From Corallococcus macrosporus (lineage in GTDB: Bacteria > Myxococcota > Myxococcia > Myxococcales > Myxococcaceae), in assembly GCF_017302985.1 (NCBI RefSeq), contig NZ_JAFIMU010000007.1, positions 1,302,001 through 1,366,000 on the forward strand: a stretch of DNA of 64,000 nt, read 5' to 3'. Of the stretch, positions 1-64,000 are shown piece by piece; the stretch's first letter is position 1; each line of letters begins with the position of its first letter. The notes below the pieces were generated by a model. The model saw only the letters and a list, made by a program, of their open reading frames with translations, made no database searches and was not told the origin of the DNA. Made by a program: the position numbers and the translations under genes.

Positions 1-810
1 GCGAAGACGCCCGCCGCGGCGGAGCCCCTGCGCATCCGCGAGCTGTTGCGCTCGGTGCGCCGGGAGATGGACCGCTGTCGCGACGCGGAGACCGCGTCCC
101 CTTCCGCGGCGGGCGTGGTGCCGTTCAGCACGCTGCGCATCCGCGACGTGCTGCACGCGATGCGACAGGAGGTCGACGCCCAGACGGCCGCGGGCGCGGA
201 CTGGCGCGCGGCGGTGGACGCGCTGCGGCCGGTGACGACGCCCCTGTGGCAGCGGCTGTCGGAGACGGAGCGGCGGCGCTTCCTTCGCCACCTGCGGGCG
301 TACTGGGAGGTGCACCGCCACCGCATGGCGCCGGAGATAAACGACGCACTGGATGCGTGGCGGCGCGACGGGCGGCTGGCGCTCCACGCGGCCCGGGTGC
401 TCGGCTTCGAGCTGGAGCCGGACGCGGTGGCGGTCCGCCTGCGGCGCCGGGGCGAGCGCGAGCCCCAGGTGCTGCGCGTGCAGCACGTCATCAACTGCAC
501 CGGCCCCGAGGCGAGCCCGGCCTCGCGCAGCCAGCCCGTCCTGCGCGGGCTGCTGGAGGCGGGACAGGCGCGCGCGGACGCGCTGGGCATCGGGTTGGCG
601 ACGGCACCCGATGGCGAGGTGCTGGACGCGCGCGGCCAGCCGTCCGCCCACCTCTTCACGCTGGGCCCGCCGCGCCGGGGCGACCTCTGGGAGACCACCG
701 CCGTGCCGGAGATCCGCTCCCAGGCCCGCGACCTGTCAGACCACCTGCTGCGCCTGCTGGGCGTGTCCCGCACCGCGACGTCCGAGCCGGTTCCCGCCGC
801 GTCGCCCTGA
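1..810 (+). CDS. FAD/NAD(P)-binding protein, C-terminal part (5' end outside window)
   Basis: The reading frame is open from base 1, so only the C-terminal ~269 residues are present and the start lies upstream. The segment RRRFLRHLRAYWEVHRHRMAP followed by a VINCTGPE motif is characteristic of the FAD/NAD(P)-binding family (NAD_binding_9 type) related to hydroxyacylglutathione-like YdhS proteins. The INCTG stretch is the second dinucleotide-binding turn. The end of the protein (FTLGPPRRGDLWETTAVPEIRSQA, given here only as a landmark by its first residues) is also typical of that family. The substrate is unknown. A probable cytosolic oxidoreductase; the Rossmann N-terminus cannot be checked here. 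Confidence 0.75.
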   Translation, partial: AKTPAAAEPLRIRELLRSVRREMDRCRDAETASPSAAGVVPFSTLRIRDVLHAMRQEVDAQTAAGADWRAAVDALRPVTTPLWQRLSETERRRFLRHLRAYWEVHRHRMAPEINDALDAWRRDGRLALHAARVLGFELEPDAVAVRLRRRGEREPQVLRVQHVINCTGPEASPASRSQPVLRGLLEAGQARADALGIGLATAPDGEVLDARGQPSAHLFTLGPPRRGDLWETTAVPEIRSQARDLSDHLLRLLGVSRTATSEPVPAASP

Positions 811-1052
811 GCGCGCGCACCTTCCGCGAGCCCGGCGCCGTCCGTGGGTCTCGCGGCTCGCACAGGACACGTTCGCCCACCGGGCCGCCGGACGTGTGCC
901 CTCGGGGGTAGTCGCCTGGTAGAGGACCTGACAGGCCCGATGACCGGAGTGGGGTGATTCGCTCGCCGGACAACGGCTCCCCTCCGAGGGAGGCTGTGGG
1001 GCTCCGGCGTTTCGTGCGACATTCCGGGTCCCCCTCCTGGAGTCCCATCCTG

Positions 1053-2339
1053 ATGGCCCTGAAGCGCCCCCTCGCCGCCCTCATGGGAGGCGTGTCCCTG
1101 TCCGTCCTCGTGAGCGCTGGGGCGCTGGCGTACCAGCACCTGCGCACCGACGCGCTGGAGCAACGGCTGCTGCGTGAGGTGGACACGCTGACGCACGCGG
1201 AGCACCCGCGTCCGGCGCATGTCACCGCCACGCGGCCCGGCGCCTTCGGGGAGGCCGTGGTGTCCCTGCTGCCCGCGCTCCTCCAGCAGGCCCGGGAAGC
1301 GCCGGTCCCCAGCGCGGCGGAGGCGGTGACGCTCGAGGCGGTGATTGAGGGGCGCACTCCGGTGACGGACCTCCCCGCGTCCTTGCGCGAGGCCCTGGAG
1401 CAGGGCCGTCCGCTGATGCGTCGGGTGCTCGCCGCCACCCATGCGGAGTCCGGTGGCCTGCCGGAGGACCTGCGCCCGCTGTCCGGGCCGGAGACGTCGC
1501 GGCGGGACGCGCTGCTTCAGGCCCTGCGCCACGTGTTGGACGTGGCGGCGCTGGAGACGCGGCTGCTCGTCGCGCGGGGGGAAGCCGATGCGGCGGTGGA
1601 CACGTGCGTGGACACGCTCGCGCTCAGCCGGGAGCTGGCCCTGGGCGGTGGGCTCGTGGGACTGCGCCTGTCCGCGGACGGCTTCGCCCGCGCGTGGCGG
1701 GCCTGCGCGGACGCGCTCGACGCGGCCTCGCTGATCCGCAAGCGCCAGGCCCTCTCGCAGCTCACCCGGCTGCACGAGGGCTTCCCGCCGGTGTCCCTGA
1801 CGCTGCACGAAGAGGCCGTCGCCGCACAGCTCCACGCCTTCCGCGACCTGCTCTCCGACGAAGCCCGCGCCGCACTTCCGGCCGCATGGTTCGACGCGCC
1901 CCCGCTGCCCGGCCCCCTGTCGCGCCGGATCCAGTGGCGGCAGTGGGTGGAGGACGCGGACCGGCTGCTCGCCGTGGTGGATCAACCGGCCGACGACCGC
2001 CGACGCTCGCTGGCGGCGCTGGAGGCGCGCAAGGGCGGGGAACTCTTCCGTCAGGCGGAGGCCCCGTCGGTGCGCCTGTCGCCCGAGGACGTGGAGGCGC
2101 TGGACCTGCGCGCGCTGCGCACGGAGGCGCTCATCGCCCTGACGGAGGCCGACGTGGCCCACGCGCAGACAGGCCAGTGGCCGCGCGTGCTCCCCACCCG
2201 GACGACGTCGCTGGTGCTCAAGCCCGTGGACGAGACCCGGGCCCACATCCGCTCGTGCGTGCAGGGGCTGATGCCCGACCCCCTGGTCGTGAAGGCGGAC
2301 GGGCCGCCCGCGCTCCAGCAGGTCCACGACGTGCCCTGA
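1053..2339 (+). CDS. Hypothetical protein with N-terminal membrane anchor
   Basis: A 428-residue protein starting MALKRPLAALMGGVSLSVLV, which gives a positively charged start followed by a hydrophobic helix at about residues 6-24 (signal anchor or uncleaved signal). The rest is Ala/Leu/Arg-rich, predicted helical and exported or periplasmic. An in-frame start 99 bases upstream (954) would put a charged, non-hydrophobic extension before the helix, so ATG 1053 is preferred. I do not recognise the family. Gene order gives no functional clue: the upstream gene is an FAD protein and the downstream gene another unknown on the same strand, about 106 bases away. Confidence 0.7.
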   Translation: MALKRPLAALMGGVSLSVLVSAGALAYQHLRTDALEQRLLREVDTLTHAEHPRPAHVTATRPGAFGEAVVSLLPALLQQAREAPVPSAAEAVTLEAVIEGRTPVTDLPASLREALEQGRPLMRRVLAATHAESGGLPEDLRPLSGPETSRRDALLQALRHVLDVAALETRLLVARGEADAAVDTCVDTLALSRELALGGGLVGLRLSADGFARAWRACADALDAASLIRKRQALSQLTRLHEGFPPVSLTLHEEAVAAQLHAFRDLLSDEARAALPAAWFDAPPLPGPLSRRIQWRQWVEDADRLLAVVDQPADDRRRSLAALEARKGGELFRQAEAPSVRLSPEDVEALDLRALRTEALIALTEADVAHAQTGQWPRVLPTRTTSLVLKPVDETRAHIRSCVQGLMPDPLVVKADGPPALQQVHDVP

Positions 2340-2445
2340 CCGCCTCCCTGGTGGGTCGCCCGTGCCCGCTTCACGTCCGGCCTCCCACGTCGGAGCGGCG
2401 AGGTAGGATGCGGCCTTTCCGTGGACGTCGTGGGAGGGAGCCGTC

Positions 2446-4677
2446 ATGTCGTGGAAGCTGGCGCTGCTGGACGAAGTGTCGAAGGTGCTGCCGGATGCAC
2501 CCCTCAAGGGTTCGGACATCCGCGTGGAATTGCCGACCGCCAGCTACGCGCTGCCCGCGGGAGAGAAGCTGGGGCCCCTGACGTTCGCGTTCGACGTGTC
2601 CGCGCGCGGCTTCATCGAAGGCTATGACGCCCCGGCGGACGTGGACGCGGCGGGCGTGGTGGGCGAGGCCCCCGGCGACGCGAAGGAGCAGTTGGGCCCG
2701 GCGCTCGTCTACGGCGGCGACAACGCGTGGCTGAAGTACGGGGTGGAGGCGCGCGTGAAGGCGGAGGTCGGCTTCCCGCTGCCCTACGTGGCGCTCGCGG
2801 CCAACGGCGACGTGCGCGTGCTCCTGGCGGACTACCACCGGCACCCGCAGGACATGAAGGCGCGCGACGCGCTGAAGGAGGACGCGCCCGAGCTGCGGCT
2901 GCCCCTGCTCACGTCGTCGCTGGACAAGCTGGGCGTGGGGGACGCCATCGCCTTCCAGGCGCGCGGCGAGCTGTCCGTCACCGCGACGCTGGACTGGACG
3001 GACGTCTACACCTCCAACCTCCAGACGCTGACGAAGCTCTTGTCCGCCAGCACCCTGCTCGCCTTCGAGGCCAAGGCGGGCGCCACCGTGTCCGCCAGGG
3101 TGAAGGTGGTGGACGACTACGCCGTCGTCTTCTCCCGCCCCGCCGCGGGCCAGGTGCGCGTGCAGGTGAAGAAGGTCGTGGCGCGCGAGGCCGGCGTCAC
3201 GGCCAGCCTCCACGTGGAGGCCAGCCTCACCGACCCGGCCGCGCTCGTCACCCAGGTGGAGCAGGTCCTCGAAGGGCTCTTGTCCGTGCCGCTGGCGGAG
3301 TTCGAGTCCCTGATGACGAAGCTGGAGGCGCACAAGCTGTCGGAGATCGAGGCGAAGGCGCTGCGCCTCGTCCTCGACCGGCTGGGCTTCGGGGAGCTGG
3401 AGGCCAACACCACCGCGCTGCGCACGCAGTGGGACAAGCTGCGCACGGACGTGCGCACGCGCGTCCAGGCCCTGGCCGAGTCCAAGTTCGAGCTGGGCTT
3501 CCGCTACGAATACCTGCGCCTGCGCGAGCAGACGACGCTGCTGTCCACCGTGTGCACCGACGCCCAGGCGCGCGCGCTGCACCCGCTGCTGGTGTCGGGC
3601 CGGATGGACGGCGCCATGCAGCGCATGCAGTCCGAGGGCATGGTGCTGGAGCAGTGCCTGCTGAAGGAGGTCAACAAGGAGTCCAAGGCCTGGGGCTTCT
3701 CCCTGAAGCTGGGCAAGTGGGCGCTGGGCGGCAACGACACGCGCGAGCTCACCCAGGTGGTGCAGCGCAACAGCCTGGAGAAGGAGGCGCCCCAGCGCAT
3801 CTCGTTCCTGGGCGTGCGCGGCTACAGCGGCGCGCTGCTCACGCCGTACATGCGCTGGACCGCGGACTTCAAGGCGGACATGGCGGAGTTCCGCAAGTCG
3901 CCCACCGTGGCGGACTTCGACCTGGGACTCTACCTGCTGCTGGCCCGTGACGCGCGCAAGCTGTCCGGCGACGAGCTGCGCCAGGCCGTGGACGAGGCCA
4001 TCATCTGGGGCGCGCTGGACGACGCCGAGGAGGAGCAGGTCCTCCAGCGCATCCGCGACGCGGCCGGCGGCAAGGAGGTGGAGACGCGCGTGGAGCTGAA
4101 GCTGGACAACCGGACGCTGCGCGACGTCATCGACCACGCGGCGGACCCGGACGCGCACTCCGCCTTCGCCCGCGCGCTCGCCCGCGCCCTGCCCTGGTAC
4201 GGCGTGCCGTGCCGCGACCGCCCCGCCGTGCGCGAGTCCGTCTACGCCCCCCTGTGGAAGGCGTACCTGGAGCAGAACTGGTCCGCCGCCGACGCCGCCC
4301 GGACGGCCGCCGCGAACCTGAAGAACAACCCGCTCGTCGGACAGTTCGCGTACATCGAAGGGCAACTGGGCAACGGAATGCTGACGTTCGCGGAGATCAT
4401 CCAGAAGAACCCCGGCACCGTGTCCAAGTGGCGCGACCTGCGCGCGGGGCTCCTGGACCTGCGCAACAGCGAGCAGCGCTCGTCGTCCGTCTTCAAGGAC
4501 GCGTTCAAGGCGCTGTCCCAGTCCTGGGCGCAGTCCTTCCACCTGAAGGCCACGGGCGCGTTCTTCCTGGAGCTGGCGGCGCGCAGCGGCAACGGCCTGG
4601 CCACCGTGGAGCGCACCTTCACCGTGACGGTGCCGGGGACGGGCGCCAGCATCGTCTTCAGCAAGTCGCGGGCCTGA
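2446..4677 (+). CDS. Large uncharacterised protein (743 aa)
   Basis: ATG 2446 follows GGGAGG with good spacing. There is no signal peptide (MSWKLALLDEVSKVLPD...), so the protein is probably cytosolic. The N-terminal ~270 residues alternate short beta-like segments (for example VEARVKAEVGFPLPYVALA), the middle is strongly helical and charged (about 280-470), and the C-terminal third is mixed and ends in a beta-rich tail (ERTFTVTVPGTGASIVF). I know no family for it. It stands alone between an exported unknown and a bestrophin, and is followed by a strong inverted repeat at 4702-4728, so it is probably monocistronic. Confidence 0.75.
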   Translation: MSWKLALLDEVSKVLPDAPLKGSDIRVELPTASYALPAGEKLGPLTFAFDVSARGFIEGYDAPADVDAAGVVGEAPGDAKEQLGPALVYGGDNAWLKYGVEARVKAEVGFPLPYVALAANGDVRVLLADYHRHPQDMKARDALKEDAPELRLPLLTSSLDKLGVGDAIAFQARGELSVTATLDWTDVYTSNLQTLTKLLSASTLLAFEAKAGATVSARVKVVDDYAVVFSRPAAGQVRVQVKKVVAREAGVTASLHVEASLTDPAALVTQVEQVLEGLLSVPLAEFESLMTKLEAHKLSEIEAKALRLVLDRLGFGELEANTTALRTQWDKLRTDVRTRVQALAESKFELGFRYEYLRLREQTTLLSTVCTDAQARALHPLLVSGRMDGAMQRMQSEGMVLEQCLLKEVNKESKAWGFSLKLGKWALGGNDTRELTQVVQRNSLEKEAPQRISFLGVRGYSGALLTPYMRWTADFKADMAEFRKSPTVADFDLGLYLLLARDARKLSGDELRQAVDEAIIWGALDDAEEEQVLQRIRDAAGGKEVETRVELKLDNRTLRDVIDHAADPDAHSAFARALARALPWYGVPCRDRPAVRESVYAPLWKAYLEQNWSAADAARTAAANLKNNPLVGQFAYIEGQLGNGMLTFAEIIQKNPGTVSKWRDLRAGLLDLRNSEQRSSSVFKDAFKALSQSWAQSFHLKATGAFFLELAARSGNGLATVERTFTVTVPGTGASIVFSKSRA

Positions 4678-4701
4678 AAGCCCCGGCGTCCATCCGTCCG
4701 G

Positions 4702-4728
4702 TTCCGCACGCTCACCCGGCGTGCGGAA
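4702..4728. terminator. Perfect 10-bp inverted repeat, possible terminator
   Basis: TTCCGCACGC and GCGTGCGGAA flank a 7-base loop, starting 25 bases after the stop codon of the 743-residue gene. There is no T-run on either side, so this would be a hairpin-type transcription end or mRNA stabiliser rather than a textbook intrinsic terminator. Confidence 0.5.
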
Positions 4729-4843
4729 GAGGTTCCGGCCGGACGGTGGACGTGAAGGTAACGCGCTGCATTGCCCCGGCGCGGGGGCATCACTACATCC
4801 GGCTTCTCACGCAGCACGCGCGACGCGAGCGAGGCCCCCGCAG

Positions 4844-5986
4844 ATGATCGTCGGTCGGATGCTGTCCTGGCGGATCATCCTCCGCTACACGGGGCGCCCC
4901 GTCGTCGTGCACATCGTCATCGCGCTGGCCATCTCCCTGGGCTACGAGGTGCTGGACGCCAGGTGGCTGTCGGTGCCGGCGCTGCCGGTGACGCTGCTGG
5001 CCGCGGCCCTGGGCGTGCTGCTCGGCTTCCGCAACAACTCCGCCTACGAGCGCTGGTGGGAGGCGCGCACCATCTGGGGCGGGCTGGTGAACGCGTCGCG
5101 GACGCTCGCCCGGCAGGTGCTCACCTTCCTGCCCGCGCCCCGGGCGCAGCGCAGCGACGGGACGCCGGAGACGCCCTCCGCCGCGTCCCGCCTGGTGCAG
5201 GTGGCCGTGCAGCCGGAGGGTCCCGCGCTGGCGCCCGCCTGGTCCCAGGTGGGTGACGGCGCGGTGCGCGACCAACTGGGCCACGCGCGCGACCTGCGCG
5301 GGAACGTCCCGCGCGCGAACCTGGCCACGTTCATCCACCCGGCCGTGGAGTCCCCCCGGGGCATCACCGGCATGTTCGGGGGCATCACCGAGGACGCGCG
5401 CGAGCTGGTCTACGCGCAGGTGGGCTTCGTGAACGCGCTCCGCTGCCACCTGCGGCGGCAGGACCCCTTCCCGGAAATCACGCCGTTCTTCCGGCCGTCC
5501 GTGCTGGAGGCCCTGCGCGACGAGCAGAACGTGCCCGCCGCCATCGTCCTGTGGATGGGCGTGCGCATGCGCCGCGTCTACAGCGACATCGAGCATCCGG
5601 AGAAGGTCTACATGCGCGTGTCGATGGACGAGACGCTCACCGAGCTGACCAACTTCCTGGGCGCGTGCGAGCGCATCAAGAACACGCCCCTGCCCCGCCA
5701 GTACGACATCCTCCCGCACGCCATGGTGCGCGCCTACCTCACCATGCTGCCCCTGGGCGTCGTCGCGGACCTGGGCGTGCTCACGCCGCTGGTCACCGCC
5801 ATCATCGCGTTCCTCTTCATCGCCCTGGACGCGGTGGGCCGCGACGTGGAGAACCCCTTCGAGGACGGCGTCAGCGACACGCCCATGACGGCGCTCTGCC
5901 GCACCATCGAGATCAACCTGCGGCAGATGCTGGGCGAGTCCGGGCTGCCGCCGCCCGTCCAGCCGAAGGACGGCCTGCTGTACTGA
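4844..5986 (+). CDS. Bestrophin family ion channel (UPF0187)
   Basis: A 380-residue membrane protein. The segment GFRNNSAYERWWEARTIWGG (about residues 62-81) is the bestrophin signature, preceded by two hydrophobic helices (about 15-60). Further hydrophobic helices lie near residues 290-330, with the conserved DVENPFED motif close to the C-terminus. Bacterial bestrophins form pentameric ion channels in the inner membrane. ATG 4844 is chosen because the family begins just before the first helix; the longer in-frame extension is poorly conserved in character. The tail converges on the hydratase/decarboxylase gene, whose stop lies 3 bases away. Confidence 0.9.
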   Translation: MIVGRMLSWRIILRYTGRPVVVHIVIALAISLGYEVLDARWLSVPALPVTLLAAALGVLLGFRNNSAYERWWEARTIWGGLVNASRTLARQVLTFLPAPRAQRSDGTPETPSAASRLVQVAVQPEGPALAPAWSQVGDGAVRDQLGHARDLRGNVPRANLATFIHPAVESPRGITGMFGGITEDARELVYAQVGFVNALRCHLRRQDPFPEITPFFRPSVLEALRDEQNVPAAIVLWMGVRMRRVYSDIEHPEKVYMRVSMDETLTELTNFLGACERIKNTPLPRQYDILPHAMVRAYLTMLPLGVVADLGVLTPLVTAIIAFLFIALDAVGRDVENPFEDGVSDTPMTALCRTIEINLRQMLGESGLPPPVQPKDGLLY

Positions 5987-5989
5987 GAA

Positions 5990-6778
5990 CTAGTCCGCCG
6001 CCGTGACCTCCACCGTGCCCAGCCCGTCCACGGTGAGCCGCACGTGGTCACCGGGCTTCATCAGGTAGGCCGCGGTGGCCGCGCCCGACAGCACCAGGCT
6101 CCCCGCGGGCAGCACCTGGCCGCGCTCCGCGAGCAGCGCGCACAACTGGATGAGGGACACCACCGGGTCACCGGAGATGGCGTCCGAGCGCGCCTCGCCC
6201 TCCACCTTGCCGTTCACCTCCATGCGCATCTGGAGCTTCGTCAGGTCCAGCTCGCGCGGGGCGCGCTCCAGCGTGCCCGGCACGAACAGCGACGAGGACG
6301 CGTTGTCCGCCACCACGTCCGGCAGGCTGAAGTACTTGAAGCCCACGAAGCGCGAGTCCAGCACCTCCATCGCCGCGAAGACGGCCTCGCACGCGTCCAG
6401 CACCTGGTCGCGCGTCACGGTGCCCTTGAGCTCCTTCGACGTGCGGAAGGCGATTTCGGGCTCGATGCGCGGGTGGATGCCCGCGCCCACGCGGATGACG
6501 CCGCCCGGCTGCACGCGCATCCGGTCCGTGAGCACGCCGAAGATGGGCGAGCCCAGGTTCATCTGCTTGCGCTTGGCCTCCGACGTGAAGCCCATCTTCA
6601 GGCCCACCACCCGCTCGCCCTGGGCCTCGCGCAGCCGGATGCCCTCCGCCTGCACCGCGTAGCCGTCCGGCACGCTCAGCTGCGGGTGCGCGTGTGTCAG
6701 GGGCGGCACCTCACGGCGCTCGCGCCGCGCCGCGTCCAGGATTCCTGCCAGGGCCGCCACGTCCACAGTCGAGGTCAT
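5990..6778 (-). CDS. 4-oxalocrotonate decarboxylase / 2-keto-4-pentenoate hydratase family
   Basis: A 262-residue FAH-superfamily protein. GLKMGFTSEAKRKQM followed by PIFGVLTDRM resembles the XylI/DmpH/NbaG decarboxylases more than the hydratases. EPEIAF supplies the metal-binding acidic residues, and GDPVVSLIQLCALLAERG is the conserved substrate loop. It probably decarboxylates 4-oxalocrotonate (2-oxo-3-hexenedioate), produced from 2-aminomuconate, to 2-oxopent-4-enoate, with Mg2+. It is transcribed away from the kynurenine operon across a 185-base shared upstream region, which suggests co-regulation. A hydratase role (next step of the meta-pathway) cannot be excluded from sequence alone. 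Confidence 0.82.
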   Translation of the reverse strand: MTSTVDVAALAGILDAARRERREVPPLTHAHPQLSVPDGYAVQAEGIRLREAQGERVVGLKMGFTSEAKRKQMNLGSPIFGVLTDRMRVQPGGVIRVGAGIHPRIEPEIAFRTSKELKGTVTRDQVLDACEAVFAAMEVLDSRFVGFKYFSLPDVVADNASSSLFVPGTLERAPRELDLTKLQMRMEVNGKVEGEARSDAISGDPVVSLIQLCALLAERGQVLPAGSLVLSGAATAAYLMKPGDHVRLTVDGLGTVEVTAAD

Positions 6779-6963
6779 GCGCGAATCTTTTCCATGCCCG
6801 GCCCGCAATTCCACCAAGGATTCACCGGTGGAGCGGGTCCCGGAGACGCCGGGCGCCGGACGGCCGCGCAAGCGAGCGCCATCCGACGTCCGCCGTTCGG
6901 AATCCTGGAGGCGCTGGACGGCCGCGACATACATTGCCGCGTCTCCCTCAGGAGGGCGCTGCC
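6779..6963. promoter_or_regulatory. Divergent upstream region of the kynurenine catabolic cluster
   Basis: 185 bases separate the divergent start codons of the decarboxylase and the dehydrogenase, so promoters for both units must lie here. Near the rightward gene, TACATT at about 6930-6935 is a weak -10-like match; no convincing -35 was found. A strong ribosome-binding site AGGAGG (6950-6955) sits 8 bases before the TTG start at 6964. No regulator gene is adjacent. Confidence 0.45.
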
Positions 6964-8406
6964 TTGGAGAAGGTCCTCAACTACATCGGTGGCGAGCTGG
7001 TGCCCGCGGCGGGCGGCCAGTGGCTGGACAAGCCGGAGCCCGCAACGGGCCAGCTCTACGCGCACGTGCCGGACTCGCGCGAGGAGGACGTGCAATCCGC
7101 CGTGGAGGCCGCGGGCCGCGCCTTCCCCGCATGGTCCGCCCTGCCGGCCAACGAGCGCTCGCGCTACCTGCGCCGCATCGCCGGGCTCATCCACGAGCGC
7201 CTGGACGCCTTCGCGCGGGCGGAGTCCATCGACACGGGCAAGCCGCTGGCGGTGGCCCGCACGGTGGACATCCCGCGCAGCGTGCTCAACTTCGAGTTCT
7301 TCGCGGACGCGGCGACGCAGTTCTCCAGCGAAGCGCACCCCATGGACGGCGTGGCGCTCAACTACACGCTGCGCTCGCCGCTGGGCGTGGTGGGCTGCAT
7401 CTCGCCGTGGAACCTGCCGCTGTACCTGCTCACGTGGAAGATCGCCCCCGCGCTGGCGGCCGGCAACTGCGTGGTGGCCAAGCCGTCGGAAGTCACGCCG
7501 ATGACGGCCTACCTCCTGTCCCAGGTGTGCCGCGACGCGGGCCTGCCGCCGGGCGTGCTCAACCTGGTGCACGGCCTGGGTCCGCACGTCGGCGGGCCGC
7601 TCACGCGCCACCCGGAAGTGAGCGCCATCTCCTTCACCGGCAGCACGCGCACCGGCGCGGAGATCGCCCGCGTGGCCGCGCCCGCGTTCAAGAAGCTGTC
7701 GCTGGAGATGGGCGGCAAGAACCCCAACGTCATCTTCGCGGACTGCGACTTCGACGAGGCGCTGGCCACCACGCTGCGCTCGTCCTTCGCCAACCAGGGG
7801 CAGATCTGCCTGTGCGGCCCGCGCATCTTCGTGCAGCGCTCGCTGTACCCGCGCTTCAAGGAAGCGCTCGTCGCTCGCACGAAGGCCCTCAAGGTGGGCG
7901 ACCCGCTGGTGGAGGGCACGGACCAGGGCGCGCTCGTGTCGCGCGAGCACTTCGAGAAGGTGATGGGCTACATCGCGCTCGCGAAGCAGGAGGGCGGCCA
8001 CATCCTCACCGGCGGCCAGCGCGCGAGCGTGCCCGGCCGCTGCGCGAACGGCTGGTTCATCGAGCCCACGCTGGTGGAGGGCCTGGCGCCCACGTGCCGC
8101 ACGAACCAGGAGGAGATCTTCGGCCCGGTGGCCACGCTGATGCCCTTCGATGACGAGGAGGAGGTGCTGTCGTGGGCCAACTCCACGCGCTACGGGCTGG
8201 CGGGCAGCGTGTGGACGAAGGACCTGACGCGCGCGCACCGCTTCGCGTCCCGGCTGCACAGCGGCATCGTCTGGGTGAACACCTGGATGCTGCGCGACCT
8301 GCGCACGCCGTTCGGAGGGGTGAAGGAGTCCGGCGTGGGCCGCGAGGGCGGCTGGGACGCGCTGCGCTTCTTCACCGAGCCCAAGAACGTCTGCATCAAG
8401 CTCTGA
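6964..8406 (+). CDS. 2-aminomuconate 6-semialdehyde dehydrogenase (aldehyde dehydrogenase family)
   Basis: A 480-residue NAD-dependent aldehyde dehydrogenase. The catalytic Glu is at about residue 248 (LEMGGKNPN), the nucleophilic Cys at about 282 (GQICLCG), and the cofactor loop is FTGSTRTGAEIA. Context fixes the substrate: the next genes make 2-aminomuconate semialdehyde, which this enzyme oxidises to 2-aminomuconate. The start is TTG 6964, preceded by AGGAGG at 8-base spacing; there is no ATG in a suitable place. It is the first gene of an operon that runs to 13764. 2-hydroxymuconic semialdehyde dehydrogenases are close relatives, so without the neighbours the substrate would be ambiguous. 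Confidence 0.9.
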   Translation: MEKVLNYIGGELVPAAGGQWLDKPEPATGQLYAHVPDSREEDVQSAVEAAGRAFPAWSALPANERSRYLRRIAGLIHERLDAFARAESIDTGKPLAVARTVDIPRSVLNFEFFADAATQFSSEAHPMDGVALNYTLRSPLGVVGCISPWNLPLYLLTWKIAPALAAGNCVVAKPSEVTPMTAYLLSQVCRDAGLPPGVLNLVHGLGPHVGGPLTRHPEVSAISFTGSTRTGAEIARVAAPAFKKLSLEMGGKNPNVIFADCDFDEALATTLRSSFANQGQICLCGPRIFVQRSLYPRFKEALVARTKALKVGDPLVEGTDQGALVSREHFEKVMGYIALAKQEGGHILTGGQRASVPGRCANGWFIEPTLVEGLAPTCRTNQEEIFGPVATLMPFDDEEEVLSWANSTRYGLAGSVWTKDLTRAHRFASRLHSGIVWVNTWMLRDLRTPFGGVKESGVGREGGWDALRFFTEPKNVCIKL

Positions 8407-8429
8407 AACCCCCAAGGAGTGACCTCCAC

Positions 8430-8858
8430 GTGAGCGCTGGCGAGCGGATCGACTCGAAGAAGGCCCCGGAGCCGGTGGGGCTCTACCCCCACGCGCGCCG
8501 GGTGGGAAACCTCCTGTTCCTCTCCGGCGTGGGCCCGCGCGAGCGCGGCAGCAAGGCCATCCCGGGCGTGGAGCTGGACGCGGCGGGCAACATCGTCTCC
8601 TACGACATCGAGACGCAGTGCCACTCCGTGTTCCGCAACGTGCGCTACATCCTGGAGGACGCGGGCTCCTCGTGGGAGCGGCTGGTGGACGTGACGGTGT
8701 ACCTCACGGACATGAAGCGGGACTTCCCCACGTACAACCGGCTGTGGGCGGAGTACTTCAAGGACAACCCGCCGTGCCGCACCACGCTCGAAATCAACGC
8801 GCTGCCCACGCCCATCGCCATCGAACTGAAGTGCATCGCCACCATTGGAGACGAGTGA
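8430..8858 (+). CDS. 2-aminomuconate deaminase, RidA/YjgF family
   Basis: A 142-residue RidA-fold protein (family length about 130-145). Motifs: LYPHARRVGNLLFLSGVGPR at the N-terminus, and PCRTTLEINALPTPIAIELK, the RidA signature containing the conserved Arg that binds carboxylates. Its position between the dehydrogenase and the dioxygenase indicates deamination of 2-aminomuconate to 4-oxalocrotonate, as in the nba/amn clusters of nitro- and aminobenzoate degraders. GTG 8430 is the start, preceded by AAGGAG (8414-8419). One base separates its stop from the next start. A generic enamine/imine deaminase role is the alternative. Confidence 0.87.
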   Translation: MSAGERIDSKKAPEPVGLYPHARRVGNLLFLSGVGPRERGSKAIPGVELDAAGNIVSYDIETQCHSVFRNVRYILEDAGSSWERLVDVTVYLTDMKRDFPTYNRLWAEYFKDNPPCRTTLEINALPTPIAIELKCIATIGDE

Positions 8859-8859
8859 C

Positions 8860-9384
8860 ATGGGACGACTGACCCCCATCAACTTCAAGAAGTGGATCGA
8901 CGAGCACCGCCACCTGCTCAAGCCGCCCGTGGGCAACCAGCAGGTCTGGGCGGACCGGGACTTCATGGTCACCGTGGTGGGCGGGCCCAACTCGCGCACG
9001 GACTTCCACGTCAACGAGGGCGAGGAGTTCTTCTACCAGCTGGAGGGCGACATCACCCTGCGCGTCATCGACGAGGGGCAGGTGCAGGACGTCCCCATCC
9101 GCGAGGGCGAAATCTTCCTCCTGCCGCCCAAGGTGCCGCACTCGCCGCAGCGGCCCCCCAACACCATCGGGCTGGTGCTGGAGCGCCGCCGCCAGCCGCA
9201 GGAGCTGGACTCCTTCCTGTGGCTGTGCCCGAAGTGCGGCGAGAAGCTCTATGAGGAATCGCTGCACGTCACGAATCTGGTGACGCAGCTGCCGCCGGTG
9301 TTCGAGCACTTCTATGGCAACCCCGACAACTGCACGTGCAAGAAGTGCGGCACGAAGGTGGCGCGGGGTGGTGCGCCCAAGTGA
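8860..9384 (+). CDS. 3-hydroxyanthranilate 3,4-dioxygenase
   Basis: A 174-residue cupin matching the bacterial enzyme length. The catalytic Fe(II) ligands are His50 and Glu56 (FHVNEGEEFF) and His94 (KVPHSPQRPP). A C-terminal rubredoxin-like site has two CxxC pairs, at Cys123/Cys126 (CPKC) and Cys160/Cys163 (CKKC), as in the Cupriavidus enzyme. It opens the ring of 3-hydroxyanthranilate to 2-amino-3-carboxymuconate semialdehyde in the cytosol. The unstable product is the substrate of the next gene, whose GTG start overlaps this stop by 4 bases, implying translational coupling that would limit escape to quinolinate. Confidence 0.95.
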   Translation: MGRLTPINFKKWIDEHRHLLKPPVGNQQVWADRDFMVTVVGGPNSRTDFHVNEGEEFFYQLEGDITLRVIDEGQVQDVPIREGEIFLLPPKVPHSPQRPPNTIGLVLERRRQPQELDSFLWLCPKCGEKLYEESLHVTNLVTQLPPVFEHFYGNPDNCTCKKCGTKVARGGAPK

Positions 9385-10397
9385 AGGTCGACATCCACAC
9401 GCACCTGCTCCCCCCGGAGTTTCCCCGCTTCGCCGAGCGCTTCGGCTACGGCGGCTTCATCACGCTGGACCACCACGCGCCCTGCCGCGCGCGGATGCTG
9501 CGGGATGACGGGAAGTTCTTCCGCGAGATTGAAAGCAACTGCTGGGACCCGAAGCAGCGCGTGACGGAGTGCGACGCGCACGGCGTCCAGGTGCAGGTGC
9601 TGTCCACGGTGCCGGTGCTGTTCAGCTACTGGGCCAAGCCGCAGGACGGCCTGGAGGTGGCGCGCTTCCTCAACGACCACCTGGCCGGCGCGGTGGCCTC
9701 CGCGCCGAAGCGCTTCGTGGGGCTGGGCACGGTGCCGCTCCAATCCACCGACCTGGCGGTCAAGGAATTGGAGCGCTGCGTGCGCACGCTCGGGTTCGCG
9801 GGCGTGCAGATTGGCAGCCACGTCAACGACCTGAACCTCTCCGACCCGGCCCTCTTCCCCTTCTTCCAGGCCGCGAGCGACCTGGGCGCGGCCGTCTTCG
9901 TGCACCCGTGGGACATGATGGGTGAGGCGAAGATGACGAAGTACTGGCTGCCGTGGCTGGTGGGGATGCCGGCGGAGGTGTCGCTGGCCATCTGCTCGCT
10001 CATCTTCGGCGGGGTGATGGAGCGGCTGCCGAAGCTGCGGCTCGCCTTCGCGCACGGCGGCGGCGCGTTCCCCGGCACGCTGGGCCGCATCCAGCACGGC
10101 TTCGAGGTGCGCCCGGACCTGGTGGCGGTGGACAACAAGGTCGCGCCGCGCGACTACCTGGGACGGTTCTGGGTGGACTCGCTGGTGCATGACGCGGAGA
10201 CGCTGCGCGCCATCGTGAAGCTGTTCGGCGCGGACAAGGTCGCGCTGGGCAGTGACTACCCCTTCCCGCTGGGCGAGGAGCGGCCCGGCACGCTCATCGA
10301 GTCGCTGACGGACCTGGCGCCTTCCGTGCGCGAGCAACTGCTCTACCGCAACGCCCTGGAGTGGCTGGGGCGCTCGCACGAGGACTTCGCACCATGA
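9381..10397 (+). CDS. 2-amino-3-carboxymuconate-6-semialdehyde decarboxylase
   Basis: A 338-residue amidohydrolase-superfamily decarboxylase (ACMSD length about 335). Zn ligands: the HTH motif at residues 6-8 (VDIHTHLLP), a middle His in FVHPWDMMG, and the Asp of GSDYPFPLG near residue 290; FAHGGGAFPGTLGRI is the conserved catalytic segment. It removes the 3-carboxylate of ACMS to give 2-aminomuconate semialdehyde, diverting the pathway from quinolinate/NAD to full catabolism. The start is GTG 9381, overlapping the previous stop (GTGA), and the end overlaps kynureninase (ATGA). Confidence 0.95.
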   Translation: MKVDIHTHLLPPEFPRFAERFGYGGFITLDHHAPCRARMLRDDGKFFREIESNCWDPKQRVTECDAHGVQVQVLSTVPVLFSYWAKPQDGLEVARFLNDHLAGAVASAPKRFVGLGTVPLQSTDLAVKELERCVRTLGFAGVQIGSHVNDLNLSDPALFPFFQAASDLGAAVFVHPWDMMGEAKMTKYWLPWLVGMPAEVSLAICSLIFGGVMERLPKLRLAFAHGGGAFPGTLGRIQHGFEVRPDLVAVDNKVAPRDYLGRFWVDSLVHDAETLRAIVKLFGADKVALGSDYPFPLGEERPGTLIESLTDLAPSVREQLLYRNALEWLGRSHEDFAP

Positions 10398-11671
10398 CGG
10401 CCCCTGTCTACGAGAACACCGACGCGTTCGCCTACGGCCTGGATGCGAAGGATCCGCTGCGCCCCCTGCGCGACGAGTTCCTCTTTCCCCCGGCCGCATC
10501 CGGCGCGCCGACCATCTACCTGGCGGGCAACTCGCTGGGATTGCAGCCGCGCAAGGCGCGCAAGTACGTGCAGATGGAGATGGAGGACTGGGAGCGGCTG
10601 GGCGTGGAGGGCCACGTGCACGGCCGCCACCCGTGGCTGCCCTACCACGAGCTGCTCACGGAGCAGGTGGCGCGCGTCGTGGGCGCGCAGCCCGTGGAAG
10701 TCGTGGTGATGAACACCCTGTCGGTGAACCTGCACCTGATGATGGTGTCGTTCTACCGGCCCACGCGCGAGCGCTTCAAAATCCTCATCGAAGGCGGCGC
10801 CTTCCCGTCGGACCAGTACGCGGTGGCGTCGCAGGCGCGCTTCCACGGCTACGACCCGAAGGAGGCCATCCTCCGGCTGACGCCCCGCGAGGGCGAGGAC
10901 ACGCTGCGCCCCGAGGACATCCTCGAGACCATCGAGCGGCACGGGAAGGAGATCGCGCTCGTCATGCTGGGCAGCGTGAACTACCTCACCGGCCAGGCGT
11001 TCGACCTGCGCGAGATCACGCGCGTGGCGCACGCGCAGGGCTGCAAGGTGGGCTTCGACCTGGCGCACGGCGCGGGCAACCTGAAGCTGTCGCTGCACGA
11101 CGACGGGCCGGACTTCGCGGTGTGGTGCTCGTACAAGTACCTCAACGGCGGACCGGGCAGCCTGGGCGGCGTGTTCGTGCACGAGCGGCACGCGCACTCC
11201 CCGGAGCTGCCGCGCTTCGAGGGCTGGTGGGGCCACAACAAGGCCACGCGCTTCGAGATGGGCCCGACGTTCGACCCGCTGCCGGGCGCGGAGGGGTGGC
11301 AGCTGTCCAACCCGCCCATCTTCCAGTTGGCGGCGCTGCGCTCGTCGCTGGAGCTGTTCGACAAGGCGACCATGGCGGCCCTGCGCGCCAAGAGCGACCA
11401 GCTCACGGGCTACATGGAGTTCCTGCTGGACCGGCTGCCCGCGGGGTTCGTCACCATCACCACGCCGCGCGACCTGAAGCAGCGCGGCGCGCAGCTGTCC
11501 CTGCGCTTCAAGGGCGAGCCGAAGCGGCTGCTGCACCGGCTGGCCGCGGCCGGAATCATCTGCGACTTCCGCGAGCCGGACATCATCCGCGCCGCGCCCG
11601 CGCCCCTCTACAACACCTACCTGGACGTCTTCCGCTTCGTGAAGGCGCTGGAAGCCCATGCCCTCGAATGA
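10394..11671 (+). CDS. kynU: Kynureninase
   Basis: A 425-residue PLP enzyme of fold type I. The cofactor Asp is in FDLAHGAGN (about residue 222) and the Schiff-base Lys is about residue 248 in WCSYKYLNGGPGS, the kynureninase signature. It hydrolyses kynurenine or 3-hydroxykynurenine to (3-hydroxy)anthranilate and alanine. ATG 10394 overlaps the previous stop by 4 bases, and the gene itself overlaps the monooxygenase start by 14 bases. With a monooxygenase and a 3-hydroxyanthranilate dioxygenase in the same operon, the physiological substrate is probably 3-hydroxykynurenine. Confidence 0.96.
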   Translation: MTAPVYENTDAFAYGLDAKDPLRPLRDEFLFPPAASGAPTIYLAGNSLGLQPRKARKYVQMEMEDWERLGVEGHVHGRHPWLPYHELLTEQVARVVGAQPVEVVVMNTLSVNLHLMMVSFYRPTRERFKILIEGGAFPSDQYAVASQARFHGYDPKEAILRLTPREGEDTLRPEDILETIERHGKEIALVMLGSVNYLTGQAFDLREITRVAHAQGCKVGFDLAHGAGNLKLSLHDDGPDFAVWCSYKYLNGGPGSLGGVFVHERHAHSPELPRFEGWWGHNKATRFEMGPTFDPLPGAEGWQLSNPPIFQLAALRSSLELFDKATMAALRAKSDQLTGYMEFLLDRLPAGFVTITTPRDLKQRGAQLSLRFKGEPKRLLHRLAAAGIICDFREPDIIRAAPAPLYNTYLDVFRFVKALEAHALE

Positions 11672-13049
11672 GTCGAAGCTGACGGTGGTGGGAGCGGGCC
11701 TCGTGGGCTCGCTCCTGGCGCTGTACCTGGCCCGCCGGGGCCACACGGTGGAGGTGCTGGAGCGCCGGCCGGACATGCGCCGCGAGACGCTGGACGCGGG
11801 GCGCTCCATCAACCTGGCCATCTCCACGCGCGGCCTGCACGCCCTGCGGCAGGTGGGCCTGGAGGAGGAGGCGCTGAAGCACGCCATCCCCATGCGCGGG
11901 CGGGTCATCCACCCGGTGAAGGGCGAGCTGGCCTTCCAGCCGTATGGCAAGGACGACTCGCAGCACATCAACTCCCTGTCGCGCGGCTGGCTGAACAAGT
12001 TCCTGATGACGCGCGCGGAAGAGACGGGCCGCGTGTCCATCCGCTTCCGCCAGCGCGTGACGCACGCGGATCCGGCCGCGGGGGCGCTCACCGTGCTGGA
12101 CGAGGCCACGGGCGAGACGCGCGAGCTGCGCGACGCGGTGGTGTTCGGCACGGATGGCTCCGGCTCGGCGGTGCGGCAGGCGCTGCAATCCCAGCCGGAC
12201 TTCCGGGCGGACTCGGAGACGCTGGGGCACGGCTACAAGGAGCTGACCATTCCGCCGGGCGAGGGCGGGCGCTTCCAGATGGAGAAGCACGCGCTGCACA
12301 TCTGGCCGCGCGGCACGTACATGCTCATCGCGCTGCCCAATGAAGACGGCAGCTTCACCTGCACGCTGTTCCTGCCGTGGGAGGGACCGGTGAGCTTCGC
12401 GTCGCTCCAGACGCCCGAGGCGCTGGAGGCGTTCTTCCAGGAGCAGTTCCCGGACGCGAAGGCGCTGATTCCCGGGCTGGTGGAGGAGTTCTTCTCCCGG
12501 CCCACCGGGCACATGGTGACGGTGAAGTGCGCGCCATGGCACGCGGGCGGGCGCACGCTGCTCCTGGGTGACGCGGCGCACGCCATCGTGCCGTTCTACG
12601 GGCAGGGGATGAACTGCGGCTTCGAGGACTGCGTGGCGCTGGACGCGCTCCTGGCGAAGCAGCCGGACCTGGGCCAGGCGTTCCGCGAGTTCGAGCGGCT
12701 GCGCAAGACGAACGCGGACGCCATCGCGGACATGGCGGTGGAGAACTTCATCGAGATGCGCGACAGCACGGCGGATCCGCGCTTCCTCTTGGAGAAGGGC
12801 GTGGAGAAGGTGCTGCTCAACGCCTTCCCGGGCGAGTTCGTCAGCCGCTACACGCTGGTGAGCTTCAGCCGCGTGCCCTACCGGCTGGCGTACGGCGTGG
12901 GCGCCATCGCGGGCGGCATCGTGTCCGAGCTGGCGAAGGACCTGAAGCGTCCGGAGGACGTGGACCTGGACCGGGCGGCGAAGCTGATTCGCGGCCGGCT
13001 GACCCCTTTCATGGAGGAGCACGCGGATGGATTTCGGCTTGAAGGGTAG
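11658..13049 (+). CDS. kmo: Kynurenine 3-monooxygenase
   Basis: A 463-residue flavoprotein hydroxylase. The N-terminal FAD-binding GxGxxG (VVGAGLVGS, residues 10-18) is followed by an acidic strand end (VEVLERRPD). The second FAD motif is LLGDAAHAIVPFYGQGMNCG, with the GQGMN signature of kynurenine monooxygenase. The C-terminal hydrophobic helices fit the membrane-associated tail of the family. It hydroxylates kynurenine to 3-hydroxykynurenine with NADPH and O2. The start overlaps kynureninase by 14 bases and the end overlaps the SDR gene by 23 bases. Confidence 0.96.
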   Translation: MPSNESKLTVVGAGLVGSLLALYLARRGHTVEVLERRPDMRRETLDAGRSINLAISTRGLHALRQVGLEEEALKHAIPMRGRVIHPVKGELAFQPYGKDDSQHINSLSRGWLNKFLMTRAEETGRVSIRFRQRVTHADPAAGALTVLDEATGETRELRDAVVFGTDGSGSAVRQALQSQPDFRADSETLGHGYKELTIPPGEGGRFQMEKHALHIWPRGTYMLIALPNEDGSFTCTLFLPWEGPVSFASLQTPEALEAFFQEQFPDAKALIPGLVEEFFSRPTGHMVTVKCAPWHAGGRTLLLGDAAHAIVPFYGQGMNCGFEDCVALDALLAKQPDLGQAFREFERLRKTNADAIADMAVENFIEMRDSTADPRFLLEKGVEKVLLNAFPGEFVSRYTLVSFSRVPYRLAYGVGAIAGGIVSELAKDLKRPEDVDLDRAAKLIRGRLTPFMEEHADGFRLEG

Positions 13050-13764
13050 GCGGGCGCTGGTGACGGGTGCGTCATCGGGGCTGGGGCGCGCCATCGCGGA
13101 CACGCTGGTGAAGGAGCGCGCGACGGTGGCGGTGTCCTCGCGAGGCGGGGAGAAGCTCGAGAAGGCGGCGAAGGAGCTGGGCGCGGCGCTCGCGGTCCCG
13201 TGTGATTTGACCCAAGCCGGGGCCGCGCGCGGGCTGGTGCGCGAGGTGACGCAGAAGCTGGGCGGCCTGGACGTGCTGGTGGTGAACGCGGGAGGCCCGC
13301 CGTCCGGAGGCTTCGAGGCCATCACGGTGGAGCAATGGCAGACCGGGTTCCAGAGCCTGTGGCTGGCCACGGTGGATGCGATTCAAGAAGCGCTGCCGGG
13401 CATGAAGGCGCAGGGCTGGGGCCGCATCGTGCTGGTGACGTCCACGGCGGCGCGCGAGGCGATGAACAACCTCACGGTGTCCAACGGCCTGCGCGCGGGG
13501 TTGCTGGGGCTGGTGAAGAGCCTGAGCAATGAAGTGGCGCCCTACGGCATCACGGTGAACGCGGCGCTGCCGGGCTACCATGCGACGGACCGGATGAAGG
13601 ACCTGGGCCTGTCGGACGAGAAGGTCGCGCCGAACATCCCCGCGAGGCGGCTGGGAAGGCCGGAGGAGTTCGCGGCGCTGGTGACGTTCCTCGCGTCGGA
13701 GCCGGCCGCGTACATCAGCGGCCAGTCCATCGCCTGTGACGGTGGAGCGCTGAAGGGTTTCTAG
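13027..13764 (+). CDS. SDR-like oxidoreductase with altered catalytic residues
   Basis: A 245-residue short-chain dehydrogenase fold. The nucleotide turn is TGASSGLGRAIA (residues 14-25) and NAGGPPSGGF replaces the usual NNAG. The Ser of the active site is kept (VTSTAAREA), but where FabG-type enzymes have YxxxK this protein has S-N-G-L-R before AGLLGLVKSL. That places it in the BKR-like subgroup known to lack the standard tetrad. It is the last gene of the kynurenine operon, starting inside kmo, so it is co-translated. A role in the pathway (for example acting on a semialdehyde) is possible but unproven. Confidence 0.85.
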   Translation: MDFGLKGRRALVTGASSGLGRAIADTLVKERATVAVSSRGGEKLEKAAKELGAALAVPCDLTQAGAARGLVREVTQKLGGLDVLVVNAGGPPSGGFEAITVEQWQTGFQSLWLATVDAIQEALPGMKAQGWGRIVLVTSTAAREAMNNLTVSNGLRAGLLGLVKSLSNEVAPYGITVNAALPGYHATDRMKDLGLSDEKVAPNIPARRLGRPEEFAALVTFLASEPAAYISGQSIACDGGALKGF

Positions 13765-14270
13765 GACCCGGCGAACACCGCCAGCACGACCAGGAACGTG
13801 AGGACGGGCACGGAGACAACGATGCCCCACACGGCCTTCGAAGAGATGGCTCGCAGCAGTCCGTAGGCGCCCAGCAGCGCCGCGGACAGGAGCCATCCGC
13901 CGAGGAAGCTGGCCACGAACACGAGCGGTGCAATCGCGTAGGACACCTCGCAGCTCGAGCCCAGGCACTCGCCGATTGGCAGTGGCAGGTGGAGTTCGTC
14001 GAGGACGACAGCCGTCGTGCCAAGCCCCGAGAGCAGTGCCACCGCCAACGACAGCCACCGCCAGGCCGCTCCGGAGAGCGTGAAGGTGCCCTCGGTCCGC
14101 CAGCGCGGCGCACGGCGCAAGGTGACGATGACGAAGACCAGCAGCACCAGGCCCAGCCCCAGGGACACCGGGAGCGCGGCACCGCGGCTGAGCGCCGCCG
14201 CCAGCATCGACAGACCGAAGAGGACGGAGCCAAGAATCAGGGCCGCGAAGAGCGCGAGACGTGAGGTCAT
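13761..14270 (-). CDS. Small membrane protein, MTSRL family
   Basis: A 169-residue protein with five probable transmembrane helices (about 5-25, 32-50, 72-92, 110-138, 145-167) and a short loop carrying two Cys (GECLGSSC). The start is taken at MTSRLALFAAL because the frameshifted relative at 15438-15931 begins with the same MTSRL-LFAAL motif. The family is unknown. Its 3' end overlaps the end of the SDR gene by 4 bases on the opposite strand. Confidence 0.65.
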   Translation of the reverse strand: MTSRLALFAALILGSVLFGLSMLAAALSRGAALPVSLGLGLVLLVFVIVTLRRAPRWRTEGTFTLSGAAWRWLSLAVALLSGLGTTAVVLDELHLPLPIGECLGSSCEVSYAIAPLVFVASFLGGWLLSAALLGAYGLLRAISSKAVWGIVVSVPVLTFLVVLAVFAGS

Positions 14271-14387
14271 CAAGGGCTGTTTATATGCCGGTTCCGCCGC
14301 GTCTCTCATCGGACAGCCCATCCCCTGAGACGATGGAGCGTTGAGAGTGCCTTGCAGTGACGTCGGTGGCCTTCCGGGGGGAAGGCC

Positions 14388-14858
14388 ATGGACGCGATAA
14401 AGCGGGCGGTATGCCTGGGGCTGCTCACGGGCTGCGCGACAGGCAGTGGAACCGTGGTGGAGGGAAGCCTCCAGCCCCGGCACTTCCGGTTCGTTACGGT
14501 CGTGAGCAAGACGGAACCAGGAGCCGGAGGCTGGCGGGAGGCCTGTCTTCATGTTCCGCTACGGCGTGACACGGGGGAGGTCTTCAGATGCACACTGGGT
14601 GTTGGGATGCCTGTGCATTCCACACGTTTTGGCGACATCCCGCTGGATCTGGCCCAGCGCATCTCAGCGGACTGCGCGAACCTGGCAGCCCAAACAGTAT
14701 TCAGCTCTACCGCTCCGGTCACGGCGCTTGGATTGGCATGCACCGAGTTCAGGGATGCATTCTCGCTTGCGCTCGGCGGAGCCATTGAGGGCTCGCGGGT
14801 GAATCAGGCGTGCCACGCGGAGACCACACCTGTACGGCCTCGGATCCAGAAGCCATGA
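14388..14858 (+). CDS. Putative lipoprotein, unknown function
   Basis: A 156-residue protein beginning MDAIKRAVCLGLLTGCATGS, with a short signal peptide and lipobox LTGC (Cys at residue 16). GGGGGAAGG directly precedes ATG 14388. The mature part has several Cys residues and ends in a Pro/Arg-rich tail. Visibly less GC-rich than its neighbours (for example around 14600-14780), which suggests relatively recent acquisition. Its stop overlaps the next start (ATGA), so the two proteins are probably made together. No family recognised. Confidence 0.62.
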   Translation: MDAIKRAVCLGLLTGCATGSGTVVEGSLQPRHFRFVTVVSKTEPGAGGWREACLHVPLRRDTGEVFRCTLGVGMPVHSTRFGDIPLDLAQRISADCANLAAQTVFSSTAPVTALGLACTEFRDAFSLALGGAIEGSRVNQACHAETTPVRPRIQKP

Positions 14859-15436
14859 CACCTTCAGCCGAGGAGTTGCTCACGATTGCTCGTCTCTACT
14901 GGGGTGCCGACGAAGCCTATCGCTTCCGTCAGGATCCCTCTCCCGAAGACCTCCGTTACGAGGCACTCTGGGCTGAGAAGACCAAGGAAAGGCCTCATTG
15001 GGGAGCCTTCGTCAGGAAGCTTCGCGAAGCGATCCCCAGCTGCGATGTCTGGGACTACGCGCCGGGCCTGGCGAACCCCAGCTTCGGCGCGCTCGTCTAT
15101 CCCCACCACGAGAAGATCATGCGCCGTCCCCAGAAGGTATGGGTGGTCGCCGGGTATCTCAGCATCCTGGCCCCGGTCTACACGGTGCACTGCGTCCGCA
15201 AGGAGTACCTGGGGAATCAGCTCCGCAGTGCGAAGGCCTTCCTCGGCCCCATCCCACTGGAACTGCAAGGCATCACGGACACGGTCGCCCGGCACATCGA
15301 AGCCGAGTTCGGCGCCACCGCGCTGCCTCTTGAAGTCGCGCAGACGCCTGTTCCGCTCTACGTCAACCTCATGAAGCCGCCGGAGACCACGCTCTTCCAC
15401 GCACTCTTCACTTCGGAACCCGGGAACATCCTCTGA
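14855..15436 (+). CDS. Uncharacterised cytosolic protein paired with the lipoprotein
   Basis: A 193-residue soluble protein with no signal peptide (MTPSAEELLTIARLYWGAD). Mixed alpha/beta composition, with aromatic-rich segments such as SCDVWDYAPGLANPSFGALV. ATG 14855 overlaps the lipoprotein stop, showing translational coupling. A lipoprotein followed by a small soluble partner resembles myxobacterial toxin/immunity or accessory pairs, but no known domain is recognisable, so this is only a hypothesis. It converges with the frameshifted membrane gene, with a single base between stops. Confidence 0.62.
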   Translation: MTPSAEELLTIARLYWGADEAYRFRQDPSPEDLRYEALWAEKTKERPHWGAFVRKLREAIPSCDVWDYAPGLANPSFGALVYPHHEKIMRRPQKVWVVAGYLSILAPVYTVHCVRKEYLGNQLRSAKAFLGPIPLELQGITDTVARHIEAEFGATALPLEVAQTPVPLYVNLMKPPETTLFHALFTSEPGNIL

Positions 15437-15437
15437 C

Positions 15438-15931
15438 TCAGCCCCCCAGCAGCATGAAGAGCACGAACCCGAAGACGGCCGTGCCCGCGAGCACGCCCTG
15501 CACGGCCACCGGCTTCAAGCCCTTCACCATGCCGACCGCCCCCAGCACCGCGGACGACACCAGCATCCCCAGCAGCAGCCCGGCCACGAAGGCCGCGGGC
15601 ACGTAGAAGATGAGCAGCGCACAGCCGCCCTTGCCGCAGGTCGCCGGCGTGGAGAAGTACGCGAAGACCTGCATCACCGCCCAGAGGGCCACAGCAGCCC
15701 TCCACCAATCGATCCGCTCCACCAGGCCCCCGAGGAGAGCTGGAACACTCCCTGCCGCCGCCATTGAGACACCTGCTGGCGGACCGCGATGAGCAGCCCC
15801 AGCAAAGCCGCGGCCGGCACCAGTCCCAGCACGAACGCCCCACCCACGCCGCGCAGCCCCGCCAGGGCGCACGCCATGAGTGCGACAGCACAGGAGAGCA
15901 GGGCCGCGAACAGGACGAGTCGTGAAGTCAT
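15438..15931 (-). pseudogene. Frameshifted relative of the MTSRL membrane protein
   Basis: The N-terminal frame, from ATG at 15931, reads MTSRLVLFAALLSCAVALMA and continues to FQLSSGAWW before running into a stop at about 15674. The C-terminal half (WWRAAVALWAVMQVFAYF, then CGKGGCALLIFYVPAAFVAG and three more hydrophobic helices) is in another frame ending at 15438. The two frames meet around 15700-15740. The total of 494 bases is not a multiple of three. Joined, they would match the length and helix order of the 169-residue protein at 13761-14270. Either a decayed paralogue or a single-base sequence error. Confidence 0.6.
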
Positions 15932-16117
15932 TCTGCGCAGCGTGACAAAGCCACCCCGTCCAGGACCACCCCGCCCCTGCCCCTCCGTGCCGACACAGTC
16001 CGCTGACGCAGCGGGTCGGGCGTTTTCCGCTCTGGCGGCAAGCCCTTTTTGATTTGGGCTGGCGGATTTCTCACGTTTTGCGACAAAGTTCGCCCCCTTC
16101 GCCGGAGGGGCGCGGAC
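15932..16117. promoter_or_regulatory. Divergent upstream region of the TonB receptor
   Basis: 186 bases between the membrane gene remnant and the receptor. A comparatively AT-rich patch (about 16046-16090, with TTTTTGATTTGGG and TTCTCACGTTTTGCGAC) is the likely promoter zone for the receptor. GGAGGGG (16104-16110) is the ribosome-binding site, 7 bases before GTG 16118. No inverted repeat of note was seen. Confidence 0.4.
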
Positions 16118-19100
16118 GTGCTCAGACGAATCTGTTTCATCCGTGGGCTGTGGCTCATGGTCGTGTTGTGGGGAGCCGGGGCGTGGGCCCAGGGCAACTC
16201 GGTCATCACCGGGACGGTCATCAGCGCGGATGACCGGCGGGCCCTGGCGGACGTGGTCGTCACCGCGACCTCGCCCCAGTTGCAGGGCGAGCGCACCGTC
16301 CTCACCGACAAGAGCGGCCTGTACCGCATCCCTCAACTGCCGCCGGGCACGTACATGCTCCGCTTCGACGCGAACGGCTTCACGCCCTACGCCCGGCCGG
16401 ACATCCTGCTGCGCATCGACCGCACCATCCGCTTCAACGCGGAGCTGGTCCCGGACACGATGAACATCGACTACACGGTCGTCGGCTCGCCGCCCAGCGT
16501 GGACGTGGGCTCCAGCGCCGCGGGCGTCACCGTGGACCAGGAGTTCATCCGCAACATCGCCGTCATCCGCCCCGGCACCAAGGGCTCCGCGTCCCGCTCC
16601 TTCGAGGGCCTGGCCGAGCTGGCCCCCGGCGCCACCGAGGACCGCTACGGCGTGAGCATCAGCGGCAGCTCGTCCCCGGAGAGCCAGTACGTGGTGGACG
16701 GCCTGTCCGTGAACGACCCCGGCGTGGGCACCCTGGGCACGCCCCTGTCCGTGGAGTTCGTCAAGGAGGTCAACATCATCACCGGCGGCTACATGCCGGA
16801 GTACGGCCGCTCCACCGGCGGCGTGCTCAACGTCGTCACCAAGTCCGGCTCCAACGAGTTCCACGGCTCCGTGTTCGCGAACTACGCGCCCGGCGCGTTC
16901 CAGACGTCCGGCAAGGAAATCCTCCGCGAGGGCAGCGTCATCTCCGCGCAGGGCAGCGCCCACAACCTGGGCGACTTCGGCTTCGACCTGGGCGGCCCGC
17001 TGCTCAAGGACAAGCTCTGGTTCTACGTGGGCGTCGCGCCGTCCTTCAATCGCATCCAGGTGGACCGCCAGCTCAGCAGCTACGAGCTGTGCTCGGAGGT
17101 GGACCCCGCCAACGGCTGCACCGCCGTGGGCGCGCGCCGCAAGGACCCCACCACCGGCTTCTCCCAGGTGTCCCCCATCGAAGGCAGCCGCGTGTCCCGC
17201 TTCGCGGACGAGCGCAGCGTGCAGTACCTGGGCAAGCTCACCTACAACTTCAACCCGGACCACAGCCTGTCCGTGTCCGTGTTCGGCACGCCGCGCTCGT
17301 CCGGCGGCAGCGGCAAGTACTCCTTCAGCGACGACGGCGAGCCGGAGGTGTGCTCCAGCCTGTCGTGCACCAGCTACGTGCAGGGCGCGTATGAGGCCAT
17401 CGCCACCCGCCGCAGCAACAGCGCCATGGACATCGTGGCGAAGCAGGCCTCGTCCTTCTTCGACAAGAAGCTGCTCGTGGACGCGACGCTCGGCTGGCAC
17501 CACCAGGCGGACTCCATCCTCCCGTCGGACGGCTCGGGCCTGGGCTCCGGCGAGGGCCTGTCCGCGAAGTCCAACATCGCCTGGCGCCGCACCCGCAACC
17601 CGGGCCCCCACACCATCAACGAGTTCGAGACGCTCCCGAACGCGAACGACTGTGGCAGCACGCCCGAGGAGCAGCGGCTGCGCTGTCCGGTGACGGCCTA
17701 CTCCACCGGCGGCCCCGGCACCATCAGCATCCAGCGGCTGGACCGCGTGCAGGGCAAGGTGATGGGCACGTACCTGCTGGAGGCCCTGGGCCACCACATC
17801 CTCAAGGCCGGCGCGGACATCGAGCGCATGAGCTTCTACAACAACCGCGCGCGCACGGGCCTCACGCCCTGGCAGGAGTGCACCGGCGGCGACTGCTTCT
17901 TCAGCCTCAACCAGTACGGCTACCTGGAGGGCCCGGACCAGCCGGTGTTCCTGGACAACAAGGAGGGCACCTCCACGTCCACCACCGTGGGCGGCTTCAT
18001 CCAGGACAGCTGGTCCGTGCTGGACAAGGTCACCGTCAACGTGGGCCTGCGCTACGACGTGCAGACGCTCTACGGCCTGGACGGCGAGGTGGGCCTGCAC
18101 CTGCCCAACCAGTGGTCCCCGCGCCTGGGCGTCATCTACGACCCGACGCAGAGCGGGCGCGCCAAGGTCTTCGCCAACTACGCGCGCTTCTTCGAGAACG
18201 TCCCCCTGGACATGGCGGACCTGTCCTTCCCGCAGCAGCAGCTGCTGTCCGCCACCTACGACGCGCCCCCGTGCAACCCGTCGCGCGAGGGCTCGCTGCT
18301 GGTGGACTGCACGCTGGACGCGAACCGACAGCCCATTGGCAACCGCGAGAGCCCCAACCAGCTCTGGGACGCGCAGGGCGGTGACCGCGTGCCGGTGGAC
18401 CCCAAGATCCGCGCGCAGTCCGCGGACGAGTTCGTGGTGGGCGGTGAGTACGAGCTGTTCGCCGCGAGCCGCGTGGGCGCCACGTACACCCGGCGCTACC
18501 TCAACGACGTCATCGAGGACATGAGCCGCGACGACGGCAGCACCTTCTTCCTGGGCAACCCGGGCAAGGGCTACTCGACGGACTTCCCGCTGGCGAAGCG
18601 CGAGTACGACGCGGTCAACGTCTACTTCCAGCGTGCCTTCACCAGCGGCTGGCTGGCCCAGGCCAGCTACACCTGGTCCACGCTGCGCGGGAACTACTCC
18701 GGCCTGTTCCGCGCGGACACCGGCCAGCTGTCCCCCAACCTCACGCGCGACTTCGACCTGGTGTCGCTCACCATCAACCGCGAGGGCCAGCTGCCCGGGG
18801 ACCGCACGCACGCGTTCAAGGTGTTCGCCGCGAAGGAGTTCATGCTGGGGTCGCGCACCAGCATCAACGTGGGCGGCAACTACCGCGCCCGCTCCGGCAC
18901 GCCGCTCAACTACCTGGGCGCGCACCCGCGCCGCAGCGGTTCGGAGACGTTCATCCTGCCGCGCGGCAGCGCGGGCCGGCTGCCCTGGGTGCACGGCGTG
19001 GACGGGCACGTGGGCGTCAACCAGCGGCTGGTGAAGGACTACGTCCTCACGGTGTCCCTGGACGTGTTCAACCTCTTCAACTTCCAGCAGTACACGGACG

Positions 19101-19321
19101 TGGACCAGACCTTCAGCACCGCGCGCGTGTACGCCATCGAGCAGGGCGGCAAGCCGGACGACCTCACCGCCTGCCTCACCGCGAACAACCCCAACTGCAA
19201 GGTCATCTCCACCGCCACGGGGCTGCCCATCGCCGTGACGGACATCAACCCCAACTTCAAGCGGCCCACCGCCTACCAGGCCCCGCGCTCCATCCGCCTG
19301 GGCGCGAAGCTCAGCTTCTAG
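16118..19321 (+). CDS. TonB-dependent receptor with carboxypeptidase-like N-domain
   Basis: A 1067-residue outer-membrane receptor. The signal peptide LRRICFIRGLWLMVVLWG ends near AWAQ. Residues about 28-110 form a CarboxypepD_reg-like beta domain (TVISADDRRALADVVVTA; GLYRIPQLPPGTYMLRF). The plug follows (SQYVVDGLSVNDP; PEYGRSTGGVLNVVTKSGSN), then a ~750-residue barrel ending in RSIRLGAKLSF with the terminal Phe of outer-membrane barrels. This is the Oar-like architecture common in myxobacteria. GTG 16118 is preferred over upstream in-frame starts because it gives the correct signal peptide and has GGAGGGG at proper spacing. The ligand is unknown; the adjacent lipoprotein may be its partner. 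Confidence 0.92.
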   Translation: MLRRICFIRGLWLMVVLWGAGAWAQGNSVITGTVISADDRRALADVVVTATSPQLQGERTVLTDKSGLYRIPQLPPGTYMLRFDANGFTPYARPDILLRIDRTIRFNAELVPDTMNIDYTVVGSPPSVDVGSSAAGVTVDQEFIRNIAVIRPGTKGSASRSFEGLAELAPGATEDRYGVSISGSSSPESQYVVDGLSVNDPGVGTLGTPLSVEFVKEVNIITGGYMPEYGRSTGGVLNVVTKSGSNEFHGSVFANYAPGAFQTSGKEILREGSVISAQGSAHNLGDFGFDLGGPLLKDKLWFYVGVAPSFNRIQVDRQLSSYELCSEVDPANGCTAVGARRKDPTTGFSQVSPIEGSRVSRFADERSVQYLGKLTYNFNPDHSLSVSVFGTPRSSGGSGKYSFSDDGEPEVCSSLSCTSYVQGAYEAIATRRSNSAMDIVAKQASSFFDKKLLVDATLGWHHQADSILPSDGSGLGSGEGLSAKSNIAWRRTRNPGPHTINEFETLPNANDCGSTPEEQRLRCPVTAYSTGGPGTISIQRLDRVQGKVMGTYLLEALGHHILKAGADIERMSFYNNRARTGLTPWQECTGGDCFFSLNQYGYLEGPDQPVFLDNKEGTSTSTTVGGFIQDSWSVLDKVTVNVGLRYDVQTLYGLDGEVGLHLPNQWSPRLGVIYDPTQSGRAKVFANYARFFENVPLDMADLSFPQQQLLSATYDAPPCNPSREGSLLVDCTLDANRQPIGNRESPNQLWDAQGGDRVPVDPKIRAQSADEFVVGGEYELFAASRVGATYTRRYLNDVIEDMSRDDGSTFFLGNPGKGYSTDFPLAKREYDAVNVYFQRAFTSGWLAQASYTWSTLRGNYSGLFRADTGQLSPNLTRDFDLVSLTINREGQLPGDRTHAFKVFAAKEFMLGSRTSINVGGNYRARSGTPLNYLGAHPRRSGSETFILPRGSAGRLPWVHGVDGHVGVNQRLVKDYVLTVSLDVFNLFNFQQYTDVDQTFSTARVYAIEQGGKPDDLTACLTANNPNCKVISTATGLPIAVTDINPNFKRPTAYQAPRSIRLGAKLSF

Positions 19322-19330
19322 GCCACCGCC

Positions 19331-20113
19331 ATGAGGACCCCCGCGATGAAGCTTCGTTGGATGGCAGTGAGTGCAGGAATCGCCGTGGCGGCCGTCGCCG
19401 TGGGCGCGTGCGGCAGCGAACCGGAAGCCGAGTGCGTGGTGGCGCGCGCCGTGTCGGACGGCTCCACCGGCTCGTTCGCCGCGAGCTACCAGCTCAAGCC
19501 CGGGCAGAACCCGGACACCGTCTGCGCGCGGCTCAAGCCGGAGCCGCTGGGCCTGCAGAAGTTCTTCAGCCCGGACCCGGCCGCGCCCGACACCGTGGGC
19601 GTGCGCAGCGCACGGCTGGGCAAGCTGCTGGAGGACTTCGCGTCCCGGCTGTCGGACGCGTCGAAGGACTCCGCCACGGCGGTGGGCCCCTTCGCGTCCG
19701 TGACGCCGGGGGCGGACCACTTCTGCTCGGTGCCGGAGCTCACGCCCACGCACCTGGAGGTGGCCGCGGGCCAGGCGCCCGACGGCGGCGCGCTGCCCGC
19801 GCAGGACTACGGCTATGCGTGGAGCAACCTGCGCATCTACAACACGCCGGAGATTCCGGGCACGCAGTTCACCGCGGACCTCGTCTACACGGAGAACGGC
19901 TGCGCCGCCGAGTACGCCGTGAAGGGCATCTGGCCGGTGGTGAAGTGCCAGAACACCAAGACGAAGCTGCCGGACGACACGCTGTGCGACCCGTACGCGG
20001 ACTACGACGCGGGACGGCTGCGCGGCTCCGGCATCAACCCGCTGTTCCCCGTGAAGTGCGACCCGGACGCGCTCATCTGCGTGCTCACGGGTGAGGTGCC
20101 GTCGGCGCCGTGA
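19331..20113 (+). CDS. Cys-containing lipoprotein linked to the TonB receptor
   Basis: A 260-residue protein starting MRTPAMKLRWMAVSAGIAVA with lipobox VGAC; ATG 19346 (MKLRWM) is an alternative start. The mature part carries several Cys residues likely to form disulfides (AECVV, DTVCARL, HFCSV, NGCAAEY, VVKCQN, DTLCDPY, VKCDPDALICV). It begins 9 bases after the receptor stop, so the two are one operon, suggesting a surface lipoprotein that works with the receptor in uptake. No family recognised. The 3' end overlaps the HAD gene by 29 bases on the opposite strand. Confidence 0.75.
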   Translation: MRTPAMKLRWMAVSAGIAVAAVAVGACGSEPEAECVVARAVSDGSTGSFAASYQLKPGQNPDTVCARLKPEPLGLQKFFSPDPAAPDTVGVRSARLGKLLEDFASRLSDASKDSATAVGPFASVTPGADHFCSVPELTPTHLEVAAGQAPDGGALPAQDYGYAWSNLRIYNTPEIPGTQFTADLVYTENGCAAEYAVKGIWPVVKCQNTKTKLPDDTLCDPYADYDAGRLRGSGINPLFPVKCDPDALICVLTGEVPSAP

Positions 20114-20798
20114 GGCCGTGACTTCCGGGACGCAGCGCCTGCGGCAGGTCCCGGAAGTCCTTCACCAGCCAGTCCGGCCGCTCGCGCACCAGGACCTCGC
20201 GCGGGAACGACGTGGCGACGGCGACACACGCCGCGCCCGCGGCCCGCGCGGCCCTCAGCCCCACCACCGCGTCCTCGAACACCACGCACGCGTGCGGTGG
20301 CACGCCCAGCGCGGCGGCGGCCTTGAGGTAGACCTCCGGATCCGGCTTGCCCTGGGCGACGTCCGTGGACGTCACGCGCACGGGGAACAGGTGCTCCAGC
20401 CCCACGCGCTCCAGGGCCCGCTCCGCGTTCTGGGCCAGCGCGCTCGTGCCCAGGGCCCAGGGCACGCCCGCCTGCTTCAGGGACAGCAGGTAGGCGCCCA
20501 CGCCAGGGACGGCGGACACCGGCTCGTGGTCGAGCAGCCGGTGGAACGCCAGCTCGCGGTCATCCGTGAGCGCGGCCACCTGCTCGTCGTCCAGCTCCGG
20601 GCCGAACCACGCCCGCAGCGTCTCTCCAGCCCGCCGGCCGTTGGTGGCCAGCAGCTCCTCCCGTGTGGGCACATAGCCCCGCTCACGGGCGAACTCCTCC
20701 CAGACGCGGTAGTGCAGCTCCGTCGTGTCGATGACGACGCCGTCCAGGTCGAAGAGGACGGCGCCGAAGGAAGTGATGTTCGAGGTCGATGGGGACAT
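20085..20798 (-). CDS. HAD family hydrolase, beta-phosphoglucomutase/phosphatase type
   Basis: A 237-residue HAD subfamily IA protein. Motif I is LFDLDGVVIDTTELH (nucleophile Asp and acid/base Asp), motif II is LGTSALAQ, motif III Lys is in GKPDPEVYLKAA, and motif IV is VFEDAVVGLRAARAAGA. The helical cap lies between motifs I and II. Such enzymes dephosphorylate or isomerise sugar phosphates; the substrate is not predictable. ATG 20798 (MSPSTSNITSFGAV) is chosen as the closest start to motif I; a start 27 bases upstream is possible. Divergent from the sigma-54 activator across 213 bases. Confidence 0.88.
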   Translation of the reverse strand: MSPSTSNITSFGAVLFDLDGVVIDTTELHYRVWEEFARERGYVPTREELLATNGRRAGETLRAWFGPELDDEQVAALTDDRELAFHRLLDHEPVSAVPGVGAYLLSLKQAGVPWALGTSALAQNAERALERVGLEHLFPVRVTSTDVAQGKPDPEVYLKAAAALGVPPHACVVFEDAVVGLRAARAAGAACVAVATSFPREVLVRERPDWLVKDFRDLPQALRPGSHGLTAPTAPHP

Positions 20799-21011
20799 GA
20801 AGGTCGGGCTCTCTCGAAGATCCACACGGCACGCCTCTCAACACTATTCACGGGGTGGGGCGCGGGCGTGGCTTCTGGCCCCACTGTCGCCGCTCACCGT
20901 GCGAGCAGCCGTGGGACTGATTCCCGGCCAGGGGGATGGGAGGTAAGGAGGGGGTCCGCCTGTCAGGCCCAGGTGGGAGCCGCTTGCTGTAGGCTTTCTC
21001 AGAGATCCAAG
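20799..21011. promoter_or_regulatory. Divergent region between HAD hydrolase and sigma-54 activator
   Basis: 213 non-coding bases. The patch TCTCAACACTATTCACG (about 20836-20852) is the least GC-rich part and a possible promoter for either gene. No clear palindrome or sigma-54 element was seen here. Confidence 0.3.
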
Positions 21012-22652
<1,641 letters not shown>

Positions 22653-22655
22653 CGC

Positions 22656-22672
22656 TGGTACGGCGCCTGCAA
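22656..22672 (+). promoter_or_regulatory. -24/-12 (sigma-54-like) element 1
   Basis: TGGTACG-GCGC-CTGCAA matches the TGGCACG-N4-TTGCA sigma-54 consensus with the invariant GG and GC ten bases apart. It begins 4 bases after the activator gene stop. The C of the GC pair is 17 bases before the ATG of the first small gene, so a transcript would have a leader of only about 5 bases. Confidence 0.5.
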
Positions 22673-22686
22673 ATCCTCACGGCACC

Positions 22687-23046
22687 ATGGCCAATCCCCC
22701 CATCACCATCGACGTCTCGACGACCCCCGTCAGCTACGACCCCAGCCCGGATGTGAAGCACGGCGATACGGTCGTGTTCACGTTGGGCGCCGCCATCCAC
22801 GCGACGGCGACCATCTCGTTCACCCACGGCACCTGCCTCACGACGTCTGGCCCGTACACGCTGGGAGGCCCCACGCTGGCGACTGCGCCCCTGGTCGTGT
22901 CCCTGACGGCGGCGAAGGGGGTCTATGCCTTCGACGTGGACTTCAACAGCGGCCAGGAGTCCCAGGCTCGCAAGGGTCACGAGTGGGACCGGAAGAACGG
23001 TGGCATCGACGTGACCAGCGACCCGCCGGAAGAGGCCCGCCGGTAG
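22687..23046 (+). CDS. Tandem small beta-rich protein, copy 1
   Basis: A 119-residue protein without signal peptide. The shared family core is visible in all three tandem copies: HGDTVVFTLG, then a strand-Cys segment (GTCLTTSGPYTLGG), then KGVY-F-V and a C-terminal RKNGGIDVTSDPPE. The pattern suggests a small beta-sandwich. Identity between copies 1 and 2 is high; copy 3 is more diverged. ATG 22687 is the only plausible start. It directly follows the sigma-54 activator and is preceded by a -24/-12-like element. Function unknown. Confidence 0.75.
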   Translation: MANPPITIDVSTTPVSYDPSPDVKHGDTVVFTLGAAIHATATISFTHGTCLTTSGPYTLGGPTLATAPLVVSLTAAKGVYAFDVDFNSGQESQARKGHEWDRKNGGIDVTSDPPEEARR

Positions 23047-23064
23047 GCCCCGGACACGTCAGCT

Positions 23065-23096
23065 CCCGGACGTGACACGCCATTGACGCGTCCGGG
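23065..23096. repeat. Hairpin repeat A between tandem genes
   Basis: CCCGGACG and CGTCCGGG form an 8-bp perfect stem around a 16-base loop. The block CGTGACACGCCATTGACGCG (23071-23090) recurs exactly in the next intergenic gap. Located 18 bases after the copy 1 stop, so it may end that transcript, be an activator site, or be a leftover of gene duplication. Confidence 0.6.
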
Positions 23097-23153
23097 ATGC
23101 GGTTCCTGTCGCCTCCGTGAAACCTCCAAGGCGTGCGTTCAGGACATGCGCTC

Positions 23154-23170
23154 TGGCCCGGGGGCTGCAA
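23154..23170 (+). promoter_or_regulatory. -24/-12 (sigma-54-like) element 2
   Basis: TGGCCCG-GGGG-CTGCAA has GG and GC ten bases apart, and its GC is 17 bases before ATG 23185, exactly as for element 1. If translation instead began at ATG 23170 (MLWGP-MASI), the GGGGG would be a ribosome-binding site and the promoter reading would fail. Confidence 0.5.
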
Positions 23171-23184
23171 TGCTGTGGGGACCT

Positions 23185-23550
23185 ATGGCCTCCATCACAG
23201 TCAACCTCTCCACGGATCCCATCAGCTACGACCCCGGCCCGGAAGTGAAGCACGGCGACACGGTCGTCTTCTCGATGGGCAGCTACCCTTCGTCCTACAC
23301 CGCCACCATCACGTTCCCGGACGGGACCTGCCTCACCACGTCCGGTCCGTACACGCTCGGGGGCGGCACGCTGACGACCTCCCCGAAGACCGTCTCGATG
23401 ACGGCGCCGAAGGGCGTCTACGACTTCAACGCGCTCATCGACGATGGGACGCGCCCCAAGGAGGGCGCCGACCCTCGCGGTCCGGTGGAGCGCGACCGCA
23501 AGAACGGCGGCATCGACGTGACCAGCGACCCGCCGGAGGATCCGGTCTAG
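23185..23550 (+). CDS. Tandem small beta-rich protein, copy 2
   Basis: A 121-residue paralogue of copy 1, closest to it: HGDTVVFSMG, GTCLTTSGPYTLGGG, APKGVYDF and RKNGGIDVTSDPPE are kept. A six-residue-longer acidic/Pro loop precedes the C-terminal motif. ATG 23185 is preferred by comparison with copy 1, which has no start codon at the upstream position; ATG 23170 is a possible 5-residue extension. No signal peptide, so cytosolic unless exported by a specialised route. Confidence 0.75.
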   Translation: MASITVNLSTDPISYDPGPEVKHGDTVVFSMGSYPSSYTATITFPDGTCLTTSGPYTLGGGTLTTSPKTVSMTAPKGVYDFNALIDDGTRPKEGADPRGPVERDRKNGGIDVTSDPPEDPV

Positions 23551-23567
23551 CGGTCGTCTGACGTCAG

Positions 23568-23602
23568 CCCCGGACCGTGACACGCCATTGACGCGTCCGG
23601 GG
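23568..23602. repeat. Hairpin repeat B between tandem genes
   Basis: CCCCGGAC pairs with GTCCGGGG (8 bp) around the same core CGTGACACGCCATTGACGCG seen in repeat A. It starts 17 bases after the copy 2 stop, a spacing almost equal to that of repeat A, which favours a transcription-end role, though a shared origin by duplication explains it too. Confidence 0.6.
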
Positions 23603-23607
23603 CGCGT

Positions 23608-23624
23608 TGGTCCAGGGCCTGCAA
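23608..23624 (+). promoter_or_regulatory. -24/-12 (sigma-54-like) element 3
   Basis: TGGTCCA-GGGC-CTGCAA again has GG and GC ten bases apart, with the GC 17 bases before ATG 23639. The bases between this element and the ATG have diverged among the three copies while TGG, the middle C and CTGCAA are kept. Confidence 0.5.
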
Positions 23625-23638
23625 TGACATGCGGGCCC

Positions 23639-23986
23639 ATGGCCAACGTCACGGTGAACGTCGTCGCGATGCGGGGCGGATACAACCTCCGGAAGCAGGT
23701 GAACCACGGAGACACCGTGGTCTTCACGCTGGGCACCGCGTCCGTCGTCCCGAGTGCCTCCATCACGTTTCCCAAGGGGACCTGCTTCACCGAGTCGGGC
23801 CCGTTCCAGCTGGGCCTCGATAACGTGATGACCCACGAGCTGACCGTCTCCGACACCGCGAACAAGGGGGTCTATCTCTTCGAGGTGCGCATCCCCGGCG
23901 ACAGTCCGTCCGAGGAGCCCCCGTCGGGCCGCAAGAACGGCGGCATCGAGGTGATCAGCGCTCCGCCGGTGGAGGGCCGCCCGTAG
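23639..23986 (+). CDS. Tandem small beta-rich protein, copy 3
   Basis: A 115-residue, more diverged paralogue: NHGDTVVFTLG, SITFPKGTCFTESGPFQLG, NKGVYLFEV and RKNGGIEVISAPP keep the family pattern, including the single Cys. ATG 23639 matches the start of copy 1; ATG 23624 would add five residues (MTCGP). Its 3' end overlaps the convergent Ser/Thr kinase gene by 32 bases. Function unknown. Confidence 0.73.
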   Translation: MANVTVNVVAMRGGYNLRKQVNHGDTVVFTLGTASVVPSASITFPKGTCFTESGPFQLGLDNVMTHELTVSDTANKGVYLFEVRIPGDSPSEEPPSGRKNGGIEVISAPPVEGRP

Positions 23987-26900
23987 GAAGCTGCCCGGGC
24001 AGCAGTCCTTCCTTCACCTCGCGAGCCCGGATCCACCGGGGACGGGCCGCCACCACCGCGTCGGCCAGCTCCAGTCCGCGCTTCACGCTCGCCGTCGCGT
24101 CCTGCCCTTCATGCAGGCGCCACCGCGCCCAGGCACCGTGGAGGTCCGCCGCCGCGAGCCGGTACTCCAGCCTGGGGTCGAGCTTCATCGCTTCCTCGAA
24201 GGCCTGCGCCGCGCGCGTGAAGCCGCCCTCCGCCGCGCCATGCCCCTGCGCCAGCCAGCGCGCCCGGAGGCCCGTGGCTTCCGCCAGGTAGCGCCAGGCG
24301 TTGCCCAGCTTGGGGTTGAGCTCCCGTGCCCGGTTCAGCGCCGCCTCCGCCTTCGCGAGGTCCGCCGCCGGGTCGTGTGCCCGCGACAGCGTCCACGTCG
24401 CCTGGCGCACCCAGGCCTTGCCCAGGTTCGCCAGGAGGTCCGCGTCGTCCGGCAGCCGCTTCAGCGCCTCCGTGTAGTCGTCCACCGCGGCTCGCAGCGC
24501 GGCGCTGGGGTCCTCGCCCTTCTGAAGCTGGAGCTCGGCGCGGAAGACCTCCCACTCGCCCAGGTTGTTGAAGGCGAAGCCCTGCGCGGGCGCCAGCTCC
24601 CGGGCCTTCTCGAAGGACGCCCTCGCCTCGTCGAGCAGGGCCTTCGTGTCGCCGCCCTCCTCCGCGCGCAGCTCCGCCTGCCAGAACACCGCGGAGCCCA
24701 GCGCGTTGTGGAGCGCGGGCTGCTTCGCGTTGAGCGCCAATCCCTGCCGGTACAGCGACAGGGCCCGCTCCAGGTCCACGCTCACGTCCTCGCCCTTCAG
24801 GTAGCGGGCGCGCGCGAGCTGCTCCGCCACCTCCGCGCCGTTGAAGCACGCGCCGAAGTTGTCCGGGTTCAGCGACAGGGCCCGCGTCAGCGCGCTGTTC
24901 GCAAGGCGCAGGTCCCCCGCCGCATCCGGCGCGTTCGGCAGGTCCGCCCGCTTGCGGTACGCGACGCCCAGGTTGATCCACGAGTACGGCTGTTGCTCGC
25001 TCAGCTGGAGCGCCATCTTGTACGCGGCGATGGCCTTGTCCAGGAGCGGCACCGGATCTCCCCCGCGCGCCGCCTCCGCGTCCGCCTGCCCCTGCCACGC
25101 GAGGCCCAGGTTGGCGTGGAACGCGTAGTCGCGGTCCTCGGCGCGCAGCTGCTCGAACGAAGCAATCGCCAGCCTCAGATGTTCGCGCGGATCCTGCCCG
25201 TTCAGCTGCAGGTAGCGCGCCCACAGCCGGTGCACGAGGGCGCGCTCCAACGAGACACGATCGCTCGGCGTGGCCACGGCCTCCGCGGTGCGCAGCGCGG
25301 CCAGGGACTTCTCCAGCAGCGCCTCCACGCCCTCGCCGCCCTGGTTCGTGCGCTGCTCCGCCAGCCGGCGATGGAAGCGCGCCTCCAGCACCAGCGAACG
25401 GGCGTGGTCCGGCGCGGCGGCGAGCGCACGCGACAGCGCCGCCAGGCCCCGCTCGTAGTGCGGCAGGATGTTCCCCTCGCCGTACAGCTCCATCACCAGC
25501 GCGGCCAGCTCCAGCCGCCCCAGCACCGAGTGCACCACCGGCTGGCTCTCCGCCGTGGCGACCGCGGCGGCGTAGGCCTCACGGCTCAGCGCCAGGTCCG
25601 CCTGCGAACCCGCGCGGTCCCCGCCGTTCCAGCGGCGCATGGAGCGCGCCAGCAGGATGTCCCCGCGCAACAGCGGCGCTTCGTAGAACCACGGCGCCTG
25701 CGCGCCCGGCGCGTCCAGCAGCGCGAGCGCGTCCTCCGGCCGGTCCTCGTAGAACGCGAACAGGGCCTTCACGAACGACGGCGGCGCGGGGACGTCCGGC
25801 CCTTCCGCCTGGCGCAGGTACGCGAGCGCCGGGTCGCGGTAGCGCCCGTTCAGCTCCTTGAGCCGGGCCTCGCGCTGCGCGGGGGCACGGCGCTCCACGT
25901 CCAGCAGCAGCTGCTCGCGGTAGAGGTGGCCCAGCACCTGCGCCAGCGCCCACGCCACGCGCGGCTCGCGGTAGCCGTGCGTCCACGCGGACTCCAGCTT
26001 CCCTCGCGCGCCGTCCAGGTCGTCCAGCGCGAACAGGGCGCGGCCCAGCGCGTACTCCCCGGGTCCCACCGCCTGCTCGCCCGCGCGGGCGATGTCCGCC
26101 TCCAGCGCCGCCATGCTCGCGCGCAGCGCCTCGCGGTCCTTGCGCGTGTCGTGCAGGCGCGACAGCGCGGAGTAGCGCGCCGAGGACTCGATGCGCTCCA
26201 CGCGCTCGGTGAACGCACGGGCCAGCCGCTCGCGTTCAGCCACTTCGCCGCGCGCGAGCCGCGCCTGCGTGAGCGCGCCGGCCACCACCACCGCCACCGT
26301 GCCGCCCAGCGCCAGCGCCGCGCGGTGCTTGCGGACCTTCTTGCCCAGCCAGTAGCGCGCGCCCCGGCGGGCCCGCACCGGCTCTCCCGCGAGGAAGCGC
26401 TCCAGGTCGTCGGTGAACGCGCGCACGGAGTCATAGCGGAGCGGCCGCTCCTTCTCCAGGCACTTGAGGACCACGGCCTCCAGGTCCTCCGGGATGTCCG
26501 GCTCCAGCAGGCGCGGGCGCGGAGGCGGCTCCGACTGGAGCTTCGCGAGCACCTCCTTCTCCGTGCCGCCGGTGAAGGGAGGCTGCCCCGTGAGCAGCGC
26601 GTACAGCGTCGCGCCCAGCGCGTAGACGTCCGCGCGGCGGTCCAGGCGGTGGCCTTCACCGCGGGCCTGCTCGGGCGGCATGTAGTGCGGCGTGCCCAGC
26701 ACCGCGTTCGGGGTGGTGCTGTCCTCGCGCCAGTCGCGCGCGAGCCCGAAGTCCATCACGAACGGGAGGAAGCCGCCGTCCTCCGTGCGCTCCACCAGGA
26801 TGTTGCCGGGCTTCAGGTCGCGGTGGACCAGCCCCACGCGGTGCGCGGCGTGCACGCCCTCGGCGGCCTGGCACAACACCCAGACACGCTGCTCCAGCGT

Positions 26901-27497
26901 GAGCGAGTTGGAGAGCTGCCCCAGCGACGGGCCCTCCACGTAGCGCATGGCGATGAAGGCGTGGCCGCGCACCTCGCCCACTTCGTAGACCTCGCACACG
27001 CGCTCGTGGCGCACGCGGGCCTGGGCGCGGGCCTCGGACAGGAAGCGGCGGGCCAGCTCCGGGTCCCCGTCGCGCACGAACTTGAGGGCCACGTTGCGGC
27101 GCAGCAGCGGATCATACGCCAGGAACACCTGCCCCATGCCGCCCTGCCCCAGGAAGCGCACGGGCTCGTAGCGGTCCCACCCGGGCACCGGAAAGGCGGG
27201 CACGCCTTCGATGGCCAGCGAGGCGGGGACCGCCGTGGACAGCGTGGCGGCCTCCTCGACGGGGGCACTGCCCCGGTCCGTGCGGCCTCGCACCAGGTCC
27301 TGCCGCAAGAGGTCCAGGGTGTTCTCCGTCAGCCGGCCCCGTTCCTTCAGCAGCTCCAGGGGCCCGCGGTGCAGGCGGAGGGCCTCCTCGCGCAGGGCGG
27401 CCGCCTCGTCAGAGGACAGCAGCCCCTCGTCCAGCGCGAGCAGGACCTCCTCCTCATAGAACTCTGGACGGCCTGCCCCGCTCACGGACGGGAGCAT
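23955..27497 (-). CDS. Ser/Thr protein kinase with TPR sensor region
   Basis: An 1180-residue membrane kinase. An N-terminal helical segment (about 12-70) is shared with the partial kinase at 63553. The PknB-like kinase domain is about 110-385: glycine loop LGQGGMGQVF (116-125), Lys139 in VALKF, catalytic HRDLKPGN (225-232), DFG (249-251), and GTPHYMPPEQ. A single transmembrane helix (about 402-420) separates it from some 750 residues of TPR-like helical pairs, which would lie outside the cytoplasm as a binding platform. All catalytic residues are present. No partner gene is adjacent on the same strand, but the FHA-like activator lies nearby. Confidence 0.93.
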   Translation of the reverse strand: MLPSVSGAGRPEFYEEEVLLALDEGLLSSDEAAALREEALRLHRGPLELLKERGRLTENTLDLLRQDLVRGRTDRGSAPVEEAATLSTAVPASLAIEGVPAFPVPGWDRYEPVRFLGQGGMGQVFLAYDPLLRRNVALKFVRDGDPELARRFLSEARAQARVRHERVCEVYEVGEVRGHAFIAMRYVEGPSLGQLSNSLTLEQRVWVLCQAAEGVHAAHRVGLVHRDLKPGNILVERTEDGGFLPFVMDFGLARDWREDSTTPNAVLGTPHYMPPEQARGEGHRLDRRADVYALGATLYALLTGQPPFTGGTEKEVLAKLQSEPPPRPRLLEPDIPEDLEAVVLKCLEKERPLRYDSVRAFTDDLERFLAGEPVRARRGARYWLGKKVRKHRAALALGGTVAVVVAGALTQARLARGEVAERERLARAFTERVERIESSARYSALSRLHDTRKDREALRASMAALEADIARAGEQAVGPGEYALGRALFALDDLDGARGKLESAWTHGYREPRVAWALAQVLGHLYREQLLLDVERRAPAQREARLKELNGRYRDPALAYLRQAEGPDVPAPPSFVKALFAFYEDRPEDALALLDAPGAQAPWFYEAPLLRGDILLARSMRRWNGGDRAGSQADLALSREAYAAAVATAESQPVVHSVLGRLELAALVMELYGEGNILPHYERGLAALSRALAAAPDHARSLVLEARFHRRLAEQRTNQGGEGVEALLEKSLAALRTAEAVATPSDRVSLERALVHRLWARYLQLNGQDPREHLRLAIASFEQLRAEDRDYAFHANLGLAWQGQADAEAARGGDPVPLLDKAIAAYKMALQLSEQQPYSWINLGVAYRKRADLPNAPDAAGDLRLANSALTRALSLNPDNFGACFNGAEVAEQLARARYLKGEDVSVDLERALSLYRQGLALNAKQPALHNALGSAVFWQAELRAEEGGDTKALLDEARASFEKARELAPAQGFAFNNLGEWEVFRAELQLQKGEDPSAALRAAVDDYTEALKRLPDDADLLANLGKAWVRQATWTLSRAHDPAADLAKAEAALNRARELNPKLGNAWRYLAEATGLRARWLAQGHGAAEGGFTRAAQAFEEAMKLDPRLEYRLAAADLHGAWARWRLHEGQDATASVKRGLELADAVVAARPRWIRAREVKEGLLPGQLPTGGPPPAER

Positions 27498-27547
27498 ACG
27501 GGGAAGGCGGGGGAACGCGGGAGCGCCGCCGGAAGGGCGCCATGGGA

Positions 27548-27567
27548 GGGAGCGAGGGGGCGCTCCC
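27548..27567. terminator. 7-bp inverted repeat after the DUF4215 gene
   Basis: GGGAGCG and CGCTCCC flank AGGGGG in the 117-base gap between the DUF4215 gene stop and the kinase start. Read on the minus strand it is a G+C hairpin about 48 bases after the stop. There is no U-tract, so it is only a weak terminator candidate. Confidence 0.35.
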
Positions 27568-27614
27568 GAAAAGGGGGAAGGCCAACCCCTCCGGCGGGCT
27601 CCGCGAGGTGAGGC

Positions 27615-30600
27615 TTAAGCGGTCCGGCGCTGACGGCGGCGCAGGCCCGGCACTCCCATCAGGCCCAGGAGGGCCAGCCAGGACGCATCCGGCGCGGTGC
27701 TGCAGCCGCCGCCCGCGAAGGCGCGCGAGCCCACCACCGTCCAGGTGTACTCCGCGGGGGTCTCATCCCGGTTGCCGCTGCCGTCCACCGCGCGCACTTC
27801 CAGGACATGGTCCCCGGTGCCGACGGTGTAGCGGTCCTGGCAGGGGCCCCACGCGCCACCGTCGAGGCGGCACTCGAACGTCGAGCCCGCTTCCGTGGAG
27901 TCGTACTCGAAGTCCGCCGTGTGGTTGGAGGAGGAGGACGGCGGCCCCTTCACGATGGAGGTGTCCGGAGCCTCGGTGTCCGGGCCCGGGCCCTGGGTGT
28001 TCACGGTGAAGGGCACCGCGGTCGACGCGGGGCTGGCGCTGCTCCCGGGCGTCTGGGCCGTGGCCGTCACGGAGTGCGCACCGTCCGGAAGCGCCGTCGT
28101 GGGCGTGCAGCTCCAGTTGCCGCTCGCGTCCACGGTGGCGGTGCAGAGCACGGTGGTGCCCTCGCGCACCGTCACCGTGGCGCCCGGCGTGCCGGTGCCG
28201 GTGATGGCGGGCGTGCCGGTGTTCACCGTGGAGTTCGCCACCGGGCCGGTGATGACCGGAGCGGGCGTCACCGGGGCCTGGGTGTTCACGGTGAAGGGGA
28301 CGGTGGTGGACGGGAAGCTGGTGGCGCTCCCGGGCGACTGCGCGGTGGCCGTCACGGAGTGCGGACCTTCCGCCAGCGGCGTCGTGGGCGTGCAGGTCCA
28401 GTTGCCGTTCGCATCCACGGTGGCGGTGCAGACCACGGTGGTGCCCTCGCGCACCGTCACCGTGGCGCCCGGCTCGCCGGTGCCGGTGATGGGAGGCGTG
28501 CGGGTGGTCACCGTGGAGTTCGCCGCCGGGCCGGTGATGACCGGCGTGGGCGTCACGGTGCCGGGGTCCTGGGCCACGCACTTCTGGGTGGACGGGTCGC
28601 AGAACCCCTCGCAGACGTTGGACGCGTTGCAGGTCTGGCCCACCTCCAGCAGGCAGCGCGGCGAGCAGGTGTCACCGCCCACCAGGTTGCCGTCGTCGCA
28701 CACCTCCGTGCCCGCGCGGATGCCGTCGCCGCACGTGGTGCCGCAGGCGCTGGGCGCACCGTTGCAGCTGTAGCCCGGCTCCACGGCGCAGGTGGTGCTG
28801 CAGCCGTCGCCGTTGACGGCGTTGGCGTCGTCACACTGCTCACCGGCGTCCAGCGCGCCGTTGCCGCAGGTCTTGAAGCACGTGTTGCCGGGCGCGGGGC
28901 AGCTGTAGCCCGGCTCCACGGCGCAGGTGGCGTTGCAGCCGTCGCCCACCGCGGTGTTGCCGTCGTCACACGCCTCGGCACCCGCGCGGAGGCCGTCGCC
29001 GCAGACGGTGACACAGGCGCTGGGCGCGCCGGAGCAGCTGTAGCCCGGCTCCACGCGGCAGCCGTTGGAGCAGCCGTCGTTGGAGTTGTCGTTGCCGTCG
29101 TCGCACGTCTCGTTCGCGTCCAGCGCCCCGTTGCCGCACGTCTGGGCGCACACGGAGGGGCCCGTGCTCGGCGTGGAGCAGGCGTAGCCGTCCTCGACGC
29201 GGCACTCGGTGGCGCAGCCGTCGCCGGACGTCAGGTTGCCGTCGTCGCACAGCTCGCCCGGGTCGACGGTGCCGTTGCCGCACGTCTTCGCGCAGGGCTG
29301 GCCCGGCGTGGCGCAGGAGTAGCCCAGCTCCAGGGTGCAGGCGTTGGAGCAGCCGTCGCCCAGGGCCGTGTTGCCGTCGTCGCACAGCTCGCCGGCGTTG
29401 AGCACGCCGTTGCCGCACAGCGGGGCGCAGACGGACGGGGCGCCGGAGCAGGTGTAGCCCGTCTCGATGCGGCACGCCGCGGAGCAGCCGTCGGAGCTGA
29501 ACACGTTGCCGTCGTCGCACTGCTCACCCGCGTTGATGGCACCGTTGCCGCAGGTGGCCGTGCAGGCCTGGCCCGGCGTGGGGCAGGCGTAGCCGCTCTC
29601 CACGCGGCAGCTGGCGTTGCAGCCGTCGTTCGCGGCGGTGTTGCCGTCGTCGCACTGCTCGCCGGGGTTCAGGTTGCCGTTGCCGCACGTCCTGGCGCAG
29701 GCGCTGGGCGCGCCGGTGCAGCCGTAGCCGGGCTCGATGCCGCAGGTGGCGTTGCAGCCATCGCCCGCCGTGGTGTTGCCGTCGTCGCACTCCTCGCGCG
29801 GGGAGATGGCGCCGTCACCGCAGCGGTCGTCGTACGCGTCCACGAAGAGGTAGCGGAAGGCGTTTGGCTCGTTGCCGTCGTTCTCGTTGCACAGCTCGAT
29901 GCGGTTGAGGCCTGGACGCCAGGCCGCGTTGGTGCCGAACTCGCGGAAGATGTTCTTCTGCCAGGGCTGGCCCGCGGGCTGGCTCACGATGACGGGCGTG
30001 ATGGCCACGCCGTTCACTCTCGCGCCGTCGAACTGGTTGTCGTTGAACGTCGCCAAGCGCAGGCGGAACTGGCTGACCTTCGTCGTCGAGGGGAGGAGGA
30101 AGTCCTGGTACACGCACGTCTGGGCGCCCTGGGCCGCCATGAATCGAGCGGTCTGCATCTCCACGGGCCAGTCGTTCGCGTCGCGAGTACCGGTGGCCGC
30201 GCCGGTGGTGGTGCCGGCGTAGAACCAGTGCGGATCCACCCCGCCCGTGGGCAGGCGGCGGTTCTGCGCGTCGACGCCGGTGTTGAACACCGCCACGCCC
30301 GCGCGCACGCAGCGGCTGGGGGTGCCCGCGCAGGCGAAGCCGGGCTCCACCTCGCACTGCCGACTGCACCCGTCGCCCTCGAAGCGGTTGCCGTCGTCGC
30401 AGATCTCCTGCGCGTAGGACGGGTACTGCTGGTTGTTGAAGACGCCGTTGCCACACAGCGACAGGTCACAGGTGGCCGTACAGCCGTTGCCGGCCGTGCC
30501 GCCGTTGTCACACAGCTCGCCGGTGTTCACCGCGCCGTTGCCGCACAGGCTGGCCAGCGAGCACGCGTTGCCGGGCACGTTGCACAGGTAGCCCGCCTCC

Positions 30601-30851
30601 ACGGTGCCGGTGGACGAACAGCCGTCGCCGCTCGCCGTGTTGCCGTCGTCACACTGCTCGCCGGGCTGGATCCGGCCATCTCCCACGAGCGACGAGGACT
30701 GGCTCGTGAGGACGGGCTGCGTGGTGGGGTCGGCCGACTCGCAGCCGGCCAGGAGGAACAGCGAACACAGGGCCAGCGCGTGGAAGCCCGCGCGCAGGGC
30801 CATGCGGGGTGACTCTCCCCGGAAGATGGCACTCATCTGGTTCATGAACAT
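27615..30851 (-). CDS. DUF4215 Cys-rich repeat surface protein with MYXO-CTERM tag
   Basis: A 1078-residue cell-surface protein. The N-terminal signal ends in lipobox LLAGC (Cys37). Three DUF4215/Myxo disulfide repeats (pattern CGNG-GE-CDDGN-GDGC-C-GY-C) precede a ~135-residue beta domain (VFNTGVDAQNRRLPTGGVDPHW start), then nine more repeats. Two near-identical Ig-like modules follow (GTPAITGTGTPGATVTVREG type), then a GSTFECRLDGGAW module, and finally the MYXO-CTERM tag: GGGCS, a hydrophobic helix, then RRRQRR. MYXO-CTERM directs Cys-dependent processing and surface anchoring in myxobacteria. It starts 12 bases after the OmpA gene, so one operon. The layout recalls TraA (Cys-rich plus MYXO-CTERM), but that identity is not established. 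Confidence 0.88.
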   Translation of the reverse strand: MFMNQMSAIFRGESPRMALRAGFHALALCSLFLLAGCESADPTTQPVLTSQSSSLVGDGRIQPGEQCDDGNTASGDGCSSTGTVEAGYLCNVPGNACSLASLCGNGAVNTGELCDNGGTAGNGCTATCDLSLCGNGVFNNQQYPSYAQEICDDGNRFEGDGCSRQCEVEPGFACAGTPSRCVRAGVAVFNTGVDAQNRRLPTGGVDPHWFYAGTTTGAATGTRDANDWPVEMQTARFMAAQGAQTCVYQDFLLPSTTKVSQFRLRLATFNDNQFDGARVNGVAITPVIVSQPAGQPWQKNIFREFGTNAAWRPGLNRIELCNENDGNEPNAFRYLFVDAYDDRCGDGAISPREECDDGNTTAGDGCNATCGIEPGYGCTGAPSACARTCGNGNLNPGEQCDDGNTAANDGCNASCRVESGYACPTPGQACTATCGNGAINAGEQCDDGNVFSSDGCSAACRIETGYTCSGAPSVCAPLCGNGVLNAGELCDDGNTALGDGCSNACTLELGYSCATPGQPCAKTCGNGTVDPGELCDDGNLTSGDGCATECRVEDGYACSTPSTGPSVCAQTCGNGALDANETCDDGNDNSNDGCSNGCRVEPGYSCSGAPSACVTVCGDGLRAGAEACDDGNTAVGDGCNATCAVEPGYSCPAPGNTCFKTCGNGALDAGEQCDDANAVNGDGCSTTCAVEPGYSCNGAPSACGTTCGDGIRAGTEVCDDGNLVGGDTCSPRCLLEVGQTCNASNVCEGFCDPSTQKCVAQDPGTVTPTPVITGPAANSTVTTRTPPITGTGEPGATVTVREGTTVVCTATVDANGNWTCTPTTPLAEGPHSVTATAQSPGSATSFPSTTVPFTVNTQAPVTPAPVITGPVANSTVNTGTPAITGTGTPGATVTVREGTTVLCTATVDASGNWSCTPTTALPDGAHSVTATAQTPGSSASPASTAVPFTVNTQGPGPDTEAPDTSIVKGPPSSSSNHTADFEYDSTEAGSTFECRLDGGAWGPCQDRYTVGTGDHVLEVRAVDGSGNRDETPAEYTWTVVGSRAFAGGGCSTAPDASWLALLGLMGVPGLRRRQRRTA

Positions 30852-30863
30852 GAAAGGTCTGCC

Positions 30864-32642
30864 TTACGGCTTCTGGGTGTCGGGGGAAGAGGAGGAGGCC
30901 GGCGTCGTCTGCACGCCCTCGGCCTCTCCGACGATCTTGAACTCGACGCGGCGGTTCTTCGCGCGGCCGTCCGCCTTCGCGTTGTCCGCGATGGGCTGCG
31001 TGGGCCCGAAGCCCTTCGCCTCCAACCGCTCGCGCTGCACGCCCTTGCTCACGAGGTAGTCCACCACCGCCTCGGCGCGCCGCTGGGACAGGTCCAGGTT
31101 GTACGTGGCCTTGCCGGTGTTGTCGGTGTGGCCCTCCACGCGGACCTTCTCGATGTCCGGGTGGGACACGAGGATGGCCGCGACCTTGTCCAGCACCGCG
31201 TTGCTGCGCTTCTGGATGACGGCCTTGTTGTTCTCGAAGAACACGGCCTCCATGATCCGGATGCTGTTGCTGCCGGTGTCGATGCGCGCGACGGGCGCCT
31301 CCTTGCAGCCGCCGTTGGACTCGGTGCCCGGTTCGTCGGGGCAGTTGTCCAGGCGGTCCACGATGCCGTCACCGTCGCGGTCCGGCTCCACGTCCGGGCA
31401 GCCGTCCTGGTCCTTGTAGCGGTTGAACGTCTCCGGCTCCTTGGGGCACGCGTCCTTGGAGTCCACGATGCCGTCCCCGTCGGAGTCGGGGTCGTCCGGG
31501 CAGCCGTCCTCGTCCTGGAAGCCGTTCTTGTTCTCCGCCTGCGCGGGGCACTTGTCCGCCAGGTTGGGGATGCCGTCCTGGTCGTCGTCCTTGTCCGGGC
31601 AGCCCTGGAGCTGCGCCAGGCCCGCCGTCGTGGGGCACTGGTCGTCGCGGTTCTTCACGCCGTCGCCGTCGGAGTCCAGGTCGGGACACTCGGCGGCCAC
31701 GTGGGGCTGGCCCGCGATACAGACGGGGCCCTTGGGCGCGGGCGGCGTGCCAAAGGACACACCGGCGAGAATGCGGAAGCGCGGCGTGCCCGGCGTCTGG
31801 CCAAAGCCCGGGCCGCCCATGACGTACACCTCGGTGCCGTCAGCGGTGGGGACGCGCAGGCCCAGCAGCGCCTCCAGCGAGCTGGGCGAGTCCTGCGTAG
31901 GCACGGTGCCGCGCACGAGGATTTCCTCGCGCAGGCCCCAGAGGCCGGCGGACAGGTTCACGCCGCCGTTGAGCTCCACGCCCATCTCGTCCTGGTACGG
32001 CTGCGTCTGCGGCGTCAGCGCGTACGTCTTCGTGCGCACGAGCGCGCCCACGTCCGCGCCCACGCGGAAGGTGCCGCCCAGTTGCTTGCCCAAGCCCAGG
32101 CGGGGGGAGAAGGTGAAGCCCTCGTCGCGGGTGAGGGCGGCCTTGTTGCCCAGGGGCAGCGCCGCGCCCAGGTGCAGGCCGAGGTCCAGGGGTCCGCCCC
32201 GGTTCTCGGAGAGGAAGCCCACGCGGGCCTGGAGCCACGGGGTGCCGAGCGCGCTGGTGGTGGGACGGGACACGCCGAGCTGGGCGGTCTCCGGGCCCCA
32301 CTGGGAGACGATGGGCAGCTGGGCGCCCACCTCCAACCAGTTCGTGAAGGAGTACGCGGCGCTGATGTGCGCCGTCACGCGGTTGGAGATGACGTCCGCC
32401 TGGCGGTCGCCGTCCTCCACGAGGACGAGGGGACGGTTCTCGTAGTGCGCGGTCAGCCCGACGCGGAACTGCCCCGCGGGGAGCAGGTCGCCGGTGGACA
32501 GCACGAGGCTGTCGCGCATGCCGGGGTTGAGCTGCAGGCGCTCCAGTTCGATGCCCGGGATGGTGCTCTGGGCCTGGGCGCTGCTGAAGGCGCAGAGGAC
32601 GGCCAGTCCTCCGAGCCCAAGGTGATGCCTTCGTGCGAACAA
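30864..32642 (-). CDS. OmpA family outer-membrane protein with TSP3 repeats
   Basis: A ~592-residue protein with a cleavable signal peptide (HHLGLGGLAVLCAFSSAQAQ). Residues about 30-300 are beta-barrel-like. Four Ca-binding thrombospondin type-3 repeats follow (DSDGDGVKNRDDQCP type), then a C-terminal OmpA peptidoglycan-binding domain (VRVEGHTDNTGKATYN; NRRVEFKIV). TTG 32642 is chosen because GGAGGA lies 4 bases ahead; GTG 32654 in frame is the alternative and would put this Shine-Dalgarno inside the gene. Barrel-TSP3-OmpA is the architecture of TraB, the partner of TraA in outer-membrane exchange, and the next gene is TraA-like in make-up. Confidence 0.88.
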   Translation of the reverse strand: MFARRHHLGLGGLAVLCAFSSAQAQSTIPGIELERLQLNPGMRDSLVLSTGDLLPAGQFRVGLTAHYENRPLVLVEDGDRQADVISNRVTAHISAAYSFTNWLEVGAQLPIVSQWGPETAQLGVSRPTTSALGTPWLQARVGFLSENRGGPLDLGLHLGAALPLGNKAALTRDEGFTFSPRLGLGKQLGGTFRVGADVGALVRTKTYALTPQTQPYQDEMGVELNGGVNLSAGLWGLREEILVRGTVPTQDSPSSLEALLGLRVPTADGTEVYVMGGPGFGQTPGTPRFRILAGVSFGTPPAPKGPVCIAGQPHVAAECPDLDSDGDGVKNRDDQCPTTAGLAQLQGCPDKDDDQDGIPNLADKCPAQAENKNGFQDEDGCPDDPDSDGDGIVDSKDACPKEPETFNRYKDQDGCPDVEPDRDGDGIVDRLDNCPDEPGTESNGGCKEAPVARIDTGSNSIRIMEAVFFENNKAVIQKRSNAVLDKVAAILVSHPDIEKVRVEGHTDNTGKATYNLDLSQRRAEAVVDYLVSKGVQRERLEAKGFGPTQPIADNAKADGRAKNRRVEFKIVGEAEGVQTTPASSSSPDTQKP

Positions 32643-32797
32643 GCGTTCCTCCACATGTACTCGCGGGCACTAGGGATGCCCGCGCCCCCTCACTGGGGGT
32701 GCGCGGACATTTGCACGCGAGGGGCCAGGATGTGTTGGAAGAACGACTTTCAGTAAAGGCGCGGGGATGCGAGCCGGACCCGGGCCGGGCCCGGCGG

Positions 32798-32841
32798 CTG
32801 ACGCGTCAGGGCAGGACGCGGACACGGCGCTGACGCGTCAG
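32798..32841. repeat. Twin 12-bp palindromes
   Basis: The perfect palindrome CTGACGCGTCAG occurs at 32798-32809 and again at 32830-32841, 32 bases (about three helical turns) apart, between the rnk-like gene stop and the OmpA gene start. Same-face spacing fits a pair of protein-binding sites upstream of the OmpA operon; each could also fold as a hairpin. Confidence 0.5.
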
Positions 32842-32855
32842 GGGCGGACGCGGGC

Positions 32856-33272
32856 CTACAGGTGGAAGTGGCCGGCGGCCTCCGGCTGGTAGGGCACGGC
32901 GATGATGCGCAGGCGCCGGGTGCGGCCGTTGGGGAGGGGCCACTCCACGGTCTGGCCCACGGACAGGCCGATGAGGGCACTGCCCACGGGGGCGAGGATG
33001 GAGATGCGGCCCTCGTCGCTGTTGGCGTCCTTGGGATAGACGAGGGTCACCTCGCGCGTCTCGCCGGCCGCTTCGTCCTCGAAGACGACGGTGCTGTTCA
33101 TGGTGACGACGTCGCGGGGGATGGCGGTGGAGGCCGTGACGGTGGCGCGGGCGAGCTCGGACTCCAGCTGCTCCACGAGCTCCGCGTTGCGGGCGTTGCC
33201 GTACTGTTCGACGACGCGCTCCAGGCGCTGGAGGTCGGTGTCGGTGACGATGAGGGGGTGGTCGTGGGTCAT
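32856..33272 (-). CDS. rnk: Rnk-like GreA/GreB-family protein (nucleoside diphosphate kinase regulator)
   Basis: A 138-residue protein matching Rnk length. A short helical N-terminal arm (DTDLQRLERVVEQYGNARNA, about 11-30) is followed by the GreA/B C-terminal domain (VTLVYPKDANSDEGRISILAPVG; ALIGLSVGQTVEWPLPNG), the Rnk signature. Rnk binds RNA polymerase and influences nucleoside diphosphate kinase level; unlike GreA it lacks the long acidic coiled coil. ATG 33272 is preceded by AGGAGG at ideal spacing. A short inverted repeat lies 25 bases upstream of the start. Confidence 0.87.
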   Translation of the reverse strand: MTHDHPLIVTDTDLQRLERVVEQYGNARNAELVEQLESELARATVTASTAIPRDVVTMNSTVVFEDEAAGETREVTLVYPKDANSDEGRISILAPVGSALIGLSVGQTVEWPLPNGRTRRLRIIAVPYQPEAAGHFHL

Positions 33273-33636
33273 GGCGATGGCCTCCTGCGTGGGAAGGGGA
33301 ATGACGGTGGAACGCATTCCCGGAAGGCGGGAGCGCGTGACGTGGGGGTTCAGCGGGGGTGGAGCGGACGCCGTCCGTCGTGAGCTACGCGAGACGGGCG
33401 GCGTGGGTGACAAGCCAGGCGGTGGCTCGGCCATGCGCGGGCAGCGTCCGGCGGACGGACGTCCGTCGCGGAGCACGCTGCAGGCAGGCTGTGAGCGAAA
33501 CCGTCATCTGACGAGGAACCCGGGGGCTGCGACTGCGGTGAAGTGCTGAATGTAGCCGTGCCGTCGGTGATTGCAACCGCCCCCCGGAGAACAAGCGGCC
33601 TGGCGAACAGCCGCCGTGACGCACGCAGGCGCGGAA
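33273..33636. promoter_or_regulatory. 364-base gap upstream of rnk with inverted repeats
   Basis: No convincing gene is seen in this stretch. It holds two inverted repeats: GGGAATG/CATTCCC (33297-33303 and 33315-33321), close to the rnk start and so possibly an operator, and the 14-bp perfect palindrome GACGGACGTCCGTC (33454-33467). The right-hand half drops in GC and lies after the immunity gene stop, so a transcription end for that gene may also be here. Confidence 0.4.
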
Positions 33637-34218
33637 TCAGCCCAGCGGGGACACGTCCTTGAACTGGACCCCGGTGGCGCCAATGGCTTCCAGCGCGAGC
33701 TTGATGTCCTCGGGAATGACGAGGACCACTTCCCAGTGGAGGGGCCGGAAGACCCGGGCACTGCCAAGGCGTGTGGTGTCGATGCGCATGCCCCAGACGG
33801 AGATGTAGGTTCCGACCTTCTCCGCGATCCCGTTTCGGCGCGTCCAGTACCGCGCTTCCTCCGAGGCCTCGTCGTCGATGCAGTTCACCCGGCGGATGGC
33901 GTTCAGGATGAAGAAGTCATCGGACTGTCCCTCAATGCTCACGGGGAAGAGCTGGATGTCGTTCGGAGCCAGCCGCTCGAAGATAGAGGCAACCCGCGAG
34001 GTGACCACCGGAGTGCCGAACGCCGCGTGGGAGTAATCGAGAGCGTTGCCTGGGATGTCGATGGGGATGTGCAAGCGCCCTTCCCACGAGCTCGGCCGGC
34101 CTATCCGGAACTGCCAGGAGTCCTCCAGGTCCCGCCCCTGGTCGTCCTGTGGATGCCCCAGCTCCCAGCGGCCCTCCACGTACACGTCGTCAGCGAGGTC
34201 GAAATATCGCAAGGACAT
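33637..34218 (-). CDS. Imm11-type immunity protein
   Basis: A 193-residue soluble protein of the Imm11 (DUF1629) kind: MSLRYFDLADDVYVEGRWEL at the start, RLHIPIDIPGNALDYS, APNDIQLFPVSIEGQ, and DDFFILNAIRRVNCIDDEAS are typical of myxobacterial members. Probably cytosolic, neutralising the nuclease toxin encoded just upstream. ATG 34218 is preferred (AGGA spaced 9 bases; the family begins M-RYF). A GTG at 34239 overlapping the toxin stop (GTGA) is the alternative. Toxin then immunity on one transcript ensures the producer is protected. Confidence 0.85.
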   Translation of the reverse strand: MSLRYFDLADDVYVEGRWELGHPQDDQGRDLEDSWQFRIGRPSSWEGRLHIPIDIPGNALDYSHAAFGTPVVTSRVASIFERLAPNDIQLFPVSIEGQSDDFFILNAIRRVNCIDDEASEEARYWTRRNGIAEKVGTYISVWGMRIDTTRLGSARVFRPLHWEVVLVIPEDIKLALEAIGATGVQFKDVSPLG

Positions 34219-34235
34219 GGGTCGAGTTCCTGCAC

Positions 34236-35531
34236 TCACTCTGTGCGGGTCACCAGCTTGTTGAGGAAGCTGCCCTTCTGGAGGATTTCATCCGCCAGGT
34301 CGCGTAGCGCGTCAATCAACGATACTCGGCATTGCTCGAGGGTCTTGCAGGTCGCCGTTGCCTGATCAAGCCGTCGATAAACCCTTTCATGATACTCGCG
34401 AGGATGTGGGCCGCGATGGCCGGGAACGTCCACCTGATTCTCCGGGTCGTTCAGTGACATCCCAGCCTTGTCGAAGATCCTCTGGTAGCGCGGGGTCCAC
34501 GGGCCTCCGTTCGCGGTGGACGTGCTGAACTTGTCGGACGCGATGTGGTGCCTCGGTCCCGGCACGTCCACGGGTCCACCGGTCGTCACCGCACCCGGCG
34601 CAAGGCTGATCAGGATGTCACCCGTCGCGGACACGGCCACGGACCGCACCTGCGCGACCGCTCCCAGCCGGAAGCCTCCTTGTGCCACGCCCACGAGTGA
34701 CGCCTGCGCCGAACCGGGCAGCGTGGGCACCTTCGCGGCCAGTGTCTCCGCGGTGCTGCCCAGTGCCGCCGTGGCCAGCATGACGAAGGCCCGCGCGGCG
34801 TTCTCTCCCATCACCCTGCCGTACTGCTCACCCGCGTCCCGGACTTCGTCAAAGGTCCTGGCGTCCGCCACCGCATCCGCGAGCAGCATCCATCCGTGGA
34901 TGAGGCTCCACACCGTGTCGACACCCAGGTAGGCGATGAGTGCCGCCGTCAGGGTGGCGGCAACCCCCTTGGACACCGGCTCCGGCAACAGCCACAAGCC
35001 CAGGTACAGGGCGCTGGTCGTGACGATCATCGAGAGCACCGCCTCGCGATCCGTCATCCCGCGCAGCGCGCTCTCCGTTTCGTCCCACACCGAGTCCAAC
35101 GCGATGGAGAAGGCCAGCGTGCGCTTGCCGTCCTCGTCCAGCGTGGCTCCTCGCTCCAGCAGGTGGAGGCAGTCACCAGAGAGCGCCTTGCGCTTGCACC
35201 ACCGGCCATACGCCGCTGTCAGCTCCTCAGCGGGAGTATCGGTGAGCCGGAGATGTCCACGTCCTGGCTGCTGCACGGAGATGAGCCCCAGGCGTCCACG
35301 CACGTGGGCGTAGGGCACAGGCGCGGTGCGCACGAGGCTCGCGATCGCGGACACGAAGGTGTCTTCATCCAGCGCCACGGGCTGGACGTCCCGCTGTGGC
35401 GTGTGGACGCGGGTGGGTCCCCGGCCCGTGTCGAGCCGCACGGCCCGCGACGCCGCGCAGCCGGTCCCGACGAGCAGCAGCCACGCGATGACGACGGCGA
35501 GAGGGATACCCGGAATGTGGAGCCGTGGCAT
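34236..35531 (-). CDS. SitA5-like lipoprotein toxin with AHH nuclease domain
   Basis: A 431-residue polymorphic toxin. The signal peptide MPRLHIPGIPLAVVIAWLLL ends in lipobox VGTGC (Cys25). The middle holds hydrophobic segments (about 185-235: TTSALYLGLWLLPEPVSKGV). The C-terminal ~110 residues are an AHH-type HNH nuclease: PRHHIASDKF, GGPWTPRYQRIFDKAGMSL, then PGHRGPHPREYHERVYRRL. SitA lipoproteins are passed between kin cells by TraA/TraB outer-membrane exchange and kill non-immune siblings. The Imm11 gene follows immediately. All nuclease His residues are present, so the toxin looks intact. ATG 35531 is chosen to start the lipoprotein signal. Confidence 0.87.
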   Translation of the reverse strand: MPRLHIPGIPLAVVIAWLLLVGTGCAASRAVRLDTGRGPTRVHTPQRDVQPVALDEDTFVSAIASLVRTAPVPYAHVRGRLGLISVQQPGRGHLRLTDTPAEELTAAYGRWCKRKALSGDCLHLLERGATLDEDGKRTLAFSIALDSVWDETESALRGMTDREAVLSMIVTTSALYLGLWLLPEPVSKGVAATLTAALIAYLGVDTVWSLIHGWMLLADAVADARTFDEVRDAGEQYGRVMGENAARAFVMLATAALGSTAETLAAKVPTLPGSAQASLVGVAQGGFRLGAVAQVRSVAVSATGDILISLAPGAVTTGGPVDVPGPRHHIASDKFSTSTANGGPWTPRYQRIFDKAGMSLNDPENQVDVPGHRGPHPREYHERVYRRLDQATATCKTLEQCRVSLIDALRDLADEILQKGSFLNKLVTRTE

Positions 35532-35574
35532 GGGCGTGAAGCCTACCCGGAGCCCCCTCCCCCTCCGTCCCAAC

Positions 35575-36651
35575 TCAGCCGCGCACGGCGGCCAGCGCGG
35601 CGTCGGTCTCCGCCACCAGGGCCCTCACCAGGTCCGCCGCGGAACCCTCTCGCGACAGCCCGATACCCTGCCCTGCCCACAGGGCCATGAAGCGCGTGTC
35701 GTTCTGCTTCGACGCCGCGGCCCTCAGCGTGCGCGTGGCCCCGTGCTGCTGCGGGAACGGCATGATGGCTCCGGCCTCCTCCAGCGTGGTCGTCAGCTCG
35801 TTCGGAATCGCGCGGGCAGGACGGCCGGAGAAGGCGCGCGTGATGCGCGACGACTCATCCCGGGCCTCGCGCAGCAACGCCTTGTGCGCCGCCGCCGCGC
35901 TGGACTCCTGGCACCGCAGGAACGCCGTGCCCAGCTGCACGGCCGCCGCGCCCAGCATCCGCGCCGCCGCGATGCCGCGTCCGTCCATGATGCCGCCGCT
36001 GGCGATGACCGGCACCCGCACCGCATCCACCATCTGGGGCACGAGCGCCATCGTCCCCACCATGCCGCCATCGAACGACCCACCGAACGAGCCCCTGTGT
36101 CCGCCGGCCTCCGAGCCCTGCGCCACAATCGCATCCACGCCCGCGGCCTCCAGCGCCCGGGCCTCGCGCACGTTCGTCGCCGTGCCCACGACGAGGATGC
36201 CGCGCGACCGGAACGTCTCCAGCACCGGCGCGGGTGGAAGGCCGAAGGTGAAGCTGAACACCGTGGGCACCGCTTCGAGCACCGCCTCCACCTGCTTCGC
36301 GAAGTCCGGCATCGCGGCCGCCGGAATCACGGGAGGAGGCAGCCCCAGCGCCGCGTGGAAGCGCTCGAGGATGGCGAGCGTGGGCCCCGGGTCCGCAGGA
36401 GCCACCGCGGGCTGTGGCGCGAAGAGGTTGATGGCATACGGCCGCGACGTGAGGGAGCGCACCGCGCGGGCCTGCTGGACGATGTCCTCCGGCTGCACGT
36501 AGGCGGCGCCCAGCGAACCCAGCCCTCCGGCCTCCGATACCGCCGCGACCAGCTCCGGTGGCGTCAGACCGCCCGCCATCGGAGCCTGGATGAGCGGATG
36601 CTCCACCCCGAGCCGCTCCGCGAACCTGCGCCACGCCTGCGGATCCATCAT
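35575..36651 (-). CDS. Nitronate monooxygenase (2-nitropropane dioxygenase family)
   Basis: A 358-residue FMN TIM-barrel enzyme. HPLIQAPMAGGLTPPELVAA is the N-terminal FMN-binding signature, VDAIVAQGSEAGGHRG carries the conserved active-site His loop, and VPVIASGGIMDGRGIAAARM with GAAAVQLGTAFL are the phosphate-binding segments. It would oxidise alkyl nitronates such as propionate 3-nitronate with O2, a detoxification step. Start ATG 36651 or the adjacent ATG 36648. It lies 16 bases after the small unknown gene, so the two may be co-transcribed. Confidence 0.9.
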   Translation of the reverse strand: MMDPQAWRRFAERLGVEHPLIQAPMAGGLTPPELVAAVSEAGGLGSLGAAYVQPEDIVQQARAVRSLTSRPYAINLFAPQPAVAPADPGPTLAILERFHAALGLPPPVIPAAAMPDFAKQVEAVLEAVPTVFSFTFGLPPAPVLETFRSRGILVVGTATNVREARALEAAGVDAIVAQGSEAGGHRGSFGGSFDGGMVGTMALVPQMVDAVRVPVIASGGIMDGRGIAAARMLGAAAVQLGTAFLRCQESSAAAAHKALLREARDESSRITRAFSGRPARAIPNELTTTLEEAGAIMPFPQQHGATRTLRAAASKQNDTRFMALWAGQGIGLSREGSAADLVRALVAETDAALAAVRG

Positions 36652-36667
36652 GGCCACCCCTCCGGCG

Positions 36668-37087
36668 CTAGGTCCCGTACTTGCCCGTATCCAGGTAGGT
36701 ACCGAGGGGACCGGTGGACGGCCGGCGCGAGTACCACCAGTTCGTGCCAGAGGGCTTCCTGAATTGCGACAGGGCCTTTCCGCCATCGTCCTGCGTCGCG
36801 GCCCGGAACTGTTCGTCGGATGCCGAGACCAGCCGCTTCAGCACGTCCGCGGAGGCCGGGGGACACTTCTCCATGACGACCTCCAGCGCATCCCGGTGCG
36901 TCAGCGCGTAGATGAAGTCATCGATGCCGCCCCGGTAGTCCCCAGCGGTCTCCGCGACCCGCTGCCACCGCAACAGCAGCTGCTCGACGGGCCAGCCGGG
37001 CCCCGTCCACACCGAGGTCCGCATGAACTCGGTCATCGTCTTGAGAACTTCCAACTCCGCTTCGGAACACCGGGGCAGGTTCGTCAT
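36668..37087 (-). CDS. Small uncharacterised protein (139 aa)
   Basis: A 139-residue soluble protein starting MTNLPRCSEAELEVLKTMTE. The first two thirds are helical and the tail is Gly/Ser/Tyr-rich (FRKPSGTNWWYSRRPSTGPL). Base composition is slightly lower in GC than the flanks. No family recognised. Small orphan proteins like this near toxin genes in myxobacteria are often immunity proteins, but there is no direct evidence here. Confidence 0.62.
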   Translation of the reverse strand: MTNLPRCSEAELEVLKTMTEFMRTSVWTGPGWPVEQLLLRWQRVAETAGDYRGGIDDFIYALTHRDALEVVMEKCPPASADVLKRLVSASDEQFRAATQDDGGKALSQFRKPSGTNWWYSRRPSTGPLGTYLDTGKYGT

Positions 37088-37150
37088 GAGTTCACCAGCA
37101 CTGCAAGAGCGTCAGGCTTCTGGACATCCAACAGCGTCTCTCGTCACACG

Positions 37151-38095
37151 TCATTCGCAGTCGTAATCCGGCGCGGGCGCCCCGGCTTCCAATACGACCG
37201 GCGCAGGGCCTCCGGCCTTCGCCAGGGCCTCTCCACAATCCAGCGCCGCGTCCTTCGCCAGGTGCCGGTACAGCACACACGACGCGCGCTCCACGAAGAA
37301 CGCCTGCCTCGGCCAGTCCGGCCCACGCGAGGCCAGGATGGCCACCGCATACCGCCCTCCGTCCGGCAGCGTCACCAGCCCCACTTCATTGAGCACGTTG
37401 TAGCGCGCGTCATCGCCACAGCAGCCCGGCGGCAGCCACCCGCCCTTGTGCTGGAGGGACGCGCGGGCGCTCGCGGGCAGGCGCGTTCCCAGCCAACCGC
37501 CGCAGCCGTCCCGGGGCGTCAGCTCCATCCACTTCAGCAGCCGCGCCGTGGGCTCCGGCTCCAACAGCTCCCGCCGCTCCAGCCGCGCCAGGAAGGACAC
37601 CATGTCGTCCGCGCAGAAGTAGTTGTCCCGCCCCATCACGCGCGGAGAGTTCGTCGCCCAGCGCTCCCGGCCGTAGTTCCACTTCGTCAGCGCCGTGTGC
37701 TTCAGCCCCCGCTTCTGGAGATAGACATTGATGGCATCCGGCCCTCCCACCAGGTCGATGACCTCTCCGGACGCCTCGTTGTCCGACGTGCGGAACACCT
37801 TCTCCGCGAGCGGCGTCACCGCCGCCAGGTCCCGCTGCTCCAGCGCCGCCGCCACCCAGAACACCTTCGCGGAGCTGGCGGAGATGTGCGGCTCCGTGCC
37901 GGAGACGCTCGCCGTCTCGCCCGTGCGCAGGTCCATCACCGCCAGCGACAGGTCCGTCCCGGGGGACAGGCGCGCGGCCTCGCTCGCCAGCGATTCCACC
38001 ACGGCCTTCAGGGACTCCCGGGGCACGGGCGCGTCCTGCGTCGTCGCGCAACCGCCCGTCGCCACGAGCCCTGCCCAGAGCAGCGCTGTCCGCAT
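37151..38095 (-). CDS. Beta-lactamase-fold serine hydrolase lipoprotein
   Basis: A 314-residue protein with lipobox ATGGC (Cys16). The class A beta-lactamase/penicillin-binding motifs are SxxK at 74-77 (SSAK), SDN at 104-106, and KGG in place of KTG (LQHKGGWLPP). No obvious omega-loop Glu was recognised, so a peptidase/esterase role on wall fragments is as likely as antibiotic hydrolysis. Several Cys residues in the C-terminal half suggest disulfides in the periplasm. It is the last gene of an operon with the DUF819 protein and dipeptide epimerase, 12 bases after the former. Confidence 0.82.
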   Translation of the reverse strand: MRTALLWAGLVATGGCATTQDAPVPRESLKAVVESLASEAARLSPGTDLSLAVMDLRTGETASVSGTEPHISASSAKVFWVAAALEQRDLAAVTPLAEKVFRTSDNEASGEVIDLVGGPDAINVYLQKRGLKHTALTKWNYGRERWATNSPRVMGRDNYFCADDMVSFLARLERRELLEPEPTARLLKWMELTPRDGCGGWLGTRLPASARASLQHKGGWLPPGCCGDDARYNVLNEVGLVTLPDGGRYAVAILASRGPDWPRQAFFVERASCVLYRHLAKDAALDCGEALAKAGGPAPVVLEAGAPAPDYDCE

Positions 38096-38107
38096 CCGTG
38101 ACTCCCT

Positions 38108-39310
38108 TCAGTGAATCAGCCGGTACACCTGCTCCAGCATCAGCGCCGTCACCAGCCCGCAGTACGTGCCCAGCACGTACCCCAGCACCGCGAGCAGCAC
38201 GCCCACCGGCGCGAGCGCGGGATGGAAGGCCGCCGCCACCACCGACGCGGAGGCCGTCCCGCCCACGTTCGCCTGAGAGCCCACCGCCGCGAAGAACACC
38301 GGCGCCTTCAGCCAGCGCCGCGCGCCCATCGTCACCGCCGCGTGGATGCACATCCACACCGCCCCCACCGCCACCAGCGCGGGCGCGTCCCACAACCGAC
38401 GGAACTCCGCCTGCGCGCCAATCGTCGCCACCAGCAGGTACAGGAACAGCGAGCCCAGGCGGCTCGCCCCCGCGCCCTCCAGCCTGCGCACCGGCGTGAA
38501 CGACAGCACCACGCCCACCGTCGTCACCAGCAACACCACCCACGTGAAGCCCGTCACCACGTTGCCCAGGTCCGGCAGCCGCTTCGCCAGCGCCGTGCAC
38601 GCCACCGTCACGCCGAACGCCACCGCCAGCATCGACAATAAATCCGACAGGCTCGCGGGCCGGGCGGAGGCGGCCTGGAGCCGCGCGGACTCCTCACGCA
38701 CCCGGTCCAGCGCCGCGCGGTCCGCGCCAATCTTCGCGTCCATCGCCTTCTCGCGGCCGGCGAAGGACAACAGCACCGCCGTCCACACGTTGGACACGCC
38801 CACGTCCACCACCACCAGCATGCTCAACGTGCTGTCCAGCGCGCCCACGCTCTGGCCAATCGCCACGAAGTTCGCGCTGCCGCCAATCCACGACCCGCTG
38901 AGCGCCGCCAATCCCTTCCACGCCTGGTCCCCCAGCTCCGCCGGCACCAGCCACCCCAGCGCCAGATACGCGAGCGGCCCGCCCACCATGATGCCCAGCG
39001 TGCCCGCCAGGAACACGCCCACCGCGTTGCGCCCCAGCCTCGCGATGGCGGGCAGGTCCACCGACAGCACCAGCAGCACCAGGCTCGCGGGCAGCAGGTA
39101 CACGCGCGTGAAGCGGTACAGCTCCGACTGCGTGGGGATGACGCCCGTGTTCGACAGCAGCGTGGGCACGAAGTACGCGAACACCAGCAGCGGCACGACG
39201 TTGAAGAAGCGCTCCACCGCCGGGTAGCGCTGCAGGGCATACAGCCCCGCCAGCACCGCCAGCAGCACGGCGAGCACCGCCATCGGGTCCTGGATGAGCG
39301 GTGGTGTCAC
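38108..39310 (-). CDS. DUF819 family integral membrane protein
   Basis: A 400-residue protein with about ten transmembrane helices. GSWIGGSANFVAIGQSVG is the DUF819 signature in the middle and SQANVGGTASASVVAAAF its mirrored counterpart, giving an inverted-repeat transporter look. The cytoplasmic loop between halves is charged (AKIGADRAALDRVREESARL). GTG 39310 overlaps the epimerase stop (GTGA) and begins MTPPLIQDPMAVLAV as in relatives. Context with a dipeptide epimerase suggests transport of a murein dipeptide or amino acid; the substrate is not known. Confidence 0.88.
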   Translation of the reverse strand: MTPPLIQDPMAVLAVLLAVLAGLYALQRYPAVERFFNVVPLLVFAYFVPTLLSNTGVIPTQSELYRFTRVYLLPASLVLLVLSVDLPAIARLGRNAVGVFLAGTLGIMVGGPLAYLALGWLVPAELGDQAWKGLAALSGSWIGGSANFVAIGQSVGALDSTLSMLVVVDVGVSNVWTAVLLSFAGREKAMDAKIGADRAALDRVREESARLQAASARPASLSDLLSMLAVAFGVTVACTALAKRLPDLGNVVTGFTWVVLLVTTVGVVLSFTPVRRLEGAGASRLGSLFLYLLVATIGAQAEFRRLWDAPALVAVGAVWMCIHAAVTMGARRWLKAPVFFAAVGSQANVGGTASASVVAAAFHPALAPVGVLLAVLGYVLGTYCGLVTALMLEQVYRLIH

Positions 39311-40326
39311 CGGGGCTCCACGCCCAGGCCCGCGCCCGCTCCCAACTGGATGCGGCCCTGCACCACCGGGTGCGCGCGGTACGGGTCTTGCGCGAGCAGC
39401 AGGTTGCCGTCCAGGTCCACCCAGTCCACCAGCGGCGCCAGGTGCGCGCCCGCCGCGATGCCCAGGCCCGTCTCCACCATGCAGCCCAGCATCACCTTCA
39501 GGCCGCACGCGCGCGCCGTCTCGATGATGCGCAGCGCTTCGCGGATGCCGCCGCTCTTCTGGAGCTTCACGTTGATGCCGTGGAAGCCCTCCGCCAGCTT
39601 CGGCACGTCCGACGCCTTCGTCAGCGACTCGTCCGCCACCAGCGGCAGCGGCGAGCGCGCGCGCAGCCACTTCGCGCCCTCCACGTCCGCCGCGGGCAGC
39701 GGCTGCTCCACCAGCTCCACGCCCTGCGTGGACAGCCACTGGATGTGCGCCAGCGCCTCGTCCGGCTTCCAGGCCTCGTTCGCGTCCACGCGGATGGTCT
39801 GCGACGTGAGCGACCGCACCGTGCCGAACACCTCCTGCACGCGGTCCGCGCCCAGCTTCACCTTGAGCACCGGGAAGTCCGCCGCCTCGCGCACCTTCAC
39901 CGCGAGCGTCTCCGGCACGTCGATGCCAATGGACATGGACGTCACCGGCTGGCGCGTGGGGTCCACGCCCAGCATCCGGTACAGCGGCACGCCCATCACC
40001 TTGCCCGCCCAGTCGTGCAGCGCCAGGTCCACCGCCGCCTTCGCCGCGGGGTTGTCCGGCAGCGCCGCGTCCACGGCGGCGGACACGTCGCGGAAGCAGC
40101 GCAGGTCGCGGCCCTCCAGCACCGGGGCCAGCTTGTGGAGCGCGGCCTCCACCGTCTCCCACGACTCGCCGTAGCGCACGTTGGGGGCGGCCTCGCCAAA
40201 GCCCACGTGCCCGCCGGAGCGCACCTCCACGAACACGTTGCGCTTCACCGTGCTCGTGCCCCGGGCAATGGTCCAGGCGTGACGCAGCGGCAGTTCCACG
40301 GTGCGAAAGCTCAACGGCGAGGCCAT
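39307..40326 (-). CDS. L-Ala-D/L-Glu-type dipeptide epimerase (enolase superfamily)
   Basis: A 339-residue enolase-superfamily enzyme of the muconate-lactonising subgroup. The catalytic KxK is K155/K157 (LKVKLGA); metal ligands are D181 (DANEAW), E207 (ELVEQPL) and D232 (ADES); the second catalytic Lys is in INVKLQKSGG (about 254-257). The C-terminal GCMVETGLGIAAGAHLA matches dipeptide epimerases such as YcjG/YkfB, which epimerise L-Ala-D-Glu from recycled peptidoglycan. It heads the operon that continues with DUF819 and the beta-lactamase-fold protein, and is divergent from an exported peptidase. Confidence 0.88.
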   Translation of the reverse strand: MASPLSFRTVELPLRHAWTIARGTSTVKRNVFVEVRSGGHVGFGEAAPNVRYGESWETVEAALHKLAPVLEGRDLRCFRDVSAAVDAALPDNPAAKAAVDLALHDWAGKVMGVPLYRMLGVDPTRQPVTSMSIGIDVPETLAVKVREAADFPVLKVKLGADRVQEVFGTVRSLTSQTIRVDANEAWKPDEALAHIQWLSTQGVELVEQPLPAADVEGAKWLRARSPLPLVADESLTKASDVPKLAEGFHGINVKLQKSGGIREALRIIETARACGLKVMLGCMVETGLGIAAGAHLAPLVDWVDLDGNLLLAQDPYRAHPVVQGRIQLGAGAGLGVEPR

Positions 40327-40423
40327 GGGCGGACTCCCTCCAGGGCTCCACCCTTAACACGGCACTCCCTGCAAACGCCGCTTCCGTTGCCTTCCAGGGC
40401 CGGAAGAGGCAAGCCTCCGCACC

Positions 40424-41818
40424 ATGCGTCTCCTGCCCCTCCTCGCCGTGTTGTTCGCGCTGGGTCCAAGCCACGCCGCGTCATCCCGTCCCGCGCCGAA
40501 GGACGAGCTGCGGGCGCTGCTCGCGGAGCTCGTCGCCGCGGACACGTCCAACCCGCCCGGCAACGAGACGGCCGCGGCCCGGGTGGCGGCGAAGTGGCTG
40601 CGCGAGGCGGGCATCGAGTCGGAGCTCATCGAGCCCTCGCCCGGGCGCGGCAACCTCCTGGTGCGCTTGAAGGGCAGCGGCAAGGGCAGGCCGGTGCTCG
40701 TGCTCGCGCACCTGGACACGGTGCCGGCCGTGAAGGCCGAGTGGGCCACCGACCCGTGGACGCTCACGGAGAAGGACGGCCTGCTCTACGGGCGCGGCGT
40801 GCAGGACAACAAGGGCATGGCGGCGGCGAGCATCCTCGCGCTGCGCCGGCTGAAGCAGGAGGGCGGCGCGCGCTCTCGCGACATCCTGCTGTACCTGGGG
40901 GCGGACGAAGAGGTGGGCTCGGGGCAGGGGTTGGACTGGATGATGGAGCACCGCCCGGAACTCAAGGAGGCGGAGTTCGCGCTCAACGAGGGCGGCCTCA
41001 CGGAGCTGTCGCCGGACCGCAAGGAGGTGCGCTTCGTGGCGCTCCAGGCCGCGGAGCGCGTGTCGCGCAACGTGACGCTCAAGGCGACGGGCCCCGGTGG
41101 CCACTCGTCCGCGCCGCCCGTGGACGCGGGGCCGCTGGTGCGCGTGGCCGCGGCCGTGGCGCGCGTGGGCGCCCTCACCTTCCCCGCGCACCTGACGCCC
41201 GCCGCGAAGCTCCACGTGCAGGGCCGGGCGCCGACGGCTCCAGGTGAGCTGGGCGAAGCGCTGCGCCGCATCGCCGCCGCGCCGGACGCGCCGCCAGAGG
41301 ACGCGGTGACCGCCGTGGCGAAGCTGGACCCCGCGCTGGGCGCCGTGCTGCGCACCACCTGCGTGCCCACGGTGTTCAAGGCGGGCACGAAGTCCAACGT
41401 GATTCCCGCGACCGCCGAGGCCACCGTGAACTGCCGCCTGCTGCCGGACGCGGACGCGAAGGCCGTGCGCGAGCGCATCGTCGCGGCGGTGAACGACAAG
41501 GACATCGAGGTGGAGATGGACGTGTCACCGCCGGACTCGCCCATGTCGCCCGTGGGGGACAACGCGATGTTCCGCGCGGTGAAGGCCGCCGCGGCGAAGG
41601 TGTGGCCCAGGGCGCCGGTGATTCCCCGCATGTCCACCGGCACCACCGAGTCCGCCACGCTGCGCCGCGCGGGCATCCACGCGTATGGCATCGACCTCTT
41701 CGCGCTGACGCCAGACGACGCGCGCACCGCGCACGCGCCCAACGAGCGAGTCCCGGTGGCGTCGCTCCAGCCCGGCGCGGAGTTCGTCTATCTGACCCTG
41801 AAGCACCTGACGCGCTGA
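40424..41818 (+). CDS. Exported M20 family metallopeptidase
   Basis: A 464-residue M20 peptidase with signal peptide (MRLLPLLAVLFALGPSHAAS). Zinc-site motifs: LVLAHLDTVP, YGRGVQDNKGMAAA and the catalytic LGADEEVGSG; the dimerisation lid contains GPGGHSSAP, and the late His is in the TAHAPNERVP motif. M20 enzymes cleave dipeptides or acylated amino acids, here in the periplasm. It is divergent from the epimerase operon (97-base gap), consistent with turning wall or dietary peptides into amino acids. Confidence 0.92.
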   Translation: MRLLPLLAVLFALGPSHAASSRPAPKDELRALLAELVAADTSNPPGNETAAARVAAKWLREAGIESELIEPSPGRGNLLVRLKGSGKGRPVLVLAHLDTVPAVKAEWATDPWTLTEKDGLLYGRGVQDNKGMAAASILALRRLKQEGGARSRDILLYLGADEEVGSGQGLDWMMEHRPELKEAEFALNEGGLTELSPDRKEVRFVALQAAERVSRNVTLKATGPGGHSSAPPVDAGPLVRVAAAVARVGALTFPAHLTPAAKLHVQGRAPTAPGELGEALRRIAAAPDAPPEDAVTAVAKLDPALGAVLRTTCVPTVFKAGTKSNVIPATAEATVNCRLLPDADAKAVRERIVAAVNDKDIEVEMDVSPPDSPMSPVGDNAMFRAVKAAAAKVWPRAPVIPRMSTGTTESATLRRAGIHAYGIDLFALTPDDARTAHAPNERVPVASLQPGAEFVYLTLKHLTR

Positions 41819-41865
41819 CGCACCGGCACCCCCTCCTCCAGGGCCCAGGCGCCGCGCCCGCGCCC

Positions 41866-42483
41866 CTATTCTTCCGGAACCGGTGAGACTGCGTCACGCA
41901 GGCGCGCGGACGTCCCAGGCGCCTTGCGCGTGAGCGCTTCGATGCGGTGGATGACCGACGCGCGCATCTGGCTCGAGACCGTCCGATGCTCGAGCATGTC
42001 CGACATCCACAACCCGTCGATGGCCAGACGGCAGAGCGTGAGCTCCGGCGACTCCTGCTCCTGGGGGCTGAGCTGCGCCTCCCGCGCCTCGTCCCAGATG
42101 GAGCTCCAGAGCTCCCGGACCTCCGGGTCGAAGAGCATGAGCCCGATGAGCGAGCGCATGACGTGGGCCTCTCCGTCATCCGCGGGAGCGTTGACCGTCA
42201 CCCGGAGGTACGCGCGCGTCCCCCGGCCGTTGGGGTCCGGATCCTTCGCCATCTCGTCGGCGACGGCCGCGGCGAAGCGTTGGGTCGCGTCGTCGAACAG
42301 CGCATCGAGCAGGATGGGCTTGGTCTGGAAATGCTCCAGCAGGTCCGCCTTCAGGACGCCTGCTCGCCTGGCGATGGCGTCGAGTGTCACCGCCTGAAGC
42401 CCTTGCGCCAGGATGAGGTCCGCCGCCGCCCGAAGAAGCTGCTCGCGCGTCACTCCCGGCTGATTCTTCCTCCGCTCGGTCAT
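41866..42483 (-). CDS. TetR family regulator
   Basis: A 205-residue repressor. The N-terminal helix-turn-helix (TREQLLRAAADLILAQGLQA; LDAIARRAGVLKADLLEHF) is standard; the C-terminal ligand domain is not assignable. ATG 42483 has AGGGAAA ahead of it; a longer start at 42537 is possible. Transcribed in the same direction as, and 50 bases after, the methyltransferase gene. No palindrome was found in its short upstream gap, so its target is unknown. Confidence 0.85.
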   Translation of the reverse strand: MTERRKNQPGVTREQLLRAAADLILAQGLQAVTLDAIARRAGVLKADLLEHFQTKPILLDALFDDATQRFAAAVADEMAKDPDPNGRGTRAYLRVTVNAPADDGEAHVMRSLIGLMLFDPEVRELWSSIWDEAREAQLSPQEQESPELTLCRLAIDGLWMSDMLEHRTVSSQMRASVIHRIEALTRKAPGTSARLRDAVSPVPEE

Positions 42484-42533
42484 TTGCTTTCCCTCTCGCA
42501 ACCGGAACGCCGCTGCCTGTCGCTCCCATCCAA

Positions 42534-43307
42534 TCACGATTGACGTTGGACGGGCGGTGTCGTGAGAGGGCCCGGGCGGTATTCCTGAAGCCAGACCTTC
42601 TCGAAGCCCCAGGTGAAGAGCATCCAGTGGGAGGTGTGCCCATGGAATCCTTCAGCCTGGATGGGACGGGTGACGGTGATGATGCGCGTGCCAGGGGTGC
42701 ACGTGCGCAGGTGGGCGACGAGCCGAGCCTTCGTCTCCGGGGTGAATGCCACCCAATTACAGAAGATGTGCGTCGCGTCCGCCAGGGGTTCACGGGTCAT
42801 GTCACCCACGGTGAAGGTGATGCCCGCGGGACCCAGCCACGGGGTCACGCGCGCCACATGGTCCGCGAGCAGCTCCACGCCATGCGCGCTGGCGCCCCAC
42901 CACCGCGCCGCGAGCAGCACGCGCCCCCGCCCCGCGCCCAGGTCCACCACCCGGCTGCTCCGCCCCACGCCCGCCTTCTTGAGGAACGCCAGCGCCGTCA
43001 CCAGCGGAGTCTCGCCGTACATCAGCTCGCGGAACGACTGGCCCGTGGTCTGGAGCGCCCGCGCCATCTCGAAGGTGCGCCGCGCGCTGTAGGGCGTGCG
43101 CAGGATGCGCTGCCACCACAGTCCCAGGTACGGCTTCAGCAGCCGGGGGCGCGGCAGCAGCAGCAGCAGGTCGGTGACGCGCAGCACGACGGCGATGACG
43201 ATGCCCTGCAGCTGCAATGACAGCCGCTCGAGGAACGGCATCTCGAACGGGTCCTCCGCGTCGGCGCGGCGAGGCGGGAGCTCGGGAGGCGGCGAGGGGT
43301 CCGTCAT
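42534..43307 (-). CDS. Class I SAM-dependent methyltransferase with membrane-type N-terminus
   Basis: A 257-residue protein. A Pro-rich start (MTDPSPPPELPPRR) is followed by a hydrophobic stretch (about 34-53, GIVIAVVLRVTDLLLLLPRP) that may lie on the membrane, then the SAM-binding motif RVVDLGAGRGRVLLAARWWG (motif I) and HGVELLADH. The end of the protein has the aromatic WMLFTWGFEKVWLQEY. The substrate is unknown. ATG 43307 is chosen as the first start giving this N-terminus. A 243-base region separates it from the divergent amide hydrolase. Confidence 0.8.
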   Translation of the reverse strand: MTDPSPPPELPPRRADAEDPFEMPFLERLSLQLQGIVIAVVLRVTDLLLLLPRPRLLKPYLGLWWQRILRTPYSARRTFEMARALQTTGQSFRELMYGETPLVTALAFLKKAGVGRSSRVVDLGAGRGRVLLAARWWGASAHGVELLADHVARVTPWLGPAGITFTVGDMTREPLADATHIFCNWVAFTPETKARLVAHLRTCTPGTRIITVTRPIQAEGFHGHTSHWMLFTWGFEKVWLQEYRPGPLTTPPVQRQS

Positions 43308-43550
43308 GCCGCGCGGAGGCTTGCCGGATTCCCGGCCCCACGCAATGCCTCGCGTCTGGCGGGAACGCGCCTGCCTCCCGTCCGGACGCGCCGGGGAGCC
43401 CTTCGCGCCGGGCCTCCACGCAATCCCCTTGAATTCAAAGGGTTCCGGCTTTCGCGGGGTGTTGGTGCGCACCGTGCAGAGGCATCCCGGCACCGTGGAA
43501 CGCTCCCACCGTCGTGGGAGGAATGGGATGCCACGCAGTGAGGAACGCCC

Positions 43551-44579
43551 ATGTGCACCGACTTCCTGATCACCGGCAATGACACCCGCGCCGCTTCCGG
43601 GCCCATCGCCGTCAATGGCCGCAGCATGGAGTTCGGGCTCGACCTGAACTCCCAGCTGATGGTCCACGCCACGGGCGAGTCCTTCCAGTCCATGGGCCCC
43701 GGCGGCAAGCCGGGCCTGGCGTGGACGTCGAAGTATGGCTTCGTGGGCCTCACCGCCCTCACGGACAAGGTCATCGTGGACGGCCTCAACACGCAGGGCC
43801 TGTCCGTGGGCGCGCTGTGGCTGCCGGGCTCGGCGTATCCGGGCGTGAGCCAGCCCTCGCAGGCCCTGGCGCTGGTGGACTTCGTGAGCTGGGCGCTGGG
43901 CACGTGCGGCAGCGTGCCGGACGTCCAGAGCGCGCTGGCCAGCGTGCAGGTCTGGGAGGGCGACCTGATGGCGAAGCTGCTCCCGCTGCACTTCCCCATC
44001 CACGACGCCAAGGGCAACAGCATCGTGGTGGAGTTCACCGGTGGGCAGCTCCACGTCTACGACAACCCCGTGGGCGTCTGCACCAACGACCCGCCGTTCC
44101 CCCAGCAGCTGCAGAACCTGGGCGGCTACGCGAACCTCACGCCCTGGGACGCGAAGCCCACGGAGCTGGGCTCCGGCTCCTTCGCGCCCGCCGGCCACGG
44201 CAGCGGCATGCGCGGCCTGCCCGGGGACTCGACGCCGCCCGCCCGCTTCGTGCGCGCCGCGTACCTCAAGCAGTACTCGCAGCCGCTCATCACGGCGGCG
44301 GACGCCACCACGCTCGCCTTCCACCTGCTCAACACGGTGGACATCCCGGCGGGCACCAGCCGCTCCACGAACAAGGAGGGCAAGGACGCGCTGGACTACA
44401 CGCAGTGGGCCGTCGTGAAGGACCTGGTCGCCCAGACGCTGTCGGTGCGCTTCTACGCCAACCCCTGCGTGTACTCGGTGAACCTCAAGACGCTGGACTT
44501 CAGCGGCGCGGCCGGGAAGCCCTTCCCCGTGCCGGCCACCCCCACCAGCATCGACCTCACCTCGAAGCTGTCGAGCTAG
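43551..44579 (+). CDS. Choloylglycine hydrolase / penicillin V acylase-like Ntn hydrolase
   Basis: A 342-residue Ntn hydrolase starting M-C-T, so removal of Met exposes the nucleophilic Cys2 without a signal peptide. Conserved active-site residues appear as RSMEFGLDL (Arg/Asp pocket), YDNPVGVCTNDPPF (Asn) and a later Arg (PARFVRAAYLKQ). Family members cleave amide bonds of conjugated bile acids, penicillin V or acyl-homoserine lactones; for a soil predator the last two are more plausible than bile salts. Stands alone; convergent with the SWIM gene, 4 bases away. Confidence 0.9.
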   Translation: MCTDFLITGNDTRAASGPIAVNGRSMEFGLDLNSQLMVHATGESFQSMGPGGKPGLAWTSKYGFVGLTALTDKVIVDGLNTQGLSVGALWLPGSAYPGVSQPSQALALVDFVSWALGTCGSVPDVQSALASVQVWEGDLMAKLLPLHFPIHDAKGNSIVVEFTGGQLHVYDNPVGVCTNDPPFPQQLQNLGGYANLTPWDAKPTELGSGSFAPAGHGSGMRGLPGDSTPPARFVRAAYLKQYSQPLITAADATTLAFHLLNTVDIPAGTSRSTNKEGKDALDYTQWAVVKDLVAQTLSVRFYANPCVYSVNLKTLDFSGAAGKPFPVPATPTSIDLTSKLSS

Positions 44580-44583
44580 CGCG

Positions 44584-47460
44584 TCACAGGAGCTTCTTCG
44601 CCGCCTTGGCCAGGGCCCTGTCGTCGGCCACGGTGGGGAGCTCCAGCAGGCGCGCGGCCACGACCTTGCCCACCGCGGGGTGCACGGCCGCGACCTTGAG
44701 GTACGCCTCCGCGCGCGTGCGCAGGTCCACGTGTCCACTGGACCTGAGCACGCGCTCGAGCAGCTCCTTCGCCAGGATGGGCGGGTCGAAGGCCTCGAAG
44801 AGGCCGCGCAGCGCCTGCCGCTCCAGCACCTCCGGACGCGTCTCCGCCAGGTTCAGCGCGGGCCGCAGCAGGGCCAGCCCCAGCGTGCGCATGGCCTCCG
44901 CCACGACGCCGGGCTTCCACCCGTCCGCGAACGCCAGCAGCAGGGCCTCCGCGCCGCGCACGTCGCCCAGCATGCCCAGCGCGTACACGGCGTGCTTCGC
45001 CTCCGTGTCGTCGTGGCCGCGGCCCTGCACCATGTCCACGAACCGGTCGAGCACGTCCGCGTCCCCCATCCGGGCCAGCGCCTCGGCCGCCTCGCGCCGC
45101 ACCTCGCGCGCCGGGTCCGAGTGCAGCACCTGGCGCAGCACGGGCATCGCCACGGTGCCCAGGTCCGCCAGCATGGCCACCGCCGCCCCGCGCGCGTCCT
45201 TCGTCGTCTCCGACAGCGCGGCCTGCATCAGCGGCACCGCCTTGTCCTTGCGGCGCCGCGCCAGCTCCGCCACGGCCTTCTCCCCTGTCTCCCGGGCCTG
45301 CACGTCCTCCAGCGTCTCCCGGGCGAACAGGCGCAGGCCCATGTCGTGCCCCGCGCGCGTCAGCGCGTCCAGCTCGCGCCGGGCCTGCACGCCGCCCATC
45401 GCGCCCAGCACGCGGATGGCGGTGCGGCGCACCATGCGGCTGTGGCGCTCGTTCAGCGCGCCCCGCACGACCCCCAGCGCCTCCTCACCGCGCGCCGCCA
45501 CCGCGCGAGCCACGAAGGCGCTCGCCGAGCCGTCGCTCCACGCCGGGTAGAGCTCCCGCATCAGCGCGTCCGGCCCCAGGCCCGCGTAGTAGCGCGCCGC
45601 GTGCGCCGCCGCCTCGTAGCGCGTCAGCTCCCCGCGCGCCCGGCGCACCATCGCCTCGCCCGGGCTCAGCACCGCTTCCGGGCGGTGCACGTGGATGCTC
45701 GGGTGCGTGGGCACGGACTCCAGTCCGGCCATGTCCACCTGCACCGCGCCTGCAAGCCGCACCAGCGCGATGCCCAGCACCTGGTAGACCTTGATGAAGT
45801 CATCCAGCCGCTCGGCGGCGTCCGCCCGCTGCGCCAGCGCCTCCAGCAGCGCGCCCGGCTTCTCCAGCCCCAGCTCCTTCAGCCGGGACACCAGCGGCTC
45901 CACCGTCCGCGGCCCCAGCGCCGCCAGGCCGCTGGCGAAGGCATCCGCCAATTCGTCGCGCACCTCCGCGAGCGCGATGGCCGCCCGCGACGCACCCGCC
46001 GCCCGCGCCGCGTCCGCCCACCCGCTGCGGGGCAGCGCGCTCGGCGTCGCGGGGGCCCGGACACGGTTGCGCCGCCGGGGCGCCACGGGCGCGTCCGAGG
46101 CGCGCGCCAGCGGACGCAGGTCCAGCCCTTCCGGCGTCCGCACCACGACTGCGGAGGGGAACAACGTCGGCAGCGCCGCCTCCAGGCCCACGTCCCCCAG
46201 CACCGCCAGGAGCTTCGCGTCCTCCAGCGCGCTGGCCAGCGGCTCCTCCAGCGACGGGTCCGCGGGCAGGAAGAGGCCGCGCCCCGTGCCGTCCACGAAT
46301 TGCGAGCGGGCCCCGCTGGCGAGCAGCGTCTCCACCCGCACGGACACCGGCAGCAGGTCCGGCGCGAACACGTCCTTGCGGTGCTCCTGGAAGGCCGTCA
46401 TCACCGCGCTCACGTCCGGCAGCGCCACCTCCACCAGCCGCTCCAGCGCCGCCCGGTCCACCGACGGCGCGTCCTTCCACGACTCCAGGTCCAGCCGGTG
46501 CGGGGCGAAGCCCGGGTACTGCCCGCCGTGCGCACCCTGGAGCACGGCGCCCGCGTGGCTGTTCTTCGGCGCCACCGTCTTGAGGCTGGCGGGGAGGATC
46601 TGCTTCTCGCTGTAGTGCCCGCCCGACCCCAGGTCCACGAAGCGGCTCTCGCGGACCATGAACCGGTCCGGCGTCACCCTGGAGGAGAACGCGTACTCCA
46701 CCAGCCGGAGCCCCTCCACGGGCGCGCGGTCCTTCTTCGTCCACGTCTTGCCGATGAGCTCCTCGACGTGGCGGGGCTCCAGCGCCTCACCGCCCAGGTG
46801 CTTCTCCACCTTGCGCGCGGTGAGCAGCATGTCCGCCACCAGGTCCGCGTACACCGGCGCCTCGAAGGTGCCCGTGCGGGCCGCCGCCGCGTCCAGCAGG
46901 CCCGCCAGCTCCACCGCCCGTGCGGCCAGCCGCCGCAGGCCGTTGGCCCGGAGCGCCTCGCCCAGCGCGCGCACCTGCTCCGGCCGCTCGGCGCCCAGCG
47001 ACGCCACGCCGGACAGGCCCAGCTCGCGCACCAGCGTGGACACCTGCGCCACGCCGGCCTTCATCAGGTCGCCGGTCTCCGCCTTGCCCTTCTTCACGCT
47101 CTTCCTGGCGCCGCCCGAGCCGGCCGGAGCCACCGGGGCCGACTCCGCCGTCACGAAGGCCTGCGGCGCCCGGGCCCACGCCACCAGCAGCGCCGCCGCG
47201 TGCTTGCAGAAGGGGCGCGAGCGCGCCGCCATGCACGAGCACCGCCCCTTCACGTCCGAGCGCGCCTCGCCGAACACCAGCGAGACCTTGTACGGCGTCG
47301 CCCCGGAGCCCGACGCGTCCGCGAAGAGCCGGTTCTCGTAGCGCGACAGATTGCTGAGCTGCTTGCCGTCGAACAGCTCCGCGCCCTTCGCCAGCTCCGC
47401 CTTGTCGCTGATGATCTCCGTCATTCCGCCCATCCCGATGACGGGCCGCACCTCAGCCAT
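44584..47460 (-). CDS. SWIM zinc-finger and HEAT-repeat protein (YehQ-like)
   Basis: A 958-residue protein, last gene of the four-gene MoxR/VWA operon. The SWIM zinc finger is C74-x-C76-x8-C85-x-H87 (CSCMAARSRPFCKH). A long middle region without known domain follows; the C-terminal ~330 residues are HEAT-like repeats (REVRREAAEALARMGDADVL; TEAKHAVYALGMLGDVRGAE). The HEAT half may be a lineage-specific extension, making this longer than the E. coli counterpart as I recall it. The start overlaps the VWA stop by 8 bases. SWIM fingers bind nucleic acid or protein; the role here is unknown. Confidence 0.85.
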   Translation of the reverse strand: MAEVRPVIGMGGMTEIISDKAELAKGAELFDGKQLSNLSRYENRLFADASGSGATPYKVSLVFGEARSDVKGRCSCMAARSRPFCKHAAALLVAWARAPQAFVTAESAPVAPAGSGGARKSVKKGKAETGDLMKAGVAQVSTLVRELGLSGVASLGAERPEQVRALGEALRANGLRRLAARAVELAGLLDAAAARTGTFEAPVYADLVADMLLTARKVEKHLGGEALEPRHVEELIGKTWTKKDRAPVEGLRLVEYAFSSRVTPDRFMVRESRFVDLGSGGHYSEKQILPASLKTVAPKNSHAGAVLQGAHGGQYPGFAPHRLDLESWKDAPSVDRAALERLVEVALPDVSAVMTAFQEHRKDVFAPDLLPVSVRVETLLASGARSQFVDGTGRGLFLPADPSLEEPLASALEDAKLLAVLGDVGLEAALPTLFPSAVVVRTPEGLDLRPLARASDAPVAPRRRNRVRAPATPSALPRSGWADAARAAGASRAAIALAEVRDELADAFASGLAALGPRTVEPLVSRLKELGLEKPGALLEALAQRADAAERLDDFIKVYQVLGIALVRLAGAVQVDMAGLESVPTHPSIHVHRPEAVLSPGEAMVRRARGELTRYEAAAHAARYYAGLGPDALMRELYPAWSDGSASAFVARAVAARGEEALGVVRGALNERHSRMVRRTAIRVLGAMGGVQARRELDALTRAGHDMGLRLFARETLEDVQARETGEKAVAELARRRKDKAVPLMQAALSETTKDARGAAVAMLADLGTVAMPVLRQVLHSDPAREVRREAAEALARMGDADVLDRFVDMVQGRGHDDTEAKHAVYALGMLGDVRGAEALLLAFADGWKPGVVAEAMRTLGLALLRPALNLAETRPEVLERQALRGLFEAFDPPILAKELLERVLRSSGHVDLRTRAEAYLKVAAVHPAVGKVVAARLLELPTVADDRALAKAAKKLL

Positions 47461-48670
47461 GACGCTCCCCCTTCTTGTCGTTGGACGCGAGCAGCGGCGC
47501 CAGGTCCTGGTTGCGCATCACGCGCTCCACCACGTCCACCAGCCTGCGGGGCGTGCACCCGAAGCACGGAATCCCCAGCGCGGTGAGCTGCTCCGCCATC
47601 GCGTGGTCGTATGACGGCCGGCCGCTGTCCGACAGCGCCAGCAGGCACAGCACCTTCGAGCGCGAGTCCACCAGTTGCCGCAGCCGGGCCACCAGCTCCT
47701 CCGCGTTGCCGCCCTCGTACAGGTCGGTGATGAGGATGAAGAGCGTCTTCTCCGGCCGGCGCACGTAGTGCTCCTGCGCGTAGGCCACCGCCCGGTTGAT
47801 GTCCGTGCCGCCGCCCAGTTGCGCGGAGAAGAGCACCTCCACCGGATCCGCCAGCACGGGCGTCATGTCGACGATCTCCGTGTCGAACAGCACCAGGCTG
47901 GTCTTCAGCACGTCCAGCGACGCGAAGATGGCCGCCATCACGGAGCTGTACACCACGCTCTCCGCCATGGAGCCGGACTGGTCCACCACCAGCGTCACGT
48001 CCCACTCGTGGTGACGGCGCTGGTTGGGCCAGAAGTAGAAGCGCTCCGGGATGAGGCGCTTCCGCTCCGAGTCCCAGCCCTTCAGGTTGGAGCGGATGGT
48101 GCGGCGCCAGTCGATGTTGCGCGCGATGGGGATGGGGCTCGTCCGGTCGCGCCGGAGCGCGCCCAGCACCGCCGTGCGCAGCGGGGACTCCAGCTTCTTG
48201 CGCAGGTCCTCCACCACTTCGCGGATGATGGCGCGCGCGGTGTCCTTGGCCTGCTCCGGGATGAGCCCCCGGGCGCTCACCAGCGTCGTCACCAGCTCCA
48301 GGTTCTTGTCCAGGAAGGGCAGCGTCTCCGGCTCGAAGAGCAGCTGGGTGAGCCCCTTCTTCTCGATGGCGTCCTTCTGCACCAGCGCGATGACGTCGTC
48401 CTGGAAGAAGTCGCGCAGCGCGCCCAGCCACTTGGGCAGGTAGGGCTTGGAGCCGCCGCGCCCCGCGGAGCCCCCGCCGTAGACGAAGGAGAGCGCGTCA
48501 TCCAGCCCCTCCAGGTCGTCGCCCTTCAGGTCCACCGTGTCCGCGCTGGCGCCCAGCGCGCTCAGGGAGGGACACGAGCCCGTCTTCTCCGCCTCCGGGC
48601 CCAGCGCCAGCCGCCAGCGCAGCAGCGCGTCGCGGTCCTTCGGGTCCAGGTCCTTGGGGTCCACGCTCAT
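47453..48670 (-). CDS. VWA domain protein (YehP-like)
   Basis: A 405-residue cytosolic protein. The N-terminal ~200 residues are helical; the C-terminal von Willebrand A domain has an intact MIDAS: DQSGS (D230, S232, S234), the Thr of GGGTDINRA, and the Asp of LITDLYEGG. VWA proteins paired with MoxR ATPases act as metal-dependent adaptors. It overlaps DUF5682 upstream by 4 bases (ATGA) and the SWIM gene downstream by 8. Confidence 0.9.
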   Translation of the reverse strand: MSVDPKDLDPKDRDALLRWRLALGPEAEKTGSCPSLSALGASADTVDLKGDDLEGLDDALSFVYGGGSAGRGGSKPYLPKWLGALRDFFQDDVIALVQKDAIEKKGLTQLLFEPETLPFLDKNLELVTTLVSARGLIPEQAKDTARAIIREVVEDLRKKLESPLRTAVLGALRRDRTSPIPIARNIDWRRTIRSNLKGWDSERKRLIPERFYFWPNQRRHHEWDVTLVVDQSGSMAESVVYSSVMAAIFASLDVLKTSLVLFDTEIVDMTPVLADPVEVLFSAQLGGGTDINRAVAYAQEHYVRRPEKTLFILITDLYEGGNAEELVARLRQLVDSRSKVLCLLALSDSGRPSYDHAMAEQLTALGIPCFGCTPRRLVDVVERVMRNQDLAPLLASNDKKGERHG

Positions 48671-50985
48671 AGCAGGTCATCCAGGTCGTCGAGCGCCTTG
48701 CCCAGGTCCGCGCTCAGGTCCTTCAGCGTCGCCTTGTCCTTCTCCTCCAGCACCGCCTTCACCGCGCGGCCCTTGTCCTTCAACTGGCGCACGCCCATCA
48801 CGTTCTCCATCAGGTAGCGGCGCTCCGTGGCCCCCAGCGCGCCCAGCGCCCGGCGCAGCACCGGCAGCGTCTGCCGGAAGCGCTCCGGCTCCACGCTGAC
48901 GAGGAAGTCGTCCAGGGCCTTCACCACGTCGCGGCTCTTCACCAGCACCAGCGCGTTCACCTGGAGGAAGCCCTCCAGGTACGCCGCCGCGTCCGCGGGC
49001 TCCACCGCCTGCGACAGCCGCCGGCCCACCTCCAGCGCCACGTCCGCCTCCGCCAGCTCGCGCGCCAGGTACAGCAGGCCCGTGGCCAGCCCCGACGTGG
49101 CGGGGTGCACCGCGTGGCTCTCCATCACCCCGCGCGCCTCCACGAACCAGCCCGCCTTGTCCGCGCGCGGCTGGGACAGCGCCACCTCGTGCAGCGTGCG
49201 CAGCGCCTCCAGCACCGCGGGCACCGCCTCCGGAGCGCAGGCGCTGGCGTCGCGCACGCGCAGGAGCGCCCGGTTGAAGGTCTTCTCCCCCAGCGAGGCC
49301 ACCGCCTCGTCGCCCACGTCCGAGTGCGCGCGCGAGGTGCCATAGGCCATCAGCCCCGACAGCGCCCGTGCCGCGGACGCGAGCGACGGCAGGTCCGCGT
49401 CCGTCGCCGCGTGCGCGTCACAGACCTTGAGCGCCTGGGCCACCGTCTGGGAGCAGCCGGTGATGACGGACTCCAGCAGCACGTCCGCCGCCTCGGCCGT
49501 CGTCCTCGCCTGGGTCAGCCGCTCCTGGAGCACGCGCGTCGTCACGGCCTCCAGCGAGTCGCCCAACACAATCTTCTCCACCAGCGCCACGTCCGTGGAC
49601 GGCGTCCACTGCGCCTGCCACGCCTCGCGTACGCGGGTGAGCGCCGCGTAGCCGCCGGCCTCCGCCTCCCCGCCCTGCTTGCGCGACGAGCCCGTGCCGG
49701 ACAGCGTGGCGTACGGGATGCCCGCCACGCGCAGCCGGTGGAGGAACACGGAGGAGCCCACCTCCACCGGGTTGTTGAGCCGCAGCGTGAACGTCTCCGG
49801 GCTGTCCGTGCGCGGCAGCCGCCGCTCGCCCACCTCACGCCAGAACTCCGCCTGGAGCGAGTTCTGCCCGATGCGGCTCGCCACCTGCCCCACTTCATGG
49901 CCGACGACGCTCTTCCACAGGAAGCCGTCCACGTGCGTCGCGTCCCCGCGGCACAGCGTGGCCACCGTCGCCTCCCGCAGCTCGTCCAGGCCCGGGGCGC
50001 TCTTCTCGCGCAGGTCCGACAGCGTCACCGCCAGCCGGTACGCCTCCAGCACGTCCGACAGCGACGCGGAGAAGCCGCGCATCCGCAGGTGCGCCGCGAA
50101 GTCCAGCAGCACCTCCAGCGTGGCCCGCCGGAAGTCGCAGTTCGCCTCGTGGGCCTTCTGGTAGAAGTGCGGCGCCCGGTTGCCCGCGCCGTATCCCAGT
50201 TGCTCCGCCAGCCGCGGGAAGCTGTACGGAATCACCGTCACCGCGCACGGCCCGGGCGCGGGCAGCTTCGCCTCCTCCTGGGGGTCCACGTCGCCCGCCA
50301 GGAACGCCGCGGTGTGCGCCGCGCCCGCGACGACGGCCACCTTCTCCGGCGCCACGCCGCCCGCCACCACCTCCAGCACCTTGCGCGCCATGAAGGCGTC
50401 GCGCTGGCGGTGGTAGGGCGACCGGGGCCCCGCGTTGACCACGTCCGCCCAGGCGATGAGCACCGGACGGAACTGCTCCGGGCTCCAGTCCGGCGCCTCG
50501 AAGGCCGCCTCCCAGAACTCCTCGAAGGAGCGGTGTCCCTGCGAGCGCGCGAACGCCTCCGTGAGCGGCACGGCCTCGTCGGGGACGGGCGTGCTCCCCT
50601 CCATGGACTCGGACTCCGACTCCACCCCCAGCGCGGGCGGCGCGCGGTCCACCGCGAGGCTGACGCCCACCGGGATGTCGATGAACTCCGCCCGCGCGCC
50701 GTTGGCCCGGGCCCACTTCAGCGCCTGGTACTCCGGCGAGTAGGCCGCGAAGGGCCACAGCGACGAGGACGGGGTGCCATCCGTGCGGTAGCCCAGGATG
50801 GCCACGGGCGGCCGGGTCTGCGCGTCGCACAGCACGTCCACCAGCCCGGTGGCGTCACAGGGTCCCTCCACCAGGACGACGGTGGGCTTCACCCGCTCCA
50901 GCCACTTCTGGAGCACCGCGGTGGTGCGCGGCGAGTGATGACGGACCGGGAAGTGCTGCACCCGGCGGAGCAGTTCCAGGTCCAT
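48667..50985 (-). CDS. DUF5682 family protein (YehM-like)
   Basis: A 772-residue protein. The N-terminus has HFPVRHHSPRTTAVLQKWLE and VVLVEGPCDATGLVD, and a VAVVAGAAHTAAFL motif near 240, which recall TraB/PrgY-like alpha/beta folds; the rest is helical and acidic, ending in DLSADLGKALDDLDDLL. ATG 50985 shares its A with the MoxR gene stop (TGATG), so it is translationally coupled. A start 45 bases upstream would lie inside the MoxR gene and is less likely. The family is uncharacterised but regularly found with MoxR and VWA genes. Confidence 0.85.
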   Translation of the reverse strand: MDLELLRRVQHFPVRHHSPRTTAVLQKWLERVKPTVVLVEGPCDATGLVDVLCDAQTRPPVAILGYRTDGTPSSSLWPFAAYSPEYQALKWARANGARAEFIDIPVGVSLAVDRAPPALGVESESESMEGSTPVPDEAVPLTEAFARSQGHRSFEEFWEAAFEAPDWSPEQFRPVLIAWADVVNAGPRSPYHRQRDAFMARKVLEVVAGGVAPEKVAVVAGAAHTAAFLAGDVDPQEEAKLPAPGPCAVTVIPYSFPRLAEQLGYGAGNRAPHFYQKAHEANCDFRRATLEVLLDFAAHLRMRGFSASLSDVLEAYRLAVTLSDLREKSAPGLDELREATVATLCRGDATHVDGFLWKSVVGHEVGQVASRIGQNSLQAEFWREVGERRLPRTDSPETFTLRLNNPVEVGSSVFLHRLRVAGIPYATLSGTGSSRKQGGEAEAGGYAALTRVREAWQAQWTPSTDVALVEKIVLGDSLEAVTTRVLQERLTQARTTAEAADVLLESVITGCSQTVAQALKVCDAHAATDADLPSLASAARALSGLMAYGTSRAHSDVGDEAVASLGEKTFNRALLRVRDASACAPEAVPAVLEALRTLHEVALSQPRADKAGWFVEARGVMESHAVHPATSGLATGLLYLARELAEADVALEVGRRLSQAVEPADAAAYLEGFLQVNALVLVKSRDVVKALDDFLVSVEPERFRQTLPVLRRALGALGATERRYLMENVMGVRQLKDKGRAVKAVLEEKDKATLKDLSADLGKALDDLDDLL

Positions 50986-52100
50986 CAGCCCCTCAAGAGC
51001 TTCTTGCTGGCGGTGTACAGCTCCTTCCACGGGCCCGTGCGGCCCTTGGCCACCGTCTCCATGTACTCGCGCAGGGCCTTCACGTCGTCCTCCTGCTCCT
51101 TCACCACCGCGCCCACCAGCGACGCCGCCAGCTCGTGCGACGTCACCGTCCCGGAGCCGAACTGCTGCGCGAGGATGGAGCTGTTGAACAGCACGCTGAT
51201 GGCCTCCGCCGTGGACAGCACCGCTCCCGGCGTGCGCACCTTCGTCTTGCCGTCCTTCGTCACGCCCTTGCGCAGCTCATGGAAGAGCGTCAGCAGCACG
51301 CGCGACAGCTCCTCCGGCGGCGGCACGCCCACCTGGTAGTCCGTGCGCAGCTCCGCCTCGCGCTTGGTGACGATTTGAATCTCCTGCTCCAGGTCCTCCA
51401 CCACCGGCACGGTGACGAAGTTGAAGCGGCGCTTGAGCGCGGCGCTCATCTCGTTGACGCCGCGGTCGCGCGTGTTCGCGGTGGCGATGAGGTTGAAGCC
51501 GCGCTGCGCGCTCGTGATCTCCCCCAGCTCCGGCACCGACACCTGCTTCTCCGACAGGATGGAGATGAGCGAGTCCTGAATCTCCGGCGACGTGCGCGTC
51601 ACCTCTTCGAAGCGGGCGAACTTGCCCGTGCGCATGGCGCGCAGGATGGGCGACGGCACCAGCGCTTCCGGCGTGGGCCCCTGCGCGAGCAGCAGCGCGT
51701 AGTTCCACGAGTACTTGATGTGGTCCTCGCTGGTCCCCGCCGTGCCCTGCACGACGAGCGCGGACGTGCCGCTGATGGCCGCGGACAGGTGCTCCGACAG
51801 CCAGCTCTTCGCGGTGCCCGGCTCGCCCACGAGCATCAGCGCGCGGTCCGACGCGAGCGTCGCGATGCACACCTGGATGAGCCCCTTGTCGCCCACGTAC
51901 TTGGGCGTGATGGCCACGCCGCCCACGGGTTTGGGGCTGCCCAGGATGTACGTCTCCACCGCGCGCGGCGACAGCGCCCAACCTGGTGGGCGGGGCTTGT
52001 CGTCATGCGCGGCGAGGGCGTCCAGCTCGTTCTTGTACTTCGCTTCGGCAGGCAGTCGGATGTCCGGCATGAGCTGCACGCTATCCACTCGGTCTGACAT
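50985..52100 (-). CDS. MoxR-like AAA+ ATPase (YehL-like)
   Basis: A 371-residue AAA+ protein, first gene of the four-gene operon. Walker A is GEPGTAKS (92-99); the Walker B strand reads ARFEEVTR, with Glu-Glu instead of the usual Asp-Glu; sensor 1 is LIATANTRD; arginine-finger region GVNEMSAALKRRF. MoxR ATPases remodel protein complexes together with VWA partners, and the third gene provides one. Start ATG 52100; a weakly conserved 75-base gap separates it from the VOC gene stop. Confidence 0.9.
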   Translation of the reverse strand: MSDRVDSVQLMPDIRLPAEAKYKNELDALAAHDDKPRPPGWALSPRAVETYILGSPKPVGGVAITPKYVGDKGLIQVCIATLASDRALMLVGEPGTAKSWLSEHLSAAISGTSALVVQGTAGTSEDHIKYSWNYALLLAQGPTPEALVPSPILRAMRTGKFARFEEVTRTSPEIQDSLISILSEKQVSVPELGEITSAQRGFNLIATANTRDRGVNEMSAALKRRFNFVTVPVVEDLEQEIQIVTKREAELRTDYQVGVPPPEELSRVLLTLFHELRKGVTKDGKTKVRTPGAVLSTAEAISVLFNSSILAQQFGSGTVTSHELAASLVGAVVKEQEDDVKALREYMETVAKGRTGPWKELYTASKKLLRG

Positions 52101-52175
52101 CCGGCAAACGTCCTGGCTGCCTTCCAGGTCGGCTTCCGGAACCGGGGACGGACCACCCGCCTGGACGCCCGCGGC

Positions 52176-52574
52176 TCAGGCCGTGGTGCCCGGCGCGTGC
52201 ATCCATTGGACGAGCTGGACGATGACGCCGTTCGCGTCCGCGACCTGGAAGTAGCGCTCGCCCCACGCCTCCGTCTCGATGGGCGTCAGGATGTCCACGC
52301 CCTCCGCCTGGATGCGCGCGTATTCCGCATCGATGTCCTCCACGACGAACGCGACGATGAGCCCGTCCGCCCGGCGCGTCTTGAGCGACTCCGGCTTGAG
52401 CGTCTTCAGGCCCGTGCGCAGGTAGATGACGTTGAAGCCCACGTCGGGCCGGCTCAGCGACACGAAGCCGTCCGCGGCCATGGCCTCCGTGAAGCCGAAG
52501 TGGCGCTTCAGGAAGGCCGCGGAGGCCTCCACGTCAGCGACGTTCAGGGACACGGCGGAAGCGGTGACTCGCAT
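52176..52574 (-). CDS. VOC family protein (glyoxalase/bleomycin-resistance fold)
   Basis: A 132-residue protein with paired beta-alpha-beta modules: SAVSLNVADVEASAAFLKRH at the N-terminus, AFVVEDIDAEYARIQAEGVD in the middle and AWGERYFQVADANGVIVQLV at the end, which holds the last metal-ligand position. It may bind or modify a small hydrophobic compound. It is divergent from a TetR gene, with a palindromic operator between, so it is likely the repressor's target. Confidence 0.87.
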   Translation of the reverse strand: MRVTASAVSLNVADVEASAAFLKRHFGFTEAMAADGFVSLSRPDVGFNVIYLRTGLKTLKPESLKTRRADGLIVAFVVEDIDAEYARIQAEGVDILTPIETEAWGERYFQVADANGVIVQLVQWMHAPGTTA

Positions 52575-52612
52575 GGACGGTTCCTCCCAACGGATTGGAC
52601 GGCCTCAATCTA

Positions 52613-52625
52613 CGTACGTCGTACG
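52613..52625. promoter_or_regulatory. TetR operator, CGTACG-T-CGTACG
   Basis: A perfect 6-1-6 inverted repeat in the 92-base gap between the divergent VOC and TetR genes, 39 bases from the VOC start and 42 from the TetR start. The position suits control of both promoters by the adjacent regulator. Confidence 0.6.
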
Positions 52626-52666
52626 GAGTTGCACGTCAAGGTCGCGGCGTTGGAAGAATCCGGCGC

Positions 52667-53479
52667 ATGGCATCGCACCGCAGCAGCATGGGAGACCCCA
52701 CCCGGACGCTGGAGTTGTTGTGGCGGGAGTCCCTGCCCGCGAAGGGCCAGCGCGGTCCGAAGCAGACGCTCACCGTCACCGCCGTCGTCGAGGCGGCGGT
52801 GGCGCTGGCGGACGCGGAGGGGCTGGACGCGGTGACGATGCGGGCGCTGGCGGGGAAGCTGGGCATCGCGCCCATGGCCCTCTACACCTACGTGCCCGGG
52901 CGGGCGGAGCTCATCGACGTGATGCTCGACACGCTCTACGCGGGCATGGCCCGGCGCAAGCCGAAGGCCCGGGACTGGCGCTCCCGCCTGGAGGCCGTGG
53001 CGCACGACAACCGCGCCCTGTTCACCAAGCACCCGTGGCTCGCAGACGTGTCCACCACGCGCCCACCCCTGGGCCCGGGCCAGTTGGCCAAGTACGAATA
53101 CGAGTTGCAGGCCCTGGAGGGCGTGGGCCTGGACGACGTGGCCCAGGACGCCGCGTTGACGTTCGTGCTGGGCTTCGTGGAGTCCTGCGCCCGCGCGGCG
53201 TCGGACCAGCGCGCCACGCGGCTGGAGTCACAAATGAGTGACGGGGCCTGGTGGGAGGCGAACGCGCCCCTGCTCTCGCGCATGTTCGATGCGGAGCGCT
53301 ACCCCACCGCGTCCCGGGTGGGCTCCGCGGCGGGCTCGGCGCATGGTGCGGCGTACGACCCGGACCACGCCTATGCCTTCGGCCTGGAGCGCATCCTGGA
53401 CGGGCTGGCCGTGCTCATCGAACGGCCGCGCGCGCCCCGGGCCCCGGTCCGGAAGACGCCCCGGAAGCGCGGCGGCTAG
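52667..53479 (+). CDS. TetR/AcrR family regulator
   Basis: A 270-residue repressor with TetR_C_1-type C-terminus. The helix-turn-helix is VTMRALAGKLGIAPMALYTY, followed by VPGRAELIDVMLDTLYAGM. The C-terminal ~20 residues are basic (RPRAPRAPVRKTPRKRGG), an extra DNA-contact tail. ATG 52667 is used. It probably represses itself and the VOC gene through CGTACG repeats. Confidence 0.9.
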   Translation: MASHRSSMGDPTRTLELLWRESLPAKGQRGPKQTLTVTAVVEAAVALADAEGLDAVTMRALAGKLGIAPMALYTYVPGRAELIDVMLDTLYAGMARRKPKARDWRSRLEAVAHDNRALFTKHPWLADVSTTRPPLGPGQLAKYEYELQALEGVGLDDVAQDAALTFVLGFVESCARAASDQRATRLESQMSDGAWWEANAPLLSRMFDAERYPTASRVGSAAGSAHGAAYDPDHAYAFGLERILDGLAVLIERPRAPRAPVRKTPRKRGG

Positions 53480-53493
53480 GTCCTGCCCCCTCA

Positions 53494-53522
53494 ACTTTCC
53501 GAGTCCTTCTCAGCTTTCCGAG
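53494..53522. repeat. Direct repeat CTTTCCGAG x2
   Basis: CTTTCCGAG occurs at 53495-53503 and 53514-53522, starts 19 bases apart, just after the TetR gene and about 90 bases before the ferritin-like gene. Possible activator site of that gene; could be chance. Confidence 0.35.
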
Positions 53523-53609
53523 CGGCTCGGACAGGGGCCCCTCCTGGGGAGAGAGGCTGGCATCCGCATTGCTCAGGGCCCGGACACACCCTCTGCCTCG
53601 GAGTCGTCC

Positions 53610-54938
53610 GTGAACATCCATCGACTGCGCCGTCTCTTCTCGCGGGCCCTGCACGCGTCGCTCGCCACGCCCCTGGTGCTGGCGGGCTGTGGCACGGAAG
53701 GGGGCGTGAGCACGACGGACTATTCGGAGATTGAGTGCACGGACCGGGGTTTCGCCGTCAGCGACCTGACGCTGATCCCGGCGCCGGACTACGTGCAGCT
53801 CCGCTACGTCAGCCGCAACATGGGCCAGCCCCCCGACTCCTACACCCAGGCGTCGTCCTCCGGTCAGGCGTGCGCGACGGCCACCGACGTCCCCGCGTGC
53901 CAGGAGGCGCTGGAGAACGCGAGCGTCACCGAGGGCTTCCACCACGTCTGCCTGGACTTCTGCACGGACGCCTTCCTGGTGACGACCCGGGGCGACGAGG
54001 TGAAGACGCACGCGACGCTGGCGGAGCTCCAGCAGGTGCTGGGCACCATCGACACCGGGCAGGAGGCGGTGCTCAAGACCTTCGCTGCGGGCTACTCCCT
54101 CCTCTGCGGGAACAAGGAGCACGGCGCGGTGAAGCGCAACGACGACGGCAGCTTCAACGTCATCGCCACGAAGGGCTACGCGTGCGGGCCGGGCACGGAG
54201 CTGACGCAGCACGTGGTGAAGGTGACCGCCTCCGGCGAGGTCCAGGAGCTGGAGAAGCGCGTCCTGGAGAAGGGGGACCCCAACTGCAGCATCGGCCGGC
54301 GGCCGGTGGGGCTCCAGGTCGCGGAAGCCTGCGAGGCGCCCGAGGCGCTGGGGCGCTACTTCGCGGACGCGGCGCACCTGGAGGCGGCGTCGGTCCATGC
54401 GTTCCTGCGGCTGCGCGACGAGCTGGAGCTGCACGGCGCGGACGTGGGCCTCCAGGACGCGGCTCGCCGCAGCGCCATGGAGGAGGTCCAGCACGCCCGG
54501 GTGACGGACCGCCTGGCGCGGCGCTTCGGCGGCACGCCCCAGCGTCCGGTGGTGGAGGACCTGCCGCCGCGCTCGCTGGTGGAGGTGGCCCTGGAGAACG
54601 CCGTGGAGGGCTGCGTGCGGGAGACGTACGGCGCGCTGCTCGCGCACCACCAGGCGCTGCACGCGCGGGACCTGGAGGTGCGCGAGGCCATGGTCCGCAT
54701 CGCGGAGGACGAGACGCGGCACGCGGCGCTGTCGTGGGACATCGACCAGTGGGCCCGCCCGCGCCTCTCCACCCAGGAGCGTGAGGCCCTGCGCGAGGCG
54801 CAGAAGCGCGCGGTGGCGCTCCTGCGGGAAGAGGTCCTGGTGCCGCTGGACGCGAGCATCATCACGGAGGCGGGCATGCCCACGCCCGAGGCGGCCCTGG
54901 CGCTGCTGGACACGCTGGAGCAGGACCTCTGGGCATGA
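53610..54938 (+). CDS. Lipoprotein with C-terminal ferritin-like domain
   Basis: A 442-residue protein. GTG 53610 starts a signal peptide ending in lipobox VLAGC. The first ~240 residues hold several Cys and have no known domain. The C-terminal ~180 residues are a ferritin-like four-helix bundle with diiron-type ligands: HLEAASVHAFLRLRDELE, EEVQHARVTDRLARRF (ExxH), VEGCVRETYGALLAHHQ and EDETRHAALSWDID (ExxH). A surface or periplasmic ferritin-like lipoprotein is unusual; iron handling or a redox reaction is possible. Confidence 0.82.
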   Translation: MNIHRLRRLFSRALHASLATPLVLAGCGTEGGVSTTDYSEIECTDRGFAVSDLTLIPAPDYVQLRYVSRNMGQPPDSYTQASSSGQACATATDVPACQEALENASVTEGFHHVCLDFCTDAFLVTTRGDEVKTHATLAELQQVLGTIDTGQEAVLKTFAAGYSLLCGNKEHGAVKRNDDGSFNVIATKGYACGPGTELTQHVVKVTASGEVQELEKRVLEKGDPNCSIGRRPVGLQVAEACEAPEALGRYFADAAHLEAASVHAFLRLRDELELHGADVGLQDAARRSAMEEVQHARVTDRLARRFGGTPQRPVVEDLPPRSLVEVALENAVEGCVRETYGALLAHHQALHARDLEVREAMVRIAEDETRHAALSWDIDQWARPRLSTQEREALREAQKRAVALLREEVLVPLDASIITEAGMPTPEAALALLDTLEQDLWA

Positions 54939-55063
54939 CGCGCAGGGGCCAGGACCTCCTGGGGTGAGTCCCCGGAATCCAAGGTTGGCGGGTCCGGCCA
55001 GGACGCTGCTACCCTGGCGCGGCGGCCGCCTCCCGCCCCGCCTTGTATGACAAAGGAATTCCG

Positions 55064-56320
55064 ATGCCCGGCGACGTGCTTGTGATTCCAGTTCCCGTGG
55101 TGCCGGATCCCATCGTCTTCCCGGAAGACCCCTACTGGAGGGAGGCGGAAAGGCAGCAGCAGGAGGCCTGGCGGCTCGTCCAGAAGACGCTTCGCGAGAC
55201 CGGCATGCTCCCCACGTGGGAGAAGCTCATGCGCAACCCCAAGTTCGCCGCGGCGGTGGCGGCGGAGGCGGAGCGCATCCTTGGCGAGGCCGCGGACGAG
55301 CTCGCGAAGCGGCGCGGCATCGAATACGGCATCCTGCTGCAGCTCCAGGCCTACTACGAGGCCCAGCGCAAGGCCCGCATCAAGAAGCTCCAGGCGGAGC
55401 CCCAGGGCCTGGGTGGCTTGCGCGGGGAGCACGCCACCGAGCAGTCGCAGAACACGACCTACGGCAAGGGCGCCGAGCTCCGGTCCAATCTCAAGCATTG
55501 GGCCAAGGGGCGGCGGACCGGGGACCGGCTCGTCATCGTGGGCACCCTGTCCGGCGCGGAGCTGAAGGAGGTGCTCAAGGCCTTTGATCCGCGCGTCAGC
55601 CTGAGTGAAATCAGGGACGATGCGACCTACGGCGGGGACCTGCTCGTCATTGGCCTGGAGACGCGCGACCCCCACCAGCGGCGGCTCTGGGGCCGGCACG
55701 AGCGGTACTCCTCCACCAAGACGGTGCAGATGAAGTGGGGTGAGACGACGGACCCCAACGGGATGCTCAAGATGATCACCTACGCGGGGATCCAGCTCGC
55801 CGGTCTACGTGACGAGCGGCCCGTGCCGGGAAGCCTCCGGGTCATCTCTGTCGGGGTCCTGAACCCCGCCCACCCCTGGAACACCCTGGATGGCACCTCC
55901 GCGGCCACGCTCATCCCCTATCTGGAGGGCGCTTTCGAGGGCGGCCAGAACCAGGGCTTCTCCGTGCCTCGCGAAGGGCTCCATGCGCACGTGGATCGCA
56001 TCGTCATCCGCACCCAGAACTGGACCTTCCGCTTCGCCATCGAAGGCAACCGGATCTGCTTCGCCTCCGCGACCCATGCTCCCAATCAACACGCGAAGCT
56101 GCTCGCCGAGCCGCGGCCCGCCAAGAACATCGGCGGTGAGCGCCGGGGGATGTTGATCCTCGGCAGGGGCAAGGGAGGCGCCTTCATCCAGGTGACGGAT
56201 GGAAAGGCGGGGCAGAAGACGTTCAAGGTCGACGTGCTCCCCGACGGGCTCAACCACCAGGACCCGGTCGTCTTCACGGTCGACCTGAAGGGCAAAGCGA
56301 CGAACATTCGCAGGGCGTAG
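55064..56320 (+). CDS. Uncharacterised protein with Pro-rich start (418 aa)
   Basis: A 418-residue soluble protein beginning MPGDVLVIPVPVVPDPIVFP. AAAGGAA at 55052-55058 is the ribosome-binding site for ATG 55064; a TTG 21 bases upstream is an alternative. Residues about 30-120 are helical and Ala/Glu-rich; the remainder is alpha/beta (RRTGDRLVIVGTLSGAELK; IDRIVIRTQNWTFRFAIEGN). No family recognised. It converges with an equally unknown gene, 22 bases apart; both have moderate GC for this genome. Confidence 0.65.
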   Translation: MPGDVLVIPVPVVPDPIVFPEDPYWREAERQQQEAWRLVQKTLRETGMLPTWEKLMRNPKFAAAVAAEAERILGEAADELAKRRGIEYGILLQLQAYYEAQRKARIKKLQAEPQGLGGLRGEHATEQSQNTTYGKGAELRSNLKHWAKGRRTGDRLVIVGTLSGAELKEVLKAFDPRVSLSEIRDDATYGGDLLVIGLETRDPHQRRLWGRHERYSSTKTVQMKWGETTDPNGMLKMITYAGIQLAGLRDERPVPGSLRVISVGVLNPAHPWNTLDGTSAATLIPYLEGAFEGGQNQGFSVPREGLHAHVDRIVIRTQNWTFRFAIEGNRICFASATHAPNQHAKLLAEPRPAKNIGGERRGMLILGRGKGGAFIQVTDGKAGQKTFKVDVLPDGLNHQDPVVFTVDLKGKATNIRRA

Positions 56321-56342
56321 TGCGTGCGCCTGGCGGGCGTGG

Positions 56343-57017
56343 CTAGACGTCCCAGGGCGCGATCGGCTTCGCCTCGGGAGCAAAGGAGTTGGGCAGCTTT
56401 CCCCCGGAGCCCGCGTTGAAGCACCACCAGTCCTTGTCCGCGACCCCGCCACCGCCCCCCGTCGGGACGGGGTAGGCCGTGACGATGACGAGCTTGCCGG
56501 GCGCTTCTTTCTTGAGCGTGGGGCCCAGGGGACGCGCGGCGTCCACCAGCGTGACGACGACGTAGTCCACCTGGAAGGCATGGAACCGCTGCGTGTCGTT
56601 CTTCCGCTCGGAGGCGGAGGTGATGAGGGCCGCGGCGGTGCGGGAGTACAGGTTGATGCCTCCCGCCCTGCCCAGCAGATGGCCCAGCGCATCGGCGCCG
56701 GCTTCCGTGTTCAAGGCGGCGGTGATCGCCAGGATGGAGTCCTCCGGACTGTCGAACATGCTGTGGCCCTCCACGCGCTTGCCCCACTCGCCATAGAGGT
56801 GATCGTCCTGGGTCACATGGCCGAAGATGCGCTCGTTGCGCATGTGCTGCTCGGCATGGGACGCGCGCTCATGCTGGGTCACCTGGGTTTCGACCAGCGT
56901 CCCCAGCACGGAGGTGACCAGGGCCCCGGTCACCTCCCGGTTCAGTGCGAGGGTACGGAAATTCGCGATGGTTTCGTAGAAGGGCATGAGGGCACAAAGG
57001 CAAGCGCGTGTGTTCAT
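56343..57017 (-). CDS. Uncharacterised protein (224 aa)
   Basis: A 224-residue protein; ATG 56987 (MPFYETIANFRTLAL) is an alternative start giving 214 residues. The N-terminal part is helical with many His; the C-terminal part has VDYVVVTLVDAARPLG and GKLVIVTAYPVPTGGG. The IVTAYP ending of a strand is seen at the end of some BECR-fold RNase toxins, but the other hallmarks were not found. Convergent with the 418-residue gene. Function unknown. Confidence 0.6.
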   Translation of the reverse strand: MNTRACLCALMPFYETIANFRTLALNREVTGALVTSVLGTLVETQVTQHERASHAEQHMRNERIFGHVTQDDHLYGEWGKRVEGHSMFDSPEDSILAITAALNTEAGADALGHLLGRAGGINLYSRTAAALITSASERKNDTQRFHAFQVDYVVVTLVDAARPLGPTLKKEAPGKLVIVTAYPVPTGGGGGVADKDWWCFNAGSGGKLPNSFAPEAKPIAPWDV

Positions 57018-57160
57018 TCCCTGTCAAGCGCGTGCCCATGCCATGCACCGGGATGCCAGACCGCGCGGAATCCCAATCCTGTTTCATCCTTGTTGACTCA
57101 ACCGGACTTTCCAGGAATCCGCCTTGAGGGCCTACACCGGCCTTTGAGAGAATCCCGCGC

Positions 57161-58420
57161 GTGAACGCCCGCGCTCGCGTCCTCTCCGCCGTCCTGCTGG
57201 CCTCCTGCATCTGGGCCTGCGCCTCCTCGCCGCCGTCGGCCTCGCCGGATGCGTCTCCGGAGGCCGGCTCGCCCGCGCGCCTGTGGCAGAAGACGTCCGT
57301 GGCGGGGGACCTCGCGCGCTTCTCCCGGGACGGCACGCGCGTCACCGCCGAGGGCGCGCTGGAGCTGGACCCGTCCTCCTCCAAGGAGGGCACCGACCCG
57401 TTCCCCGCCGGCGGCTGGCTGGATGGCGGCAGCTTCTACAATGGCGGCGCCTTCCGCTTCGGCACCGCCACCTCCGAAGTCCAGTCCGTCCCCGGCGGCT
57501 TCGACAGCGTCGTGCCGTCCTTCGACGCGCAGACGCCTCCCGGCACCTGGGTGAAGCTCACCGTCGCCGCCCGCATCGAGGGCACCTGGACCCGGGACTA
57601 CGAGCTGGGCGTCTGGGCCTTCGACACCGCCACCGTCGCCCGCCACAGCGTGGACGGCCAGGGCGACGCCGACGGCAACGTCCTCACCGACACCCTCAAC
57701 CTCAAGCGCCGCGCGGACGCCCTGCGCGTCACCGTCCACCTCTTCTCCGACCGCGCGGACTCGAGCCCCCGCGTCCGGGCGCTCGCCGCCGCCGTCACCG
57801 ACACGCGCCTCAAGCCCCAGGACGCCGCGTCCGACCGCGCCGCGTGGGGCGTCGTGCTCGACGTGCCGGGCTACTCGCAGATGATCTACCCCGACGGCGG
57901 CGAGGTCTGGTGCTCCCCCACGTCCACCACCATGCTGCTCGGCTACTGGAGCCGGAAGCTGGGCCGCGCGGACCTGCAACACCCCGTGCCCACCGCCGCC
58001 GCCCATACCTATGACTGGGTCTACAAGGGCACCGGCAACTGGAGCTTCAACACCGCCTACGCCTCCAACATGGCGGGCGGCGCGCTGCACGGGCTCGTCG
58101 CCCGCTTCGACTCCTTCGCCCCCGTGGAGCGCCTCGTCTCCGCTGGCATCCCCGTCAGCATCAGCATCGCCTACGAACCCGGTGAGCTCCCCGGCGGCGC
58201 CGCCCGCCGCACCGACGGCCACCTCATCGTCGTGAAGGGCTTCACCGATACAGGCGACGTCGTCGTCAACGACCCTGCTTTCGGCTCCAACGAAACCACC
58301 AGCGCCACCTACCCCCGCGCCGCGCTGTGGCGCGCCTGGCAGCACTCAAGGGGGGCCGCGTACGTGCTCTGGCCCGCCGGAACGCCCCTGCCCGCGCCGG
58401 GGCTGGTGCCCCTCCCGTAG
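57161..58420 (+). CDS. C39-like peptidase lipoprotein
   Basis: A 419-residue lipoprotein (lipobox IWAC, GTG start 57161). Residues about 40-225 form a beta-rich domain of unknown type. The C-terminal C39-like peptidase domain has the catalytic Cys in GGEVWCSPTSTTMLLGYW and the His/Asp pair in GHLIVVKGFTDTGDVVVNDP. It may hydrolyse peptides outside the cell, for example during predation or peptidoglycan turnover. Monocistronic, preceded by a 143-base gap. Confidence 0.83.
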   Translation: MNARARVLSAVLLASCIWACASSPPSASPDASPEAGSPARLWQKTSVAGDLARFSRDGTRVTAEGALELDPSSSKEGTDPFPAGGWLDGGSFYNGGAFRFGTATSEVQSVPGGFDSVVPSFDAQTPPGTWVKLTVAARIEGTWTRDYELGVWAFDTATVARHSVDGQGDADGNVLTDTLNLKRRADALRVTVHLFSDRADSSPRVRALAAAVTDTRLKPQDAASDRAAWGVVLDVPGYSQMIYPDGGEVWCSPTSTTMLLGYWSRKLGRADLQHPVPTAAAHTYDWVYKGTGNWSFNTAYASNMAGGALHGLVARFDSFAPVERLVSAGIPVSISIAYEPGELPGGAARRTDGHLIVVKGFTDTGDVVVNDPAFGSNETTSATYPRAALWRAWQHSRGAAYVLWPAGTPLPAPGLVPLP

Positions 58421-58565
58421 CTCGCGTCCAGAGGCGAACACGCGGCCCACGCGGCCCGACGCGCAGTGTCCACTGGCCGGGGCAGCAGGCCGTCCGTCCC
58501 TTGACGTTTCGTCCCCTGTGAGCGACCCGACAAGCCCTTTAGCCTTCAGTCTTCAGAATTTAGGC

Positions 58566-58592
58566 TTGATTTCGGGTCGCGGAATGTAAATA
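58566..58592 (+). promoter_or_regulatory. Likely housekeeping promoter of the glutamine synthetase gene
   Basis: TTGATT (58566-58571) and TAAATA (58587-58592) are 15 bases apart, preceded by TG, in an AT-rich patch unusual for this genome (58540-58600). Transcription would start near 58600, about 60 bases before the ATG. The direct repeat CTTCAG twice at about 58548-58560 is just upstream and might bind a regulator. Confidence 0.5.
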
Positions 58593-58659
58593 CCTGCGCC
58601 CGTGCATTTGATGTCTCCGCCGGTATTCCGGAACCGGGGACACGCCTGGAGGCAGGACC

Positions 58660-60099
58660 ATGGAGCAGAAGCCGCTGCGGGACTTCCTGGAGATTCCCTA
58701 CGACGAGCTGGAGGAGCTCAACCTCCGGGTGAAGGAACAGCGCCTCCGCCGCGAGTCGCCGGACAAGATTCGCGAGGAGCGGATCAAGTACCTGACCGAC
58801 GAGAAGCGCATCAAGGCCGTGACCGTGTGCTTCACCGACCTGGAAGGTCGGCTGCACATGCTGGACTACGACAAGAAGTTCCTCCTCAAGAGCGCGGACA
58901 ACCTCACCTTCGACGGCTCGTCCATCCGCGGCTTCTCCGCGCAGGCGGAGAGCGACCTGCGCCTGAACGTGGACTGGAGCGCGTTCTACTGGCTGCCCTC
59001 CGACATCTTCGGGCCCGGCAAGGTGCTGGCGTTCTGCGAAGTGCTGGAGCGCGACGGCACGCCGTACCACTCGGACATGCGCGGCCAGCTCAAGCGCGCC
59101 ACCGAGCAGCTGTTCCAGAAGGACGGCACCGTGTTCCACGCGGCGCCGGAAATCGAGGGCTTCCTCTTCAAGAACCGTGACGCCGAGCGCCACTACCACG
59201 AAGAGGGCAAGTTCGAGTTCATCTCCATCGGCGGCTACTACCACGCGCTGCCGGGCGACGGGCTGCGCACCTTCATCGACAAGGCCGCGGAAGCGCAGCG
59301 CGCCATGGGCTTCCAGAACGAGAAGGACCACCCGGAGGTGGCGCCCTCGCAGTTCGAGATGAACTTCTCCTACAGCGAGGCGCTGGTCGCCGCCGACCAG
59401 ATCCAGCTCTACAAGCTGCTCTGCCGCCAGGTCGCCGCGCAGCAGGGGCTGACGGCCAGCTTCCTGCCCAAGCCCGTCACGGGCGTGAACGGCAACGGCA
59501 TGCACATCAACATGTCGCTGTCGAAGAACAACAAGAACCTGTTCTACGACAAGGGCGGCCAGGACGGCCTGTCGGCCATGGGCTGGGACTTCATCGACCG
59601 CATCCTGACCAACGCGAACGACATCTGCCTGGTGCTCAACTCCAGCGTGAACGCGTACCGCCGGTTGGATCCGCACTACGAGGCGCCCAACCAGATCAAG
59701 GCCTCCGCGAACAACCGCGGCGCCATGGTGCGCATCCCGTTCGGCAACGAGCGCAGCGCGCGCGTCGAGTGCCGCTCCGTGGCGCCGGACGCGAACCCGT
59801 ACATGGTGCTCTTCACGCTCCTGAAGACGGGCCTGGAGGGGCCGCAGCCGCAGGAGGACGCGGAGACCAAGCGCAGCCGCACGCGCTTCCTGCCGGACAA
59901 CATCTACGACGCGGTGCGCTTCTTCAAGGGCAGCCAGTTCGTCGCGCAGACGCTGGGTGAGCAGGTGCAGGGCAAGTACGCGGAGCTGAAGATTGCCTCC
60001 GCGGACCGCTGCCCCAAGCAGCTGGGCACCCGCGTGAAGGAGTCGGAGATCCAGTTCCATCACGAGGTGACCAACCAGTACCTCTGGAACCTCTTCTAG
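58660..60099 (+). CDS. glnA: Glutamine synthetase
   Basis: A 479-residue type I glutamine synthetase. Conserved elements: NLTFDGSSIRGF (ATP/Glu region), the metal ligand Glu in HAAPEIEGFLF, VNGNGMHINMSLSK (His and Mg ligands), SSVNAYRRL and RIPFGNERSARVECR (substrate loop). NIYDA near residue 412 is where E. coli has the adenylylated Tyr (NLYDLP); the Tyr is kept. The enzyme makes glutamine from glutamate and ammonia. ATG 58660 follows GGAGGCAGG. Monocistronic; the end overlaps the DUF1206 gene by 4 bases. Confidence 0.95.
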   Translation: MEQKPLRDFLEIPYDELEELNLRVKEQRLRRESPDKIREERIKYLTDEKRIKAVTVCFTDLEGRLHMLDYDKKFLLKSADNLTFDGSSIRGFSAQAESDLRLNVDWSAFYWLPSDIFGPGKVLAFCEVLERDGTPYHSDMRGQLKRATEQLFQKDGTVFHAAPEIEGFLFKNRDAERHYHEEGKFEFISIGGYYHALPGDGLRTFIDKAAEAQRAMGFQNEKDHPEVAPSQFEMNFSYSEALVAADQIQLYKLLCRQVAAQQGLTASFLPKPVTGVNGNGMHINMSLSKNNKNLFYDKGGQDGLSAMGWDFIDRILTNANDICLVLNSSVNAYRRLDPHYEAPNQIKASANNRGAMVRIPFGNERSARVECRSVAPDANPYMVLFTLLKTGLEGPQPQEDAETKRSRTRFLPDNIYDAVRFFKGSQFVAQTLGEQVQGKYAELKIASADRCPKQLGTRVKESEIQFHHEVTNQYLWNLF

Positions 60100-60944
60100 A
60101 GCTGGCGGTAGCGCGCCTGGAGGAACAGGTAGGCGGCGTAGGCCACCAGGCCCGCCGCCACCACCCCCAGGAGCACGTCGCCCGCGGGTTGGCGGGCGAC
60201 GACGGCCAGGGCCTCTCCCAGGCCCTTGGCCTCACCGGGGTTCGCGTCCACGCCCGCGAGCACCAGGAACCCACCGATGACGGTGAACACCACGCCCCGC
60301 GCCGCGATGCCGAACTGGCACACGCGCTCGATGCGGTGCTGATGGCTCGCCGCCAGGCCCGTGAGCGTGAGCTTCTCCCGGAACTTCGCCTTCCACGCCG
60401 TGTGGAACTGCTTCAGCGCGAAGCCGATGATGCCCAGCCCCACCAGCACCACCAGGACGCGGCCGAAGGGCTGCTCCATCAGCGTCGCCGTCCAGCCCTG
60501 GGTGCCCTTGCCCTTGTCCTGTGAAGCGCCGATGACGGTCTTCACGGCGAACAGCGCCAGCGAGCCGTAGATGGCGCCGCTGATGAAGTACATGGCGCGC
60601 GCGGCGATGCCCTTCGCGTCCGAGCCCTTGTCCTCCGTGTCCGCGAACGCCTGCGCGAAGCGCCAGACGACGAAGCCGACCAGGCCCACCGCCAGCAGTG
60701 ACAAGAGCGCGATGCCGAAGGGCCCGTGCGCCACGGTGGCCACCGCGCCGTGGCTGTCCGTCGCGCGGCCGCCCTCCCCCGCCGCGAGCTTCAGCGCCAG
60801 CACGCCGATGATGGCGTAGACCGCGCCCTTCGCCGCGTAGCCCATGCGGCCCAGCTTCTTCGCCCACGGGTGGTTCGCGGCATCCTTCGCGCCCCGCGAC
60901 AGCCGCTCCATGCCCGGCCCACGCATCACGTCCATCGTCGCCAT
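60096..60944 (-). CDS. DUF1206 integral membrane protein
   Basis: A 282-residue membrane protein with three homologous two-helix units (GRMGYAAKGAVYAIIGVLAL; AARAMYFISGAIYGSLALF; FGIAARGVVFTVIGGFLVL), the DUF1206 pattern of six helices. GGGAGGAG precedes ATG 60944 with good spacing. No function known for the family. Convergent with glnA. Confidence 0.9.
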   Translation of the reverse strand: MATMDVMRGPGMERLSRGAKDAANHPWAKKLGRMGYAAKGAVYAIIGVLALKLAAGEGGRATDSHGAVATVAHGPFGIALLSLLAVGLVGFVVWRFAQAFADTEDKGSDAKGIAARAMYFISGAIYGSLALFAVKTVIGASQDKGKGTQGWTATLMEQPFGRVLVVLVGLGIIGFALKQFHTAWKAKFREKLTLTGLAASHQHRIERVCQFGIAARGVVFTVIGGFLVLAGVDANPGEAKGLGEALAVVARQPAGDVLLGVVAAGLVAYAAYLFLQARYRQL

Positions 60945-61069
60945 TCGGTCTGCTCCTCCCGGCCTCCTGGACCGAAGGACAGGGTGCGCATCCGGCGGGC
61001 CAAACGGATTCCAGCCGCCTCCCCGGTTCCCCGTCCGGCCGGGGAACGGAGGGCCCGGCTGGCTGGCCG

Positions 61070-61912
61070 CTAGGCGAAGGCGTCGCGGTGGCGCCGGGCC
61101 CAGGCCTCGAAGGTCCCGGGCGCGTGGCCCGTCAGCCGCGCCACCTCCGGCGTCGTGACCTCGCCCTTGCCGGAGCGGACCGCCGCCCAGAGCTCGCCCA
61201 GCCCCTCCACCAGCCACGAGGGCATCCCCGCCTTGCGCACGTTCGCGAGCGCGCCTTCGACGGGCACGTCCACGCACCGCAGCGGCCGGCCCAGCACGCG
61301 GGAGAGGATGGCCACCTGGTCGTGGGCGCTCAGCAGCTCCTCGCCGGTCAGCGCGTAGGCCTGTCCCTCGTGACCGTCCCGGGTGAGCGCCAGCGCCGCC
61401 ACCTCCGCGATGTCCCGGGGGTCGATGGGCGCCATCCGTCCGGAGGCCGTCGGCGTGAAGATGGGCGTCCCCGCCTTCACGTTGCCCGCCCACTGGAGCG
61501 CGTTGGACATGAACATGCCGGGGCGCACGAAGGTCCACGCCATCCCGGAGTCGCGCAGCCGCTGCTCGCTGTCACGGTGCTTCCCGGCGATGCCGCTGTT
61601 GCCCGTGCCCAGCGAGGACAGCTTCACCACGTGCGTCACGCCCGCCCGCCGCGCCTCCTCCACGAGCACGGCCTCCGCGCGCCCCTCCACGTCATCCATC
61701 GGCGACACCAGGAACAGCCGCCGCACGCCGCGCACCGCCTGCTCCACCGTGGCGCGGTCGCGCAGGTCCCCCACCACGCGCTCGATGCCGGGCGGAAGCG
61801 CCGCCACCCTCTTCGCGTCGCGGGTGACGACCCGCAGCGGGACGCCCTCCGCGGACAGCCGCGCCACCACTTCCCTGCCGATGTTCCCTGTCGCTCCGGT
61901 CACCAGAATCAT
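61070..61912 (-). CDS. NmrA-type NAD(P)-binding protein
   Basis: A 280-residue Rossmann protein with MILVTGATGNIGREVVARLS (NAD(P) loop), VKLSSLGTGNSGIAGKHRDS and the NmrA-like RPGMFMSNALQWAGNVKAG. Members sense redox state or reduce quinones. ATG 61912 with GGGAGG ahead. Preceded by the TetR gene on the same strand; a perfect palindrome sits between them, so it is probably the repressor's target. Confidence 0.9.
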   Translation of the reverse strand: MILVTGATGNIGREVVARLSAEGVPLRVVTRDAKRVAALPPGIERVVGDLRDRATVEQAVRGVRRLFLVSPMDDVEGRAEAVLVEEARRAGVTHVVKLSSLGTGNSGIAGKHRDSEQRLRDSGMAWTFVRPGMFMSNALQWAGNVKAGTPIFTPTASGRMAPIDPRDIAEVAALALTRDGHEGQAYALTGEELLSAHDQVAILSRVLGRPLRCVDVPVEGALANVRKAGMPSWLVEGLGELWAAVRSGKGEVTTPEVARLTGHAPGTFEAWARRHRDAFA

Positions 61913-61950
61913 CACGGGCCTCCCGCCTTCGTGAACCAACGGGCGGATTA

Positions 61951-61970
61951 GTAATTGACCAATCAATTAC
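61951..61970. promoter_or_regulatory. TetR operator, GTAATTGA-CCAA-TCAATTAC
   Basis: A perfect 8-4-8 inverted repeat in an otherwise GC-rich genome, 38 bases before the NmrA-type gene start and after the TetR gene. Length and position are typical of TetR operators; it also supplies an AT-rich promoter patch. Confidence 0.75.
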
Positions 61971-62015
61971 CCACAACGCAAAGTGCGGACAGGTCCGGGG
62001 TGCATCGGGCGGCTC

Positions 62016-62645
62016 TCAGCGCTTCGCGCGGGCCGGTGGCGCGAGCCCTGCCCAGAGCGTGTCCACGACGCGGCGCACGTGCTCACGGGAAGGAGCTGAG
62101 CCCTTGCGGCCCGCGCCCACCACGGTGAGGAAGGCGTGGTGCCAGAGGGCGCCGACGAAGGTCTGCGCGAACACCTGGAAGTCGCCGTCGCGCACGCGGC
62201 CGAGCCGGGCCTCCTGGGCCAGGTAGTCGGCGATCTTCTCCACGCGCGCGGCGGCCCGGCCCGAGGCCCGCTCCAGGTCGGAGGGGGACGTCGCCTCACC
62301 GCCGGGCGTCTGGCGGTTGCTCCACGCCATCATCAGCGTGGGGATGAAGCGCTGGGACTTCTCCGCGAGCCCCAGGCCCAGCTCGACGAGGGTGTCCTCC
62401 ACGCGTCCCTTGCCCACGCGCGCGTCCAGGTCCACGGGCAGGGGTGGCTCGGCGTCCACGGTCTGCGAGCCCATGGCCGCGCGGAACAGGGCCTCCTTGC
62501 TCTTGAAGCGCTTGAAGAGGATGCCGGGCGACACCTTCGCGCGCGCGGCGATCTCCGCGGTGGTGGCGCGCACGCCGCGCTCGAGGAACAGCTCTCGCGC
62601 CGCCTTGAGCAGCACGTCGTCCTGGATGGTGACGGGTCGGGCCAT
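62016..62645 (-). CDS. TetR family regulator of the NmrA-type gene
   Basis: A 209-residue repressor with N-terminal helix-turn-helix (TTAEIAARAKVSPGILFKRF) and a C-terminal ligand domain (AQTFVGALWHHAFLTVVGAG). ATG 62645. Placed 12 bases after the alpha/beta hydrolase stop, 103 bases before the NmrA-type gene, with the GTAATTGA palindrome in the latter gap. Confidence 0.92.
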   Translation of the reverse strand: MARPVTIQDDVLLKAARELFLERGVRATTAEIAARAKVSPGILFKRFKSKEALFRAAMGSQTVDAEPPLPVDLDARVGKGRVEDTLVELGLGLAEKSQRFIPTLMMAWSNRQTPGGEATSPSDLERASGRAAARVEKIADYLAQEARLGRVRDGDFQVFAQTFVGALWHHAFLTVVGAGRKGSAPSREHVRRVVDTLWAGLAPPARAKR

Positions 62646-62657
62646 GAGGGGGAGGCT

Positions 62658-63464
62658 TCAGCGCAGGGTGCGCACGGCCTGTACCACGCGGGGCCACTCC
62701 TTGGAGCGCGGGTCGATGAGCTCGAAGTGGCCCGCGCCCTTCAGGGGGACCAGGTGCACGGGGTCCTTCTGCTGGACGCCCCGGGCGTGGAAGCCCTCGC
62801 TGACCTTCAGGGGGACGGTGTCGTCCTCGGTGCCGTGGATGAGGACCTGCGGCAGCTTCAGCGGCTGGAGGGCGGCGGGCGAGGCAACGGCGTAGCGCTC
62901 CGGGACCTGCTCCGGGGTGCCGCCCATGAAGGTCTTCACGATGCCCTTGCCCAGGTCCAGCGCCGCGCCCTGCGCGAGGTCCAGCACGCCGGCCAGGGAC
63001 ACCACGCCCCTCAGCTTCAGGGGTGCGTCGCGGTACAGCGCCTGCTTCGGCGTGAGGCGGTGCCGCGCGGCCAGCCACATGGCCAGGTGTCCGCCGGCGG
63101 AGTGGCCCATGGCCACGACGTTGGACAGGTCCAGGCCCAGGGACGGAGCCGCGTCCATCAGGTGGTCCGCCGCGGAGGCCACGTCCTCCAGGGTGCCGGG
63201 GAAGCCGCCGCCGTCCTGGCCCACGCGGCGGTACTCCAGGCTCCAGGTCGCGAAGCCGCGCTTCGTCAGGTCCGCGCACAGGTGGCCCGCGTGCTCCAGG
63301 CCGTACTCGGCGCGCCAGAAGCCGCCGTGGACGAAGAGGACCACCGGGTGCGGGCCCTTGCCCTTGGGCTTGCGCAGCTCGGTGAACTGCTGCGGGGCTT
63401 CGCCATAGGCGATGCGCGCGTCCGGCTTCGGCTGCGGCGTTTCCAGGACCCACATGGAGCTCAT
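62658..63464 (-). CDS. Alpha/beta hydrolase, kynurenine-formamidase-like HGGFW motif
   Basis: A 268-residue alpha/beta hydrolase. The oxyanion motif HGGFW, the nucleophile in VVAMGHSAGGHLAMWLA, the acid in HGTEDDTVPL and the His in GAGHFELIDP complete the triad. HGG(F/Y)W is seen in arylformamidases, which hydrolyse N-formylkynurenine; a general esterase is equally possible. ATG 63464 (MSSMWVLETPQ). It heads a likely operon with TetR and NmrA-type genes and is divergent from the partial kinase. Confidence 0.85.
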   Translation of the reverse strand: MSSMWVLETPQPKPDARIAYGEAPQQFTELRKPKGKGPHPVVLFVHGGFWRAEYGLEHAGHLCADLTKRGFATWSLEYRRVGQDGGGFPGTLEDVASAADHLMDAAPSLGLDLSNVVAMGHSAGGHLAMWLAARHRLTPKQALYRDAPLKLRGVVSLAGVLDLAQGAALDLGKGIVKTFMGGTPEQVPERYAVASPAALQPLKLPQVLIHGTEDDTVPLKVSEGFHARGVQQKDPVHLVPLKGAGHFELIDPRSKEWPRVVQAVRTLR

Positions 63465-63552
63465 GCGCGCATCTTGAGAACGGGCGGGCGGGCACCGCAA
63501 GTCGCGCCACGCCGCCGTGCGTGGGGGATGGAGGGTCCAGTACGCTTCCGGC

Positions 63553-64000
63553 GTGCTTGAGGCGAACGAAGCAGAGCTGCGCATGGCCGTGGCCGAGGGC
63601 CTCCTCCCCCGCGAGGACCTGGAGGCCGTGCGCGAAGAGGCCGCGAGGCGCGGGGTCTCCCCGCTCCAGCTCCTCGTGGAGCAGGGGCGGATCTCCGCGG
63701 ACTCGCTCGTGTCGCTGCGCAGGAGCATGGAGACAGCAGCGGAGACGCCCCCCCCGCACAAGGGCACGGGCGACGACACGCTGCCTCCGGGCGCCGTGCC
63801 GGCCGCCGTGACGGACGGGCCCGCGTTTCCAGTGCCGAACTGGACGCTCTACCGGCCCATCCGCTTCCTGGGACAGGGCGGCATGGGCCGCGTCTTCCTG
63901 GCCCGGGACCTGCGGCTGCACCGCGACGTGGCGCTGAAGTTCGTCCGCGACGAGGACCCGGAGCTGTCGCGCCGCTTCATCTCCGAGGCCCGCGCCCAGG
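63553..64000 (+). CDS. Ser/Thr protein kinase, N-terminal part (runs off window)
   Basis: A GTG at 63553 starts at least 149 residues of a kinase whose gene continues beyond base 64000. The first ~60 residues are a helical segment similar to that at the N-terminus of the kinase at 23955-27497 ([34 protein letters not shown]). The kinase domain follows: [15 protein letters not shown] and [17 protein letters not shown], so the ATP loop and VALK Lys are present. The rest, including the catalytic loop, is outside the window. Confidence 0.85.

Follow-up and report, generated by a model that had tools for sequence, protein, structure and literature searches.

The window analysed is a stretch of 64,000 nucleotides from Corallococcus macrosporus. 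It contains four overlapping genes in the order MoxR, DUF5682, VWA and SWIM-HEAT, all on the minus strand, to which all coordinates below refer. An earlier reading made from the DNA alone (the sequence-only reading) had proposed a four-gene operon with Walker A, MIDAS (DxSxS) and SWIM (CxCxnCxH) motifs, and both the operon and all three motifs were found in place. The MoxR and DUF5682 genes overlap by 1 nt (TGATG), DUF5682 and VWA by 4 nt (ATGA), and VWA and SWIM-HEAT by 8 nt. A glyoxalase-family gene lies upstream of the operon.

The first gene (50985..52100) encodes a MoxR-type AAA+ ATPase of the YehL subfamily (371 aa; AAA_5, 133 bits, 9.7e-39). Its BLASTP match to Escherichia coli YehL had 44.7% identity over 358 columns (2e-94), and a bpMoxR match in the Pfam scan was below the cut-off (21.8 versus 27 bits). 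In the Walker A motif GEPGTAKS (residues 92–99, 51804..51827), alanine replaces the last glycine of the classical motif. The pattern used accepts alanine or glycine at that position and was found in 76 of 76 MoxR rows. A Walker B-like stretch, RFEEVTR (residues 163–169, 51594..51614), matched a relaxed pattern present in all 76 rows and a strict one present in 71.

The second gene (48667..50985) encodes a DUF5682 protein of the YehM family (772 aa; PF18934, 407.5 bits, 1.5e-121; model pLDDT 86.9, pTM 0.80). The ORF listing also holds a longer alternative start (GTG at 51030), but ATG at 50985 was taken as the start because the aligned homologues begin there. The BLASTP match to E. coli YehM was 26% (2e-25), and both proteins match PF18934. 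The predicted model comprises an N-terminal alpha/beta domain with seven strands (residues 1–275, 50161..50985) and a mostly helical C-terminal region (residues 280–772, 48670..50148). The structural matches listed were mostly helical solenoids aligned to residues 415–770; the helical half of the model filled the fold-search lists.

Four candidate catalytic residues were invariant in all 56 rows of a DUF5682 alignment: His16 in the first motif PVRHHSP (codon 50938..50940), Glu40 in LVEGP (codon 50866..50868), Arg195 in RDAFMA (50386..50403) and His224 in VVAGAAH (50314..50334). Met199 of RDAFMA and Gly221, which opens the GxxH of VVAGAAH, were also invariant (56/56 each). A second alignment of 15 rows, YehM among them, had the four candidate residues in every row.

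The third gene (47453..48670) encodes a CoxE-type VWA protein of the YehP family (405 aa; PF05762, 166.8 bits, 6.5e-49) with no further domain in the Pfam scan. The match to E. coli YehP was 36% (BLASTP, 2e-70). The MIDAS motif DxSxS (DQSGSM, 47966..47983) was present in 73 of 73 VWA rows. GGGTDI (47798-47815) and ITDLY (47717-47731) would complete the MIDAS; the pattern GGT[DNE] occurred in 72 of the 73 rows and the last-Asp pattern in 46.

The fourth gene (44584..47460) encodes the SWIM-HEAT protein (958 aa; HEAT_2, 66.9 bits, 2e-18; model pLDDT 86.5). Its SWIM motif is CSCMAARSRPFCKH. The Pfam SWIM match was below the cut-off (17.7 versus 19.6 bits), and the Cys and His of the motif were invariant in 33 aligned rows. 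The SWIM half (residues 1–455, 46096..47460) corresponds to a separate SWIM gene of Bacillota, whose proteins were matched by residues 5–404 (hhalign 99.7%, E 1.2e-25, 390 columns). The HEAT half (residues 478–958, 44587..46029) is the probable counterpart of a separate Bacillota HEAT-like gene. Elsewhere the two parts are encoded by separate adjacent genes, and the protein of the window appears to be their fusion.

Judged by protein similarity and gene order, the operon represents E. coli yehLMPQ in its myxobacterial form. The order of yehL-yehM-yehP-yehQ (b2119–b2122) in K-12 is identical, and MoxR, DUF5682 and VWA were homologous over nearly their full length, which bears out the proposed relation for three of the four proteins by BLASTP. 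Between SWIM-HEAT and YehQ, no homology was detected outside the SWIM motif. Both proteins have CxCx(n)CxH and the same operon position, but BLASTP gave no significant match, and hhalign with a single-sequence YehQ gave 1.9%. YehQ (614 aa) has two SWIM motifs and no HEAT match, unlike SWIM-HEAT. The E. coli cluster also differs from the window in having yehF (WGR) and yehI (DUF4132) upstream; these or similar genes were also upstream at three myxobacterial loci.

Two other forms share the MoxR, DUF5682 and VWA core. The five-gene form of Bacillota and Bacteroidota comprises SWIM, HEAT-like (about 628 aa), MoxR, DUF5682 and VWA. Here separate SWIM and HEAT genes lie upstream of MoxR, whereas the window has a single gene downstream of VWA. 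The HEAT-like gene was duplicated in 6 of 80 loci, with up to four copies. In the second form (SWIM, DUF5691, MoxR, DUF5682, VWA), DUF5691 (PF18944) occupies the place of the HEAT-like gene. This form was found in Amycolatopsis, Chitinophaga, an alphaproteobacterium and five myxobacterial loci. The pairs NorQ-NorD, CoxD-CoxE, CbbQ-CbbO and RavA-ViaA resemble the operon in their MoxR AAA+ protein and MIDAS-bearing VWA protein, the VWA being of the CoxE family. None of these pairs is known to have a DUF5682, SWIM or HEAT partner.

The genes were strongly linked. Under a strict rule, MoxR was directly upstream of DUF5682 in 72 of the 77 loci with room for it (80 loci in total), and for L042, L043 and L097, which account for three of the five exceptions, the sole cause was an ORF start set too far upstream. 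VWA lay no more than 2 kb downstream of DUF5682 in 70 of 75 loci, and SWIM was present in 52 of the 54 loci having 4.5 kb on both sides. Among 195 genomes of the phylum, DUF5682 was over the cut-off in 60, YehL-type MoxR (E ≤1e-60) was present in exactly the same 60, and VWA (E ≤1e-30) in 59. Capnocytophaga kept the complete set although it is spread over four contigs, with DUF5682, MoxR and VWA on one each and the SWIM gene, together with a pair of HEAT-like genes, on the fourth (DUF5682 locus: L106). The set was found in at least eight bacterial phyla, and because it recurs across phyla it is not a chance arrangement. The relatives were linked rather than scattered. From the homology of three proteins, the K-12 gene order and this linkage, the earlier suggestion that the products form one machine is the best reading.

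A tie to ClpAP and the N-degron pathway, with the operon as a protein-quality machine, was suggested by five loci (L062, L073, L083, L091, L107) in which a ClpS-family gene directly follows VWA and a ClpA-family gene comes next; four of the five also have an Aat-family gene. These genes were assigned by sequence clusters, and Pfam or NCBIfam identity was checked on L083. We consider this tie highly improbable: the DUF5682 proteins of the five loci are 82–95% identical and represent one Lachnospiraceae lineage, and the arrangement was not seen in the other 75 loci, some of which are incomplete at their edges.

The distribution also speaks against an anti-phage or other conflict role, which the sequence-only reading had raised. 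MoxR-vWA ternary conflict systems are described (PMC7159879) and have MoxR and VWA in common with the operon. Duplication of the HEAT-like gene, the patchy occurrence in the phylum (60 of 195 genomes) and the existence of weak PADLOC matches would also fit such a role. However, the set is nearly universal in E. coli (of 5426 complete genomes, 5301 had a match), and the eight Corallococcus loci examined are largely syntenic. PADLOC matches of the core proteins were partial (best E 5e-9). A sample of flanking genes was no richer in PADLOC families than a sample of genes farther away, contrary to the expected defence-island neighbourhood: at E 1e-10, no family occurred in more than two of 68 near genes or in more than two of 47 far genes. 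Among viral contigs, 56 pattern matches contained no relative, and one of 50,697 phage records had a match, on an unverified contig. Pfam scans of the operon proteins revealed no VMAP, iSTAND, FtsH or beta-propeller third component, and neither YehL nor SWIM occurs in the main text of the conflict-system paper (PMC7159879). Hence, a conflict role appears very unlikely.

The sequence-only reading had also assigned DUF5682 to target binding, as an adaptor. Its N-terminal domain looks instead like a TraB/TIKI-type enzyme. With hhalign, the domain matched TraB at 62.8% (33 TraB rows) and at 37.3% when the first five TraB rows were used. Myxobacterial DUF5682 rows gave 63.1% and other rows 52.0%. 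The RxxxM...VVxGxxH stretches of the two families were in register, and RDAFMA and VVAGAAH lie within the match, which spans 30 to 37 columns at 52–63% and is under the usual level of proof. Among unrelated controls, made up of 34 families from the gene neighbourhoods plus three reversed profiles, none exceeded 2.7%. By the same method, TraB and ChaN matched at 47.7%, and other comparisons among accepted relatives were weak (ChaN-Ere 13.5%, TraB-Ere 1.3%). ChaN against the DUF5682 domain gave 0.9% and 7.8% and, with a third query, was absent among the best eight matches listed; the Ere-like family gave 2.3%, 1.1% and 2.0%. No TraB/TIKI structure was among the 50 matches listed in fold searches with the whole DUF5682 model.

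A first GxxH motif with its glycine is a feature of the TraB/TIKI superfamily. In DUF5682, this position is Gly in 36 of 56 rows and Pro in 20, the lineage of the window included, which thereby differs from the superfamily. For TIKI proteins, catalytic His and Glu residues on the sheet are described, along with a basic residue that is conserved (PMC6254334). The set of His, Glu, basic residue and His is present in DUF5682 as in that account, and we infer the role of each residue; the H16–E40 spacing is 24, compared with 28 in the TIKI endopeptidase described there. DUF5682 shares the His/Glu/Arg-Met/GxxH pattern with the TraB/PrgY/GumN family and the TIKI superfamily and differs from them by the long helical C-terminus and the MoxR-VWA linkage. 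From the invariant H16, E40, R195 and H224 together with the profile match, the domain is likely, rather than proven, to be a TraB/TIKI-superfamily enzyme and not a plain adaptor.

A TIKI-like fold without catalysis, such as a ligand or haem scaffold like ChaN, would make the operon a sensor or chaperone. With Pro in 20 rows, DUF5682 has only part of the superfamily signature, a TIKI-fold protein without catalytic residues is on record (PMC6254334), and the four candidate residues are among 38 equally invariant columns in the 56 rows. We regard this as unlikely, as none of the four residues (two His, Glu, Arg) varies between Corallococcus, Bacillota, Bacteroidota and Actinomycetota, and YehM has them as well.

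What is observed comprises the identity, order and linkage of the genes, their presence or absence as a set, candidate active-site residues that do not vary, and the similarity of the SWIM half to a separate gene elsewhere. On this basis, we propose that the four proteins form one machine in which the ATP-driven MoxR-VWA pair switches a DUF5682 hydrolase of TraB/TIKI type on targets held by SWIM-HEAT (probability roughly 0.45). The MoxR ring would grip the VWA domain and remodel or gate a partner, as reported for NorQ-NorD (PMC13036017, PMC9976466). The VWA MIDAS would dock DUF5682 or its target. DUF5682 would hydrolyse a peptide, ester or similar bond via H16, E40 and H224 with R195, and target choice would fall to the SWIM zinc motif together with the HEAT solenoid.

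A somewhat improbable alternative is that MoxR and VWA serve as a dedicated chaperone, opening DUF5682 or a different client to receive a metal or cofactor, as NorQD and CoxDE do for nitric oxide reductase and CO dehydrogenase, respectively. The operon does have MoxR and a CoxE-family VWA with MIDAS, as in the cofactor-insertion pairs, and DUF5682 lies between them in nearly all linked loci. DUF5682 itself could be the metalloenzyme client. The SWIM and HEAT parts, which MoxR-VWA insertion pairs are not known to have, count against it. The glyoxalase-family gene upstream of the operon has a counterpart at this place in six of the eight Corallococcus loci examined, but a glyoxalase query had no match in 12 myxobacterial regions outside Corallococcus. 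In a flank sample of 68 genes, no Pfam family occurred in more than three. Target remodelling and metal insertion are described for MoxR-VWA proteins (PMC13036017). The upstream yehF/yehI or similar genes would fit a suggested tie of WGR/DUF4132 to molybdate, reported in PMC8533742, where moeA and moeB were nevertheless unchanged.

A narrower version of the hydrolase proposal is possible but doubtful: DUF5682/YehM may be a new TraB/TIKI hydrolase whose activity depends on being part of an AAA+-gated machine with an exchangeable helical arm. The MoxR ring and VWA subunit would power DUF5682, and the SWIM zinc module and the arm (HEAT, DUF5691, perhaps DUF4132) would deliver the target.

The likeness of the DUF5682 N-terminal domain to TraB and its invariant H16, E40, R195 and H224 are new. 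The annotation of yehLMPQ in E. coli K-12 gives no function. With a likely enzyme subunit and four predicted active-site residues, the DUF group becomes assayable in a laboratory strain. If the proposal is true, a hydrolase joins the things acted on by MoxR-VWA motors, and the occurrence of DUF5682 and DUF5691, both Pfam families of unknown function, adjoining SWIM proteins in several phyla would be explained. If the AAA+-gated version is also true, nearly every E. coli would contain an ATP-controlled hydrolytic machine of a class not yet described.

The four genes overlap, as the sequence-only reading had described; they lie on the minus strand, with overlaps of 1, 4 and 8 nt. They encode a MoxR AAA+ ATPase (52100 to 50985; Pfam AAA_5, 133 bits), a DUF5682 protein (50985 to 48667; Pfam DUF5682, 407.5 bits), a VWA_CoxE protein (48670 to 47453; Pfam VWA_CoxE, 166.8 bits) and a SWIM-HEAT protein (47460 to 44584; Pfam HEAT_2, 66.9 bits). 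The proteins carry a MoxR-type Walker A (GEPGTAKS), a MIDAS and a SWIM motif. The genome measures 9.8 Mb, and the nearest relatives of its DUF5682 protein were from Corallococcus, with C. carmarthensis at 97%.

MoxR is preceded by a glyoxalase-family gene (52176-52574, minus strand) that ends 75 nt before it. At the other end of the operon, the ORF 43551-44579 on the plus strand is convergent with SWIM-HEAT. The glyoxalase gene was found upstream of the module in 6/8 Corallococcus loci and in 0/12 other myxobacterial regions, and is thus no fixed part of it. Further out, a 566-aa ORF (53238-54938, plus strand) had no Pfam match. It matched at least two pieces of the upstream flank in six of the eight Corallococcus loci read; these are possibly repeated related genes.

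An alignment of 15 DUF5682 proteins was searched against genome contigs, and a relative was encoded in 588 of the 591 contig stretches examined (at least 588 in all). The best 80 of these were read as loci; they are ranked by similarity, and gut Bacillota are abundant among them. From titles and taxonomy, we take them to represent Myxococcota, Chloroflexota, Bacillota, Verrucomicrobiota, Bacteroidota, Spirochaetota, Actinomycetota and Pseudomonadota. The genes were linked rather than scattered, with MoxR, VWA and SWIM near DUF5682 in most of the best 80 of at least 588 loci. MoxR was immediately upstream in 72 of the 77 loci with room for it; in three of the other five (L042, L043, L097) it was present but overlapped an over-long ORF call, and two (L092, L106) had no adjacent MoxR. 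VWA was located ≤2 kb downstream in 70/75 loci, the misses being L096, L100 (3.4 kb off), L102 (present, over-long ORF call), L104 and L106. SWIM was found in 52 of the 54 loci having 4.5 kb on either side (misses: L096 and L106). The gap was ≤20 nt or an overlap for MoxR-DUF5682 in 63/72 loci and for DUF5682-VWA in 52/70.

The same picture emerged from 195 genomes of the phylum, for which presence was defined as DUF5682 over the cut-off, MoxR at E ≤1e-60 and VWA at E ≤1e-30. DUF5682 was present in 60 genomes, YehL-type MoxR in exactly the same 60 and VWA in 59. The sole DUF5682 genome without VWA (G018) had a partial DUF5682 match on a short contig, and one further genome (G028) had a weak, partial DUF5682 match. 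Within the genus, DUF5682 was found in 16/16 genomes searched. In Capnocytophaga (L106), DUF5682 stands without module neighbours, and MoxR (81% to Myroides), VWA (75%) and SWIM (49%) are encoded on three further contigs of the same genome, where two HEAT-like genes follow the one for SWIM. The L096 genome likewise encodes VWA and SWIM proteins elsewhere. As the genes were retained jointly in these genomes after loss of adjacency, they are most likely mutually dependent.

The usual order in Bacillota and Bacteroidota was SWIM (median 489 aa), HEAT-like (median 628 aa), MoxR, DUF5682, VWA. The HEAT-like cluster occurred in 60 of the best 80 loci (of at least 588) and was multicopy in six, with four copies in L069 and three in L064; one of the copies in L079 is short. 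DUF5691 took the position of the HEAT-like gene in Amycolatopsis, Chitinophaga, an alphaproteobacterium and five myxobacterial loci. Among the 20 myxobacterial regions read, the window layout occurred in ten, the DUF5691 layout in five and that of E. coli in four, of which three had yehF- and yehI-like genes upstream; one (L230) was not assignable.

SWIM-HEAT residues 5-404 matched Bacillota SWIM proteins at 99.7% (1.2e-25). The C-terminal half matched the HEAT-like family at 24-28%, which may reflect HEAT similarity of a general kind; four unrelated families gave ≤1.1% and DUF5691 gave 4-5%. From these matches, the protein looks, by sequence, like a fusion of two adjoining genes, which suggests that SWIM and HEAT-like proteins touch each other. 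A fold search with the SWIM-HEAT model returned HEAT solenoids, and also ZSWIM8 at rmsd 26, which was left unused.

The gene order is that of E. coli K-12 (yehL, yehM, yehP, yehQ), as the sequence-only reading had stated. Homology by BLASTP held for YehL (44.7%, 2e-94), YehP (36%, 2e-70) and YehM (26%, 2e-25); for YehQ there was no significant match. Of 5426 complete E. coli genomes, 5301 gave a match to the set, which in 5162 spanned ≥80% of the query at a single place; chromosomes had 5320 of the matching places and plasmids two. According to the deletion table in PMC10652928, a genome-reduced E. coli strain is without the set, which is therefore dispensable in that strain. At L229, L231 and L232, yehF-like (WGR) and yehI-like (DUF4132) genes lie upstream of myxobacterial yehLMPQ-like loci, as in E. 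coli, and may be members of the E. coli-type system. For the E. coli operon, an SOS role was rejected, with 0 strict LexA boxes (CTGTN8ACAG) across the 26-kb region. In the literature searched, neither DUF5682 nor DUF5691 was mentioned, and no study of this gene set was among the matches listed; two papers name at least two of yehL, yehM, yehP and yehQ, one of them in a deletion table. A 2002 SWIM paper may mention MoxR neighbours.

A role in biological conflict, also raised from sequence, was tested by E. coli prevalence, viral contigs, phage records, plasmids and PADLOC, and is not supported: the set is near-fixed in E. coli, keeps most of its synteny across Corallococcus and, in the samples, is not flanked by defence-rich sequence. 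According to PMC7159879, CoxD-CoxE systems gave rise to the MoxR-vWA conflict systems. The window VWA is CoxE-family and without VMAP, STAND, FtsH or propeller partners; a Pfam scan found no further domain in this protein. In the eight Corallococcus loci, a methyltransferase-like neighbour was kept in 8/8, an M20 peptidase-like one in 7/8 and the plus-strand 43551 gene in 5/8. Only one of 50,697 phage records matched (L120:1-14207), an unverified, unannotated 14-kb 'Bacteriophage sp.' contig from human faeces. Its MoxR-DUF5682-VWA block resembles that of gut Bacillota, with 61-82% identity to a Lachnospiraceae locus; the record is hence probably a bacterial contig. Matches were found in 36 of 72,556 plasmid records, several of them chromosome-sized.

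For the flanks, samples of 70 near genes (from 256) and 70 far genes (from 304) were drawn, and PADLOC was run on 68 near and 47 far genes; no defence-rich neighbourhood was seen in this sample. Those left out were ORFs lying at the end of a locus or close to it; three omitted far ORFs (two in L118, one in L054) did not touch the end. The weak PADLOC matches concerned SWIM-HEAT (HEAT-ARM_XIII, and PDC-S62 at residues 18-99), an ORF next to the operon (mad2), a Bacillota HEAT-like protein (HEAT-ARM_XIII) and a Bacillota MoxR (mad8), and we read them as reflecting shared domains. ClpS- and ClpA-family genes follow VWA in L083 (13473-16794; VWA-ClpS gap 17 nt), L062, L073, L091 and L107, with an Aat-family gene in four of these five Lachnospiraceae loci. 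A link to the module was rejected, as among the best 80 loci they were seen in one Lachnospiraceae lineage only.

DUF5682 had been proposed as a target-binding adaptor; it is likely an enzyme instead. Its model (pLDDT 86.9, pTM 0.80) has an alpha/beta domain of ~275 residues, then a mostly helical part. Across 56 aligned homologues, 38 columns were invariant, including H16, E40, R195 and H224; H16 lies just past strand 1, E40 within strand 2 and H224 just past strand 6. The R195-H224 spacing (29) equals the Arg-second His spacing reported for a TIKI endopeptidase, whereas the H16-E40 spacing is 24 versus 28 there (PMC6254334). In hhalign, the N-terminal domain scored 37.3% against five TraB rows and 62.8% against 33, with the RxxxM...VVxGxxH stretches of both aligned to each other; two separate parts of the DUF5682 alignment gave 63.1% and 52.0%. 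The controls (34 neighbourhood families and reversed profiles) reached ≤2.7%, and neither ChaN (≤7.8%) nor Ere-like (≤2.3%) stood out. The accepted relatives scored 47.7% (TraB-ChaN), 13.5% (ChaN-Ere) and 1.3% (TraB-Ere), meaning that the test is weak even among them. No TraB/TIKI chain was among the 50 matches listed in a fold search with the whole model, a list that a single domain may occupy entirely, and a profile search of PDB sequences with the DUF5682 alignment gave two chance-level matches. Taken with the invariant residues, the TraB match points to a likely, putative TraB/TIKI-type enzyme domain.

In NorQ-NorD, a VWA finger is described as engaging the pore of the MoxR protein, with the motor remodelling a NorD linker to enable metal insertion (PMC13036017). 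DUF5682 could correspondingly be a client that receives metal. We rank this below a working enzyme, because extra target-binding parts nearly always accompany DUF5682. MIDAS residues are reported as required for client activity and dispensable for ring binding (PMC9976466). With DUF5682 as a working enzyme, the MoxR ring would, by analogy, pull the VWA protein, whose MIDAS would dock DUF5682 or its target. SWIM and HEAT would select the target, and the pull on VWA would open or place the putative DUF5682 active site.
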